Source: a virus
Virus record (IMG/VR): IMGVR_UViG_3300047319_001031
Location: 1 to 64,000 of that record
Strand: one strand, 5' to 3'
Length of the DNA stretch: 64,000 nucleotides
Shown here: one piece after another, positions 1-64,000 of the stretch
Numbering within the stretch: the stretch's first letter is position 1
How the letters are laid out: every line of letters begins with the position of its first letter
Made by a program: the position numbers and the translations under genes
Notes under the pieces: generated by a model
What the model saw: the letters and a program-made list of their open reading frames with translations, nothing else
Told to the model about the DNA's origin: nothing
The model's database searches: none

Positions 1-20
1 AGGTCGATTTTGCGCCGCGG

Positions 21-40
21 TTTGTGAGACGTATCACAAA
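21..40. promoter_or_regulatory. CRP-like palindrome, copy 1
   Basis: The sequence TTTGTGAGACGTATCACAAA is an inverted repeat with the spacing of a CRP/FNR-family site (TGTGA-N6-TCACA). It lies just beyond the terminator of the leftward gene at 98-694, so on the - strand it would precede whatever gene continues to the left of the window. Five further copies occur at 797, 55665, 58823, 60368 and 62228. The binding protein could be host CRP or a phage repressor. Confidence 0.6.
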
Positions 41-49
41 TCGCGGACG

Positions 50-81
50 AAAAAAAAGACCGCTCCCCGAAGGGAGCGGCC
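50..81 (-). terminator. Rho-independent terminator of the 98-694 gene
   Basis: Read on the - strand, an 8-bp G+C-rich stem (CCGCTCCC with GGGAGCGG) closed by a TTCG tetraloop is followed by a run of eight T. It sits directly after the stop of the leftward gene, as expected for an intrinsic terminator. Confidence 0.9.
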
Positions 82-97
82 TGTGCTGCTGCTGCAA

Positions 98-694
98 TTA
101 CGCTGCTTTCTTACCGGCTTTCGCTTTCGCTTCCGTTGCCATCTGCAATACGCTGGCCATTGCTTCGGCCATGCGCTGCATTGCGCCAGTGTCGACGTCG
201 GCGTGCTTCGCATACTTGGTCAGAGTCTGGACCAGCGTGCGCGCTTGCGACTCGATTACATCGGCGATGCGCTTGCCGTTCACTCCCTTGGTACCGGCTT
301 TGACCGTCTTTTTGCCTTTGTTCTTTTTCGCTTCTTTCGGGCTCTTCGGCGTCTCGCCATGCTTCGCCTTGTATGCATTGCGGACACACTGCGACAGATA
401 TTCATCGGCCGCGCGAATCTTCGCAATGAACGGTTTCCACTTCGGCTGTGGCCACTTCTCAGCGAATGCAACATCAGCAAACGCTGCGACTCGCGCGGTA
501 TGCGTTACCGCATCCTTGTCGAGCTTCTTCTTGCGGTCCTTGCTATACGCTGCAAAGTCCACAGTCGCGGCCGCTGCTTCGGCCGTCATGCCAAGCGCGA
601 CATAATCCGCCGCCTTGAGTGTGACCGTCTTAACAACGGTCGCGCCTACTGCATCGGCCAGCGCTGCGCCGAGTGTTTTCTTTTTACCTTTCAT
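98..694 (-). CDS. Hypothetical Ala/Lys-rich basic protein
   Basis: A 198-residue protein of unknown function. It is rich in Ala and Lys, has a basic middle (KSPKEAKKNKGKK, about residues 115-130), and shows no signal peptide, membrane segment or known motif. GAGGT lies 7 nt before the ATG and supports the start. It is the only leftward gene at this end, has its own extended -10 promoter and CRP-like site upstream, and ends in a perfect terminator, so it looks like a monocistronic early gene. A nucleic-acid-binding role is only a guess from charge. Confidence 0.75.
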   Translation of the reverse strand: MKGKKKTLGAALADAVGATVVKTVTLKAADYVALGMTAEAAAATVDFAAYSKDRKKKLDKDAVTHTARVAAFADVAFAEKWPQPKWKPFIAKIRAADEYLSQCVRNAYKAKHGETPKSPKEAKKNKGKKTVKAGTKGVNGKRIADVIESQARTLVQTLTKYAKHADVDTGAMQRMAEAMASVLQMATEAKAKAGKKAA

Positions 695-757
695 TTCCGA
701 ACCTCATAAGTAAGTTAGACCAGCAGAGCCGGCCGCTGACCGTTTGGCCAGTGATGC

Positions 758-766
758 ATTATAGCA
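758..766 (-). promoter_or_regulatory. Extended -10 promoter, leftward
   Basis: The - strand carries TGCTATAAT, a perfect extended -10 box (TGnTATAAT), 64 nt before the start codon at 694. No good -35 hexamer is visible at 17 nt. The CRP-like palindrome at 797-816 lies about 34 nt upstream of the -10, a position where an activator or repressor could act. Confidence 0.65.
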
Positions 767-796
767 CAATAAGGTGCCCTTTGTGGTAAATAGCGG

Positions 797-816
797 TTTG
801 TGATACATCTCACAAA
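797..816. promoter_or_regulatory. CRP-like palindrome, copy 2
   Basis: TTTGTGATACATCTCACAAA lies in the divergent intergenic region between the leftward 694 promoter and the rightward morphogenesis promoter. The rest of the 380-base gap (695-1075) is A+T-rich around 940-1010 and holds the two promoters described. No gene is seen in it. Confidence 0.65.
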
Positions 817-1012
817 GCGCAGACCGCGACCATCCTGCCAGCCCTGACGCGCTCGATCCTGCCGAGTAGGAGTCCCTTTTTTCAGCTCATGCCGGCGAGG
901 GGGGAACGCTTGGGCGTGCTCATCGTGGTTTTCTCGTTTTCACGCCTAAAATTTTCAAAAAAATCAGCCTTTTATGCCTTTTTACCCCTAAATATCACGA
1001 AAAATGCCCCTC

Positions 1013-1040
1013 TTGACACCCTAACAAATGAGCCTAAACT
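1013..1040 (+). promoter_or_regulatory. Sigma70 promoter of the morphogenesis run
   Basis: A -35 TTGACA (1013-1018) is separated by 16 nt from a -10 TAAACT (1035-1040). Transcription would start near 1047, about 30 nt before the first rightward gene. It is the best -35/-10 pair in the window and sits at the head of 32 kb of co-directional virion genes. Confidence 0.75.
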
Positions 1041-1075
1041 CCGTATTTACAGCCTTAACGACCTCGGAAAAATAC

Positions 1076-1345
1076 ATGCAAAAGACCAAAGTGACCTATG
1101 ATACCCTCGTGCCATCGAAGATTTGCTCGGACCCCCAGTGCGAATTCGCCGGCCAGCCACAGCCCTTGGACAATTTCAGCCGCAACGACTCGATCGCGAG
1201 CGGCATCGCCTACTACTGCCGCAGCTGCACCACACGGAGAAACCTGCAATGGCGCCGGAAGAACCCCGAGAAAGCCAAGGCGCTGCGCCGCGCCTACATC
1301 GAGCGCAACAAGGCCCGCAACCGCGCGCGCCGCGGCGAACTCTGA
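1076..1345 (+). CDS. Small zinc-finger protein at head of late run
   Basis: An 89-residue basic protein. Two cysteine pairs (CSDPQC near residue 17 and CRSC near residue 53) and a strongly basic C-terminal half rich in Arg and Lys resemble the zinc-binding modules seen in phage HNH-associated proteins, but no HNH catalytic core follows. The ATG at 1076 is chosen because GGA lies 7 nt upstream. An upstream in-frame ATG at 1028 would overlap the promoter. It precedes the terminase genes, where a DNA-binding or packaging helper would fit. Confidence 0.7.
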   Translation: MQKTKVTYDTLVPSKICSDPQCEFAGQPQPLDNFSRNDSIASGIAYYCRSCTTRRNLQWRRKNPEKAKALRRAYIERNKARNRARRGEL

Positions 1346-1412
1346 CCCTCACCCTACCGCGCTATCGACCAACGATGCTCCACGTGGAACATCGGACCGC
1401 TTAAAACGCCCT

Positions 1413-1883
1413 ATGCGCGATTTTTCCCCCGTTGCGCTACCCGACGATCCCCCCGTCCCGGAAAACGGCGCCGTGGACGATCCTGACCCCTCCACGCACG
1501 CTTCCATCGATCCCTCCCGGCTCGGTTTCCCGCACATGCTCCCGGTGGAACTCGCGCTGGCCGAAGACCCGGTGCGCGAGATCTGCGCCGCCTACGGCAT
1601 CGACAAGGCTGCCTTCACCAAGCTCTGCGCCAACCCCGCCTTCGGCAAGGCCGTGAAGGACGCGCAGGACATGCTGGCCAAGGAAGGCATGGGCTTCCGG
1701 GTCAAGGCTCGTATGCAGGCCGAAGCGCTGCTCAAAACCAACTGGGCGCTGATCCACTCCCCGAGCACCAACCCCGCGGTCAAAGCGGACCTGATCAAAA
1801 ACACCTTCAAGGTGGCCGGGTTCGAGCCCCGGGCCGATGACCGGGCCATGGTCATGCCGCTGCAGATCAACATCCAGCTGTAG
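1413..1883 (+). CDS. terS: Terminase small subunit (probable)
   Basis: A 156-residue protein directly upstream of the large terminase. An acidic Pro-rich N-terminus leads into a helical region (from about residue 45) with an HTH-like stretch around EICAAYGIDKAAFTKL, as in small terminase subunits that recognise packaging sites. The frame is open further upstream, but the ATG at 1413 gives a sensible N-terminus. No strong Shine-Dalgarno is visible, so the start is uncertain. Assignment rests mostly on position and size. Confidence 0.65.
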   Translation: MRDFSPVALPDDPPVPENGAVDDPDPSTHASIDPSRLGFPHMLPVELALAEDPVREICAAYGIDKAAFTKLCANPAFGKAVKDAQDMLAKEGMGFRVKARMQAEALLKTNWALIHSPSTNPAVKADLIKNTFKVAGFEPRADDRAMVMPLQINIQL

Positions 1884-1906
1884 CACCCACCCAGCGCCCG
1901 CGGGCC

Positions 1907-3376
1907 ATGGCGACGATCAACTACAAGCCAGCGCCCACGGTCAAGGCGTTCATCAAGCACTTCCGGCCCGGCGAGTTGTTCGCCGACTGGATCATGGGGC
2001 CGGTGGGTTCCGGCAAGACCACCGGCATTTTCATGAAGCTGGTGGTGATGTCGCTGCTGCAAAACCCGTCACCGGTCGACGGCAAGCGCCGCGTGCGCGC
2101 CGTGGTCGTGCGCAACACCATGCCGCAGCTCGTGGACACGACGATCGCATCGTGGAACATGTGGTTCCGCGACGGGGAAGCGGGGTCATGGCACGCCACC
2201 GACAAGCGCTTCGTGCTGCGCTTCGCCGACGTCGAGTGCGAAGTGCTGTTCCGTGCGCTCGATACTGCCGACGACATCGCGCGTGTGCTGTCGCTGGAAA
2301 CGACGTTCGTCATCCTCGACGAATTCGTGCAGATACCGAAAGCGATCGTCGACGCGCTCGATGCGCGCTGCGGTCGGTACCCATCAGAGCGTGACGGCGG
2401 TGCGACGAATTGGGGGATGTGGGGTGCGTCGAACCCGGGCAATGAAGATGACTGGTGGCACGCGGCACTCGACCAAGCCGAGCCCGCCAGCGCGACGGCA
2501 CAGGAGCTGATCGCGCGGCACACCGACCGCGTGCTGGCGGGCAAGGCACCCGAGAGCAACTGGATGTTTTTTCTGCAGCCGTCCGGATTCTCCGAAAGCG
2601 CGGAGAACGTCGAGAATTTGCCGGGCAAGCGGGCGTATTACACGTCACTGGCGAAGGACAAGGCCGAGCACTGGGTCAAGCAGTTCATTGAAGTGGAGTG
2701 GGGATATTCGATCGCCGGCACGCCGGTCATCGCGACATTCAAGCCCGACATCCATATCGCCAAGGGACCGATACGGTTCAACCCGCACCTGAAGCTCGTC
2801 GGTGGGCTCGACCCGGGGATGAATTGCGCGATGATTTTCGGACAGGTGGACAACTTCGGTCGGCTCTCCGTGCTGTCCGAGCTGGTCACGCGCGACTACG
2901 GCGCGAAAAGATTCATCAGCGACAAGCTGAAACCGCACCTGAAGAACACGTACGAGAACGCGGATTTTATCGTCTCGCCTGATCCAGCATCGAATCAACG
3001 TGCGCAGACCGACGAGCGCACTGTCGCGGACATCTTCCGCAAGGATTTCAAGGTACGCGTGGCGACGAGCAACAACCAGTTGCCGGGACGCATCGACGCC
3101 ATCGAGCACTACACCACGCGCATCACTGAAAACGGCGCTGCGTTGCAGATCGACCCACGCTGTCGAACACTGATTCGGGCACTGCGCTCGGGATGGCGCT
3201 ACAATGCCACCAATAAAGGTGACATTAAAGACCTACCGATGAAGAACCAGTATTCGCACCCGGGAGATGCCTTTTCATACCTCTGCCAATACTTTTTCGT
3301 CGACAGCGAGCGCACGGCCAAGCAAAAGAACCGACCACCACTTCCCATGTTCAGGAATAGCTACAACGTGCGATAG
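1907..3376 (+). CDS. terL: Terminase large subunit
   Basis: A 489-residue packaging motor. A Walker A loop GPVGSGKT lies at residues 31-38 and a Walker B VILDE at 135-139. The C-terminal RNase-H-like nuclease is suggested by GGLDPG (about 300-305), VSPDPAS (about 355) and a late acidic HPGDAFSYL motif. The length fits the family. It pumps DNA into the prohead through the portal encoded 8 nt downstream and cleaves concatemers. The start follows the small-subunit gene by 23 nt. Confidence 0.93.
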   Translation: MATINYKPAPTVKAFIKHFRPGELFADWIMGPVGSGKTTGIFMKLVVMSLLQNPSPVDGKRRVRAVVVRNTMPQLVDTTIASWNMWFRDGEAGSWHATDKRFVLRFADVECEVLFRALDTADDIARVLSLETTFVILDEFVQIPKAIVDALDARCGRYPSERDGGATNWGMWGASNPGNEDDWWHAALDQAEPASATAQELIARHTDRVLAGKAPESNWMFFLQPSGFSESAENVENLPGKRAYYTSLAKDKAEHWVKQFIEVEWGYSIAGTPVIATFKPDIHIAKGPIRFNPHLKLVGGLDPGMNCAMIFGQVDNFGRLSVLSELVTRDYGAKRFISDKLKPHLKNTYENADFIVSPDPASNQRAQTDERTVADIFRKDFKVRVATSNNQLPGRIDAIEHYTTRITENGAALQIDPRCRTLIRALRSGWRYNATNKGDIKDLPMKNQYSHPGDAFSYLCQYFFVDSERTAKQKNRPPLPMFRNSYNVR

Positions 3377-3384
3377 GAACCGCC

Positions 3385-5622
3385 ATGGATCAGCTCCAGC
3401 CCGGGGTTAATTTGACGCACGCGATGCCGCCGAACCCTCCGGTGATGACGTCGAATTCATCGAACATTTCCGGTTCCAGCTACACCGGCACACCGAACAT
3501 GGACAAGCTGCGCGCACTGGGCGCGAAGCTCTCCACCGATTTCAAAACATACGAGAACCATCGCAAGCTGCAGGAGCTGAAATGGCAGCGCAATCTGATG
3601 CAGTTTCTCGGCGAGTACGACAACGACGTCGCCAAGACACTCGATGCTAATCGCAGCAAAGCCTATCCGCGCCTGACGCGTGTGAAGGTCATCTCGATGC
3701 TGTCGCGTTTGATGAATCTGCTGTTCCCGGTGAATGAGAAAAACTGGGGGCTCGCGGCGTCGCCGGTACCGAATCTGTCGATGGAAGACATGATGACGGT
3801 GCTGCAACAGGCGCAAACAGGTGCGCAGCAAGCAGGGGGCCAGCTCTCCGACACGGCGATCGAGGCCGCGGTGCGGGCGTTCGCGATGGAGCGGGCGAAG
3901 AATCTGGAGCGCGAGGTCGAGGATCAGCTGGCCGAAGTCGGTGGCAACCGGAATCTCGACTACGTGGCGCTATGTCGCAAGGTGCTGTTCAGCGGAATTT
4001 TGTACGGCGCCGGGGTGTTGAAGGGTCCGTTCGTACGTCAGCAGCTGCAGCGCACGTGGGCGCGCGGCATCGCAGGTGCGTACGTGCCGCAGCAGATGAT
4101 GGCGTATCGCCCGCAACTGCAATTCGTGCCGATCTGGGATTACTACCCGGATATGACGGCGAAGCACATGCACCAGATGGACGGCCAGTTTCAGCGCATG
4201 GTGCTGTCGAAATCGCAGCTCCGCGCGCTCGCGGACAGACCGGACTTTTTCGGCGAGGAAGTGCAGGAATACCTGTCGCAGAATCCGAAAGGGAACTGGA
4301 AAGAGCGCACGCACGAGACGATGCTGCGCACCATCGGCACGCAAAGCAATGTCAACGTGCTATCGAGCACGAAGTACGAAGTGATCATCTGGGACGGTTT
4401 CGTGTCGGCGCAGGATCTGCGCAGTGCTGGCATCGAAGTTCCGGATGAGATGACCAACGATCTGGTCGACGCGTCGGTGTGGACGCTGGACAACCGCGTC
4501 ATCAAGTGCCTGATGAGCCCATGGGCCGAGCTGGAACCCGACGAGCGCGTGCAGATGTACCACCAGTTCATTTTTGAAGAAGACGATTCGAGCATCATCG
4601 GCAACGGGCTGCCGAACATCATGCGCGATTCGCAGATGAACATGGCGGCAGCGACTCGCATGCTGATGGACAACGCGTCGGTCGTGTGCGGTCCGAATCT
4701 CGAAATCAACACTGCGTTGCTACGTACCGATCAGGACATCAAAGGCATTCAGCCGTACAAGATCTGGTACCGCGAAGACGACAACATGTCGACGGCGCAG
4801 TTTCCGTCCGTGCGCGAGGTAAAATTTGATTCGCACATTAAAGAGCTGCAAGGCGTGGTTGAAATGTGCCAAGCGTTTGCCGATGCGGAGACGTTCGTTA
4901 ATCCGGCCACCGGGGGTGACATGCAGAAGGGGCCGAGTGAACCGTTCCGCACGGCTGCCGGCGCCTCGATGATCCAAGGACAAGCCGCGTTGCCGTTCAA
5001 GGATGTCGTGCGCAACTACGACACGTTCACCATGTCGGTGATCAATTCGATTGTGCTGTTCAATAAGCATTTCAATCCGAATCGCGAGGTGCAGGGCGAC
5101 TTCACTGTCATCGCACGCGGTTCGTCGTCGCTGATTGCGAAAGAAGTGCGCGGCATGGCGCTCGACATGCTGGCGCAGACGGTGCAGCCGGAAGAGCGCA
5201 AGTACATCGACTGGTACAAGATGGTGAAGGAACGCCTCGGTGTGCGTGACGTCGACATCTCCGAAGTGCTGCTCGATGCCGATGCTGCGAAGGCTGCCGA
5301 GCAGGCCGAGTCGGATAAACAGGCCGCGGATGAGCAGTCGATGAAGTCGCTGATGGCCGCGGAAGTGCGCAAACTCCTTGCGGATGCCACCAAATCGCTT
5401 ACTGCAGCGGACTCGAATTCCGCATCGGCGGAAGCGAAATCGGCGCAGGCGCAGGTGTCCACTTATGAGGCAGTGCTGCGCGGGCTCGAATCGGGTGTCA
5501 CGCCGAAGGATGTGCACGCTGCGCACCAAGGTGCCGACGTTCCACCCGCGATCGCAGCGGGTTTTCGGCGCACCAGCGGCAAGGATAAGCCGGTCACGAA
5601 CGGTACCGGGACGACGCAATGA
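3385..5622 (+). CDS. Portal (head-tail connector) protein
   Basis: A 745-residue protein directly after terL. The size, position and long helical organisation fit the large portal proteins of podoviruses. The N-terminal 35 residues are Ser/Asn/Pro-rich and probably flexible. The C-terminal 130 residues (from about 625) are an Ala/Gln/Lys-rich probable coiled coil. It would form the dodecameric ring at the packaging vertex. Its TGA overlaps the ATG of the next gene (ATGA), which suggests coupled translation. Confidence 0.85.
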   Translation: MDQLQPGVNLTHAMPPNPPVMTSNSSNISGSSYTGTPNMDKLRALGAKLSTDFKTYENHRKLQELKWQRNLMQFLGEYDNDVAKTLDANRSKAYPRLTRVKVISMLSRLMNLLFPVNEKNWGLAASPVPNLSMEDMMTVLQQAQTGAQQAGGQLSDTAIEAAVRAFAMERAKNLEREVEDQLAEVGGNRNLDYVALCRKVLFSGILYGAGVLKGPFVRQQLQRTWARGIAGAYVPQQMMAYRPQLQFVPIWDYYPDMTAKHMHQMDGQFQRMVLSKSQLRALADRPDFFGEEVQEYLSQNPKGNWKERTHETMLRTIGTQSNVNVLSSTKYEVIIWDGFVSAQDLRSAGIEVPDEMTNDLVDASVWTLDNRVIKCLMSPWAELEPDERVQMYHQFIFEEDDSSIIGNGLPNIMRDSQMNMAAATRMLMDNASVVCGPNLEINTALLRTDQDIKGIQPYKIWYREDDNMSTAQFPSVREVKFDSHIKELQGVVEMCQAFADAETFVNPATGGDMQKGPSEPFRTAAGASMIQGQAALPFKDVVRNYDTFTMSVINSIVLFNKHFNPNREVQGDFTVIARGSSSLIAKEVRGMALDMLAQTVQPEERKYIDWYKMVKERLGVRDVDISEVLLDADAAKAAEQAESDKQAADEQSMKSLMAAEVRKLLADATKSLTAADSNSASAEAKSAQAQVSTYEAVLRGLESGVTPKDVHAAHQGADVPPAIAAGFRRTSGKDKPVTNGTGTTQ

Positions 5623-5858
5623 AAGACGACCCACGCAAGCAGGAGACGGAGTGCCGGGCGCGGATCTATGGTGCACGCGACAGCAGCACGACGGCGGATT
5701 TGATCGCGATGCTGACGTCAGTGATCGAGCGGGCGAAGGTATCGCTGCTCACCGCGGATGCCGCGGAGGTCGTACGGCTACAAGGGAAGTGCGCTGGGTT
5801 CCGGGAGGTCCTTAAATGGCTTACTGAGCCTGTTAACCTACCTGTTGACAAAGTGTAA
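5619..5858 (+). CDS. Small protein coupled to portal
   Basis: A 79-residue protein whose ATG overlaps the portal stop codon by 4 nt. It is mostly helical (VIERAKVSLLTADAAEVVRL), with no Cys cluster or membrane segment. Small proteins of this kind often sit between portal and scaffold genes in podoviruses. Its function is not known from sequence. Confidence 0.75.
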   Translation: MKDDPRKQETECRARIYGARDSSTTADLIAMLTSVIERAKVSLLTADAAEVVRLQGKCAGFREVLKWLTEPVNLPVDKV

Positions 5859-5881
5859 TGCGTAGCTTATAAGCCACAAGC

Positions 5882-6832
5882 ATGACCACTCAAACCACTA
5901 CATCTGGTGTTCCGGCTGATGAATTTGACCTAGTTTTTGACCAAATTACAAAGCTGGACGCGAAAGGCAATGAGCCGGATGTAGCGCCACCGGCAGCCGC
6001 TGCACCCCCGGCAGCAGCTGCCGCACCGGAAGCGAAAGCGCCCGAAACACCCGAGCCGCCGACGCCCCCGGAAGCGAAAGCACCCGAGACGCCCGAGCCG
6101 CCCGCGGCCGCGCCACCGGAGTCGCCACCGCCGACTGAAGCCGAGCTTGCTGCGCAGCGCATCGCTGAGCTGGAAGCTGAACTCGCTGCGGCCAAGAAAC
6201 CTGCTGCTGCGCCTGCGCCCGAACCAGAGGGTGGCAAGCCTGCTGCAGAAGCACCACCTGCTGCGCCGCCCGAGATTCAGTGGTACCAGCCGACGCCGGA
6301 CGAAGTGGCAGTGATGACCGAGCACGCCAAGGAATGGCCCGAGATCGCGAAAGCGGAAGAGATCCGGACCAAGGCCGCGGTGTTCAACGCGGTGCAGTAC
6401 GTGTTCTCGGAAATCGCCGCCAAATACGGCCCAGTGCTCGATCGCTTCAAGCTCACGGCCGACGCGATCGAGGAACAGCTCGCGCTGCAGGACATTCGCG
6501 GTGCGCATGGAGACTACGACGCGGTGCGCGACAAGGTTGCGAGCTGGGTCGAGACGCTTCCTGTTGCGTTTAGGGCCGGTGCGCAGGAGATCATGAAGAG
6601 CGGCACGCCGGACGAAGTGTCGTCTCTCATCACCGAATTCAAGAAGCAAACGGCGGCTCCCGGAGCGCCGGCAGCACCAGCAGCAAAAGATAAGACCGAA
6701 CTCTCAGTCGCGGCCAAAAAAGCGGTGGGCAACTTGAGTGTGGTCGATTCCAAACGTACTTCTGTCCCAGCTGCTGCACCCGACAAGAACGACTTCGAAG
6801 GTGCATGGAATGAAGCGTCGGCCGCGGGATAG
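5882..6832 (+). CDS. Scaffold-like protein
   Basis: A 316-residue protein between portal and capsid, the classic scaffold position. Residues about 30-125 are a low-complexity Pro/Ala/Glu region that includes a near-duplicate of EAKAPETPEPP. The remainder is helical and charged and ends in a short basic/acidic tail. Scaffolds share little sequence, so the call rests on position, composition and lack of any other motif. Confidence 0.7.
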   Translation: MTTQTTTSGVPADEFDLVFDQITKLDAKGNEPDVAPPAAAAPPAAAAAPEAKAPETPEPPTPPEAKAPETPEPPAAAPPESPPPTEAELAAQRIAELEAELAAAKKPAAAPAPEPEGGKPAAEAPPAAPPEIQWYQPTPDEVAVMTEHAKEWPEIAKAEEIRTKAAVFNAVQYVFSEIAAKYGPVLDRFKLTADAIEEQLALQDIRGAHGDYDAVRDKVASWVETLPVAFRAGAQEIMKSGTPDEVSSLITEFKKQTAAPGAPAAPAAKDKTELSVAAKKAVGNLSVVDSKRTSVPAAAPDKNDFEGAWNEASAAG

Positions 6833-6852
6833 AAACCACTGGAGCAACCCAC

Positions 6853-7200
6853 ATGAGTGAAACCACCGACCGCATTCAGGCTTCGACTGCGTCGCACGAT
6901 GTGAAGGAAGCGCTGGAAGCCATGCGCAAGGAGTACATGTCGCTTGGTTCTGGTGGTGGTGGCGAGACGCCGACGCTACCCGGGGGTGCGATTGCGCCCA
7001 AGGACGTGCAGGCCAATCTCGACGCATTGAAAGCTACCGTCATTGTGGATCTTAACAATCTGCATGCTGCGGTCGTCCATACGCTTACGCACCTTGATGA
7101 GCTGGGCGCAAAACTCAATGCGGATGTGGGCGTTACTGACGTCGATTACTACACGGAAAACGTGCTCGACGATTCACCGCCCGCCATCACAACCGTCTAA
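6853..7200 (+). CDS. Hypothetical head-region protein
   Basis: A 115-residue protein between scaffold and capsid genes. A Gly-rich linker (SLGSGGGGETP, about residues 30-45) separates an N-terminal helix from a helical C-terminal half with heptad-like spacing (NLHAAVVHTLTHLDELGAKL). GGAG lies 8 nt before the ATG. It could be a capsid accessory or decoration protein, but nothing diagnostic is seen. Confidence 0.7.
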   Translation: MSETTDRIQASTASHDVKEALEAMRKEYMSLGSGGGGETPTLPGGAIAPKDVQANLDALKATVIVDLNNLHAAVVHTLTHLDELGAKLNADVGVTDVDYYTENVLDDSPPAITTV

Positions 7201-7226
7201 CTCGGTCTTAATCTCAAGGAACCATC

Positions 7227-8264
7227 ATGGCCAATATCGTCACGTACGGCGACATCTCGCCGCGTACCGCTGCGTACGTCGTCAAGGAGCTTCTGAAGCG
7301 TGCCATGCCGTACATGGTGATCGAGCGCTTCGGTCAGAGCTATCCCATTCCGCTCAACAGCACGCGCACTGCGAAATTCCGTCGTTACTATCTGCAAGGT
7401 GCGACCGGCTCCGCAGGCGATGGCAATCCGGCGAATGCGTTTTTCACACCGCTGTCGCTGACGCCGCTGATCGAAGGTGTTACGCCTGCCGGTCTCAAGC
7501 TGGGGTTCACCGATTACACGGTGCAACTCAACCAGTTCGGTGATTACATTCAGATCACCGACGTGGTTGAAGATACCCACGAAGACCCGGTGCTGTCGGA
7601 AGCCACACAGATTCTGTCGGAATCGGCTGCGCAGACATTCGAAGCCGTCCGATACAACATTCTCCGTGCAGGGACGAACGTGTTCTGGGCGAATGGCGGC
7701 GTGCGGACAGCAGTCAACACGCCACCTACGCTTGCGCTGCAGCGCCAAATCACCACCGCGCTGACCCGCCAGAATGCGAAGCCGCTGACGACGATCGTAT
7801 CGTCGGACACAAGGTTCCGCACGGAACCGGTTGAAGCTGCCTTCATCTGCCTCGCGCATCCGGATTCGGAAACCGACATCCGCACCATGGCCGGTTTTAT
7901 TCCGACCAAGCAGTACGGGACGGTGACGCCGTTCGAAAACGAGATTGGTGCGGTCGAGCGTGTGCGCTATCTCATCTCGACGGTGTTCACGCCATTCCCG
8001 GATGCGGGTGGTGCCAAGGGCCTGATGCGTTCCACCAGTGGTGTCAACGCCGACGTGTATCCGCTGCTCTACATCGCGCGGGATGCGTACGGGATCGTTC
8101 CGCTGCGTGGCCGTGATTCGCTGACGCCGATGGTCGTCAATCCGAAGCCTGCTGCGGGCGACCCGCTCGGACAGCGCGGCTCGGTGGGCTGGAAAGCGTG
8201 GCAGGCGGCAATCATCCTGCAGGATGCGTTTATGGTTCGCGCAGAAGTTGCGGCCACCGCGTAA
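7227..8264 (+). CDS. Major capsid protein, N4-gp56 type
   Basis: A 345-residue protein with features of the N4 gp56 capsid family: an early ISPRTAAYVVKELLKRA helix, an extended loop with RYY, and the stretch QLNQFGDYIQITDVVEDTHEDPVL (two parts, about residues 100-125). It forms the HK97-fold icosahedral shell. AAGGA lies before the ATG. An antisense ORF of 738 codons opposite this gene is a codon-bias shadow. Confidence 0.88.
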   Translation: MANIVTYGDISPRTAAYVVKELLKRAMPYMVIERFGQSYPIPLNSTRTAKFRRYYLQGATGSAGDGNPANAFFTPLSLTPLIEGVTPAGLKLGFTDYTVQLNQFGDYIQITDVVEDTHEDPVLSEATQILSESAAQTFEAVRYNILRAGTNVFWANGGVRTAVNTPPTLALQRQITTALTRQNAKPLTTIVSSDTRFRTEPVEAAFICLAHPDSETDIRTMAGFIPTKQYGTVTPFENEIGAVERVRYLISTVFTPFPDAGGAKGLMRSTSGVNADVYPLLYIARDAYGIVPLRGRDSLTPMVVNPKPAAGDPLGQRGSVGWKAWQAAIILQDAFMVRAEVAATA

Positions 8265-8294
8265 TTTTCCACACTGTCTTGACAAGGAACCACC

Positions 8295-8678
8295 ATGGCT
8301 CTCGTCATTAACACCGTATCGCAAGAAAACAGTGTCGCTAATTTCGCGTCGGGCAGGGTTACGACCGATGCGGGCGCGGCGGCGGACACATTTTTTCCTC
8401 TCGGTTTCAAGCCACGCATGATCGGGTGGATCATGAAGGCCGGCGCTGGTGTCGGAGGCATGCTGGAGTGGTTCGAAGGGATGCCGAATCTGACGTCGAT
8501 GCGCACGGTCGCAGCGGGCACACGCACGGTGGATGCAGCGGGTCTTACCGTCTATGGCCCCGGAGCGCCGGGTGCTGCGGCATCGCCAATTGCTGGCGGC
8601 GTGCAAGGCAACGGCTTCATGGTCAAGGCGGCGGATATTGCAGTGTCGGGCGAATATTACTGGTACGCGTTCGGTTAG
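8295..8678 (+). CDS. Hypothetical virion protein
   Basis: A 127-residue protein directly after the capsid gene, with AAGGA 6-10 nt upstream. It is Gly/Ala-rich with beta-strand-like segments and ends in YYWYAFG. Its position suggests a capsid-stabilising or decoration protein. No family was recognised. Confidence 0.65.
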   Translation: MALVINTVSQENSVANFASGRVTTDAGAAADTFFPLGFKPRMIGWIMKAGAGVGGMLEWFEGMPNLTSMRTVAAGTRTVDAAGLTVYGPGAPGAAASPIAGGVQGNGFMVKAADIAVSGEYYWYAFG

Positions 8679-8711
8679 TCCCACGCTGCTGACTCTATCA
8701 AGGAGTACGAC

Positions 8712-9203
8712 ATGAATTCGAATCAAGCAATCGCCTACGTCAACTCGCTGCCGCTCACCCCGGATGAGCAGGCGTACATCAAGCACCAGATCGAAGCGGC
8801 TGAGGCAAAGAAGCCCAAGGATGATCCTTTGGCAGAAGCGGCAGCGGCAGCAGAGGTTGCCGCCCGGGCAGCGGCAGCGGATGCAAAGGTGAAGGAAGAC
8901 GCAGCGGAAAAGGCCAAGCGTGACGCCGAAGCTGCGAAGGATGGCGTCGAGACGGCGAATGCTGAAGCTAAGGCTGCTGCTGATGCTGCAGCTGCTGCGG
9001 AAAAGGAAGCGCAAGACGCGAAAGCGGCGGCTGACAAAGCGGCGCAGGAAGCGACGGCTGCGCACGATGCACTGGCGAAGGACGAAGCTGCTGCACCACA
9101 TCCGAAGAAGAAGGAGCCAGCGAAGAAAGAGCATCTGACCAAGGAGCAGCAACAGGTCGTGGATGACGAAAAAGCAGCAACGGCTCGCGCGCACGGTGGG
9201 TAG
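8712..9203 (+). CDS. Ala/Lys/Glu-rich coiled-coil protein
   Basis: A 163-residue protein, nearly half Ala, with alternating Lys and Glu from about residue 30 to 135, which predicts a single long helix or coiled coil. The C-terminal part is Lys-rich (HPKKKEPAKKEHLTKEQ). The N-terminal 30 residues (MNSNQAIAYVNSLPLTPDEQ) look globular. AAGGAG precedes the ATG. It is likely a structural or assembly protein. Confidence 0.7.
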   Translation: MNSNQAIAYVNSLPLTPDEQAYIKHQIEAAEAKKPKDDPLAEAAAAAEVAARAAAADAKVKEDAAEKAKRDAEAAKDGVETANAEAKAAADAAAAAEKEAQDAKAAADKAAQEATAAHDALAKDEAAAPHPKKKEPAKKEHLTKEQQQVVDDEKAATARAHGG

Positions 9204-9209
9204 CGTTGT

Positions 9210-9461
9210 ATGGACGACACCATCGTCCGCATCCGCAAGATCGACAACGGCTTCGTTGTCTGCGCGTGCGACCCGGCGATTCAAGCCGCCAACCGCGATC
9301 CGAAGAAACCCTATCGAGATCCGGAGTGTGAGTACGCGTTCGACACGTTCGAGAAAGTGATCAAGTGGCTTAAGGCGAATGTCGACACGCTGGTGCCGGA
9401 ACCCGATGACCAATCGGAATACGCCAACAGCTTCGATAAGGCCGTCGCAGAGGAAAGGTAG
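9210..9461 (+). CDS. Small conserved-looking protein
   Basis: An 83-residue acidic protein with strands near the start (TIVRIRKIDNGFVVCACD) followed by a helix (TFEKVIKWLKANVDTL). Similar small proteins occur in phage structural regions. The function is unknown. It is packed 6 nt after the previous gene and 2 nt before the next. Confidence 0.65.
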   Translation: MDDTIVRIRKIDNGFVVCACDPAIQAANRDPKKPYRDPECEYAFDTFEKVIKWLKANVDTLVPEPDDQSEYANSFDKAVAEER

Positions 9462-9463
9462 TC

Positions 9464-9847
9464 ATGGGTAACGATCTATTCGGCAACAATCTGGACGAGG
9501 AGCCGGGGCTGCCCGAGCTTCGGATGGAAGCCGCGGTCGTGCGGGATGCGCCCGTGCGTGAAGTGGTGAAGCCTGTCGTAACTGAACCGCGCGTGCGCAT
9601 CATGCTTGAAGAGAACGACAGCATTCCACCCACCGGACTGTTCCTTCAAGCGGACGGTCGCGCGTATATGATCAAGCCGAGTCTTGCGGTTGATGTGCCG
9701 ATGTGCATCATCCACATTCTGGATACCGCGATCATGGCGACACCGATCGTTGATCCGGTGACCCGACAGGTCACAGGGTTCCGCGATCGGCTACGGTTCC
9801 CCTACCGCGTACTGGCTCACGTTCCGGCGCACAAAGAGGCGGCTTAA
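9464..9847 (+). CDS. Hypothetical virion-region protein
   Basis: A 127-residue protein. After a charged N-terminal 45 residues it carries beta-like segments (MIKPSLAVDVPMCIIHILDT; TGFRDRLRFPYRVLAHV). No motif was recognised. AGAGGAAAG before the ATG supports the start. Confidence 0.6.
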   Translation: MGNDLFGNNLDEEPGLPELRMEAAVVRDAPVREVVKPVVTEPRVRIMLEENDSIPPTGLFLQADGRAYMIKPSLAVDVPMCIIHILDTAIMATPIVDPVTRQVTGFRDRLRFPYRVLAHVPAHKEAA

Positions 9848-9849
9848 CC

Positions 9850-10608
9850 GTGGATCTTGCCGACGCGCTCGACGAGCTGCGCGTCGGTATCCTGCGCGAC
9901 TTCTCGACCCTCAAGTCCGGTACGCCACCGGACGATCATTACTGGACGGATAAGCGACTCGTCGCCTACATCGACGACGCGCACAAGCGCTTCGCGCGCA
10001 TGACGCTGTGCATTCACGATGACACGACGCCCAACGTCACCCGGGTTGTGTTGAATGACGGCAAGGACATCTACCAGCTGCACCAGTCGATTCTGATGGT
10101 GCTCTCGGCGCGGCATCAGGATGACCAGCAGGACATGGTGCGCATCACGCACCAGCGCGTGGCCAACACCCAGAACACGTACACCGAGGACTTCGAGTTC
10201 GCGATCGTCACCACGCCCGGCAAGCCGGTGCGGTTCACGACCGACGAGGGCATGGACCCGACACGCAATCACGCCATCCGCATGCGCTTTCTAGGCGTGC
10301 CGGATGACACGCAGGTGGGCAAGGTGGTGTATCTGCGCGTGATTCGTAAGCCGATCGCGTCGGTCACGCTCGACAACATGGATGCGGAGTTCGAGATCCC
10401 CGAGGAATACCACCTCGACATGTTGGAGTGGGGCGCGTTCCGTGCGCTGCGCAACTGGGACATCGATTCTGAAGATCGCGCGAAGGCGGTGCAGCATCGT
10501 GAGCGTTTTGAGCTGGCGGTCAAGGAATGCAAGCGTGACATCGAGCGCAAGACGTGGGCGCCGTACATGTGGCAGTTCGGGCAGGCAAGCTGGTCTTACG
10601 TGAAGTGA
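9850..10608 (+). CDS. Head-tail adaptor-like protein (DUF6682 type)
   Basis: A 252-residue protein starting with GTG. It opens with a helix (DALDELRVGILRDF) and a W-T-D-K-R-L-V-A-Y-I-D-D motif, and has a late helical part with EEYHLDMLEWGAFRALR. This arrangement is typical of the phage adaptor family that plugs the portal and joins it to the tail. The match is by memory of the family pattern, not by a search. Confidence 0.7.
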   Translation: MDLADALDELRVGILRDFSTLKSGTPPDDHYWTDKRLVAYIDDAHKRFARMTLCIHDDTTPNVTRVVLNDGKDIYQLHQSILMVLSARHQDDQQDMVRITHQRVANTQNTYTEDFEFAIVTTPGKPVRFTTDEGMDPTRNHAIRMRFLGVPDDTQVGKVVYLRVIRKPIASVTLDNMDAEFEIPEEYHLDMLEWGAFRALRNWDIDSEDRAKAVQHRERFELAVKECKRDIERKTWAPYMWQFGQASWSYVK

Positions 10609-10615
10609 ACTGATC

Positions 10616-11983
10616 ATGGCTACTACCCAATATCCCGGCAGTGACGCACTCGATCGACGGTACCCGGTGGGCTATCAGATGCCAGCACCACCGGGTGGCT
10701 ACGCGCCCGGTTCGCCGGAAGCGTTGACGATGGGCACTCGTCCGCAGCCTGTCTACAAGCCCAACGCCCCAGTGGACATGACTGCGGCGAACGCTGCGCT
10801 TAGGGCACGGCAGGCGGCGAATCCGCCCGGGGGTCGTCCCGGCGCATTCGACGCGCCCACAGCGGCGGATTTTCCGCGGACGACTGGGGCGTATCAGGAC
10901 CTCATTTCGCAGCGAGATGACGCGATTCGTCGTGGCGACATGCCCGGTCGGGTGGGTAGTGTGCTTGCTGGGTCGGCTGCACTGATTCCTGCTGCTGCAG
11001 TCGACACGTATCAGGGATTGAAGACGGCAGCGCAGCCATTGCTTAGTGGTGGACAGAATTTCTTGAGTGCGCTCACTAGTGGATTTATTCCGCGTGCCAA
11101 TGCTGCGGCGACAACTGCTGCGGCGAAGGCGACGACCGCAGCTCAATCCACTGCTGCCGCTGCCGCCCCTGTTCCGTTTGAATCCGGATACAGCGATACG
11201 CCGACTACACCCGGTGGCACCAAGGGCACGCCGGAATCAGCTGACTCGAATGCGCGGTGGAATGCGTTTGTTCAGTCGCAGCTCGGAAGTCTGAACGCGC
11301 AGCCTGTCGCTCCGGGACCGATGGACCCTACGGGTAGCGGGCGCATGCCCACGTGGACCAAGCAAGCAGGTGAAGCAGCGATCGCTGCGGGCGGTGCGCC
11401 GCGAAATCTTGATTATGGCTATGGTACTGCGATCGTGGGATCGGGTCGGGGGAGCAAGGGGCAGTTCAACACCTTCACGGGTGTCGGCCAAGGTCCGGCG
11501 CCTATGGGTGGTGCAGGCTATTACGGGCCGAGCGGTGGACCCGGTGGCGCGCGTGGTGGTGGCAGCATAGATGACATTGTCGATTCACACATGCGTGATG
11601 TCATCGCGCAACACGATCAGTACAGCAACGATGGCACGATGACCGGTATGCGCAAAGCGCACGAGCTGCGCGGTTATCTGGCGCGGCTCGAAGGGCTGAG
11701 GCAAGGCGAGGCAACGCGTCAGTACCAGCAAGGAATTGTTGGTACGCAGCAAGGACAGCTTCAATTGCAAAGAGAGCAGACAGCCCCGGATACCTTCATC
11801 AAGGCTCTGACGGCAACGCAAATTGCTGACAAGAAGTGGGAAGAAGCCGAGAGGTCGAAGCGTTCTTATGGGGGTGAAGCGCCGGCAGCGCCGCCACAAA
11901 CTCTAACGCCGGGGACGTATGTCTACAACCCTATGACCAAGACCAAGGAGTGGGTGGGTTGGCAAGGTTTGGCGAGTCCTTAA
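10616..11983 (+). CDS. Gly/Ala/Pro-rich internal virion protein (putative)
   Basis: A 455-residue, low-complexity protein rich in Gly, Ala, Pro and Thr with a helical section near residues 325-400 (helices with Gln/Arg/Glu). It lies between the adaptor and the giant virion protein, where podoviruses encode internal core or ejected proteins. Function is inferred from position only. Confidence 0.65.
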   Translation: MATTQYPGSDALDRRYPVGYQMPAPPGGYAPGSPEALTMGTRPQPVYKPNAPVDMTAANAALRARQAANPPGGRPGAFDAPTAADFPRTTGAYQDLISQRDDAIRRGDMPGRVGSVLAGSAALIPAAAVDTYQGLKTAAQPLLSGGQNFLSALTSGFIPRANAAATTAAAKATTAAQSTAAAAAPVPFESGYSDTPTTPGGTKGTPESADSNARWNAFVQSQLGSLNAQPVAPGPMDPTGSGRMPTWTKQAGEAAIAAGGAPRNLDYGYGTAIVGSGRGSKGQFNTFTGVGQGPAPMGGAGYYGPSGGPGGARGGGSIDDIVDSHMRDVIAQHDQYSNDGTMTGMRKAHELRGYLARLEGLRQGEATRQYQQGIVGTQQGQLQLQREQTAPDTFIKALTATQIADKKWEEAERSKRSYGGEAPAAPPQTLTPGTYVYNPMTKTKEWVGWQGLASP

Positions 11984-11995
11984 GCAAGGTCTGTT

Positions 11996-14900
11996 GTGCC
12001 TACTCCTGACGACTACCCGCAGCTGCAACCGCTTCCGTTCACAGCGTCTCCGGAAACGACGGCGTTCGTGCGCCGGGCGATGGCGAATATGCCGCCCCCT
12101 CCGCAGCCTGTAGCACCTGTACCACCAACGCGACCCAATAGTTTGTTGACCGACATCGGTCACGGCTTCGCTGGTGGTGCGATGGTGGATCTGCCCGAGA
12201 TGATCGGGCATGCCGCACAAGCGTTCACGCCGGATGACAGCGCCGTTAATCGCCTCGGTGCGTCGATGGTCAAGTTCGGTAAGGAGCGCGAGGAGCTGCC
12301 TCAATATCAAACGACTGGTGCGTTTGGTGCAGGGGCGAGATTTGTCGTACCCGCGTTGGGGGGATTGGCTGCGACAGCTGCTGCTGCACCCGTCGTGGGG
12401 ACCACTGCTGCAGGAGCGTTGAGCACCGCAGCGCTTGGTGCACTTTTCGGTGGCTCCACTTATCAGGACATCAAAGAGCGGGGGTTGGCCGCAGGAACTG
12501 ATCCGGATGTCGTGCATGCGCAGGCGGTTAAGGGTGGCCTTGTGCAAGGCATTGGACAGGGACTTGCGCAGATGGTTGGCGGCAGGGTTTTGGCTGGCGC
12601 TGGTGGTGCGCTGGTCAATAAAGTTATTGCGAAGGGCGGCGTGGACAACGCCATTCAGTCCTTCACCAATCCGGGTTTTTTGAAGCCGTTCGGTAAGACG
12701 ATGCTTGAGATGGCTGGTGTGCAGCTGCCACTGCAGGCAGGCACGTCTGCCGCGATGAACGAGATTGAAGAGGGTGCAGGCATCAACACCGGACAGACGT
12801 CGTGGGAAGCCGCCAAGGCCAGTCTCGCACCCACTGCCGCGATGACGATGCTGCTCTCGCCAGTTGGCGCGTGGGGCGTTCGTGCCAGCAACAAAGTAAA
12901 GGCGCGAACTGCAGAACTGGTTTCCGGTACAGATCCAACGGCGACACAGGAACAACGCAAGGTTGCGCTTGCAGCGATGGCGAAAGAAATGCGCAAGACG
13001 GCGCCGCTGCAGGATGTTACCGAGTGGCAGCAGCAAGCGGAGTTGGCGATTCTTAACGACAAGCCTGTCGGAATGAAGGCTGACTTCAAGTACACCCCCG
13101 ATGCGGAGCCTACGCCACCGCTCGCGCTGCCCGGGCCGCGGACTGCATTGCCCAGCGCGGTTCCGCTAGAACAGGCTGGTGGAACTGCAGAGCAAGCCGC
13201 CGATGAGAACGCGGCACGGATTCAAGCTGCACGCGATGCGGAAGAGGAGCGGTTAGCGGCGTTGCGTGGCGGACCACCTACTGAACCACCTGCTGAGCCG
13301 CCCGGCCCCGGTGGTGCCGGTCCCGGTGGCGTACCGCCGATGGAAGAGTCGGCTGCTGCGGCGACTGCGCGCACGCCGAAAGACAAAATCGCTGCGCAGG
13401 TTGGTGCACAGGTGGGACTGCAAGGCGAGCCCACGGCGCGCGAGATTCCACCGCGGCAGACGTTGCTCGAACGTGTGCCCCGTGCGCCCGAGTCGACGCG
13501 ACTTCTGGATTTGCCACAAGAAGCGACCAAGCAGGAACAGGTTGACGATCTGAAAAAGAATTTTCTGCCGACTGCACCGAAGGATTTGATCGCACGGTTG
13601 ATTGGGCCGTTGGAGGAGATGCCGGCGAAGATCAAGCAGTTGTGGACGGAGAAGGGTGGCGAGACTTCGGATGCGACGTACGTCAAGCATCTCGGTGATC
13701 TGTACAAACGGATCACGGGTGAAGAGATCAATGCGGAAGGAATGAAAGATGAAGGCGCCGCTCGTAACGAGCCCAGTGAAGTTGCCCCCGAAGAGCGTGC
13801 ACGGACCGAACCCGAACCAGCCCCCGTTCAAGCTGAGCCCGAAGCTGCCCCCCGTCCTGTCGAAGTGGCTCAAGCGCAAGGGGATGCCGGAACCGGGGGC
13901 GAAGCTCGCGCAGCTGCGCAAGAACCTGCGCTGACGAAGGAAGCGAAAGCCAAGGCAGCGAAAGCAGCTAACGATGCTGAAGTTACAGGATCGGTCACCG
14001 ATCTTAGGCAGTATCGGGCTCAAGACAAGGCCACTCGGCAGGAAGCGGAAAGTTTGGTTGCCGAAGCTAGGGAAGCGCTGACGACAGGACAGTTGTCGCT
14101 TGAGGAAGTTGAAGCTGCCAGAGGTGCTACTCCACTGGATACGATGCGCAACCTCAATACGGTATTGGCGAAAATCCGTAACAAAGGACGCGCCGGTGCT
14201 GCGAATGATGAGCCAGCGCCTGTCCCGAAGCAGACGAAGGAAGAGAAGGCTAAGGCGGCGAAAGCTGCAAAGGTCAGTGAAGAAACAAGACACGAGCCGC
14301 CCACTGCTGAAGAAGGTGCGCGAGCGCTCGCTGAAGGTCAACCAGCGGACGAAGGGATTTTTCCCAGAGCAGGAGGTACCGATGCCGTTATTCCCGGGCA
14401 AGAAGAACGTGGGGGCGAACCTCAAGGCGGAACTGGCGGCGGGGAAGCCGCGGGGGCAGGCGCTGGCGATCGCACTGTCGGCGTCGCGGAGGGGGGCACC
14501 GAAGCCCAAGGCGGGGAGCAAAACGCCCAAGTAAGGGAGCAGCGTCGTGCCGACAACCGGCGCTTTCGTGCGCACGGTGATTTGGCGGCATACGACGCCA
14601 AAACGCAGGCGTTGATTGCTGAGGCCAATGCACTGGAAAAGAGAGATCCCGAGTCTCCTGATCTGAGAAGGAAACGACTGGAGATCGGCCGGCGCATGAA
14701 CGAAGGGCGCAAGGAGCTGCATCGTCGAGCGATCGATGCTAATGCCGAGGCCGATCGCGTCAGAGACAAGTGGAAAGAACCGGGATGGGATGCAGGCAAT
14801 GCCCTGTATGCGATGCCGAACGCACTGAACGAAAATAATCATGCCGACACGTTGTCGTTCCTTGCGGCACGTGAGCTGCTTGGTGAAAAGTTGAGCGATG

Positions 14901-17900
14901 AAGAAAAGGCATTGCTCAGTAACCGCGGTATAGAAAAGAAAGGCACCCGCGCCAAGGAAGAAGCAGACCTCGCCATGAAGTCGTTGTCTGCTGATCAGAA
15001 AGCGCGCTGGCAGGCGCGAGTGGAGCGGATGGCGGCGTCGGCCAAACTCATGGACGAGATGGCCACCATTCGGGACGAAATCGAAAAGAAGGACAAGAAG
15101 CGAGAGGGCAGGACGGCACGCAACGTTCAGCAGGAAGCGGACGATCGGCTGGACGACGAGCAAAAACTGCAAGCGATCGACGAGAGCGTTAAGGGCTGGG
15201 TGAAAGTCACCAGCGAGTTGGGTACGCACTGGGTGGTGGAAGGGCACGAAAAGCAAGTGCTCGATGCGATGGCTGCAGCTGCCAATCGTGATGCGATCCA
15301 GAGCCGCGGATTGTCAGGGATCTCCGACGCCGCGCTGGGTGCCAAAGTGGCTTTGACGCCGCACGCTGGCACCATCATGGAACACCTCGCCAAGACGCAC
15401 AACAATCCGTTGATGCGCGTCGTGGCCAAGATGCTCGCCAAAGCCAATCCGAACGCCGAGATCGTCGAGATTCCGGGTGCTGCGTTCAATGGCGGTCGCT
15501 ATGTGCCATCGAGCCACAGGATTGAAATCGGTCGCGGTGGCATGAACCCGATTACGTTGATGCATGAGACGGTGCACTCGCTCGCGCATGCAGCGATCTA
15601 TCGCGCCATGGACAATCTCACTCGACCGTTCGCTGAACTGCACCCGCAAGAGCGAAAGGAAATGGAAGGGCTGCAGGTTATTCGCAATGCGATGGATGCG
15701 TTCGCCAAGGTAGCCGACTACAGCCGTGAGGATCATCGGCTGGCGTTGGATAACGAGCACGAATTTCTGGCCGAAGCTCTGAATAACCCGCACATTCAGG
15801 AAGCATTGGGTGGCCGGTCCGGCTGGTATGGACGAGTCGTGAATTGGGTGCGCTCGTTGTTCGGCAAGGATGCGATCAACCAGACGGATTTCGAAAAGCT
15901 GATGGACGTTACACCGTCGCTGTTCGGTAGTCCGAATCGCAGCCTTACGGAAGTGTTCAACAGCAACCTTAATCGGGCCGAGAAGATTCCCGGTTCGCCG
16001 CCGCAGTTGATTGGGGAGACGAAGGCCGCGTTCTCCAAGGCCGCTGAGCTGATGTCACAGGCCCGCAAATTGGTGCCCTCGGACCTGGATCTGAAGGCGC
16101 TTGCCTTGTGGCTTAAGGGCACGACGGTCAACAATAAGCAGCACATGCTGCGTAATTATCGCGAGCGGGTGGTTCGAGAATTCCCGAAAGTGGCGCCCCT
16201 ATTCGACCGGGTGATTGCTGCGCATGACGCTATTCAACGGGTGACCCAGAGTCGCAATGCCGGTACGCAGCATTTGATGAATGCACCGGGAGAAGGAAAC
16301 GATCAGGTACGCGAAGCGGCCAAGTTCGCACACGAGAATAAACAGCAGGCACGGGAGATGTTCGAACTGCAACGTCGTGAACGTGACGCGGGGGTATTTT
16401 CCGGCGACACATGGAAGCAGGCTGAGGCACGTGGCGTTACCCGAGACATGTTCAACAGTCCGCTCGCTGTCGAAAACCGGACCAAGATGGCAGCCATGCG
16501 TGCGCGCGATCTCGCGCGTTTCGAAAAGGAATTTGCTGCAGCCAAAAACCTGAACCCAGCGCTTACCAAAGACACGTGGAATGGCCCGCTTACGGCAACT
16601 CGTGTGTACGACCACATGGCTACCTATCATGAGCTGACGCTGCAGCGCACCGCCATGGAGCAGTTGGCAGCGATGCGCAAGACGTGGGGTCTGAACACTG
16701 ACCCGAGTCTTTACTGGAAGGCGCATACCTACGGTAAAGACAACCGGGCGATTACCGATCCGCGTGTACAGCTGCAGAATGTGAAGGCTGCCATTGCGAG
16801 ATCGCGCGCTGCGACGGCTGCCGCAATAGAAAAAGCGGGCTTTGATCCGAAGTCCAAGTTTGGTCAGGACGTCACTTCCTACCGTGAAGCGTCCGAGTCG
16901 ATGCTCAACGAAGCCAATCGACAGGCCAATGTTCCGTACTCACCTCGTACGCGTCCGGGCGAATTTTTCCTGCACGCTGAGATTGCCGATAAGCCCGGAC
17001 TCTACGAGCGTGTGCGTTCGATTGTGCGCCCTGAGTTTGATCCCAAAAATCCCAATGCCGGTGGTCTCGGTCGCGACATGGGACCCGAGCTGAAGGGCGG
17101 CAGCCGCACGATTCGCATGCACTTCGACAATGAAGGGCAGCTGAAATATGCGGAGCAGCGGCTGCAAGCGTTGCGCGATGAGGGAGCGTTTCACACCAAG
17201 GCGAAGGAGGGTTTGCCGAGTGAGGACACGTTTGCTTCGGGTACGGTCATTGGCGATGCCAAACCGCATGAGGGTGCTACTGCAGGCTGGGTGCGCGCGT
17301 TCGAAAAACGTATTGATGACAACCCGGACTGGAAGGGCGACGTCAAACAGCAAATGAAGCAGGAGGTGCGGCAGGCGTACATCAACAGTTTGACCGAGAT
17401 GAATCCGCTCAAGGCGCTAAAACACGCCGACAAATCGGCTGGTGCCAGCACTGACATGGTGCGCGGATACTCCGATCGTTTGCAGCGTGGTACCACCCAG
17501 TTGTCGGCTATTCGTGCCGCATCGCTTATGGGTGATGCGATGAATCAGCTTAATAATGCGATGGGGGAAATTGAAAAGCAGCCGGCGAATTTTACCGAGC
17601 ATAAAAATAAACTTGCGGTATTTGCGACGGAAGCCAAACGTCGCGTTGACGATACGCGGACCGCGGTCAATACGCCGTTTCGGGATGCCATCAGGGCCAT
17701 CGCAGCGCCGTTCCGACTGGCGCTTTCACCTGCGTATCTGATGATGACCGCGTACCAACCGTGGCAAATGACGCTGCCGTGGCTTGGTGGCAAGCACGGC
17801 TACGTCACAAGCGCGGCGACCATGGCACGTAACTACGGTGTCTCGCACGCGATGATGAGCGCCATGATCACGGACGCGTATCAAAACAGTTCCGGCACGA

Positions 17901-19429
17901 GCAAATTCCAGAAGCTCGTTGATGCCGCTAATCCCGCGGCGTACTTCAGCAACATCAAGCGAGCAGACGGCACGTACTTGTTTGATGGAGCGAAGCTGGA
18001 AGCGGTCAATCGGCTTGCGGAGTCTGGTCTGACTGCGTTCGGTCAGTACAACCAGATCTGGCGTCCGCAAACGACCGAAGGATTCGAGGCCGCGAAAGGT
18101 GGGCTGCAGCAAGCCAATCGTCTTGCGTCGCTGCTTCCGCATTACGTCGAGATGTCGAATCGCATCGTGGCGTACCTGTCTGCACACGAGCTATATCTCA
18201 CCAAGGGCATCAAGTACGCGGAGGGGGCTACCAAGGCAGAGCGGGCGAAAGCGCGCGACGACATGATGAACGCCGCGTCGGCGGAACAGAAACGGGCGGC
18301 AGAGGAATACGCACTCGGCATGATCCGTGATACGGACGGTGATCATTCGCAAGGCAATATCGCGCGCATGTTCGGACGGCACGGCTTTATTGGCGGATCG
18401 ACGCCACTGGTTGTCGGCTTCGGTCAGTACGATCTGCAGATGGTCGAGTCGATGATCCGCAGCATGGTTACAGCAGCGGGTAGGGGCGACATTAAGAACA
18501 CAGGAGCCAAGGTCGCTGCGAAGCAACTGGCCGGCGTCGTCGCGATGACATCACTCATGGCCGGTACGCTGGGCGCACCGTTCATGGGACTCATGACCGG
18601 CCTGTGGAATCGTCTTGGTTCGATGTTTCAGGATGATGCCGACACGCCACCAGACTTCGAGAAAAGCTGGCGTGACGCGATGGAAGGAATTTTCGGTGAG
18701 AAGGGTGGCGAGATTGTGTCGCGAGGTCTGCCACATCTGCTCGACTTCGACATGAGCCAGCGCTCCGGTTATCAGGATCTCGCGCCGTTTACTAACTTCC
18801 TCACTGATCGTCAGAAGATCGACGACACGATCAAAACGCAGGCGATGAATTTTCTCGGCCCAGCCGTGGGCGTGGGTGTGGGGGTCGCCACAGGTTCAGC
18901 TGCTGCCATTCGTGGCAACTGGCCGCAAGCCATTGACGATGCGTTGCCAGCGTTTGCTCGCAATCTTTTCAAGGCGGGGCGTTTGGCGGCGTATGGGTAT
19001 GAGCGCAAGAGTGATGGCAATGCGCCGATTCCGTTGCATGTGTCGACATGGAACGTGGTCATGCAGGCGGGTGGTTTTGGTTCGGCAGCAAAAGAAGAAG
19101 AAGGAGAGATGCAGAATTATTGGAACGTCAACCAAGCCATCATGCAGCAGCGGATTGCCAAGATTCGCAACAAGTGGCTGGTTGCGCAGGATCACGGTGA
19201 TGCTGCTGGTGTGGGCGATGCAATGGAAGATCTTGTTCACATCGCTGAGGTACAGCCGCAGTACGCAGGTGCTCCTAGCTCGGTCGGACCAGCGTACAAG
19301 GCGCGACAGCAGGCGGTGGCGCTGGGTCAAATGACTGGTGGTGTAGGAGTGCACAAACGTGCCTTGCCGTTCTTCATGCAGTTTCAGGGTGCCAATCACT
19401 ACCCTGAGCTGGCAGCACCGAACTACTGA
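11996..19429 (+). CDS. Giant internal virion protein with HExxH motif
   Basis: A 2477-residue protein, over 11% of the window. The GTG start has AAGG 7 nt upstream. The first 300 residues contain several Gly/Ala-rich hydrophobic segments. Residues about 370-850 are Pro/Glu/Ala-rich and probably disordered. Around residue 1190 a HETVHSLAH motif fits a zinc metallopeptidase (HExxH). The C-terminal 1000 residues are helical, with a TPLVVGFG segment near 2140 recalling the PLxRFG motif of large podovirus proteins, then hydrophobic stretches near 2175-2210. It is probably an ejected core protein that helps DNA cross the cell envelope. The peptidase could be self-processing or act on the cell wall or host proteins. 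Confidence 0.8.
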   Translation: MPTPDDYPQLQPLPFTASPETTAFVRRAMANMPPPPQPVAPVPPTRPNSLLTDIGHGFAGGAMVDLPEMIGHAAQAFTPDDSAVNRLGASMVKFGKEREELPQYQTTGAFGAGARFVVPALGGLAATAAAAPVVGTTAAGALSTAALGALFGGSTYQDIKERGLAAGTDPDVVHAQAVKGGLVQGIGQGLAQMVGGRVLAGAGGALVNKVIAKGGVDNAIQSFTNPGFLKPFGKTMLEMAGVQLPLQAGTSAAMNEIEEGAGINTGQTSWEAAKASLAPTAAMTMLLSPVGAWGVRASNKVKARTAELVSGTDPTATQEQRKVALAAMAKEMRKTAPLQDVTEWQQQAELAILNDKPVGMKADFKYTPDAEPTPPLALPGPRTALPSAVPLEQAGGTAEQAADENAARIQAARDAEEERLAALRGGPPTEPPAEPPGPGGAGPGGVPPMEESAAAATARTPKDKIAAQVGAQVGLQGEPTAREIPPRQTLLERVPRAPESTRLLDLPQEATKQEQVDDLKKNFLPTAPKDLIARLIGPLEEMPAKIKQLWTEKGGETSDATYVKHLGDLYKRITGEEINAEGMKDEGAARNEPSEVAPEERARTEPEPAPVQAEPEAAPRPVEVAQAQGDAGTGGEARAAAQEPALTKEAKAKAAKAANDAEVTGSVTDLRQYRAQDKATRQEAESLVAEAREALTTGQLSLEEVEAARGATPLDTMRNLNTVLAKIRNKGRAGAANDEPAPVPKQTKEEKAKAAKAAKVSEETRHEPPTAEEGARALAEGQPADEGIFPRAGGTDAVIPGQEERGGEPQGGTGGGEAAGAGAGDRTVGVAEGGTEAQGGEQNAQVREQRRADNRRFRAHGDLAAYDAKTQALIAEANALEKRDPESPDLRRKRLEIGRRMNEGRKELHRRAIDANAEADRVRDKWKEPGWDAGNALYAMPNALNENNHADTLSFLAARELLGEKLSDEEKALLSNRGIEKKGTRAKEEADLAMKSLSADQKARWQARVERMAASAKLMDEMATIRDEIEKKDKKREGRTARNVQQEADDRLDDEQKLQAIDESVKGWVKVTSELGTHWVVEGHEKQVLDAMAAAANRDAIQSRGLSGISDAALGAKVALTPHAGTIMEHLAKTHNNPLMRVVAKMLAKANPNAEIVEIPGAAFNGGRYVPSSHRIEIGRGGMNPITLMHETVHSLAHAAIYRAMDNLTRPFAELHPQERKEMEGLQVIRNAMDAFAKVADYSREDHRLALDNEHEFLAEALNNPHIQEALGGRSGWYGRVVNWVRSLFGKDAINQTDFEKLMDVTPSLFGSPNRSLTEVFNSNLNRAEKIPGSPPQLIGETKAAFSKAAELMSQARKLVPSDLDLKALALWLKGTTVNNKQHMLRNYRERVVREFPKVAPLFDRVIAAHDAIQRVTQSRNAGTQHLMNAPGEGNDQVREAAKFAHENKQQAREMFELQRRERDAGVFSGDTWKQAEARGVTRDMFNSPLAVENRTKMAAMRARDLARFEKEFAAAKNLNPALTKDTWNGPLTATRVYDHMATYHELTLQRTAMEQLAAMRKTWGLNTDPSLYWKAHTYGKDNRAITDPRVQLQNVKAAIARSRAATAAAIEKAGFDPKSKFGQDVTSYREASESMLNEANRQANVPYSPRTRPGEFFLHAEIADKPGLYERVRSIVRPEFDPKNPNAGGLGRDMGPELKGGSRTIRMHFDNEGQLKYAEQRLQALRDEGAFHTKAKEGLPSEDTFASGTVIGDAKPHEGATAGWVRAFEKRIDDNPDWKGDVKQQMKQEVRQAYINSLTEMNPLKALKHADKSAGASTDMVRGYSDRLQRGTTQLSAIRAASLMGDAMNQLNNAMGEIEKQPANFTEHKNKLAVFATEAKRRVDDTRTAVNTPFRDAIRAIAAPFRLALSPAYLMMTAYQPWQMTLPWLGGKHGYVTSAATMARNYGVSHAMMSAMITDAYQNSSGTSKFQKLVDAANPAAYFSNIKRADGTYLFDGAKLEAVNRLAESGLTAFGQYNQIWRPQTTEGFEAAKGGLQQANRLASLLPHYVEMSNRIVAYLSAHELYLTKGIKYAEGATKAERAKARDDMMNAASAEQKRAAEEYALGMIRDTDGDHSQGNIARMFGRHGFIGGSTPLVVGFGQYDLQMVESMIRSMVTAAGRGDIKNTGAKVAAKQLAGVVAMTSLMAGTLGAPFMGLMTGLWNRLGSMFQDDADTPPDFEKSWRDAMEGIFGEKGGEIVSRGLPHLLDFDMSQRSGYQDLAPFTNFLTDRQKIDDTIKTQAMNFLGPAVGVGVGVATGSAAAIRGNWPQAIDDALPAFARNLFKAGRLAAYGYERKSDGNAPIPLHVSTWNVVMQAGGFGSAAKEEEGEMQNYWNVNQAIMQQRIAKIRNKWLVAQDHGDAAGVGDAMEDLVHIAEVQPQYAGAPSSVGPAYKARQQAVALGQMTGGVGVHKRALPFFMQFQGANHYPELAAPNY

Positions 19430-19438
19430 GGAAGCCCC

Positions 19439-19579
19439 ATGCCATTGACGAAAGAAGAACTGTCCGCTGCGGTAGCAAATCTGTGGGGCAAGATTGCACG
19501 GCACATGTACGTCGTTCTCGTGCTGGAAGCTGTTGCCGCTTTGGTCGTTGGCTATCTTGTTGGTCGTGCGGGGCACTGA
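19439..19579 (+). CDS. Small single-pass membrane protein
   Basis: A 46-residue protein. An amphipathic charged N-terminus of 23 residues is followed by one hydrophobic segment (about residues 24-41, VVLVLEAVAALVVGYLV) and a short basic tail. GAGGAAG precedes the ATG. It lies 9 nt after the giant virion gene. A holin-like or envelope-associated role is possible but not shown. Confidence 0.7.
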   Translation: MPLTKEELSAAVANLWGKIARHMYVVLVLEAVAALVVGYLVGRAGH

Positions 19580-19582
19580 CTT

Positions 19583-20194
19583 ATGGCTGCTAAACAACTG
19601 GATCTGGTGATCGAGCAGGGCAAGACATTCTCCCGGGTGATTCGGTGGGAGACAGAAAACCTTGTTTGGCGGGCGATCACGGCGATTGATCAGGTTGCAC
19701 CTATGCGGGTTACGTCGCTTGCGCACGGCATACCGGATGGCTGGCGCGCGGCGATCACGGATGTGGTCGGCATGCTGCAGGCCAACGCGCTGCACACGCC
19801 GCCATGGGACAACGAGCTGCAGCTGGTGGCGTTTGCCGGCGCCAGCGCTGTGCTGTTCCCCAACGTCTCGGCCGCGAGCTTCGATCCGTACGAGTCGGGG
19901 GGCTACCTCGTGTACTACGACCCGGTGGATCTTGCCGGTATGACAGCGCGGATGAAGATCAAGGATCAGGTGGGTGGCAATGAGCTGGAATCGATCGTGA
20001 CGAAAGCTGGCACCGGCTTCGTGATCGACGATCTGGCCAAGACCATCACGCTTACGATCACTCCCGTGGATACGGCGTTGTTCGAGTGGCAGACCGGTGT
20101 CTACGATTTGGAAATGGTTGATGGGTCGAGTGGCGATGTCGTGGCCATTCTGTCGGGTGCGGTAACGGTCACCGAGGAAGTCACCACAGCATGA
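19583..20194 (+). CDS. Tail-region beta protein
   Basis: A 203-residue protein that starts LDLVIEQGKTFSRVIRWET and ends in strands typical of phage tail or fibre-associated proteins (ITLTITPVDTALFEW; GVYDLEMVDGSSGDVVAIL). The C-terminal half looks like a small immunoglobulin-like beta domain. Its stop overlaps the next start (ATGA). It probably belongs to the tail-tip or fibre assembly. Confidence 0.65.
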   Translation: MAAKQLDLVIEQGKTFSRVIRWETENLVWRAITAIDQVAPMRVTSLAHGIPDGWRAAITDVVGMLQANALHTPPWDNELQLVAFAGASAVLFPNVSAASFDPYESGGYLVYYDPVDLAGMTARMKIKDQVGGNELESIVTKAGTGFVIDDLAKTITLTITPVDTALFEWQTGVYDLEMVDGSSGDVVAILSGAVTVTEEVTTA

Positions 20195-20388
20195 AAATTG
20201 ACATGGTGAACGTCCCTGAGTTGTGGGACGTCCCGAACGCTATCGAAGCACAGATTGTGATCACCAGAGTGCCATGTGGTACGTGTTACACCACGGCGTT
20301 TTACGATGTGCGGAACGTTCTGCTACGGCAGGATCAGCACGTCGTCGTGGACAAGTTCCAATCGCTTAACGGCGCAGCGTCTCTCTAG
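20191..20388 (+). CDS. Small protein coupled to the previous gene
   Basis: A 65-residue protein starting inside the previous stop codon (ATGA overlap), which argues for translational coupling. It contains a CGTC cysteine pair near residue 30 and otherwise alternates strand-like segments. No family was recognised. Confidence 0.6.
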   Translation: MKIDMVNVPELWDVPNAIEAQIVITRVPCGTCYTTAFYDVRNVLLRQDQHVVVDKFQSLNGAASL

Positions 20389-20400
20389 GGAGTAGCGACT

Positions 20401-20841
20401 ATGGCCTTTACCGGCAGCTATATGTGCACGAGCTTCAAAGCCGAGCTGGCCAAGGCCCAGCATAACTTCTCGGCGGCTGGGGGTCACTCGTTCAAGATCG
20501 CGCTCTATGACAACACGGCGACGTTGAACGCTGCGACAACGGCGTACACCAGCGCGGGCGAACTTGCGGCTGCGGGTGGGTACGGGACGGGCGGGCAGGC
20601 ACTGGCGGCGAACATTGATCCAACGACGGGTGGCACGACCGCGTTCTGGAGCTGGACCGCCAATCCGCAGTGGGTGACGGCAACGTTCACAACGTACGGC
20701 GCGCTGATCTACAACTTCACCAACAGCAACAAGGCCGTCGCAGTGCTCGACTTCGGTGGTGCGAAGCCGGTGTCGTCGGGTACGTTCACGATCGTGCTGC
20801 CGACCAACGACGCCAGCAATGCCATTCTACGCATCGCTTGA
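20401..20841 (+). CDS. Virion-associated beta protein
   Basis: A 146-residue Ala/Thr/Gly-rich protein with strands (FKIALYDNTATLN; YGALIYNFTNSNKAVAVLDFGG; GTFTIVLP). This pattern is common in small tail proteins of podoviruses. GGGAG precedes the ATG. No catalytic motif is seen. Confidence 0.65.
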   Translation: MAFTGSYMCTSFKAELAKAQHNFSAAGGHSFKIALYDNTATLNAATTAYTSAGELAAAGGYGTGGQALAANIDPTTGGTTAFWSWTANPQWVTATFTTYGALIYNFTNSNKAVAVLDFGGAKPVSSGTFTIVLPTNDASNAILRIA

Positions 20842-20947
20842 TTGGGACTGGGCGGATCTCGCGATGGCAGCGCCGTTGGTCTTGCTGATGCCGATTCTTG
20901 CGCTCTATGTTTTGCGGTGTAAGCGCAAGCGCAAATCGAAGGAATAG
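20819..20947 (+). CDS. Small membrane protein, 42 residues
   Basis: The frame runs from an ATG inside the end of the previous gene to 20947. An acidic aromatic N-terminus (SLDWDWADL) is followed by one hydrophobic segment (LVLLMPILALYVL) and a strongly basic tail (KRKRKSKE), so the C-terminus should be cytoplasmic. A shorter version could start at the internal ATG at 20864, which has GGGCGG upstream. A small holin-like or anchor peptide is possible. Confidence 0.55.
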   Translation: MPFYASLDWDWADLAMAAPLVLLMPILALYVLRCKRKRKSKE

Positions 20948-20949
20948 TC

Positions 20950-21120
20950 ATGACGGTCACCCACAAGTTCGCCTCAGTCATCAGCGACGCTGCTGACACC
21001 ACACTGGTGCGCCCGTCGAACTGGAACGATACGCACACTGTGCTGATCAACGATGTTGTGGAGGTCCCGGTTGCCGCCTCTGCGCTGATGGTAGCTGCCG
21101 CGCTTAACGGAGCGTTCTAA
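20950..21120 (+). CDS. Short tail-fibre N-terminus-like protein
   Basis: A 56-residue protein. The pattern THKFASVISDAADTTLVRPSNWN (seen in two parts, residues 4-27) is a recurring N-terminal attachment signature of phage tail-fibre proteins, but here the ORF ends after 56 residues at TAATG, overlapping the next start. It may be a stand-alone attachment module or the remnant of a longer fibre. Confidence 0.65.
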   Translation: MTVTHKFASVISDAADTTLVRPSNWNDTHTVLINDVVEVPVAASALMVAAALNGAF

Positions 21121-21515
21121 TGCCCGCCAACGTCAACGCGATCTTTCCGGTAACGCCTAACTGGGGCGTAGCTGCACTCTCGACGGGTCTCACAACGCGC
21201 ACGGTGGTCGGTGTCGCAGGGCTAACGTTGCTGCTGGCAGCGGGTGGGAACGGTACGCGGGTTGACAGCATCACCATGCTTGCAACGGGCACGACCACGG
21301 CGGGTGTCATTCGCTTGTGGAAGTACAGTGGATCGGGCAACGCAGCGCTGGTTTCCGAGACGCTGGTAACCGCTGTTGTTCCGTCGACGAGTCAGGCTGT
21401 GTGGTCAGCTGAACAAGCCCCAGTTAACTACGCGCTTGAAGCTGGTGAGAGCTTGTATGCGTCGACGCATAACTCCGAGGGCTTCAACGTTCATGCGCGT
21501 GGTGGCGATTACTAG
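21120..21515 (+). CDS. Tail/fibre beta protein
   Basis: A 131-residue protein whose ATG overlaps the previous stop (TAATG). It is Ala/Gly/Thr/Val-rich with regular strands, consistent with a small beta-sandwich. The last 60 residues (ALVSETLVTAVVPSTSQAVW and following) are Ser/Ala-rich. It is probably a virion surface or receptor-binding accessory protein. Confidence 0.6.
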   Translation: MPANVNAIFPVTPNWGVAALSTGLTTRTVVGVAGLTLLLAAGGNGTRVDSITMLATGTTTAGVIRLWKYSGSGNAALVSETLVTAVVPSTSQAVWSAEQAPVNYALEAGESLYASTHNSEGFNVHARGGDY

Positions 21516-21517
21516 CC

Positions 21518-22702
21518 ATGTTTCCACAGGCAGCACCTGCCGGTTGCCTCAGCGTCAACGGCGACCTGATCTTCAACAAGCCGAAGAGCCGGGTTACGAT
21601 TTTTGCACAAGGCAGTCGGGCTGAAGCGCGCACAATATTTACCGCTGCGCCGGGACAGAATGCCATCTTTGGCGCTATGCCCGGCTCCGGTGCGCCTACT
21701 GCCGGGATTCAGGTGTACAGCGTCAATCTGGATTCTGCATTGCCGGGCGGATTTCGTTATGGCGATCTTCGTGCAACACCCGGCTTCATTCAGCTTACTT
21801 GCGCGGCGCTTGGTCCAGATAGTGGTGGTACGGGAGCGCCGACGCCGTGGCCACTTCGTTTTTTGGTAAATGGTCGGCAGCACATTATTGGTATTGACGG
21901 TTCGTGGAGCTTCAACGGTGGTCAGACGATTCTCGACACGAATGGCAATCTTGGATTAGGCGTTGCACCCGCAGTAAAACTTGAGATTGGACCGGGCGGG
22001 ATGCTGCAATTCGATTCACCCGGGGGAAATTCGTTTCGTAATGGGTACCCCAACAGCGATCTGCTGCTGACGTGGAATTTCAACGCTGGCGCTACGATCA
22101 TGTCGTTGGACAATGCTGGCAATCTTGCGATTGCGGGTACGTTTAACGCGGCGGGTGGCGTTACTGGTTTGCCTACTCCTGCAATGGTGCGAATCGCACA
22201 AGTGGTGTGCGCCGGTTCGCAGACGACCGTAGATTTTTCTGGTATCCCGGCTGGATACACCAATCTGATGGTGGTGTGGCAGGGCCGCTCGACCAGTGCG
22301 GCAGTCGGTGACAACAAAATGAAGTTGATGATAAACGGAGACACTATCTCGGGGCATTACCAAGCGGGGCAATACGGCTCGCACGCCAGCACGGTCAATA
22401 CGGCCGGGACCACGGCAGCGACGACCGCGGGTGCTGACATTGGCGATATGCCGGGAACTACCTCGGTCGCCGTGGCGAGTGGCACAGGGACACTCCTTAT
22501 CCCCGGTTATTCCGGCACCACCTTTGTTAAGCAAGTGCTTTCGGACAGCGTCGAGTTCTATATCAACAACACTACCGGCCTGCCGCGCGTGGTGCGTGCG
22601 TTTCAATGGTCGGTGGCATCGGCCATCAACCAATTGACTTTTTCACTGGTGGCCGGAAATTTTCTCGATGGCTCCACTTTCACTGTGTATGGATTGGCTT
22701 AG
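21518..22702 (+). CDS. Putative tail fibre or spike protein
   Basis: A 394-residue Gly/Thr/Asn-rich protein. The central region has the short repeating DTNGNLGLG and LDNAGNLAIAG motifs that precede C-terminal domains in many fibres. The C-terminal 190 residues look like a globular beta domain. It follows two small fibre-like genes. Receptor binding is a reasonable inference. No chaperone/peptidase motif was seen. Confidence 0.7.
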   Translation: MFPQAAPAGCLSVNGDLIFNKPKSRVTIFAQGSRAEARTIFTAAPGQNAIFGAMPGSGAPTAGIQVYSVNLDSALPGGFRYGDLRATPGFIQLTCAALGPDSGGTGAPTPWPLRFLVNGRQHIIGIDGSWSFNGGQTILDTNGNLGLGVAPAVKLEIGPGGMLQFDSPGGNSFRNGYPNSDLLLTWNFNAGATIMSLDNAGNLAIAGTFNAAGGVTGLPTPAMVRIAQVVCAGSQTTVDFSGIPAGYTNLMVVWQGRSTSAAVGDNKMKLMINGDTISGHYQAGQYGSHASTVNTAGTTAATTAGADIGDMPGTTSVAVASGTGTLLIPGYSGTTFVKQVLSDSVEFYINNTTGLPRVVRAFQWSVASAINQLTFSLVAGNFLDGSTFTVYGLA

Positions 22703-22712
22703 GAGAGGGTAG

Positions 22713-22862
22713 ATGGATCTCGTGTTACGCGTCACCGAAGAAGAAGCCAACGTCATCGTCAACGCGTTGGCCAATATGCCGTACGGCATGGTGCGCGAGC
22801 TGATGCCCAAGCTCGAAGCGCAGTTCAAAGAGCAGATGACGCTCCCCGCATTGGTGAAGTGA
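22713..22862 (+). CDS. Small acidic helical protein, 49 residues
   Basis: A short gene with GGAGAG upstream. The product (MDLVLRVTEEEANVIVNAL and onward) predicts two helices and no membrane segment. It lies between two fibre-like genes and could be a small assembly factor. Function unknown. Confidence 0.65.
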   Translation: MDLVLRVTEEEANVIVNALANMPYGMVRELMPKLEAQFKEQMTLPALVK

Positions 22863-22868
22863 TCGATC

Positions 22869-24881
22869 GTGGCAATAAGAAAATTCTATCTTGACGAATT
22901 TGTAGCATCGCCTACTCAGTTTCCTCGGGCGTTTGAGGGAAGTGTTCCGGCAGATTCGCCAGTCTCCCCTAATACCAGTGGCGCGTTGTTCTGGGGTGCC
23001 CCCACAAGTCAAACCGGTTATGGGCAAGGTTTTCATACTGGTGGGAATGATCCACTAGCTGCAACGGTAAAACCGTCGACGGCTGTTCCTGATAGCACCC
23101 GGGGCGATTCTTACAGGTTGGATGGACCGATTACCGGTGTGTTTGCTGCCGGTACGTGGACGCTCAGCTACAGATTTATTTTTACAGGGACAACTGCAGG
23201 CAATGTTGGATTCGCAGTGTCTGTCCGAGTATTCCGGTCATCCAATGCAGATGGATCGGGGGCTACCGAAATAACGTCGGGGGTTTTAGCTGGCAGTTCT
23301 GCAACGCTTACAAGTGTGTATACGCAGGTGACGTCTTCCATTGCGTGGAGCGCGCCAGCGCTTACACTTGTTAACGAATACCTGTTTTTCAAAACTGCGA
23401 TACAAGTAACATCCCCGAGTGCCACCGGGCGGGGGCCACAGACGGCTGTTGGCAGCAACGCATTCATTACCACAACGAATTTTAGTGCTGACCAATCAGT
23501 CACTGTGCTCGGTGTTGTTGGCACGGCGCTCCTTGGTACTGCTGGCGCGGTCATCGGTGTAGGTGCTGTTCCCAATGTTGTTGCTCCCGCAGTTACTTCA
23601 GTCGGCACCCCCGGTATCGAGGTCTTCTACGCGCAGGACACCGGCAATCCTGCGTACGGACGCAACGTACCGTTCATTGGCATCGCACCGAGCAATCTGG
23701 TTAACGTCGGTGTTAATGGTGTGGTTGGTGCAGGTGCTGTTGGACGAGTTAGTGCGGGCATTGAGGGTGGTGCATTCGAACCTGCTGCGTTTCAGAATGA
23801 TGCATTTCAGGTCGTGCTGCCGGGCACTAACGTTCCGGTTACAGGCGTCTACGGCACTGCGCTGCTGAACCCCAACGTCGGTCTTGCGGGCGGATACAGG
23901 GTCGTCTCGGTTAGCGGCGTGCTGGCGAGCGCGTTCGTTAACAACAGTCCGCCAATTCTTGGCGGTATACAGATCGGCATCGGTGCGCCGGTCACGGGCG
24001 TGTTTGGTACTGGTCAGGTCGGCATCGTCAATGCGTCGGCCGCGCTGATCGCACCCAGTGTTGTTGCATACGGCATCGTCGGCACGGTCCTGATTCAGTC
24101 GGATCTTAGCTTCACGCTGCCGCGCGGGCTTTACGATCTGCGTCCGATGCGCGGTCGACTCGGGCGCATCAGTTTGCAGACAGGAGCGAACCCGACACTC
24201 ACCGGGCTGCAAGCGACTGGCATGGTGGGCAACGTGGTGTACGAGTCGAGCGTGAGCCCTGCCGGATTGCAAGTGGTCGGCCTACTGGGCGGTGTCTCGA
24301 CGCGCACGGATTTCGGTGTCATTCCTGCCGGGTTGCAGGCGGTCGGTGTGCTCGGGCAGCTGGTCTACAAGAACAGCTACGCGATCGCAGGCGTGCGTGG
24401 CACAGGCGCGGTGGGTGTGCCCACAGTGAACATTCCCGCGCGAGTCAGTGAGACCGGTGTCGCTGCGGCAGGTGGCGTTGGCGTGGTGGGTTTCCGTGTC
24501 GACTGCAATGTGTCAGTCGCCGGGCTGCAGGCTGTGATGGCGCTGGGGACCACGAGCATCCGGGTGAATCCGAGCGTGGCGGTTGCCGGGCTGGCGTCGA
24601 TCGGACAGGTGGGCAGCACGGTCGAGGAATCCGCCTATGCGGTGCTGGGCGTGCGGGGGAAGGGGCATGTCGGTGTGCCATCTCCTACCTACGCCGTGGA
24701 CTTCCGCCATGGTGTGCAGGGCACGGGACAGGTAGGTGCGGTTACCATTCGAAACGACTACACTATGTTCCCAACGGGTGTATACGGTATTGGCATCGTT
24801 GGTGTACCAGAATATCCGCACCTTATATCGCCCGCGGATACTGACAAGATGATCTACACTCGCGCACCACAGCCGAGGTAG
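22869..24881 (+). CDS. Repetitive Gly/Val-rich virion protein
   Basis: A 670-residue protein from a GTG start. The N-terminal 200 residues look like a carbohydrate- or adhesion-type beta domain. The C-terminal two thirds are built of degenerate repeats of about 22 residues centred on G[VL]xGTGxVG or AGLQAVGxLG, with about nine clear units between residues 440 and 655 and looser ones before. Such repeats suggest a long beta-solenoid shaft. It probably forms a fibre or spike stem. Confidence 0.7.
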   Translation: MAIRKFYLDEFVASPTQFPRAFEGSVPADSPVSPNTSGALFWGAPTSQTGYGQGFHTGGNDPLAATVKPSTAVPDSTRGDSYRLDGPITGVFAAGTWTLSYRFIFTGTTAGNVGFAVSVRVFRSSNADGSGATEITSGVLAGSSATLTSVYTQVTSSIAWSAPALTLVNEYLFFKTAIQVTSPSATGRGPQTAVGSNAFITTTNFSADQSVTVLGVVGTALLGTAGAVIGVGAVPNVVAPAVTSVGTPGIEVFYAQDTGNPAYGRNVPFIGIAPSNLVNVGVNGVVGAGAVGRVSAGIEGGAFEPAAFQNDAFQVVLPGTNVPVTGVYGTALLNPNVGLAGGYRVVSVSGVLASAFVNNSPPILGGIQIGIGAPVTGVFGTGQVGIVNASAALIAPSVVAYGIVGTVLIQSDLSFTLPRGLYDLRPMRGRLGRISLQTGANPTLTGLQATGMVGNVVYESSVSPAGLQVVGLLGGVSTRTDFGVIPAGLQAVGVLGQLVYKNSYAIAGVRGTGAVGVPTVNIPARVSETGVAAAGGVGVVGFRVDCNVSVAGLQAVMALGTTSIRVNPSVAVAGLASIGQVGSTVEESAYAVLGVRGKGHVGVPSPTYAVDFRHGVQGTGQVGAVTIRNDYTMFPTGVYGIGIVGVPEYPHLISPADTDKMIYTRAPQPR

Positions 24882-24883
24882 TA

Positions 24884-25090
24884 ATGATCGATTCCAACTT
24901 CGTCTATACACGTCCCACCGTCGAGCGAATTGTTGTGCGGCCCGGGCGGGTAATGGTGGTGACGCGCTACCAGCTGACGCGGATCGATGTGCGCACCGGG
25001 CAGCCGGATCTCACGGTCCGCAGCATGGTCGAGACGATCAACATTCGCCTGCGTCCTGATGACATCTGGGTTCGCGATGCCACGCCATAA
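24884..25090 (+). CDS. Small basic beta protein
   Basis: A 68-residue protein with alternating strands (RIVVRPGRVMVVTRYQLTRI). Its end overlaps the likely start of the next gene by 14 nt. No family was recognised. Codon use matches the neighbours. Confidence 0.6.
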   Translation: MIDSNFVYTRPTVERIVVRPGRVMVVTRYQLTRIDVRTGQPDLTVRSMVETINIRLRPDDIWVRDATP

Positions 25091-26381
25091 ACCCCTTGCG
25101 GAAGAGGTCAAGTTCGCGGCGGATTTTGCCGGGCTGGTTAACACCAAGCGCATCAAGGATTTCGGTCAGAAGGCGCTGACGATCGGCACCAATATCGAGA
25201 TCACCGACACCAAGAAGATCGTTCGTCGCAACGGCTACATCCTGAAGGCGACCGGCGCGTACACCGCGATTTATGGCACTGATGCGCAGACGAAGAAGTA
25301 TGCAGTTAAGGCAGGCACCCTGATCGACATCGATCACAAGGGTGTCGAGACTGTGCTGGCGTCAGGGCTTCTCGGCAGCATCTTCACGTGGGATGAGGAC
25401 CCGAACAACAACGTGTACTTCTGCAGTGAGCAGGGCAGCTCGGGCATCATCACCAACGACGGTGCCTTCCTGCCGCTCTCGCTGCCAGTTCCAGTGATTA
25501 CTAGTGCCGGTGTGCTCGATCCGGGCACATGGGAGTACCGGCCGTTTCAGCTGGGCAAGAAGTACAGCGACAGCTCACGCGTACGCATGCAGATCATGGC
25601 GACGTACCTGATGGCTGATGGCCGCGAGACGGCACCGTCTGCAACGATCGAAGTTGCGATCGCACCCGAGATCCGAATGATCCGGGTCATCGTACCCACA
25701 GGTGGTGTTGCTACGCGGGTGTATGCCACGGCTCCCGGAGGATCGTCGTATTACCTCGTGGCGATCAGCACCAACGCGACGATCACTATGCTGGTGCAGA
25801 ACATGAACTGGATGGTGTCCGGGGAAAAGTATCCGTACTCCTCAGCGCTGGAAAGTTTTCCGCCTGATGCGCGGATGCTCTGCCATACGCACGATGGCCG
25901 GCTCATGGCCGCGGTGTTCGATCCGCTTGCGGACATGGGAGCGATCTACATCTCGCTGCCGCTGCAGTATCACCTGTTCAACAAGAGCAGAGATTTTGTC
26001 AGCGTGTCGAGCTGTCCGCTGCTGCTTCTGCCGCACGCCAACGGCGTCATCATCGGCACCAACACCAACATCTACAACTACGTGCCTTCCGCGCACCACA
26101 ACGTGACCGGGGTGGCGAGCCCCGAGTCGCTGACGGAGATCGCCAATTACGGAGTCCCGCCCGGTGGCTGCGGCGACGTCGACAAGGATGGCACTCCGTA
26201 CTTCTGGACTGCCCGCGGCATAGCCAAGGCGATGCCATTTGAGCTGGTCACCCAAGAGCACTTTTATGGTGACCCGGGTGTATACAATAGTGCAATGATC
26301 ATATACGATAGGGGTTACGCTAAATTGGTAGCGTCGACTATCTCGGGGGCACCAACGTTTAACCAGTGGAGTGAGCGATGA
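25077..26381 (+). CDS. Tail-associated protein (beta-propeller-like)
   Basis: The internal ATG at 25077 is preferred over the longer open frame because residues upstream have shadow-like composition. The resulting 434-residue protein starts MPRHKPLAEEVKFAADFAGL. It has repeated short strands with GxxxYTAIYGTD-like turns and ends before the paralogue pair. Similar proteins occur in podovirus tail modules, but no catalytic residues were recognised. The last codons overlap the next gene (ATGA). Confidence 0.7.
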   Translation: MPRHKPLAEEVKFAADFAGLVNTKRIKDFGQKALTIGTNIEITDTKKIVRRNGYILKATGAYTAIYGTDAQTKKYAVKAGTLIDIDHKGVETVLASGLLGSIFTWDEDPNNNVYFCSEQGSSGIITNDGAFLPLSLPVPVITSAGVLDPGTWEYRPFQLGKKYSDSSRVRMQIMATYLMADGRETAPSATIEVAIAPEIRMIRVIVPTGGVATRVYATAPGGSSYYLVAISTNATITMLVQNMNWMVSGEKYPYSSALESFPPDARMLCHTHDGRLMAAVFDPLADMGAIYISLPLQYHLFNKSRDFVSVSSCPLLLLPHANGVIIGTNTNIYNYVPSAHHNVTGVASPESLTEIANYGVPPGGCGDVDKDGTPYFWTARGIAKAMPFELVTQEHFYGDPGVYNSAMIIYDRGYAKLVASTISGAPTFNQWSER

Positions 26382-26833
26382 CCGTCCGCATTAGCACAGG
26401 CATGCGCAATTCGGTTCTGAACGGTGGTGCCAACAATGGCATCGGTGCGGCACTCCGTCTCGGGTTTCTCTACCTCTACGATGGCACCCAGCCGGCGTCA
26501 GCCGATACCGGCGCCACCGGCACGCTGCTCGGTAAGGTCACGATCAACAACGACGGTGTGACTGGTCTGACGTTCGATCCCGCCGCCAATGGCGTGATGC
26601 ACAAAGCCGCGGCCGAGAACTGGCAGTTCCACGGACTAGCTGCTGGCAACGTCGGTTGGTTCCGGTTCTGCGAAGCTACGGACGTACCCGGCAACACCTC
26701 AAGCACCACCAAGCGAGTCGACGGACTGGTGGGCACTGCTGGTGCGGATGCCAACATCTCCAACACGGCGATCGTCGCGGGTGCGATCAGCACGGTCGAT
26801 GACTGGTCGTTCACGATGCCGCCGAGTCTGTAA
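26378..26833 (+). CDS. Tail protein, tandem paralogue A
   Basis: A 151-residue protein sharing length and pattern with the next gene: STGxRNxxL at the start, LGFLxxY near residue 30, a GLT and NGV section near 65-72, and WSFxxP at the end. The two were probably produced by duplication and have diverged strongly. The start overlaps the previous stop (ATGA). Likely a minor tail or fibre-associated subunit. Confidence 0.7.
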   Translation: MTVRISTGMRNSVLNGGANNGIGAALRLGFLYLYDGTQPASADTGATGTLLGKVTINNDGVTGLTFDPAANGVMHKAAAENWQFHGLAAGNVGWFRFCEATDVPGNTSSTTKRVDGLVGTAGADANISNTAIVAGAISTVDDWSFTMPPSL

Positions 26834-27288
26834 TGTCGCTGCAACTGTCGACCGGGTTGCGCAACAAGATGCTGGATACGGCGCCACTGCGCACGATCCT
26901 CAATCTCGGCTTTCTCTCGATCTACAGCAATGCGGGCGCGCTGCCGCCCACCGCAGATGCGGCGCTGGTCGGTGGCACGCATGTGCTGCTCTGCCGGATC
27001 TCGAATAACAACACCACGACCGGTCTGACGTTGGCTGCTGCGGCAGCGAACGGCGTGATCACCAAGAATCTTGCCGAAGTGTGGAGCAAGGCCGCGGTGG
27101 CTTCGGGGCTCGCTGCGTTCTGGCGCTTCGAAGCAGTGGGGGATACCGGAGTGCTGTCAGCTGTGGAAGCGCGGTTGCAGGGACTGTGCGGGCTCGCCGG
27201 ATTCGAGCTGGATGCGCCAAGCCTGAATCTCACGGCGGGTGTGGTGTATCCGGTGAGCAACTGGTCTTTCGCCCTGCCGACACTGTGA
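26833..27288 (+). CDS. Tail protein, tandem paralogue B
   Basis: A 151-residue paralogue of the preceding gene, joined by a TAATG overlap. It keeps the same landmarks (STGLRNKML, LGFLSIY, TTGLTLAAAAANGV, VSNWSFALP) at the same positions. The identical length suggests both form the same fold, perhaps as a heteromer. Confidence 0.7.
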   Translation: MSLQLSTGLRNKMLDTAPLRTILNLGFLSIYSNAGALPPTADAALVGGTHVLLCRISNNNTTTGLTLAAAAANGVITKNLAEVWSKAAVASGLAAFWRFEAVGDTGVLSAVEARLQGLCGLAGFELDAPSLNLTAGVVYPVSNWSFALPTL

Positions 27289-27292
27289 TGCC

Positions 27293-30247
27293 GTGCTGCA
27301 TCTGCACCGTCGTCTCTCCGACGCCAGCCTAGCGCCTTACTTCGGTCAGTATTTCCAGCGGCTGCGTGCGCTCCATAAGCAGGGCGTGCGCTGGTTCAAT
27401 GAGGTGTTCGTCGGTCGGCACCACACCGCGCACCTTTCCATCAAGCAGGACAATCTGCACGTCGGGCTCGAAGCACGCGACGTAGCAACGTTCGAGTTTT
27501 TCACCACCGGCAATCCGATCGTTGCGAGTAAGAACGCCTGTATTGCTGTCACTGCAACGGTTCAACACAACACCGTTTCGCTTAGTTCCCAGATCCGTAC
27601 CGGCGCTCGCGGTGCGCATGGGCAAGAGATTTCTCTGGTCGAGCGTCCGTTTCAGGTGCAGCTCATTGACGAGCCGGTGCACGAGCTGCCGCCCGTTTCA
27701 TTCATTCTGAATCGACCGAAGTATTTCTACACCATCTACGAAACGTGGGCGCCGATGCACTCGCATACAGGCGTCCATCTGACGAGCTACAACCATGGCA
27801 AGTTCACCACCAGTCTCGTTCGTACGAATCAGAATCCTTCCACCGAGAGCATCGGTGGCACGTTGGCCGGTATCCATGGCGCTTACAGTGCGCACGCAAC
27901 GCGTGATGTTCAAGTCGATCAGTGGTGGCAGGAAGGATTCAAAGGGCGACCCGTCGATGGCGCAGTGCTGACGGATGAGACGGCGGTGCCACCCGCAGAC
28001 TGGCCTCGTGCGAGCGGGCTGCAGGTGGTGAAGGATGACGTCTGGGGTACGCGCGAGTTCGCGATCTACATCGATGCCTATTCGCAGGTGTCGGTGTTCC
28101 CTACATCGCAGATCGTTGGTGTGCCGGATGCTGCACTTGATCAGAACGTCAATCCGTTTTATGTGCGGACGGTGCGCGCTGCGTTACCGAGCTGGGTCTA
28201 CCAGATGAGCCAGCGCTTCAAGGACTGGTACGCGGCGCATGGCACGGCGGGGCTCACCGATTTTCCCGAGAACGATTGGAAGATCCATCCGCTTGGCACT
28301 AAGGCGTGCGCGGTTGTATACAAGCGGCAAGCAGTCGTCTTCGATGCGGCGTTCTGGGACAACGGCACGCCCGGTGGCTCGATGACCGCGGGGGACTTTG
28401 GCGATTATTACCAGAACTACACCGGCTACGGACACCGACACGATTCGAATGTCGTCGGCACAAGCGGGCCGCGTTACATCAGCGCGCCGGGGCTGCTGGA
28501 GATGGGCATTACCATCCAACTTACGGGTCCGGGTGACGAAGACTATTCACTCAGCACCACGATGACTGTTCTTCGTGATCCGGAGCTGACGAATTTCTGC
28601 ACGCTCTTCGCTGGTTACGTGTGGCACGACATGCCGGATGGCAGCGCCAAGGCAGGTGACTTGTGCGTGTGGGACATCGAGCGCTACTACCGCACGCCAA
28701 CGGACGAGCTGCTAGGCGCCGTTGGCAATCCGCAGGTTGTTCTGAATAACTTGCAGGATCACGAGCGGTATTGGGATGCAGGGATTCAGCAGTGGTCTGT
28801 CTTCACTGGGCCACCGCCCTTTTTGCAGCTAAACCAGCGGTGGCAGAACGGCTACAACATTACTACGCAAGGCATTACCTATCTTGATTCGCGCCGTACG
28901 CTGTATTCGCTGAAGAATCTGACACAAGGTACGGAGCTTAAGACTTTTCCCGCACCACCATCTGGAGTGTTCGCTCCTGAAGTGCATCCAGATTTTACCG
29001 TGCATCAAAGAATTTCTGGAGTGGATTACGACTTCGTTGTTAAAAATCTGCTGGTCACACCATGGTCGGCGCGTGCGCAGTTCGTCAAGGTCGACATGGC
29101 CACGCTGTCCTTCGTGCTCAATTTCAAAGTGGGCACAGTGCAGATTCGGGATGTCACCGACACTACTGCAGTGCCGCCGCAAGTTCTCAATTACAACTGG
29201 TTCACTTATCACCCGGGCACCGCGGTGTACACGTTCAACACGTTCCGCGAGGGCTTCTTTCCCAACACGTTGCCGCAGGTGCAACAGGATGATCTGCTGC
29301 ACACCATGCAGAGCGACTTCCGCGCGGTGTACGTTTCCGGTGACTGGACACTGCTGGGCTTAGGTGCGGGGCCACCGGGCAAGTCGAATACGGCCGACTG
29401 GACGGACAACGAGCTGGGCGTGCTGCGCTACTACATTATTTCTCACAGTCTTGGCTCAGGGGAAGGTGCGGCATTTAACGGCATCGATGTGCTGGGCCAA
29501 CGCCCGCCGCTCAACACGATGCCAATTCCTTGGTATCCCGCCGATCTTGCTTATTGGTATGGCGCGATCGAGACCTATAGTAAGGCGATCGGCCTGACGC
29601 TGATCAACAACCCACGCTTTCACTGGTACATGTATTCCGATCTGATTATGAATGCGCTGGCGTGGACGCCATGGTCGACATTCTTCGTGCATCCGAACGG
29701 CACGTGGGCGCTGTTCGATCAGTCGCAGGTGTACAACCCGAACGGTGTGCACATGGTGGGCGATGTTTATTACAACAGCATCTACTACCTTAACCTTGCT
29801 GCAACGTGTGACTACTCGCTGCTGGAGCATTGCATCTACGATCGCGTGCATCTGGAATTCAAGCTGGCCAACAGCAAGTACAGCGCGGACACGACGTTCA
29901 GGGATCTCTACAACGATGCGGTGCGGCGGGCGATTGACGACAACATCATTCCGAAAGACGAGGTGTTCAAGCCGATCGCGCCGGTCGATCTCAAGGCTAC
30001 GTTCAGTAAGCTGCCCGACGCGGCCAATCCGTCCGGGGGGATTTACATACAGGCAGTGTGGGAGGGGCACACCTACGTGTTCCACGAGGACTCGGTGTCC
30101 CGGGGCGGCACCGGTTTCTATGACCATTATGGCGGCAACAGTGGTAGTATCGACCTGTCTTTAGACTACCTCTTTGCGGGTGTATCGCCACAGGCCAACG
30201 CGCAGCACAAAACCTTCTCGTCCTGCCTCTTGGTCGAGACTGATTAG
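27293..30247 (+). CDS. Large tail/virion protein
   Basis: A 984-residue protein that starts with GTG. It is rich in aromatic residues and His (for example FNEVFVGRHHTAHLSI) and is likely globular beta/alpha throughout, with no low-complexity linker. No catalytic motif (lysozyme, pectate lyase, SGNH) was recognised. Its size and position fit a tail hub or baseplate-like protein. Confidence 0.7.
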   Translation: MLHLHRRLSDASLAPYFGQYFQRLRALHKQGVRWFNEVFVGRHHTAHLSIKQDNLHVGLEARDVATFEFFTTGNPIVASKNACIAVTATVQHNTVSLSSQIRTGARGAHGQEISLVERPFQVQLIDEPVHELPPVSFILNRPKYFYTIYETWAPMHSHTGVHLTSYNHGKFTTSLVRTNQNPSTESIGGTLAGIHGAYSAHATRDVQVDQWWQEGFKGRPVDGAVLTDETAVPPADWPRASGLQVVKDDVWGTREFAIYIDAYSQVSVFPTSQIVGVPDAALDQNVNPFYVRTVRAALPSWVYQMSQRFKDWYAAHGTAGLTDFPENDWKIHPLGTKACAVVYKRQAVVFDAAFWDNGTPGGSMTAGDFGDYYQNYTGYGHRHDSNVVGTSGPRYISAPGLLEMGITIQLTGPGDEDYSLSTTMTVLRDPELTNFCTLFAGYVWHDMPDGSAKAGDLCVWDIERYYRTPTDELLGAVGNPQVVLNNLQDHERYWDAGIQQWSVFTGPPPFLQLNQRWQNGYNITTQGITYLDSRRTLYSLKNLTQGTELKTFPAPPSGVFAPEVHPDFTVHQRISGVDYDFVVKNLLVTPWSARAQFVKVDMATLSFVLNFKVGTVQIRDVTDTTAVPPQVLNYNWFTYHPGTAVYTFNTFREGFFPNTLPQVQQDDLLHTMQSDFRAVYVSGDWTLLGLGAGPPGKSNTADWTDNELGVLRYYIISHSLGSGEGAAFNGIDVLGQRPPLNTMPIPWYPADLAYWYGAIETYSKAIGLTLINNPRFHWYMYSDLIMNALAWTPWSTFFVHPNGTWALFDQSQVYNPNGVHMVGDVYYNSIYYLNLAATCDYSLLEHCIYDRVHLEFKLANSKYSADTTFRDLYNDAVRRAIDDNIIPKDEVFKPIAPVDLKATFSKLPDAANPSGGIYIQAVWEGHTYVFHEDSVSRGGTGFYDHYGGNSGSIDLSLDYLFAGVSPQANAQHKTFSSCLLVETD

Positions 30248-30255
30248 GACTGACG

Positions 30256-31410
30256 ATGGATAGCACACTCGTCGCACTTTACCCCGTGGTCACCGGCACC
30301 ATCGGGGCAGCTATCCCGGCTTTCCGCAGTGGTCAGACGCTGGCCATGCAGTACCCGGTGGTGCAGTCGGAGGTGTACAACCGGCTGACCGGGGATGTGA
30401 CCCTGCCGCCGCTGGTCTGCGACGACACCAACCGGATCACCCAGAACGCGGTCATGGAAGGCACGATGAGCCTTCCGATCGAGCTTCTGGTCACCATGGC
30501 GCTGGGCTCCCGGGTCTCGATCGATTTGCCGCCCATTGGGCTCTCCGGGCAGATCACCAACCCGATCGTCCTGCGGGGCCATATCGGGCTCCCAGCGCTC
30601 GCCAGTGGCGGGCAGATCACCACGACAGGGCTGATGGAGGGCGCGGTCACCTTGCCCGTTCTGACGGTCTCCATGGCGGTCGGCTGGCGGTTCTCGCCCA
30701 AGGTCCTGCCCGCGCTGAGCAGCACCGGCCACTTCTATCAGGCGCTGGCCTTCGGCAGCGGGGCTGAAGCCGGGGGTGCGATCGTCCTTCCGGCGCTCCG
30801 GGCGTCCGGGTCATGGCACCAGACGCAGGGGGTCCTCACTGGCCACATCATGTTGCCAGCACTGGCCGGCGCCGGGACGTCGATCTACGACGCCGATGTC
30901 GTCCTGCCGCCGCTGCGCGCTTCGGCCCAGATCCTGAACGGGACGGTCGCCACCTCGCGGGCATGGGCGATGAACCTGTCGAATAAGGCGGTCACCCAGT
31001 TTCTCAATTACCCTTTCCGGCAGATGGCCTACGCCTTTAACGAATACTCGGCGGTGGGCTTCGACGGCAATCTGTACGACTTCGGTGGTGACGAGGATGC
31101 AGGAGTCAAGATTAATTGGCAGTGGCGTACCGGCATTAGCGATCTCAATACGCGTGGGTTGAAGGGTGTGCTCGGTTACTACATCGACGGCATCATCGAA
31201 TCGAAGATCACCGTTGATCTTGTGCTCGACACCGGAGTGTTCGTCTATCGGCACGATCCGCGTGGCGTGCCGAACGATTACAAGACGCACCGTATTCCCA
31301 CCGGTCGCGGCTTGCGCAGCTCGAATGTCGGCATCGGCGCGGCCGGCACCTGTTACATCGCGATCGACTCGGTCACACCTGACTACGTCGTATCCAACCG
31401 GAACCTCTGA
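30256..31410 (+). CDS. Repeat-containing tail protein (LPxL repeats)
   Basis: A 384-residue protein. The N-terminal 235 residues contain repeated units ending in LPPL, LPAL or LPVL, each preceded by a G-x-[IV]-x element and spaced by about 20-35 residues. The C-terminal 140 residues form a distinct domain (VTQFLNYPFRQMAYAFNE onward). Repeat-plus-globular organisation suggests a fibre shaft with a terminal domain. Confidence 0.65.
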   Translation: MDSTLVALYPVVTGTIGAAIPAFRSGQTLAMQYPVVQSEVYNRLTGDVTLPPLVCDDTNRITQNAVMEGTMSLPIELLVTMALGSRVSIDLPPIGLSGQITNPIVLRGHIGLPALASGGQITTTGLMEGAVTLPVLTVSMAVGWRFSPKVLPALSSTGHFYQALAFGSGAEAGGAIVLPALRASGSWHQTQGVLTGHIMLPALAGAGTSIYDADVVLPPLRASAQILNGTVATSRAWAMNLSNKAVTQFLNYPFRQMAYAFNEYSAVGFDGNLYDFGGDEDAGVKINWQWRTGISDLNTRGLKGVLGYYIDGIIESKITVDLVLDTGVFVYRHDPRGVPNDYKTHRIPTGRGLRSSNVGIGAAGTCYIAIDSVTPDYVVSNRNL

Positions 31411-31412
31411 CC

Positions 31413-33347
31413 ATGGCCGACGACATCGCAGCAATCGAACGTATCTTCGCTACCCAGACGCAGCTCGCGCAGGATCTGGTGAAGAGCGCGCAGAGCGACA
31501 TCAACGCCACGTTCAAGGCATTGGCCAACTCGTCGATCTGGAACTACGCGCCGTATAAGTGGGAGTTGCCGAGCCAGCCTACCATTGGAACGTTTCCTGA
31601 ACATGGGGGTCCGCAGCATCCGGCATCAGGTCAGCGCCCGGATAAGCCGACACTGGTGGCGCTTGGTGTGAACGTGCCGAATCCGGAATTTGGTGAGGTA
31701 CCGCAGGACTCGGCTGTTGCTCCGCAATTTCAACCAATCCCCCTGCCCGGTAATCAACCATCGAACACAACAGGCAACCCGCCCACGGTGCACACGCCGA
31801 CGTTTCCTAATCCGCCCACGCTGCTGCCGCTGCCACCGTACGCGCTGCCCTATCCGTATCTCACCATTCCCCCGGCGCCGGTCTACGTGCCGCCTGTGTT
31901 CAATGGTGTTGCACCGGACGACATTCACACCATGACGGTGGAGGAATATCTGGCTCAGCTTACCAACAGCTACGACAAGTATTCGCAGCTGGTGCCGGGG
32001 CTGGTGCAGAACAATACCTTCGTCTGGTTTCGCGCGATGCTCCACGAGAATCCGAACATCCGCCTGCTCGACAATATGATCACCGCGTACACCACCAATG
32101 GTGGTGCTGGCATTCCGGTGCCGATCGAGGAGGGCATCATCACGCGCGCCGTCGATCGCGTGACAGCTGAGAATCGTCGGGCCAACGAGGAAGTGTGGGA
32201 GGGCGTCGCGCGCCGGGGTTTAACCCTTCCCAGTGGCGCGCTGATGTCCGGCTTGAAGGAAGCCCGACAGACCGCTGCGGAAGCCACGAGCAAAGTGATC
32301 GTCGATGTGTCGATCGAGAACCTTAAGCTCGAACACGATCACATGAAGTTCATGCTGAATCTGGGCATGGAGCTGCAGAAGCTGTTGACTGGCTTCGCTA
32401 CCGATACCGCGAAGATCGTGCTCGAATGCAATGCGCAGGCGATTGAGCTGACGAAGCTCGTGCTGACCGGCATGATCGAAGCGAACAACATGATGGTCCG
32501 CGTCTACCTTGCCAAGTGGGAGGGCTACAAGGCGGCGGTCGAAGTGTTCAAGGCGCAGTGGCAGGCGATCGAAGTTCAGACTCGCGTGTTCGAAGCGCAG
32601 ATCCGGGCCGAGCTGGCCAAGACCGAAATCAACAAGGCAGTGGTCGCCGTGTTCGAGGCGGTCGTGCATGCCAATACGTCGGTGGTCATGCTGTACAAGG
32701 CCCAGATTGATGCGGAGACGGCGAAGCTCGAAGCCGATCGCGTCGCGATCCTTGGCTACGAAGCGTCGGTGCGAGCTTACATTGCGACGCTGGAAGGATG
32801 GAAGACGCAGTGGGATGGTTATCGGTCGCAGATCGAGGGCCAGCTCGCGCAAGCCAAGGTGTACGAATCGCAGGAGATGGGCTACCGGGCCAAGGTTGAA
32901 GGCTTTGCTGCGGGGGTGAATGCATACAAGGCGCAGGTGGAGGGTTACACCGCGCAGATCGAGGCGATCGCCAAGCAGAACGAAGAGAATCTGAAGGCGT
33001 ACTCCATCGAGCTGGATGGGGTGTTGAAGGCGTACGCGGAGGACATTGCGGCCTACACTGCGGAGTGGGGTGCGATCGAGCAGCAAGCGAAAATTGGTGC
33101 CACGATCACCGGCATCCAGTCCGAATTCCTGACCCGCATGTACACACAGCAGATGCAGATCGAGATCGAGCGCTCACGCGAGCACCTGTCGCAGTGGGAA
33201 GCGCAGCTGCATGCCGCCATACAGGTAGCGGCGGGGATGAACGGTGCGGCAAAGACATCGACGGATCTGGCAGGGAGCATCCTGAACAGCCTGACCACCT
33301 TCTCCGGGCAGCTTTCCACGGCGCAGACAGCGACCCAAGCAAGCTGA
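31413..33347 (+). CDS. Coiled-coil tail protein
   Basis: A 644-residue protein. Residues 55-165 are very Pro-rich. From about 235 to 580 the protein is a long helix-rich region with a recurring pattern Y-x-A-x-[VI]-E-[GA] (for example KVEGFAAGVNAYKAQVEGYTAQI split over two repeats). It is the last gene of the + strand run. A needle-like or stopper role in the tail is possible, based on shape only. Confidence 0.7.
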   Translation: MADDIAAIERIFATQTQLAQDLVKSAQSDINATFKALANSSIWNYAPYKWELPSQPTIGTFPEHGGPQHPASGQRPDKPTLVALGVNVPNPEFGEVPQDSAVAPQFQPIPLPGNQPSNTTGNPPTVHTPTFPNPPTLLPLPPYALPYPYLTIPPAPVYVPPVFNGVAPDDIHTMTVEEYLAQLTNSYDKYSQLVPGLVQNNTFVWFRAMLHENPNIRLLDNMITAYTTNGGAGIPVPIEEGIITRAVDRVTAENRRANEEVWEGVARRGLTLPSGALMSGLKEARQTAAEATSKVIVDVSIENLKLEHDHMKFMLNLGMELQKLLTGFATDTAKIVLECNAQAIELTKLVLTGMIEANNMMVRVYLAKWEGYKAAVEVFKAQWQAIEVQTRVFEAQIRAELAKTEINKAVVAVFEAVVHANTSVVMLYKAQIDAETAKLEADRVAILGYEASVRAYIATLEGWKTQWDGYRSQIEGQLAQAKVYESQEMGYRAKVEGFAAGVNAYKAQVEGYTAQIEAIAKQNEENLKAYSIELDGVLKAYAEDIAAYTAEWGAIEQQAKIGATITGIQSEFLTRMYTQQMQIEIERSREHLSQWEAQLHAAIQVAAGMNGAAKTSTDLAGSILNSLTTFSGQLSTAQTATQAS

Positions 33348-33359
33348 TATAATAGCCAC

Positions 33360-33442
33360 TCCTCGGCTGCGAAGTTTCTCTCCTTTCTATCTTCGCAGCT
33401 TCTTCCAGCCCCCGCAGTCCATGTCTGTCGGGGGCTTTTTTT
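33360..33442 (+). ncRNA. Candidate small RNA with anti-SD loop
   Basis: An extended -10 box TGATATAAT (33345-33353) overlaps the stop codon of the last tail gene. About 7 nt downstream begins a region with two hairpins. The first has a 9-bp stem (GCTGCGAAG with CTTCGCAGC) and a 16-nt loop containing CTCTCCTTTCT. The second is the terminator at 33407-33442. The loop is complementary to AGAAAGGAGAG, the Shine-Dalgarno type used by many - strand genes. No -35 is visible, so the transcript is inferred. It may equally be the plain 3' end of the late mRNA. Confidence 0.4.
33407..33442 (+). terminator. Rho-independent terminator of the + strand run
   Basis: An AGCCCCCG stem (33407-33414) pairs with CGGGGGCT (33429-33436) and runs into a tract of T. 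It ends the rightward transcripts at the point of convergence with the leftward primase gene, whose last base is in the T tract. Confidence 0.9.
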
Positions 33443-36276
33443 CAGGGTGCGTCGAGCTTGCTCAGATCGATCTCCACGCATCGTACCTGTCCTGCTGCCC
33501 ACTTGGTACCCATGCCTAGCACCTTGCGGGTGTTGTCCTGCAAGACGATGCGCAGATCGTACAGGTCGCGCAGCATGCGGGTCAGGTTGATGCTGTGCTC
33601 AGCGCAGTAATCCTGCAGCGCGTTGCGGCTGATGAAGGCAATGCCGGTGTCGAGTTCCTTGCGGATCAGCAGCTCGATGCGGGGCTCGCTCGCCACGTTG
33701 TCGATGTTGCCTGCGTTCTTCGCTGACAGCACTAGCGTATTCGATTGGTGCTCGTCGAGGAAGGAAGCGATCGTCTCGGCCGGTATGGCGTTGTGTTCCC
33801 GGATGCGGTACCGGATCACGTTGATTTGTTCGTACAACCAGTTGATGTCGTCGGTGATCGGGAAGCCGGCGAACAGTCCCAAGTCGTAGCCGATCTCCGC
33901 GGCGCAGCGGCACACGGCGACCCATGCGGTCCAGAATCGTTCCTCACTCTTCGCGTCGACGGCGCGATCAGCTTCGGCGTTGTACTTGAGCACGCGACGG
34001 CGGATCTCGCTCTCGTGCTGCGCGATGTAGGCGGCGAAGTCACGACCGGCGTGTCCGTAATTGGCGTTCACCAGCTGGCGCACCATGTCGCCTTCGGCTT
34101 TCGTCACCGTAGTGATGTCGGGGAATTCGAGCTGCACCAGACGCGCGGCTTGTGGATCGCTCTCGCGGCTGACACTCGCCATGGTGGCGTACACATCGGT
34201 GTTGCTGTTGGTGAGCCCGAGATTGCTCCACGTGGCCAAGTCGGCGCGGATGCCACCCCCGGACTGGCTGCGCAGTCGCCCCTTGCCGCCGCCGTAGCCG
34301 AAGATGAATGCGGAAATGTCCTTGGCGGTACGGTTGGTAATTTCGTCGAGCATGCAGGGTAAGTTGTGCATGGCATTGCAATTGATTTCTGCTGCTGCGC
34401 GAGTAGTGTCGCGCATGACGATGGCGCGAGGGTTGCCCCAGATCGCCGCCACGACGTCGAGCACCGTGGACTTGCCAATGCCGCCGCGGCCGCTGGCGTT
34501 GACGCAGGCGGCTACCTGCCCGGTCATGCAGTACAGCGGACTGCCGAGCCCCGAGTAGAGGAAGGCGCGATAGGCTTGCAGCCCGTCGCGGTTGTACAGC
34601 TGCGCGGCGCGCTGCCACAGCGCTGGATCACCCTCGGTCACCATGCCGTTCTGTGTGGCCTCTTCCAGCGTGTGGCTCATGCGGTGGTTCTCGGTCAGCC
34701 CGTCCTTGGTGTAGAGCGTGTCGCCGACGATGAAGCCGTTCTTGCGCCAGCCCATTTTGACGTAGGCCATTTCACGCGGGACCTCGTTCTGCAGCTTGCG
34801 TACGTAGTTAGTCATGAACGATGCCATCATGTGGGTGCGGTGCTCGTCGACATAAATGCCGCGCTTCTGCAGCATGAGGGATAGCTGTATCTTGCCAGTG
34901 TGAGGGATGTCGAGATTGGTCCAGCCGACGTGGGGCAGGTTCACTTTCCAGCCCACGCTGTCCTCGATCATGGTGCGCTCGTCGTACTGCATGCGCACCG
35001 GGTACATGTCGTAGGGACAGAAGATCTCGGTGATGTTGGCGCCGGTTCGATTGTCGGCGGTGCGGATGCCGATGCCCCTGTCGGTGCGGATGTAGGGGTC
35101 GGGTGGTGGCACGATCTTGCGCTCGATCACGACGCCTTCATCGTTGACGTCCTGTATCACCAGTGGTGGGATCAGCTTGAAGTAGCGCGCGACGACCGCG
35201 GGTGAAGTGATCTTGCCTTCGCTCGGGCAGCCGTCACACACGTTGCTGCCGTCGTGATCTTCCCACGCTGCCTTGTATTTGGCGCACGTGGTCGGACCCA
35301 TGCCTTGCTTTTCCCAGCGATCGTATTGCGCGTCGACGTAGGCCGCTGAATAACGTGGGTCCTTGTCCGAGATCGAGTGTGCCACCTTGCGCCCGCTCTT
35401 GCAGTGCACCGCGAGCATCATGGCGCACATCCATGCAGGCTCGGGGATCGCGTCGCGCCCGAGCTTCTGGTTGTCGGGGTCGACCGTGCGGCGAAACGCG
35501 GCGCAGTTCTGCACCAGCAGTCGCGGGTCAAGACATTCAGGTTCGAAGCGGTTGGTATTGTTGCCGAAGAAAACCGGAGGACCGGCGTGGCCGTTGAGAT
35601 GGGGTGCGGGGGCAGCGTTGTTGTTCAGATCGAGCGTTGCGTGGAAGCTCGTGGTGGGTGTATCGACGCCGAGATTAAGCACGATGACTTCAGGCTTCTC
35701 GGGATACTTGTAGTTGTGCGTACCGACCACGCGCAAGATGGATGCTGCATCGACCGAGCGCGCCGAGTCATGCTTGACGTCGAGCGCTTTGGCCATCGCG
35801 GACAGTTGGCGTCCGCGTTCTCTCCACTCCGCTTTCGGAACTTCGTCGGTCAATGTCCAGTAGATGTGGAGTCCGAATCCACTCTGAACGACCGTGGGTT
35901 TTGGAAGCCGATAGTGCCGGCAGAACCGAACCAAATCACGGATCGCATCGTCGGTCGTGTTATAGGCACGACCATTGCCTGCGTCCATATCCATTGTGTA
36001 AGACCGTAGGGCGCGAATATTTTCTGCCTTGCGGACGACACGCCAGTATCCATGGTCCTCACCCTTGCTCGTGTCCCAGTGCTTAGCTTGTAGCAGTGCG
36101 CCTACGGCGAAGAAAACATTTTCATTCTCGCGATCCTGCTCAGCAGCGATCGCTGATGCTTCGTCAATATCTTCTGCTGCGAAGTGCCAGTGCGCACCAT
36201 CAGGTTTTTTTACGACAATGCAGTACGGACCGGATAAAGGAAGGACGTGCTGCAGAAATTCCGCTGTCGCGCTCAA
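33442..36276 (-). CDS. Primase-helicase (AEP + SF3/DUF927-like)
   Basis: A 944-residue protein. The N-terminal third has archaeo-eukaryotic primase motifs: DMD in TMDMDAGN (about residue 95), SGFGLHIYW (about 131-139), and RSVDAASILRVVGTHNYK (about 171-188). A cysteine motif (C-x17-C-x2-C, about 330-350) may bind zinc. A Walker A loop GRGGIGKST lies near residue 600, followed by helicase-type motifs. It would prime and unwind DNA for the family A polymerase. The start is a TTG with GGGGGG about 6 nt upstream. No ATG is available until the primase core, so a non-standard start is likely. Confidence 0.85.
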   Translation of the reverse strand: MSATAEFLQHVLPLSGPYCIVVKKPDGAHWHFAAEDIDEASAIAAEQDRENENVFFAVGALLQAKHWDTSKGEDHGYWRVVRKAENIRALRSYTMDMDAGNGRAYNTTDDAIRDLVRFCRHYRLPKPTVVQSGFGLHIYWTLTDEVPKAEWRERGRQLSAMAKALDVKHDSARSVDAASILRVVGTHNYKYPEKPEVIVLNLGVDTPTTSFHATLDLNNNAAPAPHLNGHAGPPVFFGNNTNRFEPECLDPRLLVQNCAAFRRTVDPDNQKLGRDAIPEPAWMCAMMLAVHCKSGRKVAHSISDKDPRYSAAYVDAQYDRWEKQGMGPTTCAKYKAAWEDHDGSNVCDGCPSEGKITSPAVVARYFKLIPPLVIQDVNDEGVVIERKIVPPPDPYIRTDRGIGIRTADNRTGANITEIFCPYDMYPVRMQYDERTMIEDSVGWKVNLPHVGWTNLDIPHTGKIQLSLMLQKRGIYVDEHRTHMMASFMTNYVRKLQNEVPREMAYVKMGWRKNGFIVGDTLYTKDGLTENHRMSHTLEEATQNGMVTEGDPALWQRAAQLYNRDGLQAYRAFLYSGLGSPLYCMTGQVAACVNASGRGGIGKSTVLDVVAAIWGNPRAIVMRDTTRAAAEINCNAMHNLPCMLDEITNRTAKDISAFIFGYGGGKGRLRSQSGGGIRADLATWSNLGLTNSNTDVYATMASVSRESDPQAARLVQLEFPDITTVTKAEGDMVRQLVNANYGHAGRDFAAYIAQHESEIRRRVLKYNAEADRAVDAKSEERFWTAWVAVCRCAAEIGYDLGLFAGFPITDDINWLYEQINVIRYRIREHNAIPAETIASFLDEHQSNTLVLSAKNAGNIDNVASEPRIELLIRKELDTGIAFISRNALQDYCAEHSINLTRMLRDLYDLRIVLQDNTRKVLGMGTKWAAGQVRCVEIDLSKLDAP

Positions 36277-36303
36277 ACTAAGCCCCCCGGCTATGAGGGA
36301 CGA

Positions 36304-36669
36304 TTATGCTCTGACAGTGGTCTTTTGCAACCCCCTAGCATTAGCTAAAAAGGTGGTCATTGCCCCTGCCAGTTGTTGTTCTTTTTGTCTGGTGTTGCCA
36401 ACAAGTGGGGGAAGTTTCTCATCGTACATCCAGCACAGGAATGAAATGAGCTTCACCACCCTTGAAAGCAACGGTGGTGGGACCAGTGCGCGTCCGGTCA
36501 TCCAACGCAGCACGGTTTGTTCATGCACGTCAAGGGACTCGGCGATCAGTGCTATTGGGATTTCCAACCTGAGTGCGTGATGGCCGAGGAAAGGACCGAG
36601 GGCCAGTGGATCGACGTTGCGTGCTGTGTTAATCCACTTCTTGGTCTCGTCGCGTGGTCCGGGATTCAT
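36304..36669 (-). CDS. Putative helix-turn-helix protein
   Basis: A 121-residue protein. Residues about 35-60 (IPIALIAESLDVHEQTVLRWMTG) match a helix-turn-helix pattern. The rest is helical with a hydrophobic stretch near VVKLISFLCW. It starts inside the end of the next upstream gene (41-nt overlap). It may regulate the primase operon or act at the replication origin. Confidence 0.65.
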   Translation of the reverse strand: MNPGPRDETKKWINTARNVDPLALGPFLGHHALRLEIPIALIAESLDVHEQTVLRWMTGRALVPPPLLSRVVKLISFLCWMYDEKLPPLVGNTRQKEQQLAGAMTTFLANARGLQKTTVRA

Positions 36670-36970
36670 GCGTGGTCTCCCGCACCATGTTCACAGCGCG
36701 AGCATGCCCGGCCAGTGCTTCGGCTTTGGTGGCGTAGCGATCCATGTACTGATCGTGCTGACCACCGAAGATCATGGTCTCGAACAGGATCGGTGGTCCA
36801 TGGGGATTGAAGTTGTGATCGATTCCGAGGAAGACCGTGGAGATCCGCACAGGTCCGACGACGTCCTGTGCCATGTGTCGATTGGCGACTTCGAACCAGC
36901 GCGCCCATGTCATCAGGCTCTCGCATCGGACGACCCGATCGCCGATCATGATGTATTTGCCGAGGCCCAC
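36629..36970 (-). CDS. Conserved phage protein of unknown function
   Basis: A 113-residue protein of a type seen in many tailed phages, recognised by the core TVFLGIDHNFNPHGPPILFETMIFGG followed by DxYMDRYATKAEALAGH (read in parts, residues 45-90). The start is a GTG. A later ATG (codon 8) is possible. Its biochemical function is not known to me. Confidence 0.75.
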   Translation of the reverse strand: MGLGKYIMIGDRVVRCESLMTWARWFEVANRHMAQDVVGPVRISTVFLGIDHNFNPHGPPILFETMIFGGQHDQYMDRYATKAEALAGHARAVNMVRETTHESRTTRRDQEVD

Positions 36971-36980
36971 AGCGCATAGT

Positions 36981-37124
36981 TTACTCGTCGGGATGCATAA
37001 ACTGCATCACCAGCTTCTCAACGTACGAACAAAGTGCCAGCAGCGCGGCCTCGGATTCGCGGCCGAACGGGGCCACCTTGTAGGCTTGCGCCAGCCGGAC
37101 GAATTCGTCCATGGGTGCTTCCAT
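36981..37124 (-). CDS. Small helical protein, 47 residues
   Basis: A short gene whose ATG overlaps the stop of the gene upstream (TGATG). The product (MEAPMDEFVRLAQAYKVAPF and onward) predicts two helices. No motif. The overlap and codon use support it as real. Confidence 0.65.
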   Translation of the reverse strand: MEAPMDEFVRLAQAYKVAPFGRESEAALLALCSYVEKLVMQFMHPDE

Positions 37125-37318
37125 CAGTGCTCCTCGATCTTCACTGGGGGTTTCTCGGGCGGTCGGGCGGTGAGCCTGCGCACGGCTTCCTGCGCGTTTA
37201 TTCGGCAGACCTTGTGCACCCGCACCGGGCCGTCCGGGGTCACGACCACGGCATAGTGCAGCCCGCCCATGGTCGACAGTTTGGTGCCGCAGTGCCAGCA
37301 GCGGGTCGATGCGCTCAT
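37124..37318 (-). CDS. Small zinc-binding protein
   Basis: A 64-residue protein with a CWHCG pair at residues 7-11 and a single later Cys (HKVC, about 38) that could complete a zinc site with His. Overlaps its neighbours at both ends by a few bases, which indicates a coupled operon. Function unknown. Confidence 0.65.
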   Translation of the reverse strand: MSASTRCWHCGTKLSTMGGLHYAVVVTPDGPVRVHKVCRINAQEAVRRLTARPPEKPPVKIEEH

Positions 37319-37680
37319 GCTTTTTCCCTGATCAGCGGCACCACGTTGTCGGGTTTTGTCTTAGACGTTTTGCCCGCCAGCACCTGCAGTTTCCAGCGCA
37401 GCCAGCTGTTCACTTTCTTCCAGCGCTGGTGCGGCGTGGCGTTCGGTGGCAGGGAATCGTTGACCGCGGCGACCTCGTCGATCAGCGTGTTGTTCAGCGT
37501 TACGTGGGGGTTGTCGGCCCAGAAAGCGCCGATCGCGCAGTGCCTGCCGGCACCGTCATGGAGCCGCCCATAGATCAGCGAGCGGCGGCGCGCGACCGAG
37601 TCGCGGATGAGGAACAAGGCCGTCTCGTCGGGCAGTGCCGGGTGGGTGCCGGTCTTGCATTCTGGTCGTAGCTTGCTCAC
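37315..37680 (-). CDS. Hypothetical small phage protein
   Basis: A 121-residue protein that starts with GTG, preceded by a strong GAAAGGAGAAAA Shine-Dalgarno. Residues 25-75 include AIGAFWADNPHVTLNNTLIDEV, then a basic helix (HQRWKKVNSWLRWKLQVL). No family was recognised. It is the first gene after the intergenic region at 37690-37876. Its Shine-Dalgarno is the best match to the anti-SD loop of the candidate small RNA. Confidence 0.65.
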   Translation of the reverse strand: MSKLRPECKTGTHPALPDETALFLIRDSVARRRSLIYGRLHDGAGRHCAIGAFWADNPHVTLNNTLIDEVAAVNDSLPPNATPHQRWKKVNSWLRWKLQVLAGKTSKTKPDNVVPLIREKA

Positions 37681-37689
37681 TTTTTTCTC

Positions 37690-37876
37690 CTTTCCGACTT
37701 CTACATTTAACTTGCCGTCCCTCTGTAGTTTTTGGGCTTTTTTCGTTTTTCATGTAGAAGTGCCATAGCAAATTCGCGCGACAGATCAACGCGTTAAGCT
37801 CTTTATTTTCCGAATATTTTGTATTTGGAACCTACTTTATAATCAATACGTTACAAGCGATTTTATGTAGAACGTT
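37690..37876. promoter_or_regulatory. A+T-rich integrase-side intergenic region with palindrome
   Basis: The gap between the integrase stop and the next leftward gene holds a perfect 18-bp palindrome, ATGTAGAACGTTCTACAT (about 37865-37882), overlapping the integrase end, and two further half-sites (TTCTACAT near 37697 and ATGTAGAA near 37751). On the - strand a plausible promoter is TTGATT-17-TACAAA, leading to the 37680 gene. The repeated TGTAGAA arms suggest an operator or recombinase arm sites, and an attP core could lie here. Confidence 0.45.
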
Positions 37877-38833
37877 CTACATTTTGACCCGTTTGAGCGG
37901 CGCGACCGTGGTGATCTTCCGGCCCCGCAAGTACGCCTTGGTTGTGTTCGGGTCCGTGTGTCCAAGGAACTTGGTTGCGTCCTGACCCGCGGCATCGACA
38001 TCGGTTCCAGCCTTGGCTCGAATGTCGTGCCAGATGGCACGCTCTTCGATACCGGCAGCTTTGAGCGCCTTTCGCCACCAACGTCCCACGGTCTGTCGAA
38101 TCAACGGCTGACCACCGCGCCCGGAGAGAACGTAGATGCTTCCCACGTTGTCGCTTTGAAGCGCACGCGCTTGGGCAAGCAGCTCTCGGAAATCATTGTC
38201 TAGGACGTACCTCTGACGAGCGCCGGTCTTTTTGGTGTGAACCGCGGACCCATCATCAAACTGGTCCCAGCGCAATTTGCAGAGATCGCTGATGCGCAAA
38301 CCCGTGGCATAGGACAGCTCGATCGCTACGGAGAGTAGAGGGGGTGCGTGGCTCAACACATCGCTCAGTTCGGTGTGGGTCAAGTAACGGTCTCTCGACG
38401 CCCGCTTCCGATCCGACTTAGCACCTATGCAGGGGTTAAAGGTCAGCTTCTCCAGCTTCAACCAACGACTGTAGCTTTTCGAAAGCAGGCTGATTTCACT
38501 GCGACCACTGGTTCGTGGGCAGAGGTCGAGATACTTGGCGATGTCACCCTGCGTTATGGACGCAGCGTCCATCTCACCGAAGACTGCTTCGATGTGCCGT
38601 TGCCACGCGTTATGTTGGAGGTGCGTTGATGGTGCTTGTTTGCCGGCGATCGAGGCAAGGTATTCTCGGAGCATGGTGCTGACCGATTGCACAGCGCCAG
38701 CTTGTTGGCATAGTGCTCGGTACCTTGCTATTGCTACCGATTCAATGGACCCAAGGGCGACCCACTTTCTCGGTGTCGCTTGAGTGTCGTAATAGAATGC
38801 GCGGCCTTTGCGCCGCAAGCGGGGAAATTTCAT
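37877..38833 (-). CDS. int: Tyrosine-type integrase
   Basis: A 318-residue tyrosine recombinase. The N-terminal part (about 55-140) has a SAM-like DNA-binding helical region. The catalytic domain shows the first arginine in YATGLRISDLCKLRW (about residue 190), HDIRAKAGTD (about 270, His and second Arg, with Lys in place of the usual second His) and LGHTDPNTTKAYLRG with the nucleophile Tyr near 300. It integrates and excises the prophage by site-specific recombination. The start overlaps the DUF4224 gene by one base (TAATG), so the two are made together. Confidence 0.9.
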   Translation of the reverse strand: MKFPRLRRKGRAFYYDTQATPRKWVALGSIESVAIARYRALCQQAGAVQSVSTMLREYLASIAGKQAPSTHLQHNAWQRHIEAVFGEMDAASITQGDIAKYLDLCPRTSGRSEISLLSKSYSRWLKLEKLTFNPCIGAKSDRKRASRDRYLTHTELSDVLSHAPPLLSVAIELSYATGLRISDLCKLRWDQFDDGSAVHTKKTGARQRYVLDNDFRELLAQARALQSDNVGSIYVLSGRGGQPLIRQTVGRWWRKALKAAGIEERAIWHDIRAKAGTDVDAAGQDATKFLGHTDPNTTKAYLRGRKITTVAPLKRVKM

Positions 38834-39027
38834 TATGTGATTTTATCCCAATGGGGACCTTTGTTGCGCGCCTTCGAGCCCGACGGGTCAAGGGCTTCGA
38901 TGCGGACCAAGGGCTCTCCTGTTGCCGCGGTTGTATACCGGATGCCAAGCCTGTTCAACGCCCGGCGCTGTGCTGAGTACCGCAGCTTCCCGGTGAGACG
39001 AACAACCTCGTCGACAGACAGAAACAT
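38833..39027 (-). CDS. DUF4224-type protein next to integrase
   Basis: A 64-residue basic protein. MFLSVDEVVRLTGKLRYSAQ followed by a short helix-turn-like region and a Gly/Pro turn matches the DUF4224 pattern of small proteins found beside tyrosine integrases, often thought to be excisionase-like. GGAGAAGG lies a few nucleotides upstream of the ATG, after a strong hairpin. Confidence 0.8.
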   Translation of the reverse strand: MFLSVDEVVRLTGKLRYSAQRRALNRLGIRYTTAATGEPLVRIEALDPSGSKARNKGPHWDKIT

Positions 39028-39043
39028 CCCGGCCTTCTCCTAC

Positions 39044-39066
39044 CCCCCGGCAATTGCTGCCGGGGG
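39044..39066. terminator. Intergenic hairpin between SSB-like gene and DUF4224
   Basis: A perfect 9-bp stem (CCCCCGGCA with TGCCGGGGG) with a 5-nt loop lies between the end of the 39087-40214 gene and the DUF4224 start. It has no T tract on either strand. It could be a weak terminator, an RNA processing site or mRNA 3'-end protection that reduces integrase expression. Confidence 0.5.
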
Positions 39067-39086
39067 TCCCACACATCAGTTGCAGA

Positions 39087-40214
39087 TTACGCGTCCCACC
39101 CCGCCAGCAGTGAGCCCAGCCCCGACGCAGCTGCCGTCGTGTCCACCGTTGCCGCTGGGGCCACAGGCGGCGGTGCCTTCGCTGCAGGCGCTGCAGCAGC
39201 AGGAGCCGCAGCACCCACAGCAGGCGGTGCGAACGATGCCGGGGTGTCATCCGGATCTGTCGCAGGCGCCATCGCAGCAGCAGTCGCCGCAGCGGCCTTG
39301 GGTGCCGGGCGCGGTCGCGTTGCCGGTTTAGTCGCTGCCGCAGGCGTCGCGGTGGCAGGGGCCGCGACCGGAGCAGCGGGTGCCGGGGCGGCGACCGCGC
39401 CCGACGCAGCAGGTTGCTCGAACTCTTCCGGTGCCGGTGCCGTTCCCTCATGCGTGGGACCGACGTCGATCACGTTCAAGATCTGATCGAGCAATTCTTT
39501 TTCGGCGAGCTGCGCCTTGATCTTCTCGACGTTCTCCGCAGGTGTCCACCCGGCAGCTGAGAAGATCAGCTTGGGATAGGACATGCGTGCATCGAAGCTG
39601 ATCTTGGTCGTGATGTTCGCCGTGTGGTTAACACCCTTACGCTTAAGCAGGTCCATGTACTGGTCAAAAGCGTAGAAGCCACGCGCTTCGTTTTCCGCGT
39701 TGTTCTTGTCCCACATCGACGTCTGCGGGATTTTGATCAGCAGCGGAACGAACGACGGATCGTGCAACGGCACGACCACCATGCGCTTGAACTGCGCGCA
39801 CGCAGCCACTTCCTTGCCCGACTCGGTGACACGTGAGCCCTTGGTCGACTGCGGACAAGCAGCGCACGTGGACGATTGCTTCTGGCCCGGGGGCACGCTC
39901 AAGTCGGGCGCGACGCCATCCTTCGACCAGCAGGTGGGCGGGGTGCTCTTGCCCTCTTCGAAGCCGCCTGCGTAGTACGCACGCGAGCGCAGCTTGTTGT
40001 AATCGAGGATTGTCACCTGCACCGATTGCACCGGGTCACCCCCGGAGTTGCGCACGATGTTCTCGACGCCGTCCACGATCACGCGCCATGCCTTGCCGCG
40101 GAACGAGAGCTGGTTGGTTTGCGGACGGGCAACGATGTTGCCCTGTTCATTCAACTCGGCCAGATGCGCAGGCAGCTGGCTGTTGTCGAAGATGGTCAAT
40201 GCTTGCGGGTTCAT
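39087..40214 (-). CDS. SSB-like protein with long Pro/Ala tail (putative)
   Basis: A 375-residue protein. The first 250 residues look like one globular domain with four cysteines between about 95 and 135 (CWSK, CAAC, CAQF), a likely zinc site, and strands like those of phage ssDNA-binding proteins (for example LSFRGKAWRVIVDG). The last 120 residues are almost entirely Pro and Ala, ending in a short hydrophobic/acidic tip GSLLAGWDA. This globular-linker-tip layout resembles SSB. It sits with helicase, nuclease and polymerase genes. Function is inferred. Confidence 0.6.
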   Translation of the reverse strand: MNPQALTIFDNSQLPAHLAELNEQGNIVARPQTNQLSFRGKAWRVIVDGVENIVRNSGGDPVQSVQVTILDYNKLRSRAYYAGGFEEGKSTPPTCWSKDGVAPDLSVPPGQKQSSTCAACPQSTKGSRVTESGKEVAACAQFKRMVVVPLHDPSFVPLLIKIPQTSMWDKNNAENEARGFYAFDQYMDLLKRKGVNHTANITTKISFDARMSYPKLIFSAAGWTPAENVEKIKAQLAEKELLDQILNVIDVGPTHEGTAPAPEEFEQPAASGAVAAPAPAAPVAAPATATPAAATKPATRPRPAPKAAAATAAAMAPATDPDDTPASFAPPAVGAAAPAAAAPAAKAPPPVAPAATVDTTAAASGLGSLLAGWDA

Positions 40215-40225
40215 GATCTCTCCAG

Positions 40226-40666
40226 TTATTTAGTACGAACGGTGATTCCCTGTTCCTTGAAAATCGAAATGCCCGGGGGCAGACTGTCCCCGTGCTCTCG
40301 CATGTATTCGCGCAAGTGCTCGACCTTGATCCGCTTCTGGTAAAAGTCGAGGTCGCCTGACTCTCGCACGAAGGCCCGGAACGCTTCCTCGTCGGCGATC
40401 TGCGCTTTCACCGACTCGTCGATGAATGCCGTGCCGAACGTGGTCTTGGTCTGGGTCGCGCCGCGAGCGAGCAAACGCCGCAGCAACTCGGTCTCCAGCT
40501 GCTCTTTCTGGGTCTTGATTACTTTGATCCGCGCGTCGCTCTCTTTAGTTTCGAGCGTGATCGCTTCGCGCATTTTTACGATGGCCTTGACGATACGGTC
40601 ATCGCCAATTTCCACTTCTGCTTCCAGAACTGCTTCCATGGTGCTCTCCTTTTTAGCCTCGGTCAT
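40226..40666 (-). CDS. Conserved phage protein, replication/recombination region
   Basis: A 146-residue acidic/basic helical protein. The middle (TKTTFGTAFIDESVKAQI) and the stretch AFRAFVRESGDLDFYQKRI recall conserved phage proteins encoded near SSB or recombination genes. An early coiled coil spans about 20-75. AAAGGAG before the ATG is clear. An SSB- or Gam-associated role is possible but not shown. Confidence 0.65.
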   Translation of the reverse strand: MTEAKKESTMEAVLEAEVEIGDDRIVKAIVKMREAITLETKESDARIKVIKTQKEQLETELLRRLLARGATQTKTTFGTAFIDESVKAQIADEEAFRAFVRESGDLDFYQKRIKVEHLREYMREHGDSLPPGISIFKEQGITVRTK

Positions 40667-40685
40667 GCTGTTTTAACTACACTTG

Positions 40686-40715
40686 ATTATAGACTTGCTA
40701 TTTGCCAATAAGCAA
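40686..40715 (-). promoter_or_regulatory. Sigma70 promoter, leftward
   Basis: On the - strand TTGCTT (40715-40710) is separated by 18 nt from a perfect TATAAT (40691-40686), about 20 nt before the ATG at 40666. It would drive the SSB-like, DUF4224, integrase and primase block. Confidence 0.6.
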
Positions 40716-40726
40716 CTACGGCGGGT

Positions 40727-42283
40727 CTATTGCAACACTTCATTGTGATACAGATCAAGCATGCTCATTTGACTCACTTTCTGTCCTGCAACTTGTTGGT
40801 AGATCGCCCATTCCAACGGCATCGCGCCAAGCTGGATGATGGTCATCTTGCGGGTCTGCCCCGGTCGATTGAATCGCTCGATCGCCTGTTGATCGTGGTT
40901 GTTGGAAAAGATCGGCCCGTAGAAGATCGTGGTATCAGCCTCGGTCAGATTGATGCCATGTGCCATCACCTGTGGATGACAGAGCAGCACGCGTGGGTCC
41001 TGCTCCCGTTTGAACCGGGTGAAGATTTCATCGCGCTGCTTTTTGGTGACGTCGCCATTGATGATCTCGCAGCTGTATTCCTTACCCACTTCCTTGGCTA
41101 GTGCCAGCACGATGCCTTTGAACGGCACGATCACGATCACCTTGGCTGCCGCTTGGCTGATGCATTCCAGCAGCACCTTGAGCCGCGGTTTGTGATCGAG
41201 CAGTTCGTATTCATCATCCGTGCCGGGAACCTTCACCACACCGAGCAGGATCTGGCGTAGCTTGTTGACCCGGTCGGCTGCGTTGACTGCCGTGATCGTG
41301 CCAGCATCGCCCATCATGACCATCTGGTTCTTCATCGTGCTGTACGCTTTCTTCTGCTGCGGCGACAGCTCGACTGCACGCTTCTCGTACAGCACGGGTG
41401 GCAGATCAAGGCAATCAGCTTTGCGGAATCGGATCGCTGGTTGCAATGCTTGAAAGGCCATCTCGTAGCTGCCCTCGCGCGGAATCCATTTGTGCGTGGA
41501 CAGCTGCATCATGGTCTGTCGTTTCCACGACCCGAAGTACACCGGCACTTGATGCTTGTTCACCAGTCGCGCCTGTGCCCACGCATCGGTCGGCGCCTTC
41601 GGTGTCGGCGTGCCAGTCACCATCCACAAGCGACGTCGGCCGATCGCTCCTGCCAACGTCTCGTACATGTCGGTGGTGGAGTTGCGATACTCGGCGGATT
41701 CATCCACGACGATGAGATCGATGTCCGAGCGACCCTTGAGATCGTCGGTGAGGATGTCGAGCCCGTGGTGGTTGATGATGTAGAAATCGAAGTCCTGCGC
41801 GAACAGATGCTGCCGGCGCTCGCGCGAGCCGTGCAGCACGGCACAACGACGATGCATGAGCGTGCCGAAGATTTCCTGTGCCCACACCAGATCGAGCGTG
41901 GAGAGCGGGGCGTTGATGATCACCTTGCGGATCTGCCCGATCTTCATCAGGTAATCGCATGCCCACAGAATCGGCACCGTCTTCGCGGTGCCCGGGTCGT
42001 TCAGGACGAAGAGTCGGGGGTAGAGCGTGCAGAACGCCGCCGTCTCTTTCTGGTGGGCGAAAGGGGTACGTCCCGCCTGTATGGGAAAGTCGTAGTAATA
42101 AAGGATCGGCGGTGGCGCAGCGACGCCCAAGTTCCGAAGTATTCGCACTGCATCCATTGAGTGCGGGACCGCAAGGTTGTGACCCTCATAGTCGATCGTC
42201 TTCCACTTTGGCAGGATGTTGCAGATCGCGGCTGGGCTACGAACCCGGAGCAGCAGCGACTTGCTGGGTGTGTGCACGATCAT
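40727..42283 (-). CDS. SNF2/DEAD-type helicase
   Basis: A 518-residue superfamily 2 ATPase. Motif I is NDPGTAKT (about residue 95, a GxGKT variant), motif II VDES (about 170), motif III TGTPTP (about 200) and motif VI RFNRPGQ (about 480). The overall plan, with HQKE before motif I, matches phage SNF2-like helicases. It lacks extra N- or C-terminal domains. It follows VRR-NUC by a 4-nt overlap, suggesting they act together in branched-DNA processing. Confidence 0.85.
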   Translation of the reverse strand: MIVHTPSKSLLLRVRSPAAICNILPKWKTIDYEGHNLAVPHSMDAVRILRNLGVAAPPPILYYYDFPIQAGRTPFAHQKETAAFCTLYPRLFVLNDPGTAKTVPILWACDYLMKIGQIRKVIINAPLSTLDLVWAQEIFGTLMHRRCAVLHGSRERRQHLFAQDFDFYIINHHGLDILTDDLKGRSDIDLIVVDESAEYRNSTTDMYETLAGAIGRRRLWMVTGTPTPKAPTDAWAQARLVNKHQVPVYFGSWKRQTMMQLSTHKWIPREGSYEMAFQALQPAIRFRKADCLDLPPVLYEKRAVELSPQQKKAYSTMKNQMVMMGDAGTITAVNAADRVNKLRQILLGVVKVPGTDDEYELLDHKPRLKVLLECISQAAAKVIVIVPFKGIVLALAKEVGKEYSCEIINGDVTKKQRDEIFTRFKREQDPRVLLCHPQVMAHGINLTEADTTIFYGPIFSNNHDQQAIERFNRPGQTRKMTIIQLGAMPLEWAIYQQVAGQKVSQMSMLDLYHNEVLQ

Positions 42284-42576
42284 GGGATGGTCTGCAGCCA
42301 GTCGATCAGTCGTGCGGTGTCGTTACTGCTGAGATCGTCGATCACGAACACAACGCCACCTGCAGCACGGATTTCCTTGATGGTGTTCTCCTGCCGTAGC
42401 GTAGGCTTGCCCCCGGGTGCTTTGGCTTCGATGGCGAAGTAGCGGCCATGCGAGCAGCCGATGTAATCGAGCGTCGGCTTGCCCATGCCGTTCTGCACCG
42501 GCTTGTGCCAGTAGCAGTGCCACGCATCTGCGAGCACGCGATCGATACCCTGCTTGATCTTGCCTTCGGGCGTCAT
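42280..42576 (-). CDS. VRR-NUC endonuclease
   Basis: A 98-residue PD-(D/E)XK-type nuclease. TLDYIGCSHGRYFAIEAKAPGGKPT contains the conserved D, the ExK pair (EAK, about residue 54) and the following Gly/Pro turn of the VRR-NUC family, and GKPTLRQENTIKEI completes the motif. The ATG chosen follows the previous stop by one base. The open frame upstream has no coding character. It overlaps the helicase start. Confidence 0.85.
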   Translation of the reverse strand: MTPEGKIKQGIDRVLADAWHCYWHKPVQNGMGKPTLDYIGCSHGRYFAIEAKAPGGKPTLRQENTIKEIRAAGGVVFVIDDLSSNDTARLIDWLQTIP

Positions 42577-42577
42577 G

Positions 42578-42754
42578 TCAATCCTCGTCGTCATCCTCAT
42601 CCTGATCGCGATGGCCGAAGTGCGGCTGGCCGAAGCGACGATCGGCTTGTTCTTTGGCAACAGCTTCGGTGCAGTGAAAGCACAGCACCTGATTGAGCTG
42701 CGAGTAGAACACTTCGACATTCATCAGCGTGCAGTTGCAACGTGAACAGATCAT
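42578..42754 (-). CDS. Small zinc-ribbon protein, acidic tail
   Basis: A 58-residue protein with CSRC (residues 3-6) and CFHC (about 27-30) as a probable zinc ribbon, then a tail of Asp and Glu (DQDEDDDED). GAAAGGAATG gives the start a clear Shine-Dalgarno. It lies just upstream of VRR-NUC. Function unknown; DNA mimicry by the tail is a possibility. Confidence 0.7.
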   Translation of the reverse strand: MICSRCNCTLMNVEVFYSQLNQVLCFHCTEAVAKEQADRRFGQPHFGHRDQDEDDDED

Positions 42755-42764
42755 TCCTTTCTCC

Positions 42765-42929
42765 CTATCGTGGACCGTTGATCGAACATGGAAAACGTTT
42801 CAGCTTCACTCCCCCTCTCGACCATGACAGCGGACCCTTGTCTCCCATGGTGGTTATCGTTCGTCCTAATAGTTTTCCTCCTGAGTAAGAGTGCCCGCTT
42901 CTGATCAGGTAGTAGGGCATCAGGATCAC
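42765..42929 (-). CDS. MI-family microprotein (isolated member)
   Basis: A 54-codon frame from a GTG that overlaps the stop of the Cas4-like gene (GTGA). The product begins MILMPYYLIRSGHSYSGG, fitting the MI[LPF][LIVFM]xP[WFY] start of the family described at 62967-63152. It is basic and rich in Ser, Gly and Arg. It is the only member outside the arrays. Confidence 0.45.
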   Translation of the reverse strand: MILMPYYLIRSGHSYSGGKLLGRTITTMGDKGPLSWSRGGVKLKRFPCSINGPR

Positions 42930-43597
42930 TGCTTTCTCCGCTTCGGTTTCCAGAAGTCGCACGTCGTCACTGGACACCAGCCGTTGCACAATCCGCTCTG
43001 CCGCGGCTGCCACGTGTTGGTCATGAACGCATCCCGGAACTGCTTGATGTCGGGTAGAAACTCCTGCCACAGTGCCGGGATGTCAGCTCGCACGAACGTG
43101 TCGGTGTCCTTCGCTTTCACCTTGAGCCAGAAGAATCCCACCTTGATCTTTTGCACAGCAGGGAAGTGCTGGAAGATCAGCAGCGCCATGAGCTTCATCT
43201 GCTTGCTGTCCTGCTTGCGGTTACCGGTCTTGTGGTCCATGGCGAATGCCATATCGCCATCCACATGCAACACATCCGCGACGCCGCGCACGAATACGTT
43301 CTTGGCAAACTTTTCGCAGGGGTTGAGCTGGTTGTCGAGCGCCATTTCGTGCTCGACATACATCGTGCCCCGCACCGCCTTGATCGCGTCGAGGTAGCCC
43401 TGATACATCGACAAGTCGATCGGCAACGGCTTGCCATCTTTCAGATACGCCTCGAATGCTTCGTGCACCCGCTCGCCCCATAGCACTGCCTCGCCCCGGA
43501 CGTCGACGACATCCTTCACCACCTTGAGGTGGTAATACTGCTTGGGGCAGTTGCTGAACTGCGACAGTGCAGTGTGGGACCATGCGTTCGGTTTCAC
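42926..43597 (-). CDS. Cas4/RecB-like exonuclease with Fe-S cysteines
   Basis: A 223-residue PD-(D/E)XK nuclease. An early Cys (NCPKQYY, about residue 17) and a late triplet (CNGWCPVTTC, about 203-212) form the four-cysteine pattern of the Cas4/AddB iron-sulphur cluster. Between them are GERVHEAFEAYL (about 42), GVADVLHVDGD (about 105) and the DHKTG active-site element (about 120). It likely resects DNA ends for recombination with the helicase and SSB-like protein. There is no cas locus, so it is a phage recombination enzyme, not CRISPR adaptation. Confidence 0.85.
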   Translation of the reverse strand: MKPNAWSHTALSQFSNCPKQYYHLKVVKDVVDVRGEAVLWGERVHEAFEAYLKDGKPLPIDLSMYQGYLDAIKAVRGTMYVEHEMALDNQLNPCEKFAKNVFVRGVADVLHVDGDMAFAMDHKTGNRKQDSKQMKLMALLIFQHFPAVQKIKVGFFWLKVKAKDTDTFVRADIPALWQEFLPDIKQFRDAFMTNTWQPRQSGLCNGWCPVTTCDFWKPKRRKQ

Positions 43598-43848
43598 TGG
43601 GTGGTTGCAGCGGCCGACAGTTGCTTGGGTCCACCCGGCTCTCCCTCGATGAAGGGGATGTGCGGCGTCTTGCCCAGCAACTTGTTGTATTCCATTTCCA
43701 ACTTGACGGTCGATAGAATCTTGCCGGTCGCATTCGTCACCGCATTGACATTCGCAGCAGTCGTTGTTCCGGTGCGGATCTTGGCGATCTCGTCGGCCAG
43801 AATGGCTCGCAAATCATCGATGGTTCTGATTCCTGCCACGGTATCCAT
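43594..43848 (-). CDS. Small conserved phage protein
   Basis: An 84-residue protein starting with DTVAGIRTIDDLRAIL, then a Thr/Ala/Asn-rich helix and a charged C-terminus. It overlaps the exonuclease start (ATGA). Similar small proteins occur next to replication genes in other phages, but the function is unknown. Confidence 0.65.
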   Translation of the reverse strand: MDTVAGIRTIDDLRAILADEIAKIRTGTTTAANVNAVTNATGKILSTVKLEMEYNKLLGKTPHIPFIEGEPGGPKQLSAAATTQ

Positions 43849-44383
43849 GGTGGTAAGCCTCTCTTTTTAAGATGAGATAAAGCCGGTAGCATTCAACGAA
43901 GGACTCCGGCAATTCCTTCACGGGCAAATTGTTGACGTAAGCAATGTACCCTCGCGTTAGTTGCTCTCTTACTCGTTGCCTTTGGTCGCGTTTGGTTGCT
44001 GCAGCCTTCTCTGGGTGCTCTGTTTTCCGGCGGGTATGTTTCCGCTTAGCTTGCTCCGGGTGGGCTTCTTGGTATCGTTTCCGGTACGCGGCTTTCTGCT
44101 CGCGGTGAGTTCGTGAATATTCTTTGGCTCTGATGGCGAGACACAGCTTGCACTGCTTACGAGAATTCAGATTCTCTGGCGTTCGTTCATGCCCGCGTAT
44201 GCAATGCGTAACACGCTCATGCAATTCGAGGCACATCTGCTTGGGCTCAGCGCGCCAATATTTTTTACTCCGGATAGATCGGCACAGCTTGCAATTCCTG
44301 TTGGCATCAAGATTCTCTGGCGTTCGTTCATGCCCGCGTATGCAATGTGTCCTATTGCGGGCGTTCATTGCTGGGACGTTCAT
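43814..44383 (-). CDS. Tandem zinc-module protein (HNH-associated type)
   Basis: A 189-residue basic protein with two near-identical 47-residue modules, each THCIRGHERTPENL followed by CKLC (about residues 12-58 and 59-105). The DNA repeat has 38 identical bases (44169-44206 and 44310-44347). Each module resembles the zinc motif of phage HNH/homing endonuclease accessory domains. The C-terminal 85 residues are Lys/Arg/Gln-rich. No HNH core is in this protein, but an HNH gene lies 3 nt upstream. It may be a DNA-binding partner. Confidence 0.7.
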   Translation of the reverse strand: MNVPAMNARNRTHCIRGHERTPENLDANRNCKLCRSIRSKKYWRAEPKQMCLELHERVTHCIRGHERTPENLNSRKQCKLCLAIRAKEYSRTHREQKAAYRKRYQEAHPEQAKRKHTRRKTEHPEKAAATKRDQRQRVREQLTRGYIAYVNNLPVKELPESFVECYRLYLILKREAYHHGYRGRNQNHR

Positions 44384-44386
44384 TGC

Positions 44387-44656
44387 TTAAGCCTTGATCG
44401 CCCCACTGTGGGTGCGTGCGTACGAACGATTCTTGTGCGCGCTTTCGATCCGCAGGTTGCTCGCCACGTTGGCGCCGCCCTTGCTGAGCGGCTTTCGGTG
44501 ATCGACATCCTTGCCGTCGAACGGATGCACGAGACCCTTCTTCATTTCCAGTCGCCGTGCTACATGTCGTTCGGCGTTGCCCACATCCTCGCCCCGCGCC
44601 TTAGCGGTCTTTTCTTCCTGCTTGTAGTCGCGTTTGTACCCGGGTGCGCTAGGCAT
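44387..44656 (-). CDS. HNH-type nuclease
   Basis: An 89-residue protein. HPFDGKDVDHRKPLSKGG then NVASNLRIESAHKNRS gives the D-H-R, Asn and His pattern of small phage HNH nucleases (DHxxPLSKGGxNxxxNLR). The N-terminal 45 residues are charged. There is no CxxC zinc pair in it, but the next gene carries two. Likely nicking or DNA-processing activity. Confidence 0.75.
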   Translation of the reverse strand: MPSAPGYKRDYKQEEKTAKARGEDVGNAERHVARRLEMKKGLVHPFDGKDVDHRKPLSKGGANVASNLRIESAHKNRSYARTHSGAIKA

Positions 44657-44837
44657 TTTGCGTCTCCCTGATTAACGTGTAGCCATCTTTCTTCACCTTT
44701 TCCTTGGTGAAGCCCTTCACTTCGAACCTGCCGTGCCGGCCCTGCAACGTGGCCGTCTTGTTGGTCGCGTTGAACTTCAGGATCTCGTAGCGCAGCGACG
44801 GCTGCTTAACACAAACGAGAAAGAGCTTTTCCTTCAT
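44649..44837 (-). CDS. Small basic beta protein
   Basis: A 62-residue protein (MKEKLFLVCVKQPSLRYEIL and onward) with strand-like segments and many Lys. The ATG is preceded by GGAGG at about 10 nt. The longer frame upstream is shadow-like. It overlaps the next gene. Function unknown. Confidence 0.6.
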   Translation of the reverse strand: MKEKLFLVCVKQPSLRYEILKFNATNKTATLQGRHGRFEVKGFTKEKVKKDGYTLIRETQNA

Positions 44838-44976
44838 CTCCGTCGAGCCTCCGCAAAACCGAATCAAAATACTCCAGCGTGGCAGCATCCATCGGGCAGC
44901 GCTTCTTGCGCACGTTCGCGATGTACTTGGCCCGCATCGTGCGCATCAGCAGTCGCATGCTGTTGACTGTGCTCAT
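44806..44976 (-). CDS. Small basic helical protein
   Basis: A 56-residue protein (MSTVNSMRLLMRTMRAKYIA and onward). The ATG at 44976 lacks a close Shine-Dalgarno, while a TTG at 44994 has AAGGAG 6 nt upstream and could be the real start. Two helices are predicted, with no motif. Confidence 0.55.
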   Translation of the reverse strand: MSTVNSMRLLMRTMRAKYIANVRKKRCPMDAATLEYFDSVLRRLDGDEGKALSRLC

Positions 44977-45005
44977 CGTGTTTTTGCTTTTCAAAATCTC
45001 TCCTT

Positions 45006-46883
45006 TTATTTTGCTTCGCCGTAACGGACGGCCACCGTGCCTTCCGCTGCCACTGGCAAGTCCGGCGCCCACGCAGGCGGGATGCTCAGTGCAGCGTTGG
45101 CGTCCTTCAGTACATCACCTGCAGCGTCTTCGTCGGCGAGGAACACGCCCTCGTCGTGCGTCGACATTTTCCAATCATACTTCTGCGACACATCAAGCAG
45201 CTGGTCCATGACTATTATCTTTGCCAGTGCTTGTACCACGTTCTCGACTATCTTACCGCCATACAATTTACTACGCAAACCTCGACTGTTGACTGCAAAT
45301 GACCACTCCCTATCGTCTAGGTCGTACCTCAGATCGGGATACTTTATCCGCAACATGTTGGGGAGAACGATCGAGTTCTTGTCGAGCGCGAGCACGCCCC
45401 GGGGATCGAGCTGGCGATCGCCATCCGGGCCGGCAGCGATGGCGCCGAGCGCATTCTGGGCACGGTTCCACAGCTGCACCACCATAGGATGTGCCTGCCG
45501 GTAGGTCCGCACACCATGCTCAGACTGGGCGTCGGTGAGATCCAGCCCGCCGATGATGCGCGCCGTCTCCTTGAACTTGGGTGGCCCCATGCCGAAACCG
45601 CACCCGAGCTTCACGTGCTTGCCCGTCTTGCGCTCTTCTTCATTGGATAAGGTGATGTCCCGACCATACAAACGACTGGCCATGACGCAATACACATCCG
45701 GCCCCTCGCGGCGATCGTAGCGACGATAGACCTCCACCATGTCTTCTTGCATCGCCAGCCAGTCGAGCACACGCGACTCGATGTTGCGCGAATCGATCAC
45801 CACCAGCAGCTTGCCCTCGGGAGCGTAAATTGCATCGCGCAGCTCACCACCATGGAAGCTGCCGTTGATGCGCTTGCGTCGCGACAGGTTCTGCCAGTTG
45901 AGCTTGTCGCCACCGGACACGCGCATCGTTTGCATGGCGCCGGCATACTTGTAGTAGATGCACGCGGGGCCACGGCTCGCCATGTCGGCCATGCGTCGTG
46001 CCCGCGTCTCGTTGATCGTGGTCTTGTTGCCCAACCGCGCTGCTACCAGCGTCTGCACGCGATCGTCCTCGTGCTCTTCCAGTGCCTGCAATTCCGGATC
46101 GACCTTGGCGAACGCCCACGTTGGCTTGCCGGTTCGCGGCGAGATCTTCTTCGGTGGATCGACACCGAGACGCTGCAGCGCTTCGGCGAACTTGTCGTTG
46201 CTCATCACTTCATCGAGCGTGACACCAGCTTGGTAGAGCAGGGTGAGCTTTTCAACCTGCAACGTCTGTGCGTAATCACGCAGCAACTCTTCATCGAGCA
46301 GTAGCTCAGGCTCGGTGAACATGCGGATCAGCTTGTCGATCTGCTTCAGCTCCGATTTCGGAAAGCCGGGGAGCATGTGCCAAGCGAAAATGCGGTAGGT
46401 CCCCTCGACGTCGTCGCAGCAGTAGCGACCGTAATGCATCAGATCGTCGCTGCAAGTGGGATCACCAAAATCAGCAAGCCGCTTGTTCTTGGCTTGCACA
46501 AGGTACGTGCCTTTGGTGATACCTACTGGATAGAACTCTAAAAGTTTCCCGAGCGACCCACCCACGTCAATACCGTGAATCGCACGCGCCATAGAGAGAG
46601 TGTCAAACCAGACACGTGGCCGATGCCCGAAATGATGCGATAGGATAAGCCCGTCGAAGTGGGCGTGATGACAAAGTACAGCGTTGTTCTCGATGTCAAG
46701 CGAATCGAGTACCTGCTGAATCGCTGCTCCCCCGACCACAAATTTCGTGTGACCGTCATCAACCTTGTACCCCAGCAGGATGGCTTCAAAGCGCGGATCA
46801 CGGATGTAGGCTTCGGTGGTGAGCTGCTTGAGTGTGTAGTCGTCCGAATAGTACGTTTCGAAATCGAGCGTGATGAGTTTCAC
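45006..46883 (-). CDS. Family A DNA polymerase
   Basis: A 625-residue replicative polymerase. The 3'-5' exonuclease domain has DFETYY (residues 7-12), HHAHFDGLIL (about 72) and YCCDDVEGT (about 155). The polymerase domain has motif A VIDSRNIESR (about 360, the usual Tyr/Gln pair altered), motif B RKTGKHVKLGCGFGMG (about 414-430) and motif C THDEG (about 573). It starts with GTG, with no Shine-Dalgarno visible and a terminator-like hairpin ending 5 nt upstream. It replicates the phage DNA with the primase-helicase and SSB-like protein. Confidence 0.92.
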   Translation of the reverse strand: MKLITLDFETYYSDDYTLKQLTTEAYIRDPRFEAILLGYKVDDGHTKFVVGGAAIQQVLDSLDIENNAVLCHHAHFDGLILSHHFGHRPRVWFDTLSMARAIHGIDVGGSLGKLLEFYPVGITKGTYLVQAKNKRLADFGDPTCSDDLMHYGRYCCDDVEGTYRIFAWHMLPGFPKSELKQIDKLIRMFTEPELLLDEELLRDYAQTLQVEKLTLLYQAGVTLDEVMSNDKFAEALQRLGVDPPKKISPRTGKPTWAFAKVDPELQALEEHEDDRVQTLVAARLGNKTTINETRARRMADMASRGPACIYYKYAGAMQTMRVSGGDKLNWQNLSRRKRINGSFHGGELRDAIYAPEGKLLVVIDSRNIESRVLDWLAMQEDMVEVYRRYDRREGPDVYCVMASRLYGRDITLSNEEERKTGKHVKLGCGFGMGPPKFKETARIIGGLDLTDAQSEHGVRTYRQAHPMVVQLWNRAQNALGAIAAGPDGDRQLDPRGVLALDKNSIVLPNMLRIKYPDLRYDLDDREWSFAVNSRGLRSKLYGGKIVENVVQALAKIIVMDQLLDVSQKYDWKMSTHDEGVFLADEDAAGDVLKDANAALSIPPAWAPDLPVAAEGTVAVRYGEAK

Positions 46884-46888
46884 GAGTG

Positions 46889-46921
46889 AAAAAGGGGAGT
46901 GCGGCTACACACCGCACCCCC
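46889..46921 (-). terminator. Hairpin-T tract just before the polymerase start
   Basis: On the - strand GGGGGTGCGG pairs with CCGCACTCCCC (one bulged base) and is followed by TTTTTC, then CACTC and the GTG start codon of the polymerase. It ends transcripts from the Pro/Gly-rich gene and leaves no room for a normal ribosome site. It could attenuate polymerase expression. Confidence 0.75.
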
Positions 46922-46931
46922 AACGGCTTCT

Positions 46932-47516
46932 TTACTTCGCTGCGCTGACGTACACCAGCACCGGCTTGGTGCCAGCACCTTGCCACAGGATCGCGGGCTT
47001 GGTGTTTGGCGGCGGGGCAGGTGCGTCACCCTTCGGCGCCGGTACGTGCGCACCAGTGAGCGCAATGATCAGCGCTGTACCAGCAGGCAGTTGCGGCAGG
47101 TAGATCGGAAGATCGATGCCGATGTCCGGATTGGGTGGAATGAAGATCGGCTGATCCGGTGGAACACCCGGCAGCGTGTTGTCGGTTCCCGGTGGCAGCG
47201 CCGGGGGCCACATGCCCGGTGGCAGTACGATGGGCACTGACGGACGTACAGGCGGGACGGGCAGCGCGTTGCCGGGGCGTCCTTCCCAGCTGCCGGGTGG
47301 ACGGTTACCGGGGTGACCCGGCGCCCATGGCAGATCGTGATCGGGGCGACCGTAGCCGGGCAGGCCATGGCCGGGATGCGGCAGGGTGCCGATGCCGTAG
47401 TCGGGATCACCCGGCGCAGGCATGCCGCCACCGAAGCCGGGATCGACGCCACGTACCGGATCGACAAGGTACAGGTCGCCGCCTACGGATGTAACTCGTG
47501 CGAAAAAGCGTTGCAT
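46932..47516 (-). CDS. Pro/Gly-rich protein
   Basis: A 194-residue protein from the ATG with GGA 6 nt upstream (an in-frame ATG five codons earlier is less likely). Residues about 20-145 are dominated by Pro and Gly in loose PGxxxP repeats. The C-terminal 40 residues are less biased (LPAGTALIIALTGAHVP and onward). Unfolded or collagen-like. Function unknown. Followed by a terminator. Confidence 0.65.
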   Translation of the reverse strand: MQRFFARVTSVGGDLYLVDPVRGVDPGFGGGMPAPGDPDYGIGTLPHPGHGLPGYGRPDHDLPWAPGHPGNRPPGSWEGRPGNALPVPPVRPSVPIVLPPGMWPPALPPGTDNTLPGVPPDQPIFIPPNPDIGIDLPIYLPQLPAGTALIIALTGAHVPAPKGDAPAPPPNTKPAILWQGAGTKPVLVYVSAAK

Positions 47517-47530
47517 GTTGTTCCTTTCCA

Positions 47531-47680
47531 TTAGTGCATCGGGTTATGAATGACGACGTTAGGATTTTCAACGTCGGGTTGCGGGTTGCACCAACAGGTG
47601 TACCCCACGCATACGTGCTCACGACCATCGAACACCGGGTAGATATGCTGGTAACTACCGACCTCGGCATCGTCGGTCAT
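47531..47680 (-). CDS. Small Cys-containing protein, 49 residues
   Basis: Starts at an ATG that overlaps the stop of the two-helix membrane gene (ATGA). The product has a CWC pair (GYTCWCNPQPDVENP) and an early acidic region. No family was recognised. The overlap supports translation. Confidence 0.6.
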   Translation of the reverse strand: MTDDAEVGSYQHIYPVFDGREHVCVGYTCWCNPQPDVENPNVVIHNPMH

Positions 47681-47844
47681 TTGAAAAAGACTTCGCTTCC
47701 TCGGAAGAAAATCTGCACGAGAATCAGCAGGGCCAGCGCGAGCCAGCCGAAGTTCGCGGGCCGGATCGTGCTCGATCCCTTCCACGCTTCGATCAAGGCG
47801 AAGACCAGCGCGAAAACTAGAACAACGAGGGCAGTGACGTTCAT
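47677..47844 (-). CDS. Two-helix membrane protein (holin-like)
   Basis: A 55-residue protein with two hydrophobic segments (residues 3-20 VTALVVLVFALVFALI and 32-48 FGWLALALLILVQIFF) joined by a short polar turn with WKGSST. GGAGGT stands 6 nt before the ATG. Size and topology fit small class II holins or phage membrane accessory proteins. No endolysin lies nearby, so lysis is only a possibility. Confidence 0.7.
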   Translation of the reverse strand: MNVTALVVLVFALVFALIEAWKGSSTIRPANFGWLALALLILVQIFFRGSEVFFK

Positions 47845-47848
47845 GGTG

Positions 47849-48094
47849 TTACCTCCGTTCCGTGTTGTGTTCCGGCTCGATGTTCTCCGTTGGTTCAATC
47901 GAGAGAGCACGCTCTGCTGCTGCTTTACAGCCAGCGCACGCTTGCAGCCGGCACCGACTGATCACCCACAGTGTTTTCTCCATACGCTTGCAGCGTTCGA
48001 TCAGTAGATCCATCGTCGCTGCCGTAACAATGTCCTGATGGTCGCGCAACCACCGCGCCTGCCGCTGCGCCACTGCCAGATAGTCGGCCATCAT
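47849..48094 (-). CDS. Small Cys-rich helical protein
   Basis: An 81-residue protein with helices and a CxxC pair (ACAGCKAAAERAL, about residue 54). The C-terminus is charged. It lies between the membrane gene and a charged-tail protein. Function unknown. Confidence 0.6.
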   Translation of the reverse strand: MMADYLAVAQRQARWLRDHQDIVTAATMDLLIERCKRMEKTLWVISRCRLQACAGCKAAAERALSIEPTENIEPEHNTERR

Positions 48095-48099
48095 TTGAA

Positions 48100-48666
48100 T
48101 CAGTCGTCGCGGCGCTCATCACGCTTGGTCTGCCGATCGTCTTGGCGTGCGTCGCGCTCGCCCTTCCGCTCGTCTTGCTTGGCATCGCGCTCAGCTTTCC
48201 GCTCGTCACGGCTACCACGATCAGGCCGCTCGTGGCCGGGAGTTCCGGGTACGAAGCCGGGCGGTGTTTCAGGCTCGGGTGGCGGCACCACACCATCCTT
48301 CGATCCCTTCACGACCAGCAGCGATTGATCGGTACAGATGACCACACCCGATGGGTGTCCGTTCTCGTGCGCGCCGTAGTCGTAATACGTGCCGGTGAAA
48401 ATGTCATAGCGCGGCGGGCCGTTGCTCGCCATGACAGCGTTGTAATCCGCGTTGCTCATGAAATCGAGAACTTCCAGATCGCCGAACTTGTAAATGAAAC
48501 CGGCAGCGACCGCTGCCTGTTGTCGATGGCCGGGGATGTTCTGCTCGCCGCCCGTGACCGGCAGTGTCTTCGACCAGTCGGTCACCTTTTTTCCGAGATC
48601 GGTCAGGTGGCGTTGTGCCGACTCGCCGTGTTCAAATTCGACCATCACTTCGTCGAGATCAATCAT
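48100..48666 (-). CDS. Hypothetical protein with charged repeat tail
   Basis: A 188-residue protein. Residues 1-140 look globular, ending in a Pro-rich linker (PPPEPETPPGFVPGTPG). The last 45 residues repeat DERKxERDAKQDE units, a strongly charged helix. It overlaps the DUF6378-type gene by 4 nt. Function unknown. Confidence 0.65.
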   Translation of the reverse strand: MIDLDEVMVEFEHGESAQRHLTDLGKKVTDWSKTLPVTGGEQNIPGHRQQAAVAAGFIYKFGDLEVLDFMSNADYNAVMASNGPPRYDIFTGTYYDYGAHENGHPSGVVICTDQSLLVVKGSKDGVVPPPEPETPPGFVPGTPGHERPDRGSRDERKAERDAKQDERKGERDARQDDRQTKRDERRDD

Positions 48667-49070
48667 GTTGACTCTCCTTTGGGGGATTCACTGCTTACAG
48701 CATGAACATTGGTGTCAGCAGGATGCGTAACCAAGTGGTCCATGTGTTCCTCGGTGGGTGGTACGGCGAACAGAGGGGTATTCTGCAGTGCCTTTTCGTA
48801 TGAGTCAATGCGATCGATGAGGCCAACGTAGCCAGCGACGTCAATTAGCGAGTCACGATGGCGTGGTGAGTGCATCAGCCGTGCCACTTTCATCAGCACC
48901 ATCATCATGGCAACATCTTCCACCGTGAGCGACAGCGCCACGTGGTGTTTCCGTTCGATGAAAACGCGCCACAGCTCGGCGATGTTTTCGAGGTTGACGC
49001 CCGGGCTGCCGTAGGTCTGCTCGCGATCGCCGTGGATGATCTCGTGCGCTTCGGTGAGGATGTCTTTCAT
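48663..49070 (-). CDS. DUF6378-type protein
   Basis: A 135-residue protein from the ATG at 49070. ILTEAHEIIHGDREQTYGSP then NIAELWRVF and DVAMMMVLMKVARL with HRDSLIDVAGYVGL match the DUF6378 pattern of phage proteins related to nucleotide pyrophosphohydrolase-like folds. It has no clear Shine-Dalgarno. An alternative GTG at 49094 lies inside the operator-like palindrome. The 3' end overlaps the next gene (ATGA). Confidence 0.75.
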   Translation of the reverse strand: MKDILTEAHEIIHGDREQTYGSPGVNLENIAELWRVFIERKHHVALSLTVEDVAMMMVLMKVARLMHSPRHRDSLIDVAGYVGLIDRIDSYEKALQNTPLFAVPPTEEHMDHLVTHPADTNVHAVSSESPKGEST

Positions 49071-49087
49071 GCAAACACCATAGGTAA

Positions 49088-49117
49088 TGACCACATGCTG
49101 ATGTGGTCAATAGTATA
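49088..49117 (-). promoter_or_regulatory. Leftward promoter with palindromic operator
   Basis: TATACT (49117-49112, - strand) is followed within three bases by a perfect 9-bp inverted repeat, TGACCACAT with ATGTGGTCA, at 49088-49109. The repeat would cover the transcription start. A TTTACC about 19 nt upstream is a weak -35. This looks like a repressor-controlled promoter for the 49070-46932 genes, placed right after the terminator that ends the microprotein array. Confidence 0.6.
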
Positions 49118-49145
49118 GTGGGATTGGTACTGCTGAGGTAAAGCT

Positions 49146-49165
49146 CCCCCCGGGCGGCCGGGGGG
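49146..49165 (-). terminator. Strong G+C hairpin ending the 49.2-50.8 kb run
   Basis: CCCCCCGG and CCGGGGGG form an 8-bp stem with a 4-nt loop, directly after the last microprotein stop and the short GTGATCTAA. There is no T tract, so it may work as a transcript end or as a pause/processing signal. Confidence 0.6.
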
Positions 49166-49170
49166 TTAGA

Positions 49171-49317
49171 TCACTTCGGCCATCTTCCTGAGCGTGAGTG
49201 TTGCCACGACCAAGGCATAGGTTGAGATCCGCCTGTTCGTGACGCACCGTACGGCCATGTGCCTGACTTCGACACGGACAGCATCCACTTCCATCGCCAA
49301 GGCGGAAGGAAGATCAC
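49171..49317 (-). CDS. MI-family microprotein r
   Basis: 48 codons, GTG start inside the stop of microprotein q. It begins MIFLPPW and ends HSRSGRWPK, so it has both family motifs. Tryptophan makes up 7 of 48 residues. GGAG lies 8 nt upstream. After its TGA the next GTGATC is followed at once by TAA, so the chain ends here, 5 nt before a hairpin. Confidence 0.5.
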   Translation of the reverse strand: MIFLPPWRWKWMLSVSKSGTWPYGASRTGGSQPMPWSWQHSRSGRWPK

Positions 49318-49451
49318 CGCGTCGACTCCGATCGGATGCGCGGGCTCGACCGAGACCGGCACCACGACCAGCACACCGGGCCGGTGCGCGATGCACAGCG
49401 TGATAGGCGCTCCAACATGGTCCGGGTCACCCAGCCGGGGAAGCGGATCAT
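49314..49451 (-). CDS. MI-family microprotein q
   Basis: 45 codons from ATG, ending with a stop that overlaps the GTG of microprotein r. It begins MIRFPGW. Cys, Ser and Arg are frequent (WCRSRSSPR). The frame also stays open upstream of the ATG, so the start rests on the family pattern and the overlap. Confidence 0.45.
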   Translation of the reverse strand: MIRFPGWVTRTMLERLSRCASRTGPVCWSWCRSRSSPRIRSESTR

Positions 49452-49579
49452 CGCCAGCTCACTGATTTCGCCGTGGCTCGCCCCCTTGCCGCTCCTGACC
49501 ACGACCACGCCTGCCCTCGGAACGACGAGACGTCCTTCCGCTTGTTACCCTTTGGTGTGACAGGAAGTAGAAGGATCAC
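49448..49579 (-). CDS. MI-family microprotein p
   Basis: 43 codons from a GTG that overlaps the stop of the 49576-49971 gene (GTGA). It begins MILLLPV, followed by a basic stretch and WSWSGAARG. It is the first member of this three-gene chain and joins it to a normal gene by the same overlap. Confidence 0.45.
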   Translation of the reverse strand: MILLLPVTPKGNKRKDVSSFRGQAWSWSGAARGRATAKSVSWR

Positions 49580-49971
49580 GCCGCCACTTTCTTCTTCGGC
49601 CGCTTGGTGTGGGCCTTTTCTGTAGGGAACACCGAGCGCACTTTGCCATGCTTCTTACCGTTGACCTTGGCCACCACCTTGGCCTTGGCTGGCTTGGCAG
49701 CGCGCGGTGGTTGGTGCATCACCATGTCGTCTGGTAGGCGCCACAGCCGCATGCCCCCTTGGTCCTTCCGGATCATCACCTGAATGTTGAGCTTCTTGGC
49801 CACACGATAGAAGCGCGTGGCGCGCTTGGCGATCGGCGCATCGAAGTAGATGCTCTCGCCCGGCTGCAGCGCCTTCAAGAGTGCAATGTTGTGCCCCTGC
49901 CGCGCTGCTACCGGTGGAATCGGAACGTTCTGTTCCACCGTGAAACCGTAAACAATTCGCTTGCTGCTCAT
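49576..49971 (-). CDS. Hypothetical basic protein
   Basis: A 131-residue protein from the ATG with AAGGAGAGG about 11 nt upstream. It has a strand-rich middle (VYGFTVEQNVPIPPVAARQG) and a Lys/Arg/Pro/Ala C-terminal tail of about 45 residues, like many DNA-binding tails. It is followed by a chain of microproteins. Function unknown. Confidence 0.65.
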   Translation of the reverse strand: MSSKRIVYGFTVEQNVPIPPVAARQGHNIALLKALQPGESIYFDAPIAKRATRFYRVAKKLNIQVMIRKDQGGMRLWRLPDDMVMHQPPRAAKPAKAKVVAKVNGKKHGKVRSVFPTEKAHTKRPKKKVAA

Positions 49972-50024
49972 TTTATAGTCCTCTCCTTTGTAAGCCATGT
50001 GTAAGGTGGGATCACCTGAGTAAG

Positions 50025-50321
50025 TTAGTCGGGTACCTCTGTTGCCGGTGGTATTGCCACCGACCCTACGATTTGCCCGGCGTGCATAATTGCCACTTCC
50101 GGTGCAATTATAGATTGCGTGCGACAAAAGGCAAGTATGTCAGCTATTGTAGTATCCAACCCTACAAGCTCAACAAGTGGCGGGGTGGCTCTTACGAGGG
50201 TCAACCGGTTGGCCCCCCGGAAGGCGTCGACGCCCATCGCGACGCATAGGCGGGTCAGCCGAGTCTCCGTCCTAGTAGCTCGCGCTAGTATTTCTTGTAG
50301 CATGTTGTGGTCATTTGCCAT
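50025..50321 (-). CDS. Hypothetical protein
   Basis: A 98-residue helical protein (LQEILARATRTETRLTRLCVAMGV) with a hydrophobic second half (LVELVGLDTTIADILAF). GGAAAG stands before the ATG, and the last codons of microprotein o overlap its start. No motif. Confidence 0.6.
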   Translation of the reverse strand: MANDHNMLQEILARATRTETRLTRLCVAMGVDAFRGANRLTLVRATPPLVELVGLDTTIADILAFCRTQSIIAPEVAIMHAGQIVGSVAIPPATEVPD

Positions 50322-50493
50322 GTTGCTTTCCTTTGGTAAATGCTGATCTATCGTGGCTACCGGATAGAGATGTAGAAAAAGACCACGCGTGCATCGAGCA
50401 CCACAGTTTAGTAGAGCCCGAGTGCGATCGCGAGACCCGTACGGGCAGCAGCTTAGTGTTCCGGCATATCAGCCATGGGGGCAGGGGGATCAT
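50311..50493 (-). CDS. MI-family microprotein o
   Basis: 60 codons from an ATG inside the stop of microprotein n. It begins MIPLPPW and includes VSRSHSG. Its end runs into the start of the 50025-50321 gene, covering that gene's Shine-Dalgarno and start codon. In the alternative frame the stretch DDPPAPMADMPEH ends after 13 codons. Confidence 0.45.
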   Translation of the reverse strand: MIPLPPWLICRNTKLLPVRVSRSHSGSTKLWCSMHAWSFSTSLSGSHDRSAFTKGKQHGK

Positions 50494-50648
50494 CGCTGCG
50501 TCTTTCTTCCTTGTTGCCTCGATCCCGAGTACGCCATTGAACGTGCTCCATGCCACGATGCAAACCCCGACGTGCGTCGCGTTGCCGATCCTGATCGAGA
50601 CGCTCGGGGTGCCCGTTGCGTAACGGGCCAAAACAGAATCAGGATCAT
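50490..50648 (-). CDS. MI-family microprotein n
   Basis: 52 codons from ATG. It begins MILILFW and has ASRSGSA near residues 16-22 (codons TCT CGA TCA GGA). The stop overlaps the next ATG. The alternative frame gives a well-formed longer reading (DDPDSVLARYATGTPSVSI), so this is the member where the frame choice is least certain. Confidence 0.4.
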   Translation of the reverse strand: MILILFWPVTQRAPRASRSGSATRRTSGFASWHGARSMAYSGSRQQGRKTQR

Positions 50649-50788
50649 CGCGGCCCCGATTTCGATTGAACATACGATCGCGATCTAGCTAGGCCATTTT
50701 TTGTTCCTGACATTGACCATGGACGTTTGACCACGCCCGATCCTGAACGTGACCCTCTTGCATTCCACCATCGAGGAATAAAAATCAC
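50645..50788 (-). CDS. MI-family microprotein m
   Basis: 47 codons from a GTG overlapping the stop of the 270-residue gene. It begins MIFIPRW and has GSRSGSG near residues 12-18 (codons TCA CGT TCA GGA). GAGGG lies 4 nt before the GTG. First member of this three-gene chain. Confidence 0.5.
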   Translation of the reverse strand: MIFIPRWWNARGSRSGSGVVKRPWSMSGTKNGLARSRSYVQSKSGPR

Positions 50789-51597
50789 GCCGCCCTCACG
50801 CGAATGTTACGGTGCTCGGTGCGCACCGTCTTTGTGTTGAACCACTTCGGATCGCCCAGCTCGGCGCGCAGCAGGCAGTTGATCAGGGCCTCGGTGGCGC
50901 CGATGGGATCGGCATGCTTGGTGGCTCGTCCAACCCGCCCGTAGCACGCCCGCCCAAGGGGCGAGGTGTTCGTGGCGCAGCGAGCGATGTCAGCGTGGTC
51001 GGCCTGTGCATCGAGCAGCCTGAACAGCTCGCGTCTCGCCTCGTGGCCATCGGGTGCTGAGGCGTACCCGTCGAATCCGACCAGCTTCGGAAACTCGCCC
51101 AGTACCAGCCGGGCAAAGCAGGCGTTGCGGAAGTGCTCGCCGATGCGCCGCCGCTCGGCCTTCAGCTCGGGCTTGACCCGGATCTCATCTCGAACCTTGA
51201 CGATGACGTTCTGCACGGTGCCATCCGGCAGCACCACGATCGCTCGATCCATGGGCCACCAGTCGCCGTAGATGTCGCGGAACACCTGCTGTCCGTGCTC
51301 GACGCCTACTGAGAACGGTCCGTGCTCGCTGGTGCAGCTGCGCGTGATGTTGCTGTCCCAGTCGTTCACGATCACCGTGCCGTCGCGAAAGAACTGCAGG
51401 ATGTCGGTGCGGTAGAGCCGCATGCACATCGCGCGCTCGTACTCGTCGCTCACCGGATGGATGTACTCTCTGGATCGCAGTCCATAGTTTTTGCTGCGGC
51501 CCTCAGCGATCAGGACCTCGGGTTTATCCAACAATAGCTCAGCGATACGGTCGTAACTCAACCGCCCACTGATCTTCAGGCTCGATCTTCCGTACAT
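50785..51597 (-). CDS. Hypothetical 270-residue phage protein
   Basis: A 270-residue protein with mixed strands and helices. No motif was recognised despite features such as YGLRSREYIHP (about 38), RDGTVIVNDWDSNI (about 70) and a Trp-rich GDWWPMDRAIVVL (about 112). AAAGGAAAA precedes the ATG. Partly degenerate CRP-like half-sites lie about 25 nt upstream. The stop overlaps microprotein m. Confidence 0.65.
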   Translation of the reverse strand: MYGRSSLKISGRLSYDRIAELLLDKPEVLIAEGRSKNYGLRSREYIHPVSDEYERAMCMRLYRTDILQFFRDGTVIVNDWDSNITRSCTSEHGPFSVGVEHGQQVFRDIYGDWWPMDRAIVVLPDGTVQNVIVKVRDEIRVKPELKAERRRIGEHFRNACFARLVLGEFPKLVGFDGYASAPDGHEARRELFRLLDAQADHADIARCATNTSPLGRACYGRVGRATKHADPIGATEALINCLLRAELGDPKWFNTKTVRTEHRNIRVRAA

Positions 51598-51630
51598 GGT
51601 TTTCCTTTAGTAAATGGTTTGCTACACCTG

Positions 51631-52200
51631 TCACAAAACCTGTTGCGCCAGCTTCACCAGCTCCAGCACCAGCCGCACGCGAGCATCGTCATCTGCTGAG
51701 TGAATGCGTTTGGCGTAGACTTTTTTCTCCGCGCGTGCCGGTATGGCATCGAGCGGGAAGCTCCCCACCAGTGCTGGCAGCTCCGCTGCTGATCCGTTCC
51801 CGTTGACTGGATGACCATTGCCGGGTAGACCAGCTGCCTTGCGCGCGGCTACGCTCGCAGCGAAGTTTTTATGCTGCTCATCAGTCCACGGGTGCCCGTT
51901 TTTTCCGTACTTCAAGCCCGTTCTGGCTTTAACAAAATTGGCGCGGTGCTCGGATGTCCAGATCTTGTTGTTGGCCTTGTCGGGCTTGCCAGCCACCTTG
52001 CGCGCTTTCAGACCTTTGGCAATATTCTCCGCATGCTCCTTCTTCTTCGCTGCACTGCGTGCTGCCATGGTCGCGGAGAATTTCTTGTGCCGTTCCGGCG
52101 TCCATTTCTGCGGATGCTTTTTCATGTATGCCTTCACTCGTTTTGAGGTTGCTGCTCTTTGCTCCGCGGTCCACTCGTAGCCACTATTTTTCGTAGCCAT
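51631..52200 (-). CDS. Repeat protein with WTxEQ modules
   Basis: A 189-residue Lys/Ala-rich protein. Four short modules begin with W-T-x-E/D and a His/Gln/Arg/Ala helix (WTAEQRAA, WTPERHKK, WTSEHRAN, WTDEQHKN), spaced by about 26-33 residues, as in NUMOD-like DNA-binding repeats. The end is helical. The ATG at 52200 with GAGGT close upstream is preferred. It may bind DNA. Confidence 0.65.
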   Translation of the reverse strand: MATKNSGYEWTAEQRAATSKRVKAYMKKHPQKWTPERHKKFSATMAARSAAKKKEHAENIAKGLKARKVAGKPDKANNKIWTSEHRANFVKARTGLKYGKNGHPWTDEQHKNFAASVAARKAAGLPGNGHPVNGNGSAAELPALVGSFPLDAIPARAEKKVYAKRIHSADDDARVRLVLELVKLAQQVL

Positions 52201-52202
52201 CA

Positions 52203-52439
52203 TCACCTCAAGAAGTCAATGGAATGAACACGTCGCGTGTACTGCCCGAGCATGCGCCCGGTCGTGGCGTTGTAGACTTCGATCGTGGTACCGATCTCTG
52301 CCCAGCGCGCCTCGATCAGAGCACCAAGGTGCGCGTTGCGATCGTGTGCGTAGTAGCGGTGTGGCAGGTTCTCCTTTCTCACAGCATCCCAAAGACGAAA
52401 CGGTCGGACTGTTTCGTAATCGATCTCGGGGTACTTCAT
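52203..52439 (-). CDS. Small hypothetical protein
   Basis: A 78-residue protein with FRLWDAVRKENLPHRYYAHD near residue 14-33, then a helix and strand. It overlaps the repeat protein start. No motif was recognised. Confidence 0.6.
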   Translation of the reverse strand: MKYPEIDYETVRPFRLWDAVRKENLPHRYYAHDRNAHLGALIEARWAEIGTTIEVYNATTGRMLGQYTRRVHSIDFLR

Positions 52440-52466
52440 GATGATGTCACCATCACTGCTCTCCTT

Positions 52467-52763
52467 TCATCGTTGTTGTTCAACTGCAGGTAGTGCTGCC
52501 TTCATCGTCTGCACCCACTTTGCTACATCATCAGCGGCAAGCAGCATCTGGTTGCGCTTGTAGGTCTTGCCGCAGATCTCACCCGCCCGCCTGAGCATCG
52601 CGGTCGGCGTGTAAGCACGGTTGACCTTGATGCGATGCTTGGCATAGAGCCGCATCGCTGAGACCAGTGTCGCTGCTGCGTACAGGGCGACCGCATCGGG
52701 TCCATAGAAGCCCGTTGCATGGCCATCGGGTCCGTATTCGATGTGGCTGTCTTTGTCGCTCAC
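52467..52763 (-). CDS. Small hypothetical protein
   Basis: A 98-residue helical protein (ALYAAATLVSAMRLYAKHRI; GKTYKRNQMLLAADDVAKWV). It overlaps the upstream gene (ATGA). No family recognised. One of a run of small coupled genes. Confidence 0.6.
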   Translation of the reverse strand: MSDKDSHIEYGPDGHATGFYGPDAVALYAAATLVSAMRLYAKHRIKVNRAYTPTAMLRRAGEICGKTYKRNQMLLAADDVAKWVQTMKAALPAVEQQR

Positions 52764-52945
52764 GCTTTCGTCCTTGCCAGAGCTGCCATATAGTCGGCGC
52801 GTGCATTGTCCTTAAGGTCCAGTTCGATGCAACGCATGATTTCGTCACGTGTCGCTGCATTGCGTACCCATCGCGACGACAAGCGCATACGTTCGCGCGC
52901 CTCAGCATCGGTAAGTTTTGGTGGTTCTGATTGAGTAGTGTTCAT
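52760..52945 (-). CDS. Small hypothetical protein, 61 residues
   Basis: A charged helical protein (LTDAEARERMRLSSRWVRN) that overlaps both neighbours by 4 nt (ATGA). The overlap pattern supports it. Function unknown. Confidence 0.6.
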   Translation of the reverse strand: MNTTQSEPPKLTDAEARERMRLSSRWVRNAATRDEIMRCIELDLKDNARADYMAALARTKA

Positions 52946-53157
52946 CCGTTGTCCGTGGTGAAGTTAGTGTTGAGCCACACAAGAAACCCAGCCTTGGTGC
53001 CCGGTATGTTGTGAACGTAAACGCTCGTTGTCGGATCGTTGTTGTCCATCTCTATTGCTTGCTCACGCAGGGCTTGCTCAGCAGCGCGGCGACTGCCATG
53101 CCATGACAACAAAGTGCCATGTTGGCCGTCGATATAAGCAGCGCGGTAAATTTTCAT
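52942..53157 (-). CDS. Small hypothetical protein, 71 residues
   Basis: Contains the strand pair MKIYRAAYIDGQHGTLLSWHG and a helical middle. Its ATG overlaps the stop of the HTH gene (ATGA). Function unknown. Confidence 0.6.
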   Translation of the reverse strand: MKIYRAAYIDGQHGTLLSWHGSRRAAEQALREQAIEMDNNDPTTSVYVHNIPGTKAGFLVWLNTNFTTDNG

Positions 53158-53372
53158 GCATGCACCTTGGCGTCCGCTTCCTGCCGGCGCAGTGCCATCA
53201 CCCGGCGTGCGATGGTCGTGGCCGATACGTCGAACAGGTCAGCCACCAGTGCCGTTGTCACGTACTCGCTGACCCGGCGCTCAGCGTTGGGGTCCCCCGG
53301 GCCATCCTCGCCCGGGTTGTCGTTCACCGCGATCCATTCGACCGCGGCCTTCAGTGTCGGTCGACTCATCAT
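53154..53372 (-). CDS. Helix-turn-helix regulator (putative)
   Basis: A 72-residue protein. VTTALVADLFDVSATTIARRVMALRR matches a helix-turn-helix (read in two parts, residues about 38-63). The preferred ATG has AAAGGA 6 nt upstream, and the longer frame upstream has a shadow-like composition. Likely a small transcription regulator of the early operon. Confidence 0.65.
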   Translation of the reverse strand: MMSRPTLKAAVEWIAVNDNPGEDGPGDPNAERRVSEYVTTALVADLFDVSATTIARRVMALRRQEADAKVHA

Positions 53373-53382
53373 GTTGGTCCTT

Positions 53383-53535
53383 TCATTTTCGCCAAGAGAG
53401 AACGCGCAACAGATACTTCTGCACGCGCGGCCAATCCTTCGGGTGCACCCAGAACTGGCGAAGAACGAAGCCACGCTCTCGCATGGCCTCACGTTCATCC
53501 CGCTTACGCTGCGTTGCGGACTTTGGCTTTGCCAT
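53383..53535 (-). CDS. Small conserved basic protein, 50 residues
   Basis: The product MAKPKSATQRKRDEREAMRE continues with GFVLRQFWVHPKDWPRVQKY, a pattern found in small phage and prophage proteins. It overlaps the end of the upstream gene by about 30 nt. It is basic, likely nucleic-acid-binding. Confidence 0.65.
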   Translation of the reverse strand: MAKPKSATQRKRDEREAMRERGFVLRQFWVHPKDWPRVQKYLLRVLSWRK

Positions 53536-53923
53536 TGGATTTCATAAAGCCGGGTTGAATGCCTGCTGCCTTGCGCTCTTCAGCGAGCCGTTTCCCATGG
53601 CGCTTCCGAAGTTTCGTCGTGATCGAATCACGCTGCCGGTCGATAACAGACAGCACCGCACTCGGCAGAATTGTTCGCACCGAGCCCTGCGCGCTGACTT
53701 GCGTAACAAACGCCGTTACGCTTTCGTCTGTTCGCACCGTCTGGATGATGTAGGTAGTGGCATTGCCATAGAAGTCTATGGCCTGCACCACGGCGGGCTT
53801 GGTGTGGGCACCATTGGGCAGCCCGATCATGCCCGACAGCATTTTGTCGAACGGGTCCGACGAGCGCCCTGCCGTCACTTTGTGCTCTGGTCTGTTGTAC
53901 GTCTGTTGCGAGTCGTCGTTCAT
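53504..53923 (-). CDS. Hypothetical protein
   Basis: A 139-residue protein from the ATG with GGAG 6 nt upstream. Acidic N-terminus, strand-rich middle (YIIQTVRTDESVTAFVTQV), basic C-terminal helix (RKRHGKRLAEERKAAGI). It is the first gene after a good promoter with operator-like palindromes. Confidence 0.65.
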   Translation of the reverse strand: MNDDSQQTYNRPEHKVTAGRSSDPFDKMLSGMIGLPNGAHTKPAVVQAIDFYGNATTYIIQTVRTDESVTAFVTQVSAQGSVRTILPSAVLSVIDRQRDSITTKLRKRHGKRLAEERKAAGIQPGFMKSNGKAKVRNAA

Positions 53924-53939
53924 TACTTGCTCCGGTTGT

Positions 53940-53990
53940 CGTGGTTCAATCACCACGACATCATTATAACATGTGACATGTCACGCTCAT
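53940..53990 (-). promoter_or_regulatory. Extended -10 promoter with two palindromes
   Basis: On the - strand TGTTATAAT (extended -10, TATAAT at 53968-53963) is preceded by the palindrome GTGACATGTCAC (about 53974-53985) covering the -35 region. Between the -10 and the gene lies an inverted repeat, GTCGTGGT and ACCACGAC with a 6-nt loop (about 53938-53959). This arrangement fits a repressor-controlled promoter for the 53923-49171 run. Confidence 0.65.
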
Positions 53991-54076
53991 AGCTGGAAAC
54001 GCACAAAAGCCATGTTCAGAACTTGTGCCACACGTGCTGCGTCAATAAGTTATCGAGCCGACGAACGGTCGAACAG

Positions 54077-54367
54077 TCATTCGATCGGCACTGCATTCCG
54101 TGCAGCTTCGACGTCACTGAAGCCACCTTCGTCGTCGGCTATGCCGTCGCCAGTGGCCTGCCACTTATCGAACTCCTCGACGAACGCCACCAAGGCGGCG
54201 TAGCTGTTGCACGCACGGACGATAATCTGCGCTGCTTCCTCGTCGTAAACCGTAGCGATACAGGTGTCGGTGTTGCCGTTAGCCGTACCATCTGCTTCGC
54301 GAATGGTATGGTGGCCAAGCGCATCCGGGCACTCGTCAACAACGAGCATTCCTAGGGTCGGCATCAT
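54077..54367 (-). CDS. Small conserved phage protein
   Basis: A 96-residue acidic protein. YDEEAAQIIVRACNSYAALVAFVEEF is a motif common in small proteins of tailed phages (read in parts, residues 40-66). It overlaps the stop of the upstream gene (ATGA). Function unknown. Confidence 0.7.
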   Translation of the reverse strand: MMPTLGMLVVDECPDALGHHTIREADGTANGNTDTCIATVYDEEAAQIIVRACNSYAALVAFVEEFDKWQATGDGIADDEGGFSDVEAARNAVPIE

Positions 54368-55119
54368 TCCTTCACCTCTGCATTCGGTGCCAGCGCCTTG
54401 GCTTGTTCGAGCGCGTACTCATGCCCGACGAACCCCCAGCACGAATCGATCTCGTCGCCGTGCTCGTCCTCGATCACGTAGCCGTAGCACTCGCCATTAA
54501 GCCAGCGACCGAACGCCTCGACCGAGCCCTCCAGCGACTTCAGGCACGACTCGCGGATCTTCTTGGTCACGATCTTGCCACCATGCCATTCGAGCGCAGT
54601 CGCTTTGGTGATGTAGGCCACCCCGGAGAGCCCGCTATCCCACTCGGCATGACCTTGGGGCAGCAAGCCTGCCCAGCTGCTCGCTTTGAGCGCCACGCCA
54701 CTGTGGACGTAGGCGTACACCGGTAGGCCGATCAGCTCGCCCGATTGGATTCGAGCCACCAGCTGCTCGAATTCTTCCTGCTCGACAGGCGTGTTGCCCA
54801 GCGTGTAGCGCGAGCCCTTCTTGTATGTGATGACGATGTCGTCGTGTTCGAGCGGGCTCTCGCAGTCCTGATCGTGCTCGATGCGGATCGTCGTCGGCGT
54901 GGGCTTCACCGCCTCGTAATGCTCTCCCTCTTTCAGATCCTCGATGCCCTGTGCCAAGCGCAGCACCGGGCCGCTGAGCATGATCGGCCCGCGGTCGGAG
55001 TCGTGCCCGTCCTTGAAGTTGTCGAAGTCGATGATCTCCACATCAACCTCACCACTGGTTGCAGCGACGTCAGCAACGCCCCCGCTCACCGTGATTAATA
55101 CAGCTGCCTTACCCATCAC
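54364..55119 (-). CDS. Conserved phage protein
   Basis: A 251-residue acidic protein. The C-terminal region (SVEAFGRWLNGECYGYVIED followed by DSCWGFVGHEYALEQA) is characteristic of a phage protein family of unknown function. The front half has strands and a stretch MLSGPVLRLAQGIEDL. AACTAAAGGAG before the ATG. Confidence 0.7.
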   Translation of the reverse strand: MMGKAAVLITVSGGVADVAATSGEVDVEIIDFDNFKDGHDSDRGPIMLSGPVLRLAQGIEDLKEGEHYEAVKPTPTTIRIEHDQDCESPLEHDDIVITYKKGSRYTLGNTPVEQEEFEQLVARIQSGELIGLPVYAYVHSGVALKASSWAGLLPQGHAEWDSGLSGVAYITKATALEWHGGKIVTKKIRESCLKSLEGSVEAFGRWLNGECYGYVIEDEHGDEIDSCWGFVGHEYALEQAKALAPNAEVKE

Positions 55120-55127
55120 GTTCTCCT

Positions 55128-55310
55128 TTAGTTAGTTTTGCTACGCGTGCCATGCGGATGCAACCAGCCCTTCTTTGTGATGTGCACACGCTTTCCGCAT
55201 GTTAGGCAAGTTCCATAATTGCCCCAGCGTGCACCGCCTTGTGTTCGCCCGCCACCCTTGTACTCACCACGACACCAGTTCATCTGTTGATGGGTGCGGG
55301 GTGAGCCCAT
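55128..55310 (-). CDS. Small zinc protein
   Basis: A 60-residue protein with CLTCGKRV (about residue 38) and Gly-rich repeats (EYKGGGRTQGGARWG). A third Cys (WCRG) is near residue 12. The ATG has GGAGGG 3 nt upstream. Likely RNA- or DNA-binding. Confidence 0.65.
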   Translation of the reverse strand: MGSPRTHQQMNWCRGEYKGGGRTQGGARWGNYGTCLTCGKRVHITKKGWLHPHGTRSKTN

Positions 55311-55645
55311 AGTCCCTCCGGTGGGGTGGTCTGAACAGCCAGCTTGATGACGAGCTGCAGCGTGTCGTCGAACTCGGGCATGAGATGGAATTCTTGACAC
55401 ACCCGCACGCCCTCGGTGAAATCGCCCGGCGTACTGGATCTCTTGCCGTCCGCTCTGCGCAGCGGGATGTCCACGCGACCATCCGCTGAAAATTTCACCG
55501 TACGAATGAGATCGAGGAACAACAGCCCGTCGTCAGTCGACTCGGGGTTGCCGGGAATGCGCATCGACTCGTCCGCAACGGCTACCTCTGCTGGTTCAGC
55601 AATAAAATACGAATGCCCACAACGTAATTGAAGCGCCCATTTCAT
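55280..55645 (-). CDS. Hypothetical protein
   Basis: A 121-residue protein from the ATG with AAAGGAGA 5 nt upstream. It starts MKWALQLRCGHSYFIAEPAEVAV, includes DVRIPLRRADGK-like strands and an acidic middle, and overlaps the next gene by about 30 nt. A CRP-like palindrome lies about 20 nt upstream of the start. Confidence 0.65.
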   Translation of the reverse strand: MKWALQLRCGHSYFIAEPAEVAVADESMRIPGNPESTDDGLLFLDLIRTVKFSADGRVDIPLRRADGKRSSTPGDFTEGVRVCQEFHLMPEFDDTLQLVIKLAVQTTPPEGLWAHPAPINR

Positions 55646-55664
55646 ATCGTTCTCCTTTAGTGAA

Positions 55665-55682
55665 TTGTGAGACGTCTCACAA
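55665..55682. promoter_or_regulatory. CRP-like palindrome, copy 3
   Basis: TTGTGAGACGTCTCACAA is a perfect 18-bp palindrome, immediately upstream of the ACTAAAGGAG site of the 55645 gene. Being so close to the Shine-Dalgarno, it could act on DNA or as an RNA hairpin. Confidence 0.65.
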
Positions 55683-55692
55683 ATCGGCCCTA

Positions 55693-55827
55693 CTATGTCG
55701 GTGGCTGCCATAGCTTCGGCTTGGCCTTCGCCTTCGGTTCCTTCAGGTGAAGCCGTACTGCCAGATACACGCACACACCAGCGATCGTGCCTGCCAGTGC
55801 GGCGACTACAACAGCAAAGAATTCCAT
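55693..55827 (-). CDS. Small single-pass membrane protein, 44 residues
   Basis: An N-terminal hydrophobic segment (AVVVAALAGTIAGVCVYLAV, residues 4-23) is followed by a Lys/Pro-rich tail (KEPKAKAKPKLWQ). The ATG overlaps the stop of the upstream gene (TGATG). An inner-membrane protein with a basic cytoplasmic tail. Possible lysis or superinfection-exclusion role, not shown. Confidence 0.65.
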   Translation of the reverse strand: MEFFAVVVAALAGTIAGVCVYLAVRLHLKEPKAKAKPKLWQPPT

Positions 55828-56216
55828 CACTGATTCTTTTGGTCGACTCGCTTCTGTGTGGCAGCCAGCAGCAACTTCATCAGACCGAGCTTCCACTTCG
55901 CCAGTTTCACTTGTAGCTCCAGCATGCGGGCCAAGGTAAACACAGGCGGGCCGTCGTCGTTGAAAAGAAAGTTCGGCTCTGAGCCGCGTTCCAGTGCACG
56001 GTGGGCACGTTGAATCTTTGCCCCTTCGGTCTCGACCAGCTTCTTTAGCTCAACCATCTCCTCAGCAAGTTGGGCTAGCTCTTCACGTGTCAGCACGTAG
56101 TTGTTCGCGTGCACCAGCGTCTCAGGCAGCTGCACTTGCCTTGTCTCGCGGTCATACCATGGGTTGCGCGGGTTGCGCTCGAACCAATGGAAGGGCACGG
56201 TCTCGGCGTGCTTCAT
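55827..56216 (-). CDS. Helical protein
   Basis: A 129-residue helical protein. A central coiled coil (REELAQLAEEMVELKKLVE) and a second helix near the end (VKLAKWKLGLMKLLLAATQ) are predicted. It overlaps neighbours at both ends. Function unknown. Confidence 0.6.
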   Translation of the reverse strand: MKHAETVPFHWFERNPRNPWYDRETRQVQLPETLVHANNYVLTREELAQLAEEMVELKKLVETEGAKIQRAHRALERGSEPNFLFNDDGPPVFTLARMLELQVKLAKWKLGLMKLLLAATQKRVDQKNQ

Positions 56217-56449
56217 GCTGCGCTCGTAACTTCTTCGATGTACTGGAATGCCTCATCCAGCGATCCTACGGCGCTCTCCAAGCTGGTAGCGGCGGCATCG
56301 AGCGCCTGACCCTTCTCGCTCTCCTGCGCCTTCTCGCCCTTATTATCGAACTCTTCGCGAGCTTCGCTGGCAATCGTCTCCAGATCGGACTTCACCTGCT
56401 CGATCGACGATGCGATGACGGACAGGGCTTTCAGTTGTGATGCTTTCAT
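56213..56449 (-). CDS. Small acidic helical protein
   Basis: A 78-residue Glu/Ala/Ser-rich coiled-coil-like protein (IEQVKSDLETIASEAREEF). It overlaps the next gene (ATGA). The AAAGGAG upstream is a strong Shine-Dalgarno. Function unknown. Confidence 0.6.
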   Translation of the reverse strand: MKASQLKALSVIASSIEQVKSDLETIASEAREEFDNKGEKAQESEKGQALDAAATSLESAVGSLDEAFQYIEEVTSAA

Positions 56450-56461
56450 TGCTCTCCTTTT

Positions 56462-56674
56462 TTATAAGTTGCGAACGAGGACCGTGTTGTCGAATTCACG
56501 CTTGCGCTTCCGGTCCATCTTGTACGCATAGCGTTGCGTTGCTATTTCAGCGAACCACTGCCGCAGCTCGTGGCCATCCCACTCTTCCGGGACTTGCGGC
56601 AGATGTTCAAGCATGTGCTTCTTGGCGCCCTCGCACATCTCGGCGATGATGCGAGCTTGATCATCTTTGGTCAT
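56462..56674 (-). CDS. Small hypothetical protein
   Basis: A 70-residue charged helical protein (MTKDDQARIIAEMCEGAKKH; HELRQWFAEIATQRYAYKM). AAGGAAAGGG lies before the ATG. It follows the VWA gene in the same operon. Function unknown. Confidence 0.6.
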   Translation of the reverse strand: MTKDDQARIIAEMCEGAKKHMLEHLPQVPEEWDGHELRQWFAEIATQRYAYKMDRKRKREFDNTVLVRNL

Positions 56675-56688
56675 TCCCTTTCCTTTAG

Positions 56689-57912
56689 TTAGTTGACGTT
56701 CACCACTTCACCGAACGGCGCCGTAGAGATCTGGCTCACACTTACCCAGATCACAGGAATATCCGGCTCGCGTCCGAACCTACCTTCCATATCGGTCAAG
56801 AACAGACAGACCTCGGGCCGCTCTTCGCAATCCTCAAGATCATCTGCAAGCCAGCTGAAGTTCGTACCACCGCCGCCGACTTGATGCACTTGAACCTCAG
56901 CATCACCGCGGTCGAAGCGCTGGTCGTACTCGTGATTGACTGTGGTCTGGAAGTAGCGGACCTCGATCCACTTCGGCTTGACCTCTTCCCAGATGTCCTT
57001 CATGTGGTGATTGAAGACAGGAAGATCATCCCAGCAGGAACCGGAAGCATCGATGTACATCCGGACACCGCCCATGGCGGGCTGGTATAAGTCCGGTGCG
57101 ATCACGCCGGTCTTGATAAATTCCCGACGACTGAAGCGAGACCATGAGTAGTCCGCTATCGACATGGATTTAAGATGCTGCTCAACAACTTCATACCAGT
57201 GCACCCTAACGTGGTCAGCGGACTCAAGAGCCCGCTTCATCCACGCTGGCACATTACCTGCCATCTTAGCAGCCTGATCCGCCGCCTTCAACTCATGGCG
57301 TACCCGGTTCTCAAACTCCTGCTCGGTCTCTTTGGGCCGGTCGGTCGGTGCCTCTTCCGGCTGGCCGTCCGGAGTCTCCCCGAACCGGACCAGATCCTTG
57401 GCAGTCCCGACCATCTCTTCGGTGAATTCTTCAAAGGTCTTGCTGCCCCCTTGCTTCTTGTGCTCCTCATGGGCCTTATCCATGAGATCGTCGTACACCG
57501 CTTCAGTGGTCCAGTCCTTGTACTCCGGATCACAGAACCAGTTGAACGGCTTGCCATCGATCGTCATGTCTGCCAGCGGCTTGAAGCCCGACTCCTGCAG
57601 CATCAGGTTGATCACGTGATCCCCGGCAATATTCCAGATGAACGGGTTGCGCGCACCAAGCCGGGACGGGTGCATGAACACCTTGTGCCCCAGCTCGTGC
57701 GCCACAGCCGTCATCTTTCGATCCCGGTCCAACTGCCCCCAGAACTTCGGATCGACCCACACCGACACACCATTCGTTGCCAGCGTCTTGAACGGCAGAT
57801 CGTGGCACTCGTAGAACTGCATGGTGTAATACATTCCCATGAACCATGAGTAGCGCAACATCAACCGCGCTGCGGTCGGCGCCATCTGGTCGAAGGGTTT
57901 GTTGTACGTCAT
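56689..57912 (-). CDS. Metallopeptidase-VWA protein (DUF2201 type)
   Basis: A 407-residue protein. HELGHKVFMH (HExxH, about residue 72) gives a zinc-metallopeptidase-like domain, and the C-terminal third has a von Willebrand A MIDAS pattern: YIDASGS (DxSxS, about 290), GGGGTNFS (about 350) and FLTDMEG (about 372). This arrangement is the DUF2201 family, which pairs with MoxR/CobS AAA+ ATPases. It is the third gene of an operon with a DUF3150-like protein and the ATPase. Likely an ATP-driven chaperone or metal-insertion machine acting on a phage or host target. Confidence 0.85.
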   Translation of the reverse strand: MTYNKPFDQMAPTAARLMLRYSWFMGMYYTMQFYECHDLPFKTLATNGVSVWVDPKFWGQLDRDRKMTAVAHELGHKVFMHPSRLGARNPFIWNIAGDHVINLMLQESGFKPLADMTIDGKPFNWFCDPEYKDWTTEAVYDDLMDKAHEEHKKQGGSKTFEEFTEEMVGTAKDLVRFGETPDGQPEEAPTDRPKETEQEFENRVRHELKAADQAAKMAGNVPAWMKRALESADHVRVHWYEVVEQHLKSMSIADYSWSRFSRREFIKTGVIAPDLYQPAMGGVRMYIDASGSCWDDLPVFNHHMKDIWEEVKPKWIEVRYFQTTVNHEYDQRFDRGDAEVQVHQVGGGGTNFSWLADDLEDCEERPEVCLFLTDMEGRFGREPDIPVIWVSVSQISTAPFGEVVNVN

Positions 57913-57927
57913 GACACTTCCTTTCAG

Positions 57928-58803
57928 TTAGTTGGGTATCAGCACTGCGATGCGCGCCGCCAGAGCCTCAGCCTTGCGCTGCCGCTCCAGCCGGAACATA
58001 TCGCTGTCCTTCAGATCCTTCCGCGTTACGCCATCCACCAGCGACACCGCTTCCGCCGCCAGTGCATCGATGCGAGGATCACGTGCGATGTTCAAGCGCT
58101 GTGCCGCTGCGCCCATGTTGCGCACGTTCTCGATCAGCGAGTCGTAGATTTTCTTGACGTCGCCATCGGTGTACGCCTTGAGCTGCTTGGCCATGTGCTG
58201 TACTGGCGTCAGCAACTCGGTGAACGCGTGGCTGATGCTCGCGTTGTACACCTTCTCCTGCTCTTCCTTCAGGCTGGCCTCGATCTCGGCCCGGACATGC
58301 GCCGGTATCTCGGTCAGCACCCGCACGTCGTTCGCATTCGGCAGCGGCTGCACTGCCAAGCGCAACGCAAACCTAGCCCGCACGTGTTCCCACGCCGGGT
58401 AGTCGTTCGGATCGAACATGTCGCGCAACGTCTCCCGCATGGTGGCGATCTTGCCCGGGTACACGACCTCGAACGCATCGAGCAGCGGTTCCAGCCCGGC
58501 TTCCTTGTCGCCGAAGTCGGTCATCAGCTCCATGTGATTCTCGGCCTTGCCCACCCGTACGCCCCGGGCCTCACCCCACGGCGCCGTGTGCAGGTAGAAC
58601 CACGACCGGGTGCCACCGATCCAGCTGGCCACCGCCTTCAGCTCGTCGCAGTCGGGCAGGATCAGCTTGTTGAAGTTGCCCGCATCGGTGCTGTCACTCA
58701 CCCCGTTGGCGACCTTGGCTTGGGACGTAACCCTCTTATCCAGCTTGCGCGCCGTCCACGTTGGCGCGTTAAGGCTGTACATCAGCAGCGACGTCAATTC
58801 CAT
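57928..58803 (-). CDS. DUF3150-like protein
   Basis: A 291-residue helical protein in the middle of the MoxR-VWA set. The N-terminal half includes RSWFYLHTAPWGEARGVRV, and the C-terminal half is rich in long helices (ASLKEEQEKVYNASISHAF onward). It matches the DUF3150 type found with MoxR and VWA genes in phages. It may link ATPase and VWA protein. AACTAAAGGAG upstream. Confidence 0.75.
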   Translation of the reverse strand: MELTSLLMYSLNAPTWTARKLDKRVTSQAKVANGVSDSTDAGNFNKLILPDCDELKAVASWIGGTRSWFYLHTAPWGEARGVRVGKAENHMELMTDFGDKEAGLEPLLDAFEVVYPGKIATMRETLRDMFDPNDYPAWEHVRARFALRLAVQPLPNANDVRVLTEIPAHVRAEIEASLKEEQEKVYNASISHAFTELLTPVQHMAKQLKAYTDGDVKKIYDSLIENVRNMGAAAQRLNIARDPRIDALAAEAVSLVDGVTRKDLKDSDMFRLERQRKAEALAARIAVLIPN

Positions 58804-58822
58804 TTCCGACTCCTTTAGTTAG

Positions 58823-58842
58823 TTTGTGATACCTCTCACAAA
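58823..58842. promoter_or_regulatory. CRP-like palindrome, copy 4
   Basis: TTTGTGATACCTCTCACAAA lies upstream of the DUF3150-like gene and covers the stop codon of the 58836-59045 gene, whose last codons are inside the palindrome. The overlap implies the element is conserved as DNA or RNA even at the cost of coding. Confidence 0.7.
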
Positions 58843-59045
58843 ACGCGATGCGGCGTGAAGCCATCCACGGCCGCGCAATACATCAGTACGACTGGTATGC
58901 AATGCGTGTCATAGGCATAGCTTAGAAACATCTCGCCATCCCACAGAGCAACCTTGCCCGTCCAGCCATCGCCGTAATACCACGTACCTTGCACCAATCT
59001 TTCACGGGGTATGACGGTGTGTTCGACTGCGGTGCGCTCGGCCAT
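58836..59045 (-). CDS. Small hypothetical protein
   Basis: A 69-residue protein (MAERTAVEHTVIPRERLVQG followed by WYYGDGWTGKVALWDGEMFL). A perfect GGAGG lies 7 nt before the ATG. Its last codons and stop are inside CRP-like copy 4. Trp- and Tyr-rich middle. Function unknown. Confidence 0.65.
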   Translation of the reverse strand: MAERTAVEHTVIPRERLVQGTWYYGDGWTGKVALWDGEMFLSYAYDTHCIPVVLMYCAAVDGFTPHRVL

Positions 59046-59202
59046 GATCGGCCTCCTTCGGTTGCGGCTTGATTTCACATTCCGCCTTGCAGCGCTCGCA
59101 AAACTCAGCGCCGTAGGCGACCAGCTTGCTGCGATCGTTGATGGCAACCCGCGCATCGACATACACGCGCGAGCTGCCGCACCTCGTACAGATCCATTTC
59201 AT
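59002..59202 (-). CDS. Small zinc-ribbon protein
   Basis: A 66-residue protein with CTRCGSSRVYVD at the start (residues 5-16) and CERCKAECEI near 38-47, a four-Cys zinc ribbon common in small phage proteins. The ATG has GGGAG 9 nt upstream. Its C-terminal Arg/His-rich tail overlaps the next gene by 44 nt, so the last residues may be of little importance. Confidence 0.7.
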   Translation of the reverse strand: MKWICTRCGSSRVYVDARVAINDRSKLVAYGAEFCERCKAECEIKPQPKEADHGRAHRSRTHRHTP

Positions 59203-59224
59203 GATGCACACTCCCAGAACTGCC

Positions 59225-60337
59225 TTACACCTCCGAACCGGACCCGCGCATCAGCCTGTTGATATGCGGCTGGCACATCCAGTCCTTGTACTCCTTGCTC
59301 ACCTGAATGACGCCCATGGCTGCGTTCTCACTCTTGTCAATCCGTTCATTGATCAGTCGCGTGAATGCATTCTGAAACTCGTGCTTGTACCGCGCCATGT
59401 ACACCAACATCGGTTTGAACGTTTTCGGAGCGATGGTAAGGGCCAACATGTAGGTCAGGGCAAAGCACTCATCCATCCGTTCCGGTACTTTCGCCTTGTC
59501 TGGACGCTTGAGAATTTCCTCGATCGTGGCGAGGTTGTCCACCATGCTTAGATAAGTTTCGAACGTTGCCGCCACACCTGAGCCCACGTTGCGTGCGATC
59601 TCGTCCGGTATCAGTGGTTCGTGTGTCTCGTCGACATCTTTCAGAATGCGGCTCACCTTGTCCCACGAGCGCAGGTTGGCCCAGATGCCCATCTTGCCTT
59701 CCTGCACCATGAGATCGTTGGCCTCGCGCTTCTCGTCGAACACCGTGGCGTAGTTGGACAGGCACGCCGGGTGCTTCATGAGGAACGCGGATACCTTCTC
59801 GTGGAAGTTATCCTTAGCCACATCGAGCGCGTACTCCGGATCGAATTCCAGCTCCACCGTCATGAACCGGCTCATGATGGCCCGGCTCTGCTGTTGTGCC
59901 TGACTGCGGTGCTTGAACCCGTTGCCATCCGCGACGAAGATGACGCCATCCGGAATCCGGAACCCACCCAGATCCTCGTGGTTGATCAGCTTCTGGAAAC
60001 CGCGGCTGGTCTCGGCACTCATCAGCATCCACTCGCCGATGTAGATGATGCCGCGCATATCCGGCGTGTTGTACGCGTTCGGCAGTCGGCCATCGATCAG
60101 ACGCAGGATGCTTCTGGCATCCATGTCCGGCATCGCCATGACCGTATCCGTTGGCGCCATCGTGCCACCGTCCATGCGTTGAAAGCAGAAATACGGATCA
60201 GCTGCTTTCTCTTCTTCGCCCACCTTGTTGATCATGGTGGTCTTGCCCAGCGCCGGCTCGCTGATGAGCAGCAAGTTGTACCGACACCGCAGCGCCCGTC
60301 TGACCAATGGGCGCACTTGGTTCATCGATGAAGCCAT
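59225..60337 (-). CDS. MoxR/CobS-type AAA+ ATPase
   Basis: A 370-residue AAA+ ATPase. Walker A is SEPALGKTT (about residue 26-34, first Gly replaced by Ser), Walker B region GIIYIGEWMLM (about 97) is modified, sensor I lies in FVADGNGFKHRSQ (about 135), and AIMSRFMTVEL (about 153) matches the Arg-containing helix. The C-terminal 150 residues are helical. It is the first gene of the ATPase-DUF3150-VWA operon and lies directly downstream of CRP-like copy 5. It likely remodels a target together with the VWA protein. Confidence 0.87.
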   Translation of the reverse strand: MASSMNQVRPLVRRALRCRYNLLLISEPALGKTTMINKVGEEEKAADPYFCFQRMDGGTMAPTDTVMAMPDMDARSILRLIDGRLPNAYNTPDMRGIIYIGEWMLMSAETSRGFQKLINHEDLGGFRIPDGVIFVADGNGFKHRSQAQQQSRAIMSRFMTVELEFDPEYALDVAKDNFHEKVSAFLMKHPACLSNYATVFDEKREANDLMVQEGKMGIWANLRSWDKVSRILKDVDETHEPLIPDEIARNVGSGVAATFETYLSMVDNLATIEEILKRPDKAKVPERMDECFALTYMLALTIAPKTFKPMLVYMARYKHEFQNAFTRLINERIDKSENAAMGVIQVSKEYKDWMCQPHINRLMRGSGSEV

Positions 60338-60367
60338 TACGTTTCTCCTTCGTTAGTAAATAAATGG

Positions 60368-60387
60368 TTTGTGATACCTCTCACAAA
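60368..60387. promoter_or_regulatory. CRP-like palindrome, copy 5
   Basis: TTTGTGATACCTCTCACAAA, identical to copy 4, lies about 30 nt upstream of the MoxR start and 26 nt after the last microprotein stop. It separates the microprotein array from the ATPase operon, which suggests independent control. Confidence 0.7.
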
Positions 60388-60413
60388 TAGTACTGCACTT
60401 ACACTTGCACCTG

Positions 60414-60644
60414 CTACTGCTCATACCATCCATCCAGCCCGTATTGGTGATCGAGCTGATCGGATGTAAATCGATGTGCATCGTCGCGGCAATCGCCAAA
60501 GTAATCGGCAAGGTGGTACTCACTACAACAGCCACACTCGACTACTAGGACGGGCGGACTGAACCAGCTCTGCGTGTTCGATCGCGTCCGCGACCCTGAC
60601 GTTGATCGGCACGTAGGGTAGGCGACAAAGGGTAGGAAGATCAT
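60414..60644 (-). CDS. MI-family microprotein l (long member)
   Basis: 76 codons from an ATG inside the stop of microprotein k. It begins MIFLPFV and has SGSRTRS near residues 16-22. The C-terminal half differs from the others: it is acidic and rich in aromatic residues (CCSEYHLADYFGDCRDDAH), so it could be a member fused to a different tail. Last gene of the chain. Confidence 0.45.
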   Translation of the reverse strand: MIFLPFVAYPTCRSTSGSRTRSNTQSWFSPPVLVVECGCCSEYHLADYFGDCRDDAHRFTSDQLDHQYGLDGWYEQ

Positions 60645-60796
60645 CGGCCATACCTCGGACCACGACGACCACCAGAAAAAGAAGTGAAACTTTTGACGCC
60701 GCTAATGCGCGACTTTGATGTGGAAAAGTAATATCTAAATCGTGTCGTCGTGGTAACTCCGCGCGTGTTCGTTAGCCAGAGGGGTAGGGGGATCAT
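60641..60796 (-). CDS. MI-family microprotein k
   Basis: 51 codons. Begins MIPLPLW. An alternative longer reading starts 11 codons upstream (MDKVRIENRVT) with GGAAG about 10 nt before it. The frame contains SKSRISG. Stop overlaps the next start. Confidence 0.45.
   Translation of the reverse strand: MIPLPLWLTNTRGVTTTTRFRYYFSTSKSRISGVKSFTSFSGGRRGPRYGR

Positions 60797-64000: not shown

Follow-up and report, generated by a model that had tools for sequence, protein, structure and literature searches.

Downstream of a 131-residue gene on the minus strand of this uncultured phage, three short open frames (p, q and r) overlap in series, and the locus raises the question of whether such a chain is an incidental product of G+C-rich DNA or a maintained set of coupled genes. 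The analysis of the window, the whole 64,000-nt stretch studied here, taken from a virus record of 68,753 bases, points to p/q/r as one of six arrays of lineage-specific, translationally coupled paralogous microprotein genes, a reading to which we assign, on sequence evidence, a probability of roughly 0.58. The left side of the window carries terminase, portal-like and major head protein genes, and the right side, mostly on the minus strand, carries genes for a primase/helicase, an integrase, a helicase, a DNA polymerase, an HNH protein and an ATPase. Given the integrase gene (37877-38833, minus strand; phrog_1, 1e-37), the phage may be temperate. A search among 50,697 phage records returned no DNA relatives of the window; the nearest relative found was IMGVR_UViG_3300044454_000039 (L006), with a polymerase identity of 59%. 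Elsewhere in the window, a 33-nt tandem repeat (48133-48207) lies within a 188-aa gene and encodes a charged R/D/K-rich tail.

The preliminary description placed the start of p within the stop of the 131-residue gene, with serial overlap of p, q and r, and the minus strand indeed has each of these elements (Table 1). The link between p and q is an ATGA overlap, and those between q and r and between r and a terminal GTG-ATC-TAA are GTGA overlaps. The chain is masked in a longest-ORF listing because earlier starts get reported there. Overlapping ORFs of at least 40 aa are cheap in this DNA, appearing in 11% of shuffles, and the plus strand has a three-ORF chain too; the plain ORF-overlap statistic was not significant, and the RTGA-link statistic was therefore used instead. 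Three RTGA-linked ORFs of 40-80 codons in series occurred in 0 of 20,000 dinucleotide shuffles of the p/q/r stretch. The GTG-ATC-TAA, previously regarded as a two-codon remnant, does carry the start motif RTGATC of the family described below, but it may alternatively be read as the closing codons of a longer frame that is open on its upstream side (49396-49166). The 131-aa gene itself has an ortholog in L006 (7973-8437, 41% identity in the alignment); its product combines a conserved core (KRATRFYRVAKKL) with a Lys/Ala/Pro-rich, histone-H1-like tail, which is longer and more repetitive in L006.

Table 1. Coordinates of the micro-ORF arrays in the window and of the features that flank the p/q/r array
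Feature	Position	Strand	Description
Array A1	62678-63152	minus	starts 63152 (61 aa), 62970 (46), 62833 (51, TAG)
Array A2	61608-62228	minus	starts 62228 (47 aa), 62088 (56), 61921 (50), 61772 (54, TAG)
Array A3	60414-61327	minus	starts 61327 (65 aa), 61133 (59), 60957 (54), 60796 (51), 60644 (76, TAG)
Array A4	50314-50788	minus	starts 50788 (47 aa), 50648 (52), 50493 (60)
131-aa gene	49576-49971	minus	Lys/Ala-rich C-terminus; TGA 49578-49576 contains p start
p, micro-ORF 1	49448-49579	minus	43 aa, GTG start, VILLLPVTPKGNK...; weakest family member
q, micro-ORF 2	49314-49451	minus	45 aa, ATG start inside p TGA, MIRFPGW...
r, micro-ORF 3	49171-49317	minus	48 aa, GTG start inside q TGA, VIFLPPW...
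GTG-ATC-TAA, truncated fourth start motif	49166-49174	minus	inside r TGA; period 143 = 2 mod 3
Hairpin CCCCCCGG-CCGC-CCGGGGGG	49146-49165	minus	perfect 8-bp G+C stem, 4-nt loop, -17.3 kcal/mol
Weak promoter-like TTTACC-19-TATACT	49112-49142	minus	-10-like TATACT 49117-49112
Perfect palindrome TGACCACAT-N4-ATGTGGTCA	49088-49109		between -10-like site and DUF6378 gene
DUF6378 protein gene	48663-49070	minus	PF19905, 9.4e-28
A6, single unit	42765-42929	minus	54 aa, VILMPYY...; start in TGA of gene 42926-43597

A linked-chain scan recovered four further arrays on the same strand as p/q/r, and a single unit starting at 42929 was added separately, giving a family of 19 micro-ORFs of 43-76 aa in six arrays of one phage (at 42.9, 49-51 and 60-63 kb), a larger pattern than the second array that had been claimed. 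All 19 members share the start consensus (M/V)-I-x-[LFIVM], which lies at an RTGAT[CT] site, and residue 7 is usually W; the RTGATC start also bears the TGA of the preceding frame, except in the first units of two arrays. Codon 4 has T at its second position in all 18 aligned starts and its bases 1 and 3 vary, and such constancy with variable neighbours argues for conservation, or selection, at the level of the amino acid. For the single unit A6 (held-out profile E=5.8), only motif and position support the assignment. Across the five multi-unit arrays, 13 RTGA links were observed, whereas shuffles gave 0.17 on average and never more than 3. This linkage is accompanied by SD-like sequence before the starts of the family as a whole, the mean SD energy being -4.7 before unit starts, -4.2 for ordinary genes and -2.6 inside units (P=0.0006 for unit starts versus unit interiors); taken singly, p, q and r score -2.3, -2.8 and -6.1.

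Of the arrays, four have their first start within the TGA of an ordinary gene and two extend into the start of the next gene. Array A4 opens in the TGA of a 270-aa gene (50785-51597) and ends within the start of a 98-aa gene, and an HTH-like gene (61324-61635) provides the TGA in which array A3 opens, while its GTG start is overlapped by the terminal TAG of array A2; for the five arrays other than p/q/r, the next gene lies on the same strand at a gap of -11 to +76 nt. Arrays that occupy same-strand stretches between genes in this manner, with products of poor codon use, would also be in keeping with a function of translation itself, whereby the chains hold ribosomes on the RNA, prevent Rho-type polarity or aid coupling to the next gene, and the peptides are by-products. 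We consider this explanation unlikely, as it leaves the conserved hydrophobic start motif, the W and a cross-array S-x-S-G pattern unexplained, and as the same effect could be obtained from ordinary short spacers. The HTH-like gene, on the minus strand and exactly between A2 and A3, encodes a protein with a Cys pair and, by eye, an HTH/XRE-like look. A palindromic operator-like site, TTTGTGAnnnnnnTCACAAA, is found in the window in five exact and two near copies against 0.2 expected (21-40, 797-816, 55664-55683, 58823-58842, 60368-60387 and 62228-62247, and 51618-51637 with 2 mismatches), one of them adjoining the first start of array A2 and another lying upstream of the ATPase gene. These sites probably serve a regulator of the phage's own, for which the HTH-like protein is a candidate.

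The spacing of the units is uniform in phase, with unit-to-unit periods of 128-194 nt that are 2 mod 3 in 14 of 14 cases (chance 2e-7 if independent), and the unit frames contain 0 stops in 1,019 codons, versus about 56 that the base composition of the frame itself would predict, a zero count that is partly given by construction because units were defined as open. The 2 mod 3 rule likewise follows from an open, linked chain of any kind, but the linkage and the shared motif do not. Together with the recurrence of the architecture in six places, the SD-like sequence upstream of the starts and the codon-level conservation of the start motif, these results lend good support to the earlier proposal that the overlaps are maintained. 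They also bear on the notion that p, q and r are pieces of one decayed gene, or of a gene split by sequencing or assembly indels. A composite with three -1 steps does look protein-like and the coding signal changes frame, but the -1 step is identical in each unit, holds for 14 of 14 units at other loci and comes with a common start motif, and the composite has no match with a meaningful E-value in phages, plasmids, IMG/VR, Pfam, NCBIfam or the PDB. With the pattern repeated at other loci, a decayed gene or sequencing indels are largely refuted and the idea is barely tenable.

The unit-frame products are rich in Ser (18%), Arg (13%), Gly (9%) and Trp (5%) with less than 3% acidic residues, and the pI is 10-12 in all but one of the 18 products checked. 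Ser-x-Ser occurs 65 times versus 31.5+-4.5 expected and Ser-Ser only 8 times versus 31.9 expected; at the DNA level, TC recurs every 6 nt, with 56 such TC-6-TC pairs in phase with the unit frame and 1 out of phase. The family alignment displays repeated S-x-S-G blocks downstream of the start motif. Using a held-out profile built from the other arrays against 1,218 window frames, q (E=0.0014) and r (E=0.042) each ranked above all non-members, and p (E=2.3) did not rise above chance, so that p belongs to the family by start motif and position only. When only the tails were scored, 12, 0 and 34 of 1,500 decoys ranked above p, q and r, respectively. A single-sequence AlphaFold2 model of one unit gave a pLDDT of 62 and no structure. 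As a guess, such cationic S/R/G/W peptides might bind nucleic acid or membranes as small proteins during infection.

The codon statistics present a different picture. Synonymous codon choice in the unit frames scores -0.126 per codon (CI -0.17 to -0.08) versus +0.106 for phage genes and resembles that of the wrong frames of known genes, with rare A-ending codons enriched and Ser encoded by TCN, AGC being nearly avoided; the term microproteins is a fair reading of the sequence, but the frames differ from phage genes in codon usage. The -1 frame is the better fit to base composition by codon position (distance 0.15 vs 0.90), the amino-acid make-up of this frame is likewise nearest to that of phage genes, and the codon log-odds move from the unit frame into the -1 frame 15-30 nt past each start, a change of coding-like signal also present in the p/q/r array. 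With the statistics on the side of the -1 frame, the chief competing explanation is that this frame is coding, perhaps as one of two coding frames, or ancestral: either the ribosome shifts by -1 after M-I-x-L-P-x-W, or the micro-ORFs overprint an older gene, and the unit body would then encode a valine-rich, strand-like domain, as the look of its translation suggests (for example GIAVTLRCKENTAQEFVVWYGNAETESIALGVDVHIEG).

We nevertheless judge a functional -1 frame, present or past, to be rather unlikely. Its 947 codons include 24 stops, a frequency close to that of ordinary non-coding frames, and stops break it in two thirds of the units; it has no conserved start; and in the held-out profile test a median of 175 decoys ranked above it versus 13 for the unit frame. 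Its strand-like alternation is found with GTC/ATC codons but not with GTG/GTA and is hence not a property of the valines, a codon parity that rules out the -1 frame as the driver of the periodicity. The antisense reading (Asp-x-Asp) matches the performance of the unit frame in the held-out test because the same TC periodicity is mirrored, and this frame has stops in 8 of 18 units. On the strength of the -1-frame stops, the alternation confined to GTC/ATC, the poor -1 profile and the antisense stops, the unit frame was taken as the translated one.

That mirrored score, the strict 6-nt periodicity and the recurrence of the start motif as a DNA element confined to minus-strand gaps would all suit a repeat acting at the DNA or RNA level, in which a duplication or recombination site is joined to a degenerate hexamer (TCRSGR) and the open frames are incidental. 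Such a repeat would, however, leave unexplained both the 2 mod 3 periods and the stop-free frames, and folding of the unit RNAs is unremarkable (mean z -0.22; p/q/r array z -0.38), making the explanation highly unlikely. Rfam gave no match, and with no fold signal either, a structured RNA was rejected. TRF reported no tandem repeat at the arrays, because the copies are too diverged.

At its 3' end the p/q/r array meets what had been described as a strong hairpin and a new promoter. The hairpin is indeed strong and is the sole occurrence of its G+C pattern in the window, but the promoter-like site is weak and was not reported by a consensus promoter scan. The hairpin is followed by the tail AGCTTTACC, without a U-tract, and does not qualify as an intrinsic terminator, nor was it listed by that scan. 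For this reason the earlier suggestion that the array forms the 3' end of an operon, and with it a transcript boundary at the 49-kb array end, stands as plausible from the sequence and not beyond; the five other arrays run into the next gene, and no similar hairpin was seen at their ends. The perfect palindrome farther along (one in the window, 0 expected) could be an operator or a 5' mRNA hairpin, and the DUF6378 gene that follows has no clear SD. In L006 the DUF6378 gene lies 15 nt after the ortholog of the 131-aa gene, which indicates that the 400-nt array, the hairpin and the promoter-like stretch were either gained here or lost in L006.

Relatives of the micro-ORF family were sought in IMG/VR, GTDB genomes, INPHARED phages, Pfam, PHROGs and the PDB, and none was found; profile searches of Pfam, PHROGs, NCBIfam and the PDB likewise gave no significant match. 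A two-motif DNA pattern, with 5 occurrences in the window and 0 in shuffles, matched 62 stretches among 2.9 million IMG/VR viral contigs, none containing an array, and a three-motif pattern matched 23 stretches in 84,980 GTDB species genomes, with no relative among them. One linked three-motif match (L137) proved to be a Pseudomonas repeat cluster and was rejected as a relative. These patterns demand W and a fixed spacing, and diverged arrays elsewhere could therefore escape them. The complete records of three related phages lack an RTGA-type chain, and the family profile produced only weak matches in 20 related phage records, some of them spanning stops. Ordinary gene callers tend to miss the family since they choose the longest start or discard frames with odd codon usage. 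A search of the open-access full-text literature found no comparable system.

Several known systems resemble these arrays in part. ATGA/GTGA-overlapping gene pairs share the 4-nt start-stop overlap, the common strand and the SD-like sequence before the downstream start. For ATGA overlaps, termination-reinitiation is an established and common mode of translation, with strict coupling in 13 of 14 tested pairs (PMC6728339). Coupling of ordinary short genes by a 4-nt overlap is also present in this phage (53372-52763) and in its relatives. Unlike such pairs, the linked members here are paralogs of one orphan family, with up to five members per array and six arrays per genome, and the overlap falls within a conserved start motif. 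Like small phage proteins of fewer than 100 aa, the units are short, fast-diverging, located in an early-type gene region and without database relatives, but those proteins usually occur singly or in small unrelated clusters, whereas the units are duplicated in series and have a body with 6-nt periodicity. Overprinted de novo viral genes offer a comparable case of an odd, Ser/Arg-rich open frame over a frame with normal coding statistics, yet here stops break the underlying frame in two thirds of the units and the overlap recurs in tandem. The Pseudomonas REP clusters (the chance match above) also consist of units of about 130-190 nt repeated between genes; REP copies, however, are nearly identical and palindromic, while the micro-ORF units share only the start motif and the codon-phase pattern, and keep the frame.

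Under the preferred reading of coupled paralogous genes, ribosomes ending the upstream gene would reinitiate at the overlapping start and pass down the chain by termination-reinitiation, yielding a series of 43-76 aa peptides that would be very basic (pI about 10-12) and probably flexible. The arrays may have expanded by tandem duplication of a single unit with a length of 2 mod 3, after which the duplicated units would have diverged as selection held the frame. A further proposal, possible but doubtful, is that of a serially chained micro-gene cassette, which seeds in an unrelated stop and then multiplies into relay-translated, diverging cationic peptides, possibly with dual coding in the -1 frame; its start motif carries the stop of the previous gene, which would let such a cassette seed in the stop of a gene unrelated to it. 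If the chains are translated, new small genes could be gained that need neither a promoter nor a separate start, by a route of seeding in a stop codon, duplicating a 2 mod 3 unit and reinitiating onward. Such a route would open gene birth by termination-reinitiation to direct testing, and translation of the chains would add a 19-member orphan peptide family from a single phage.
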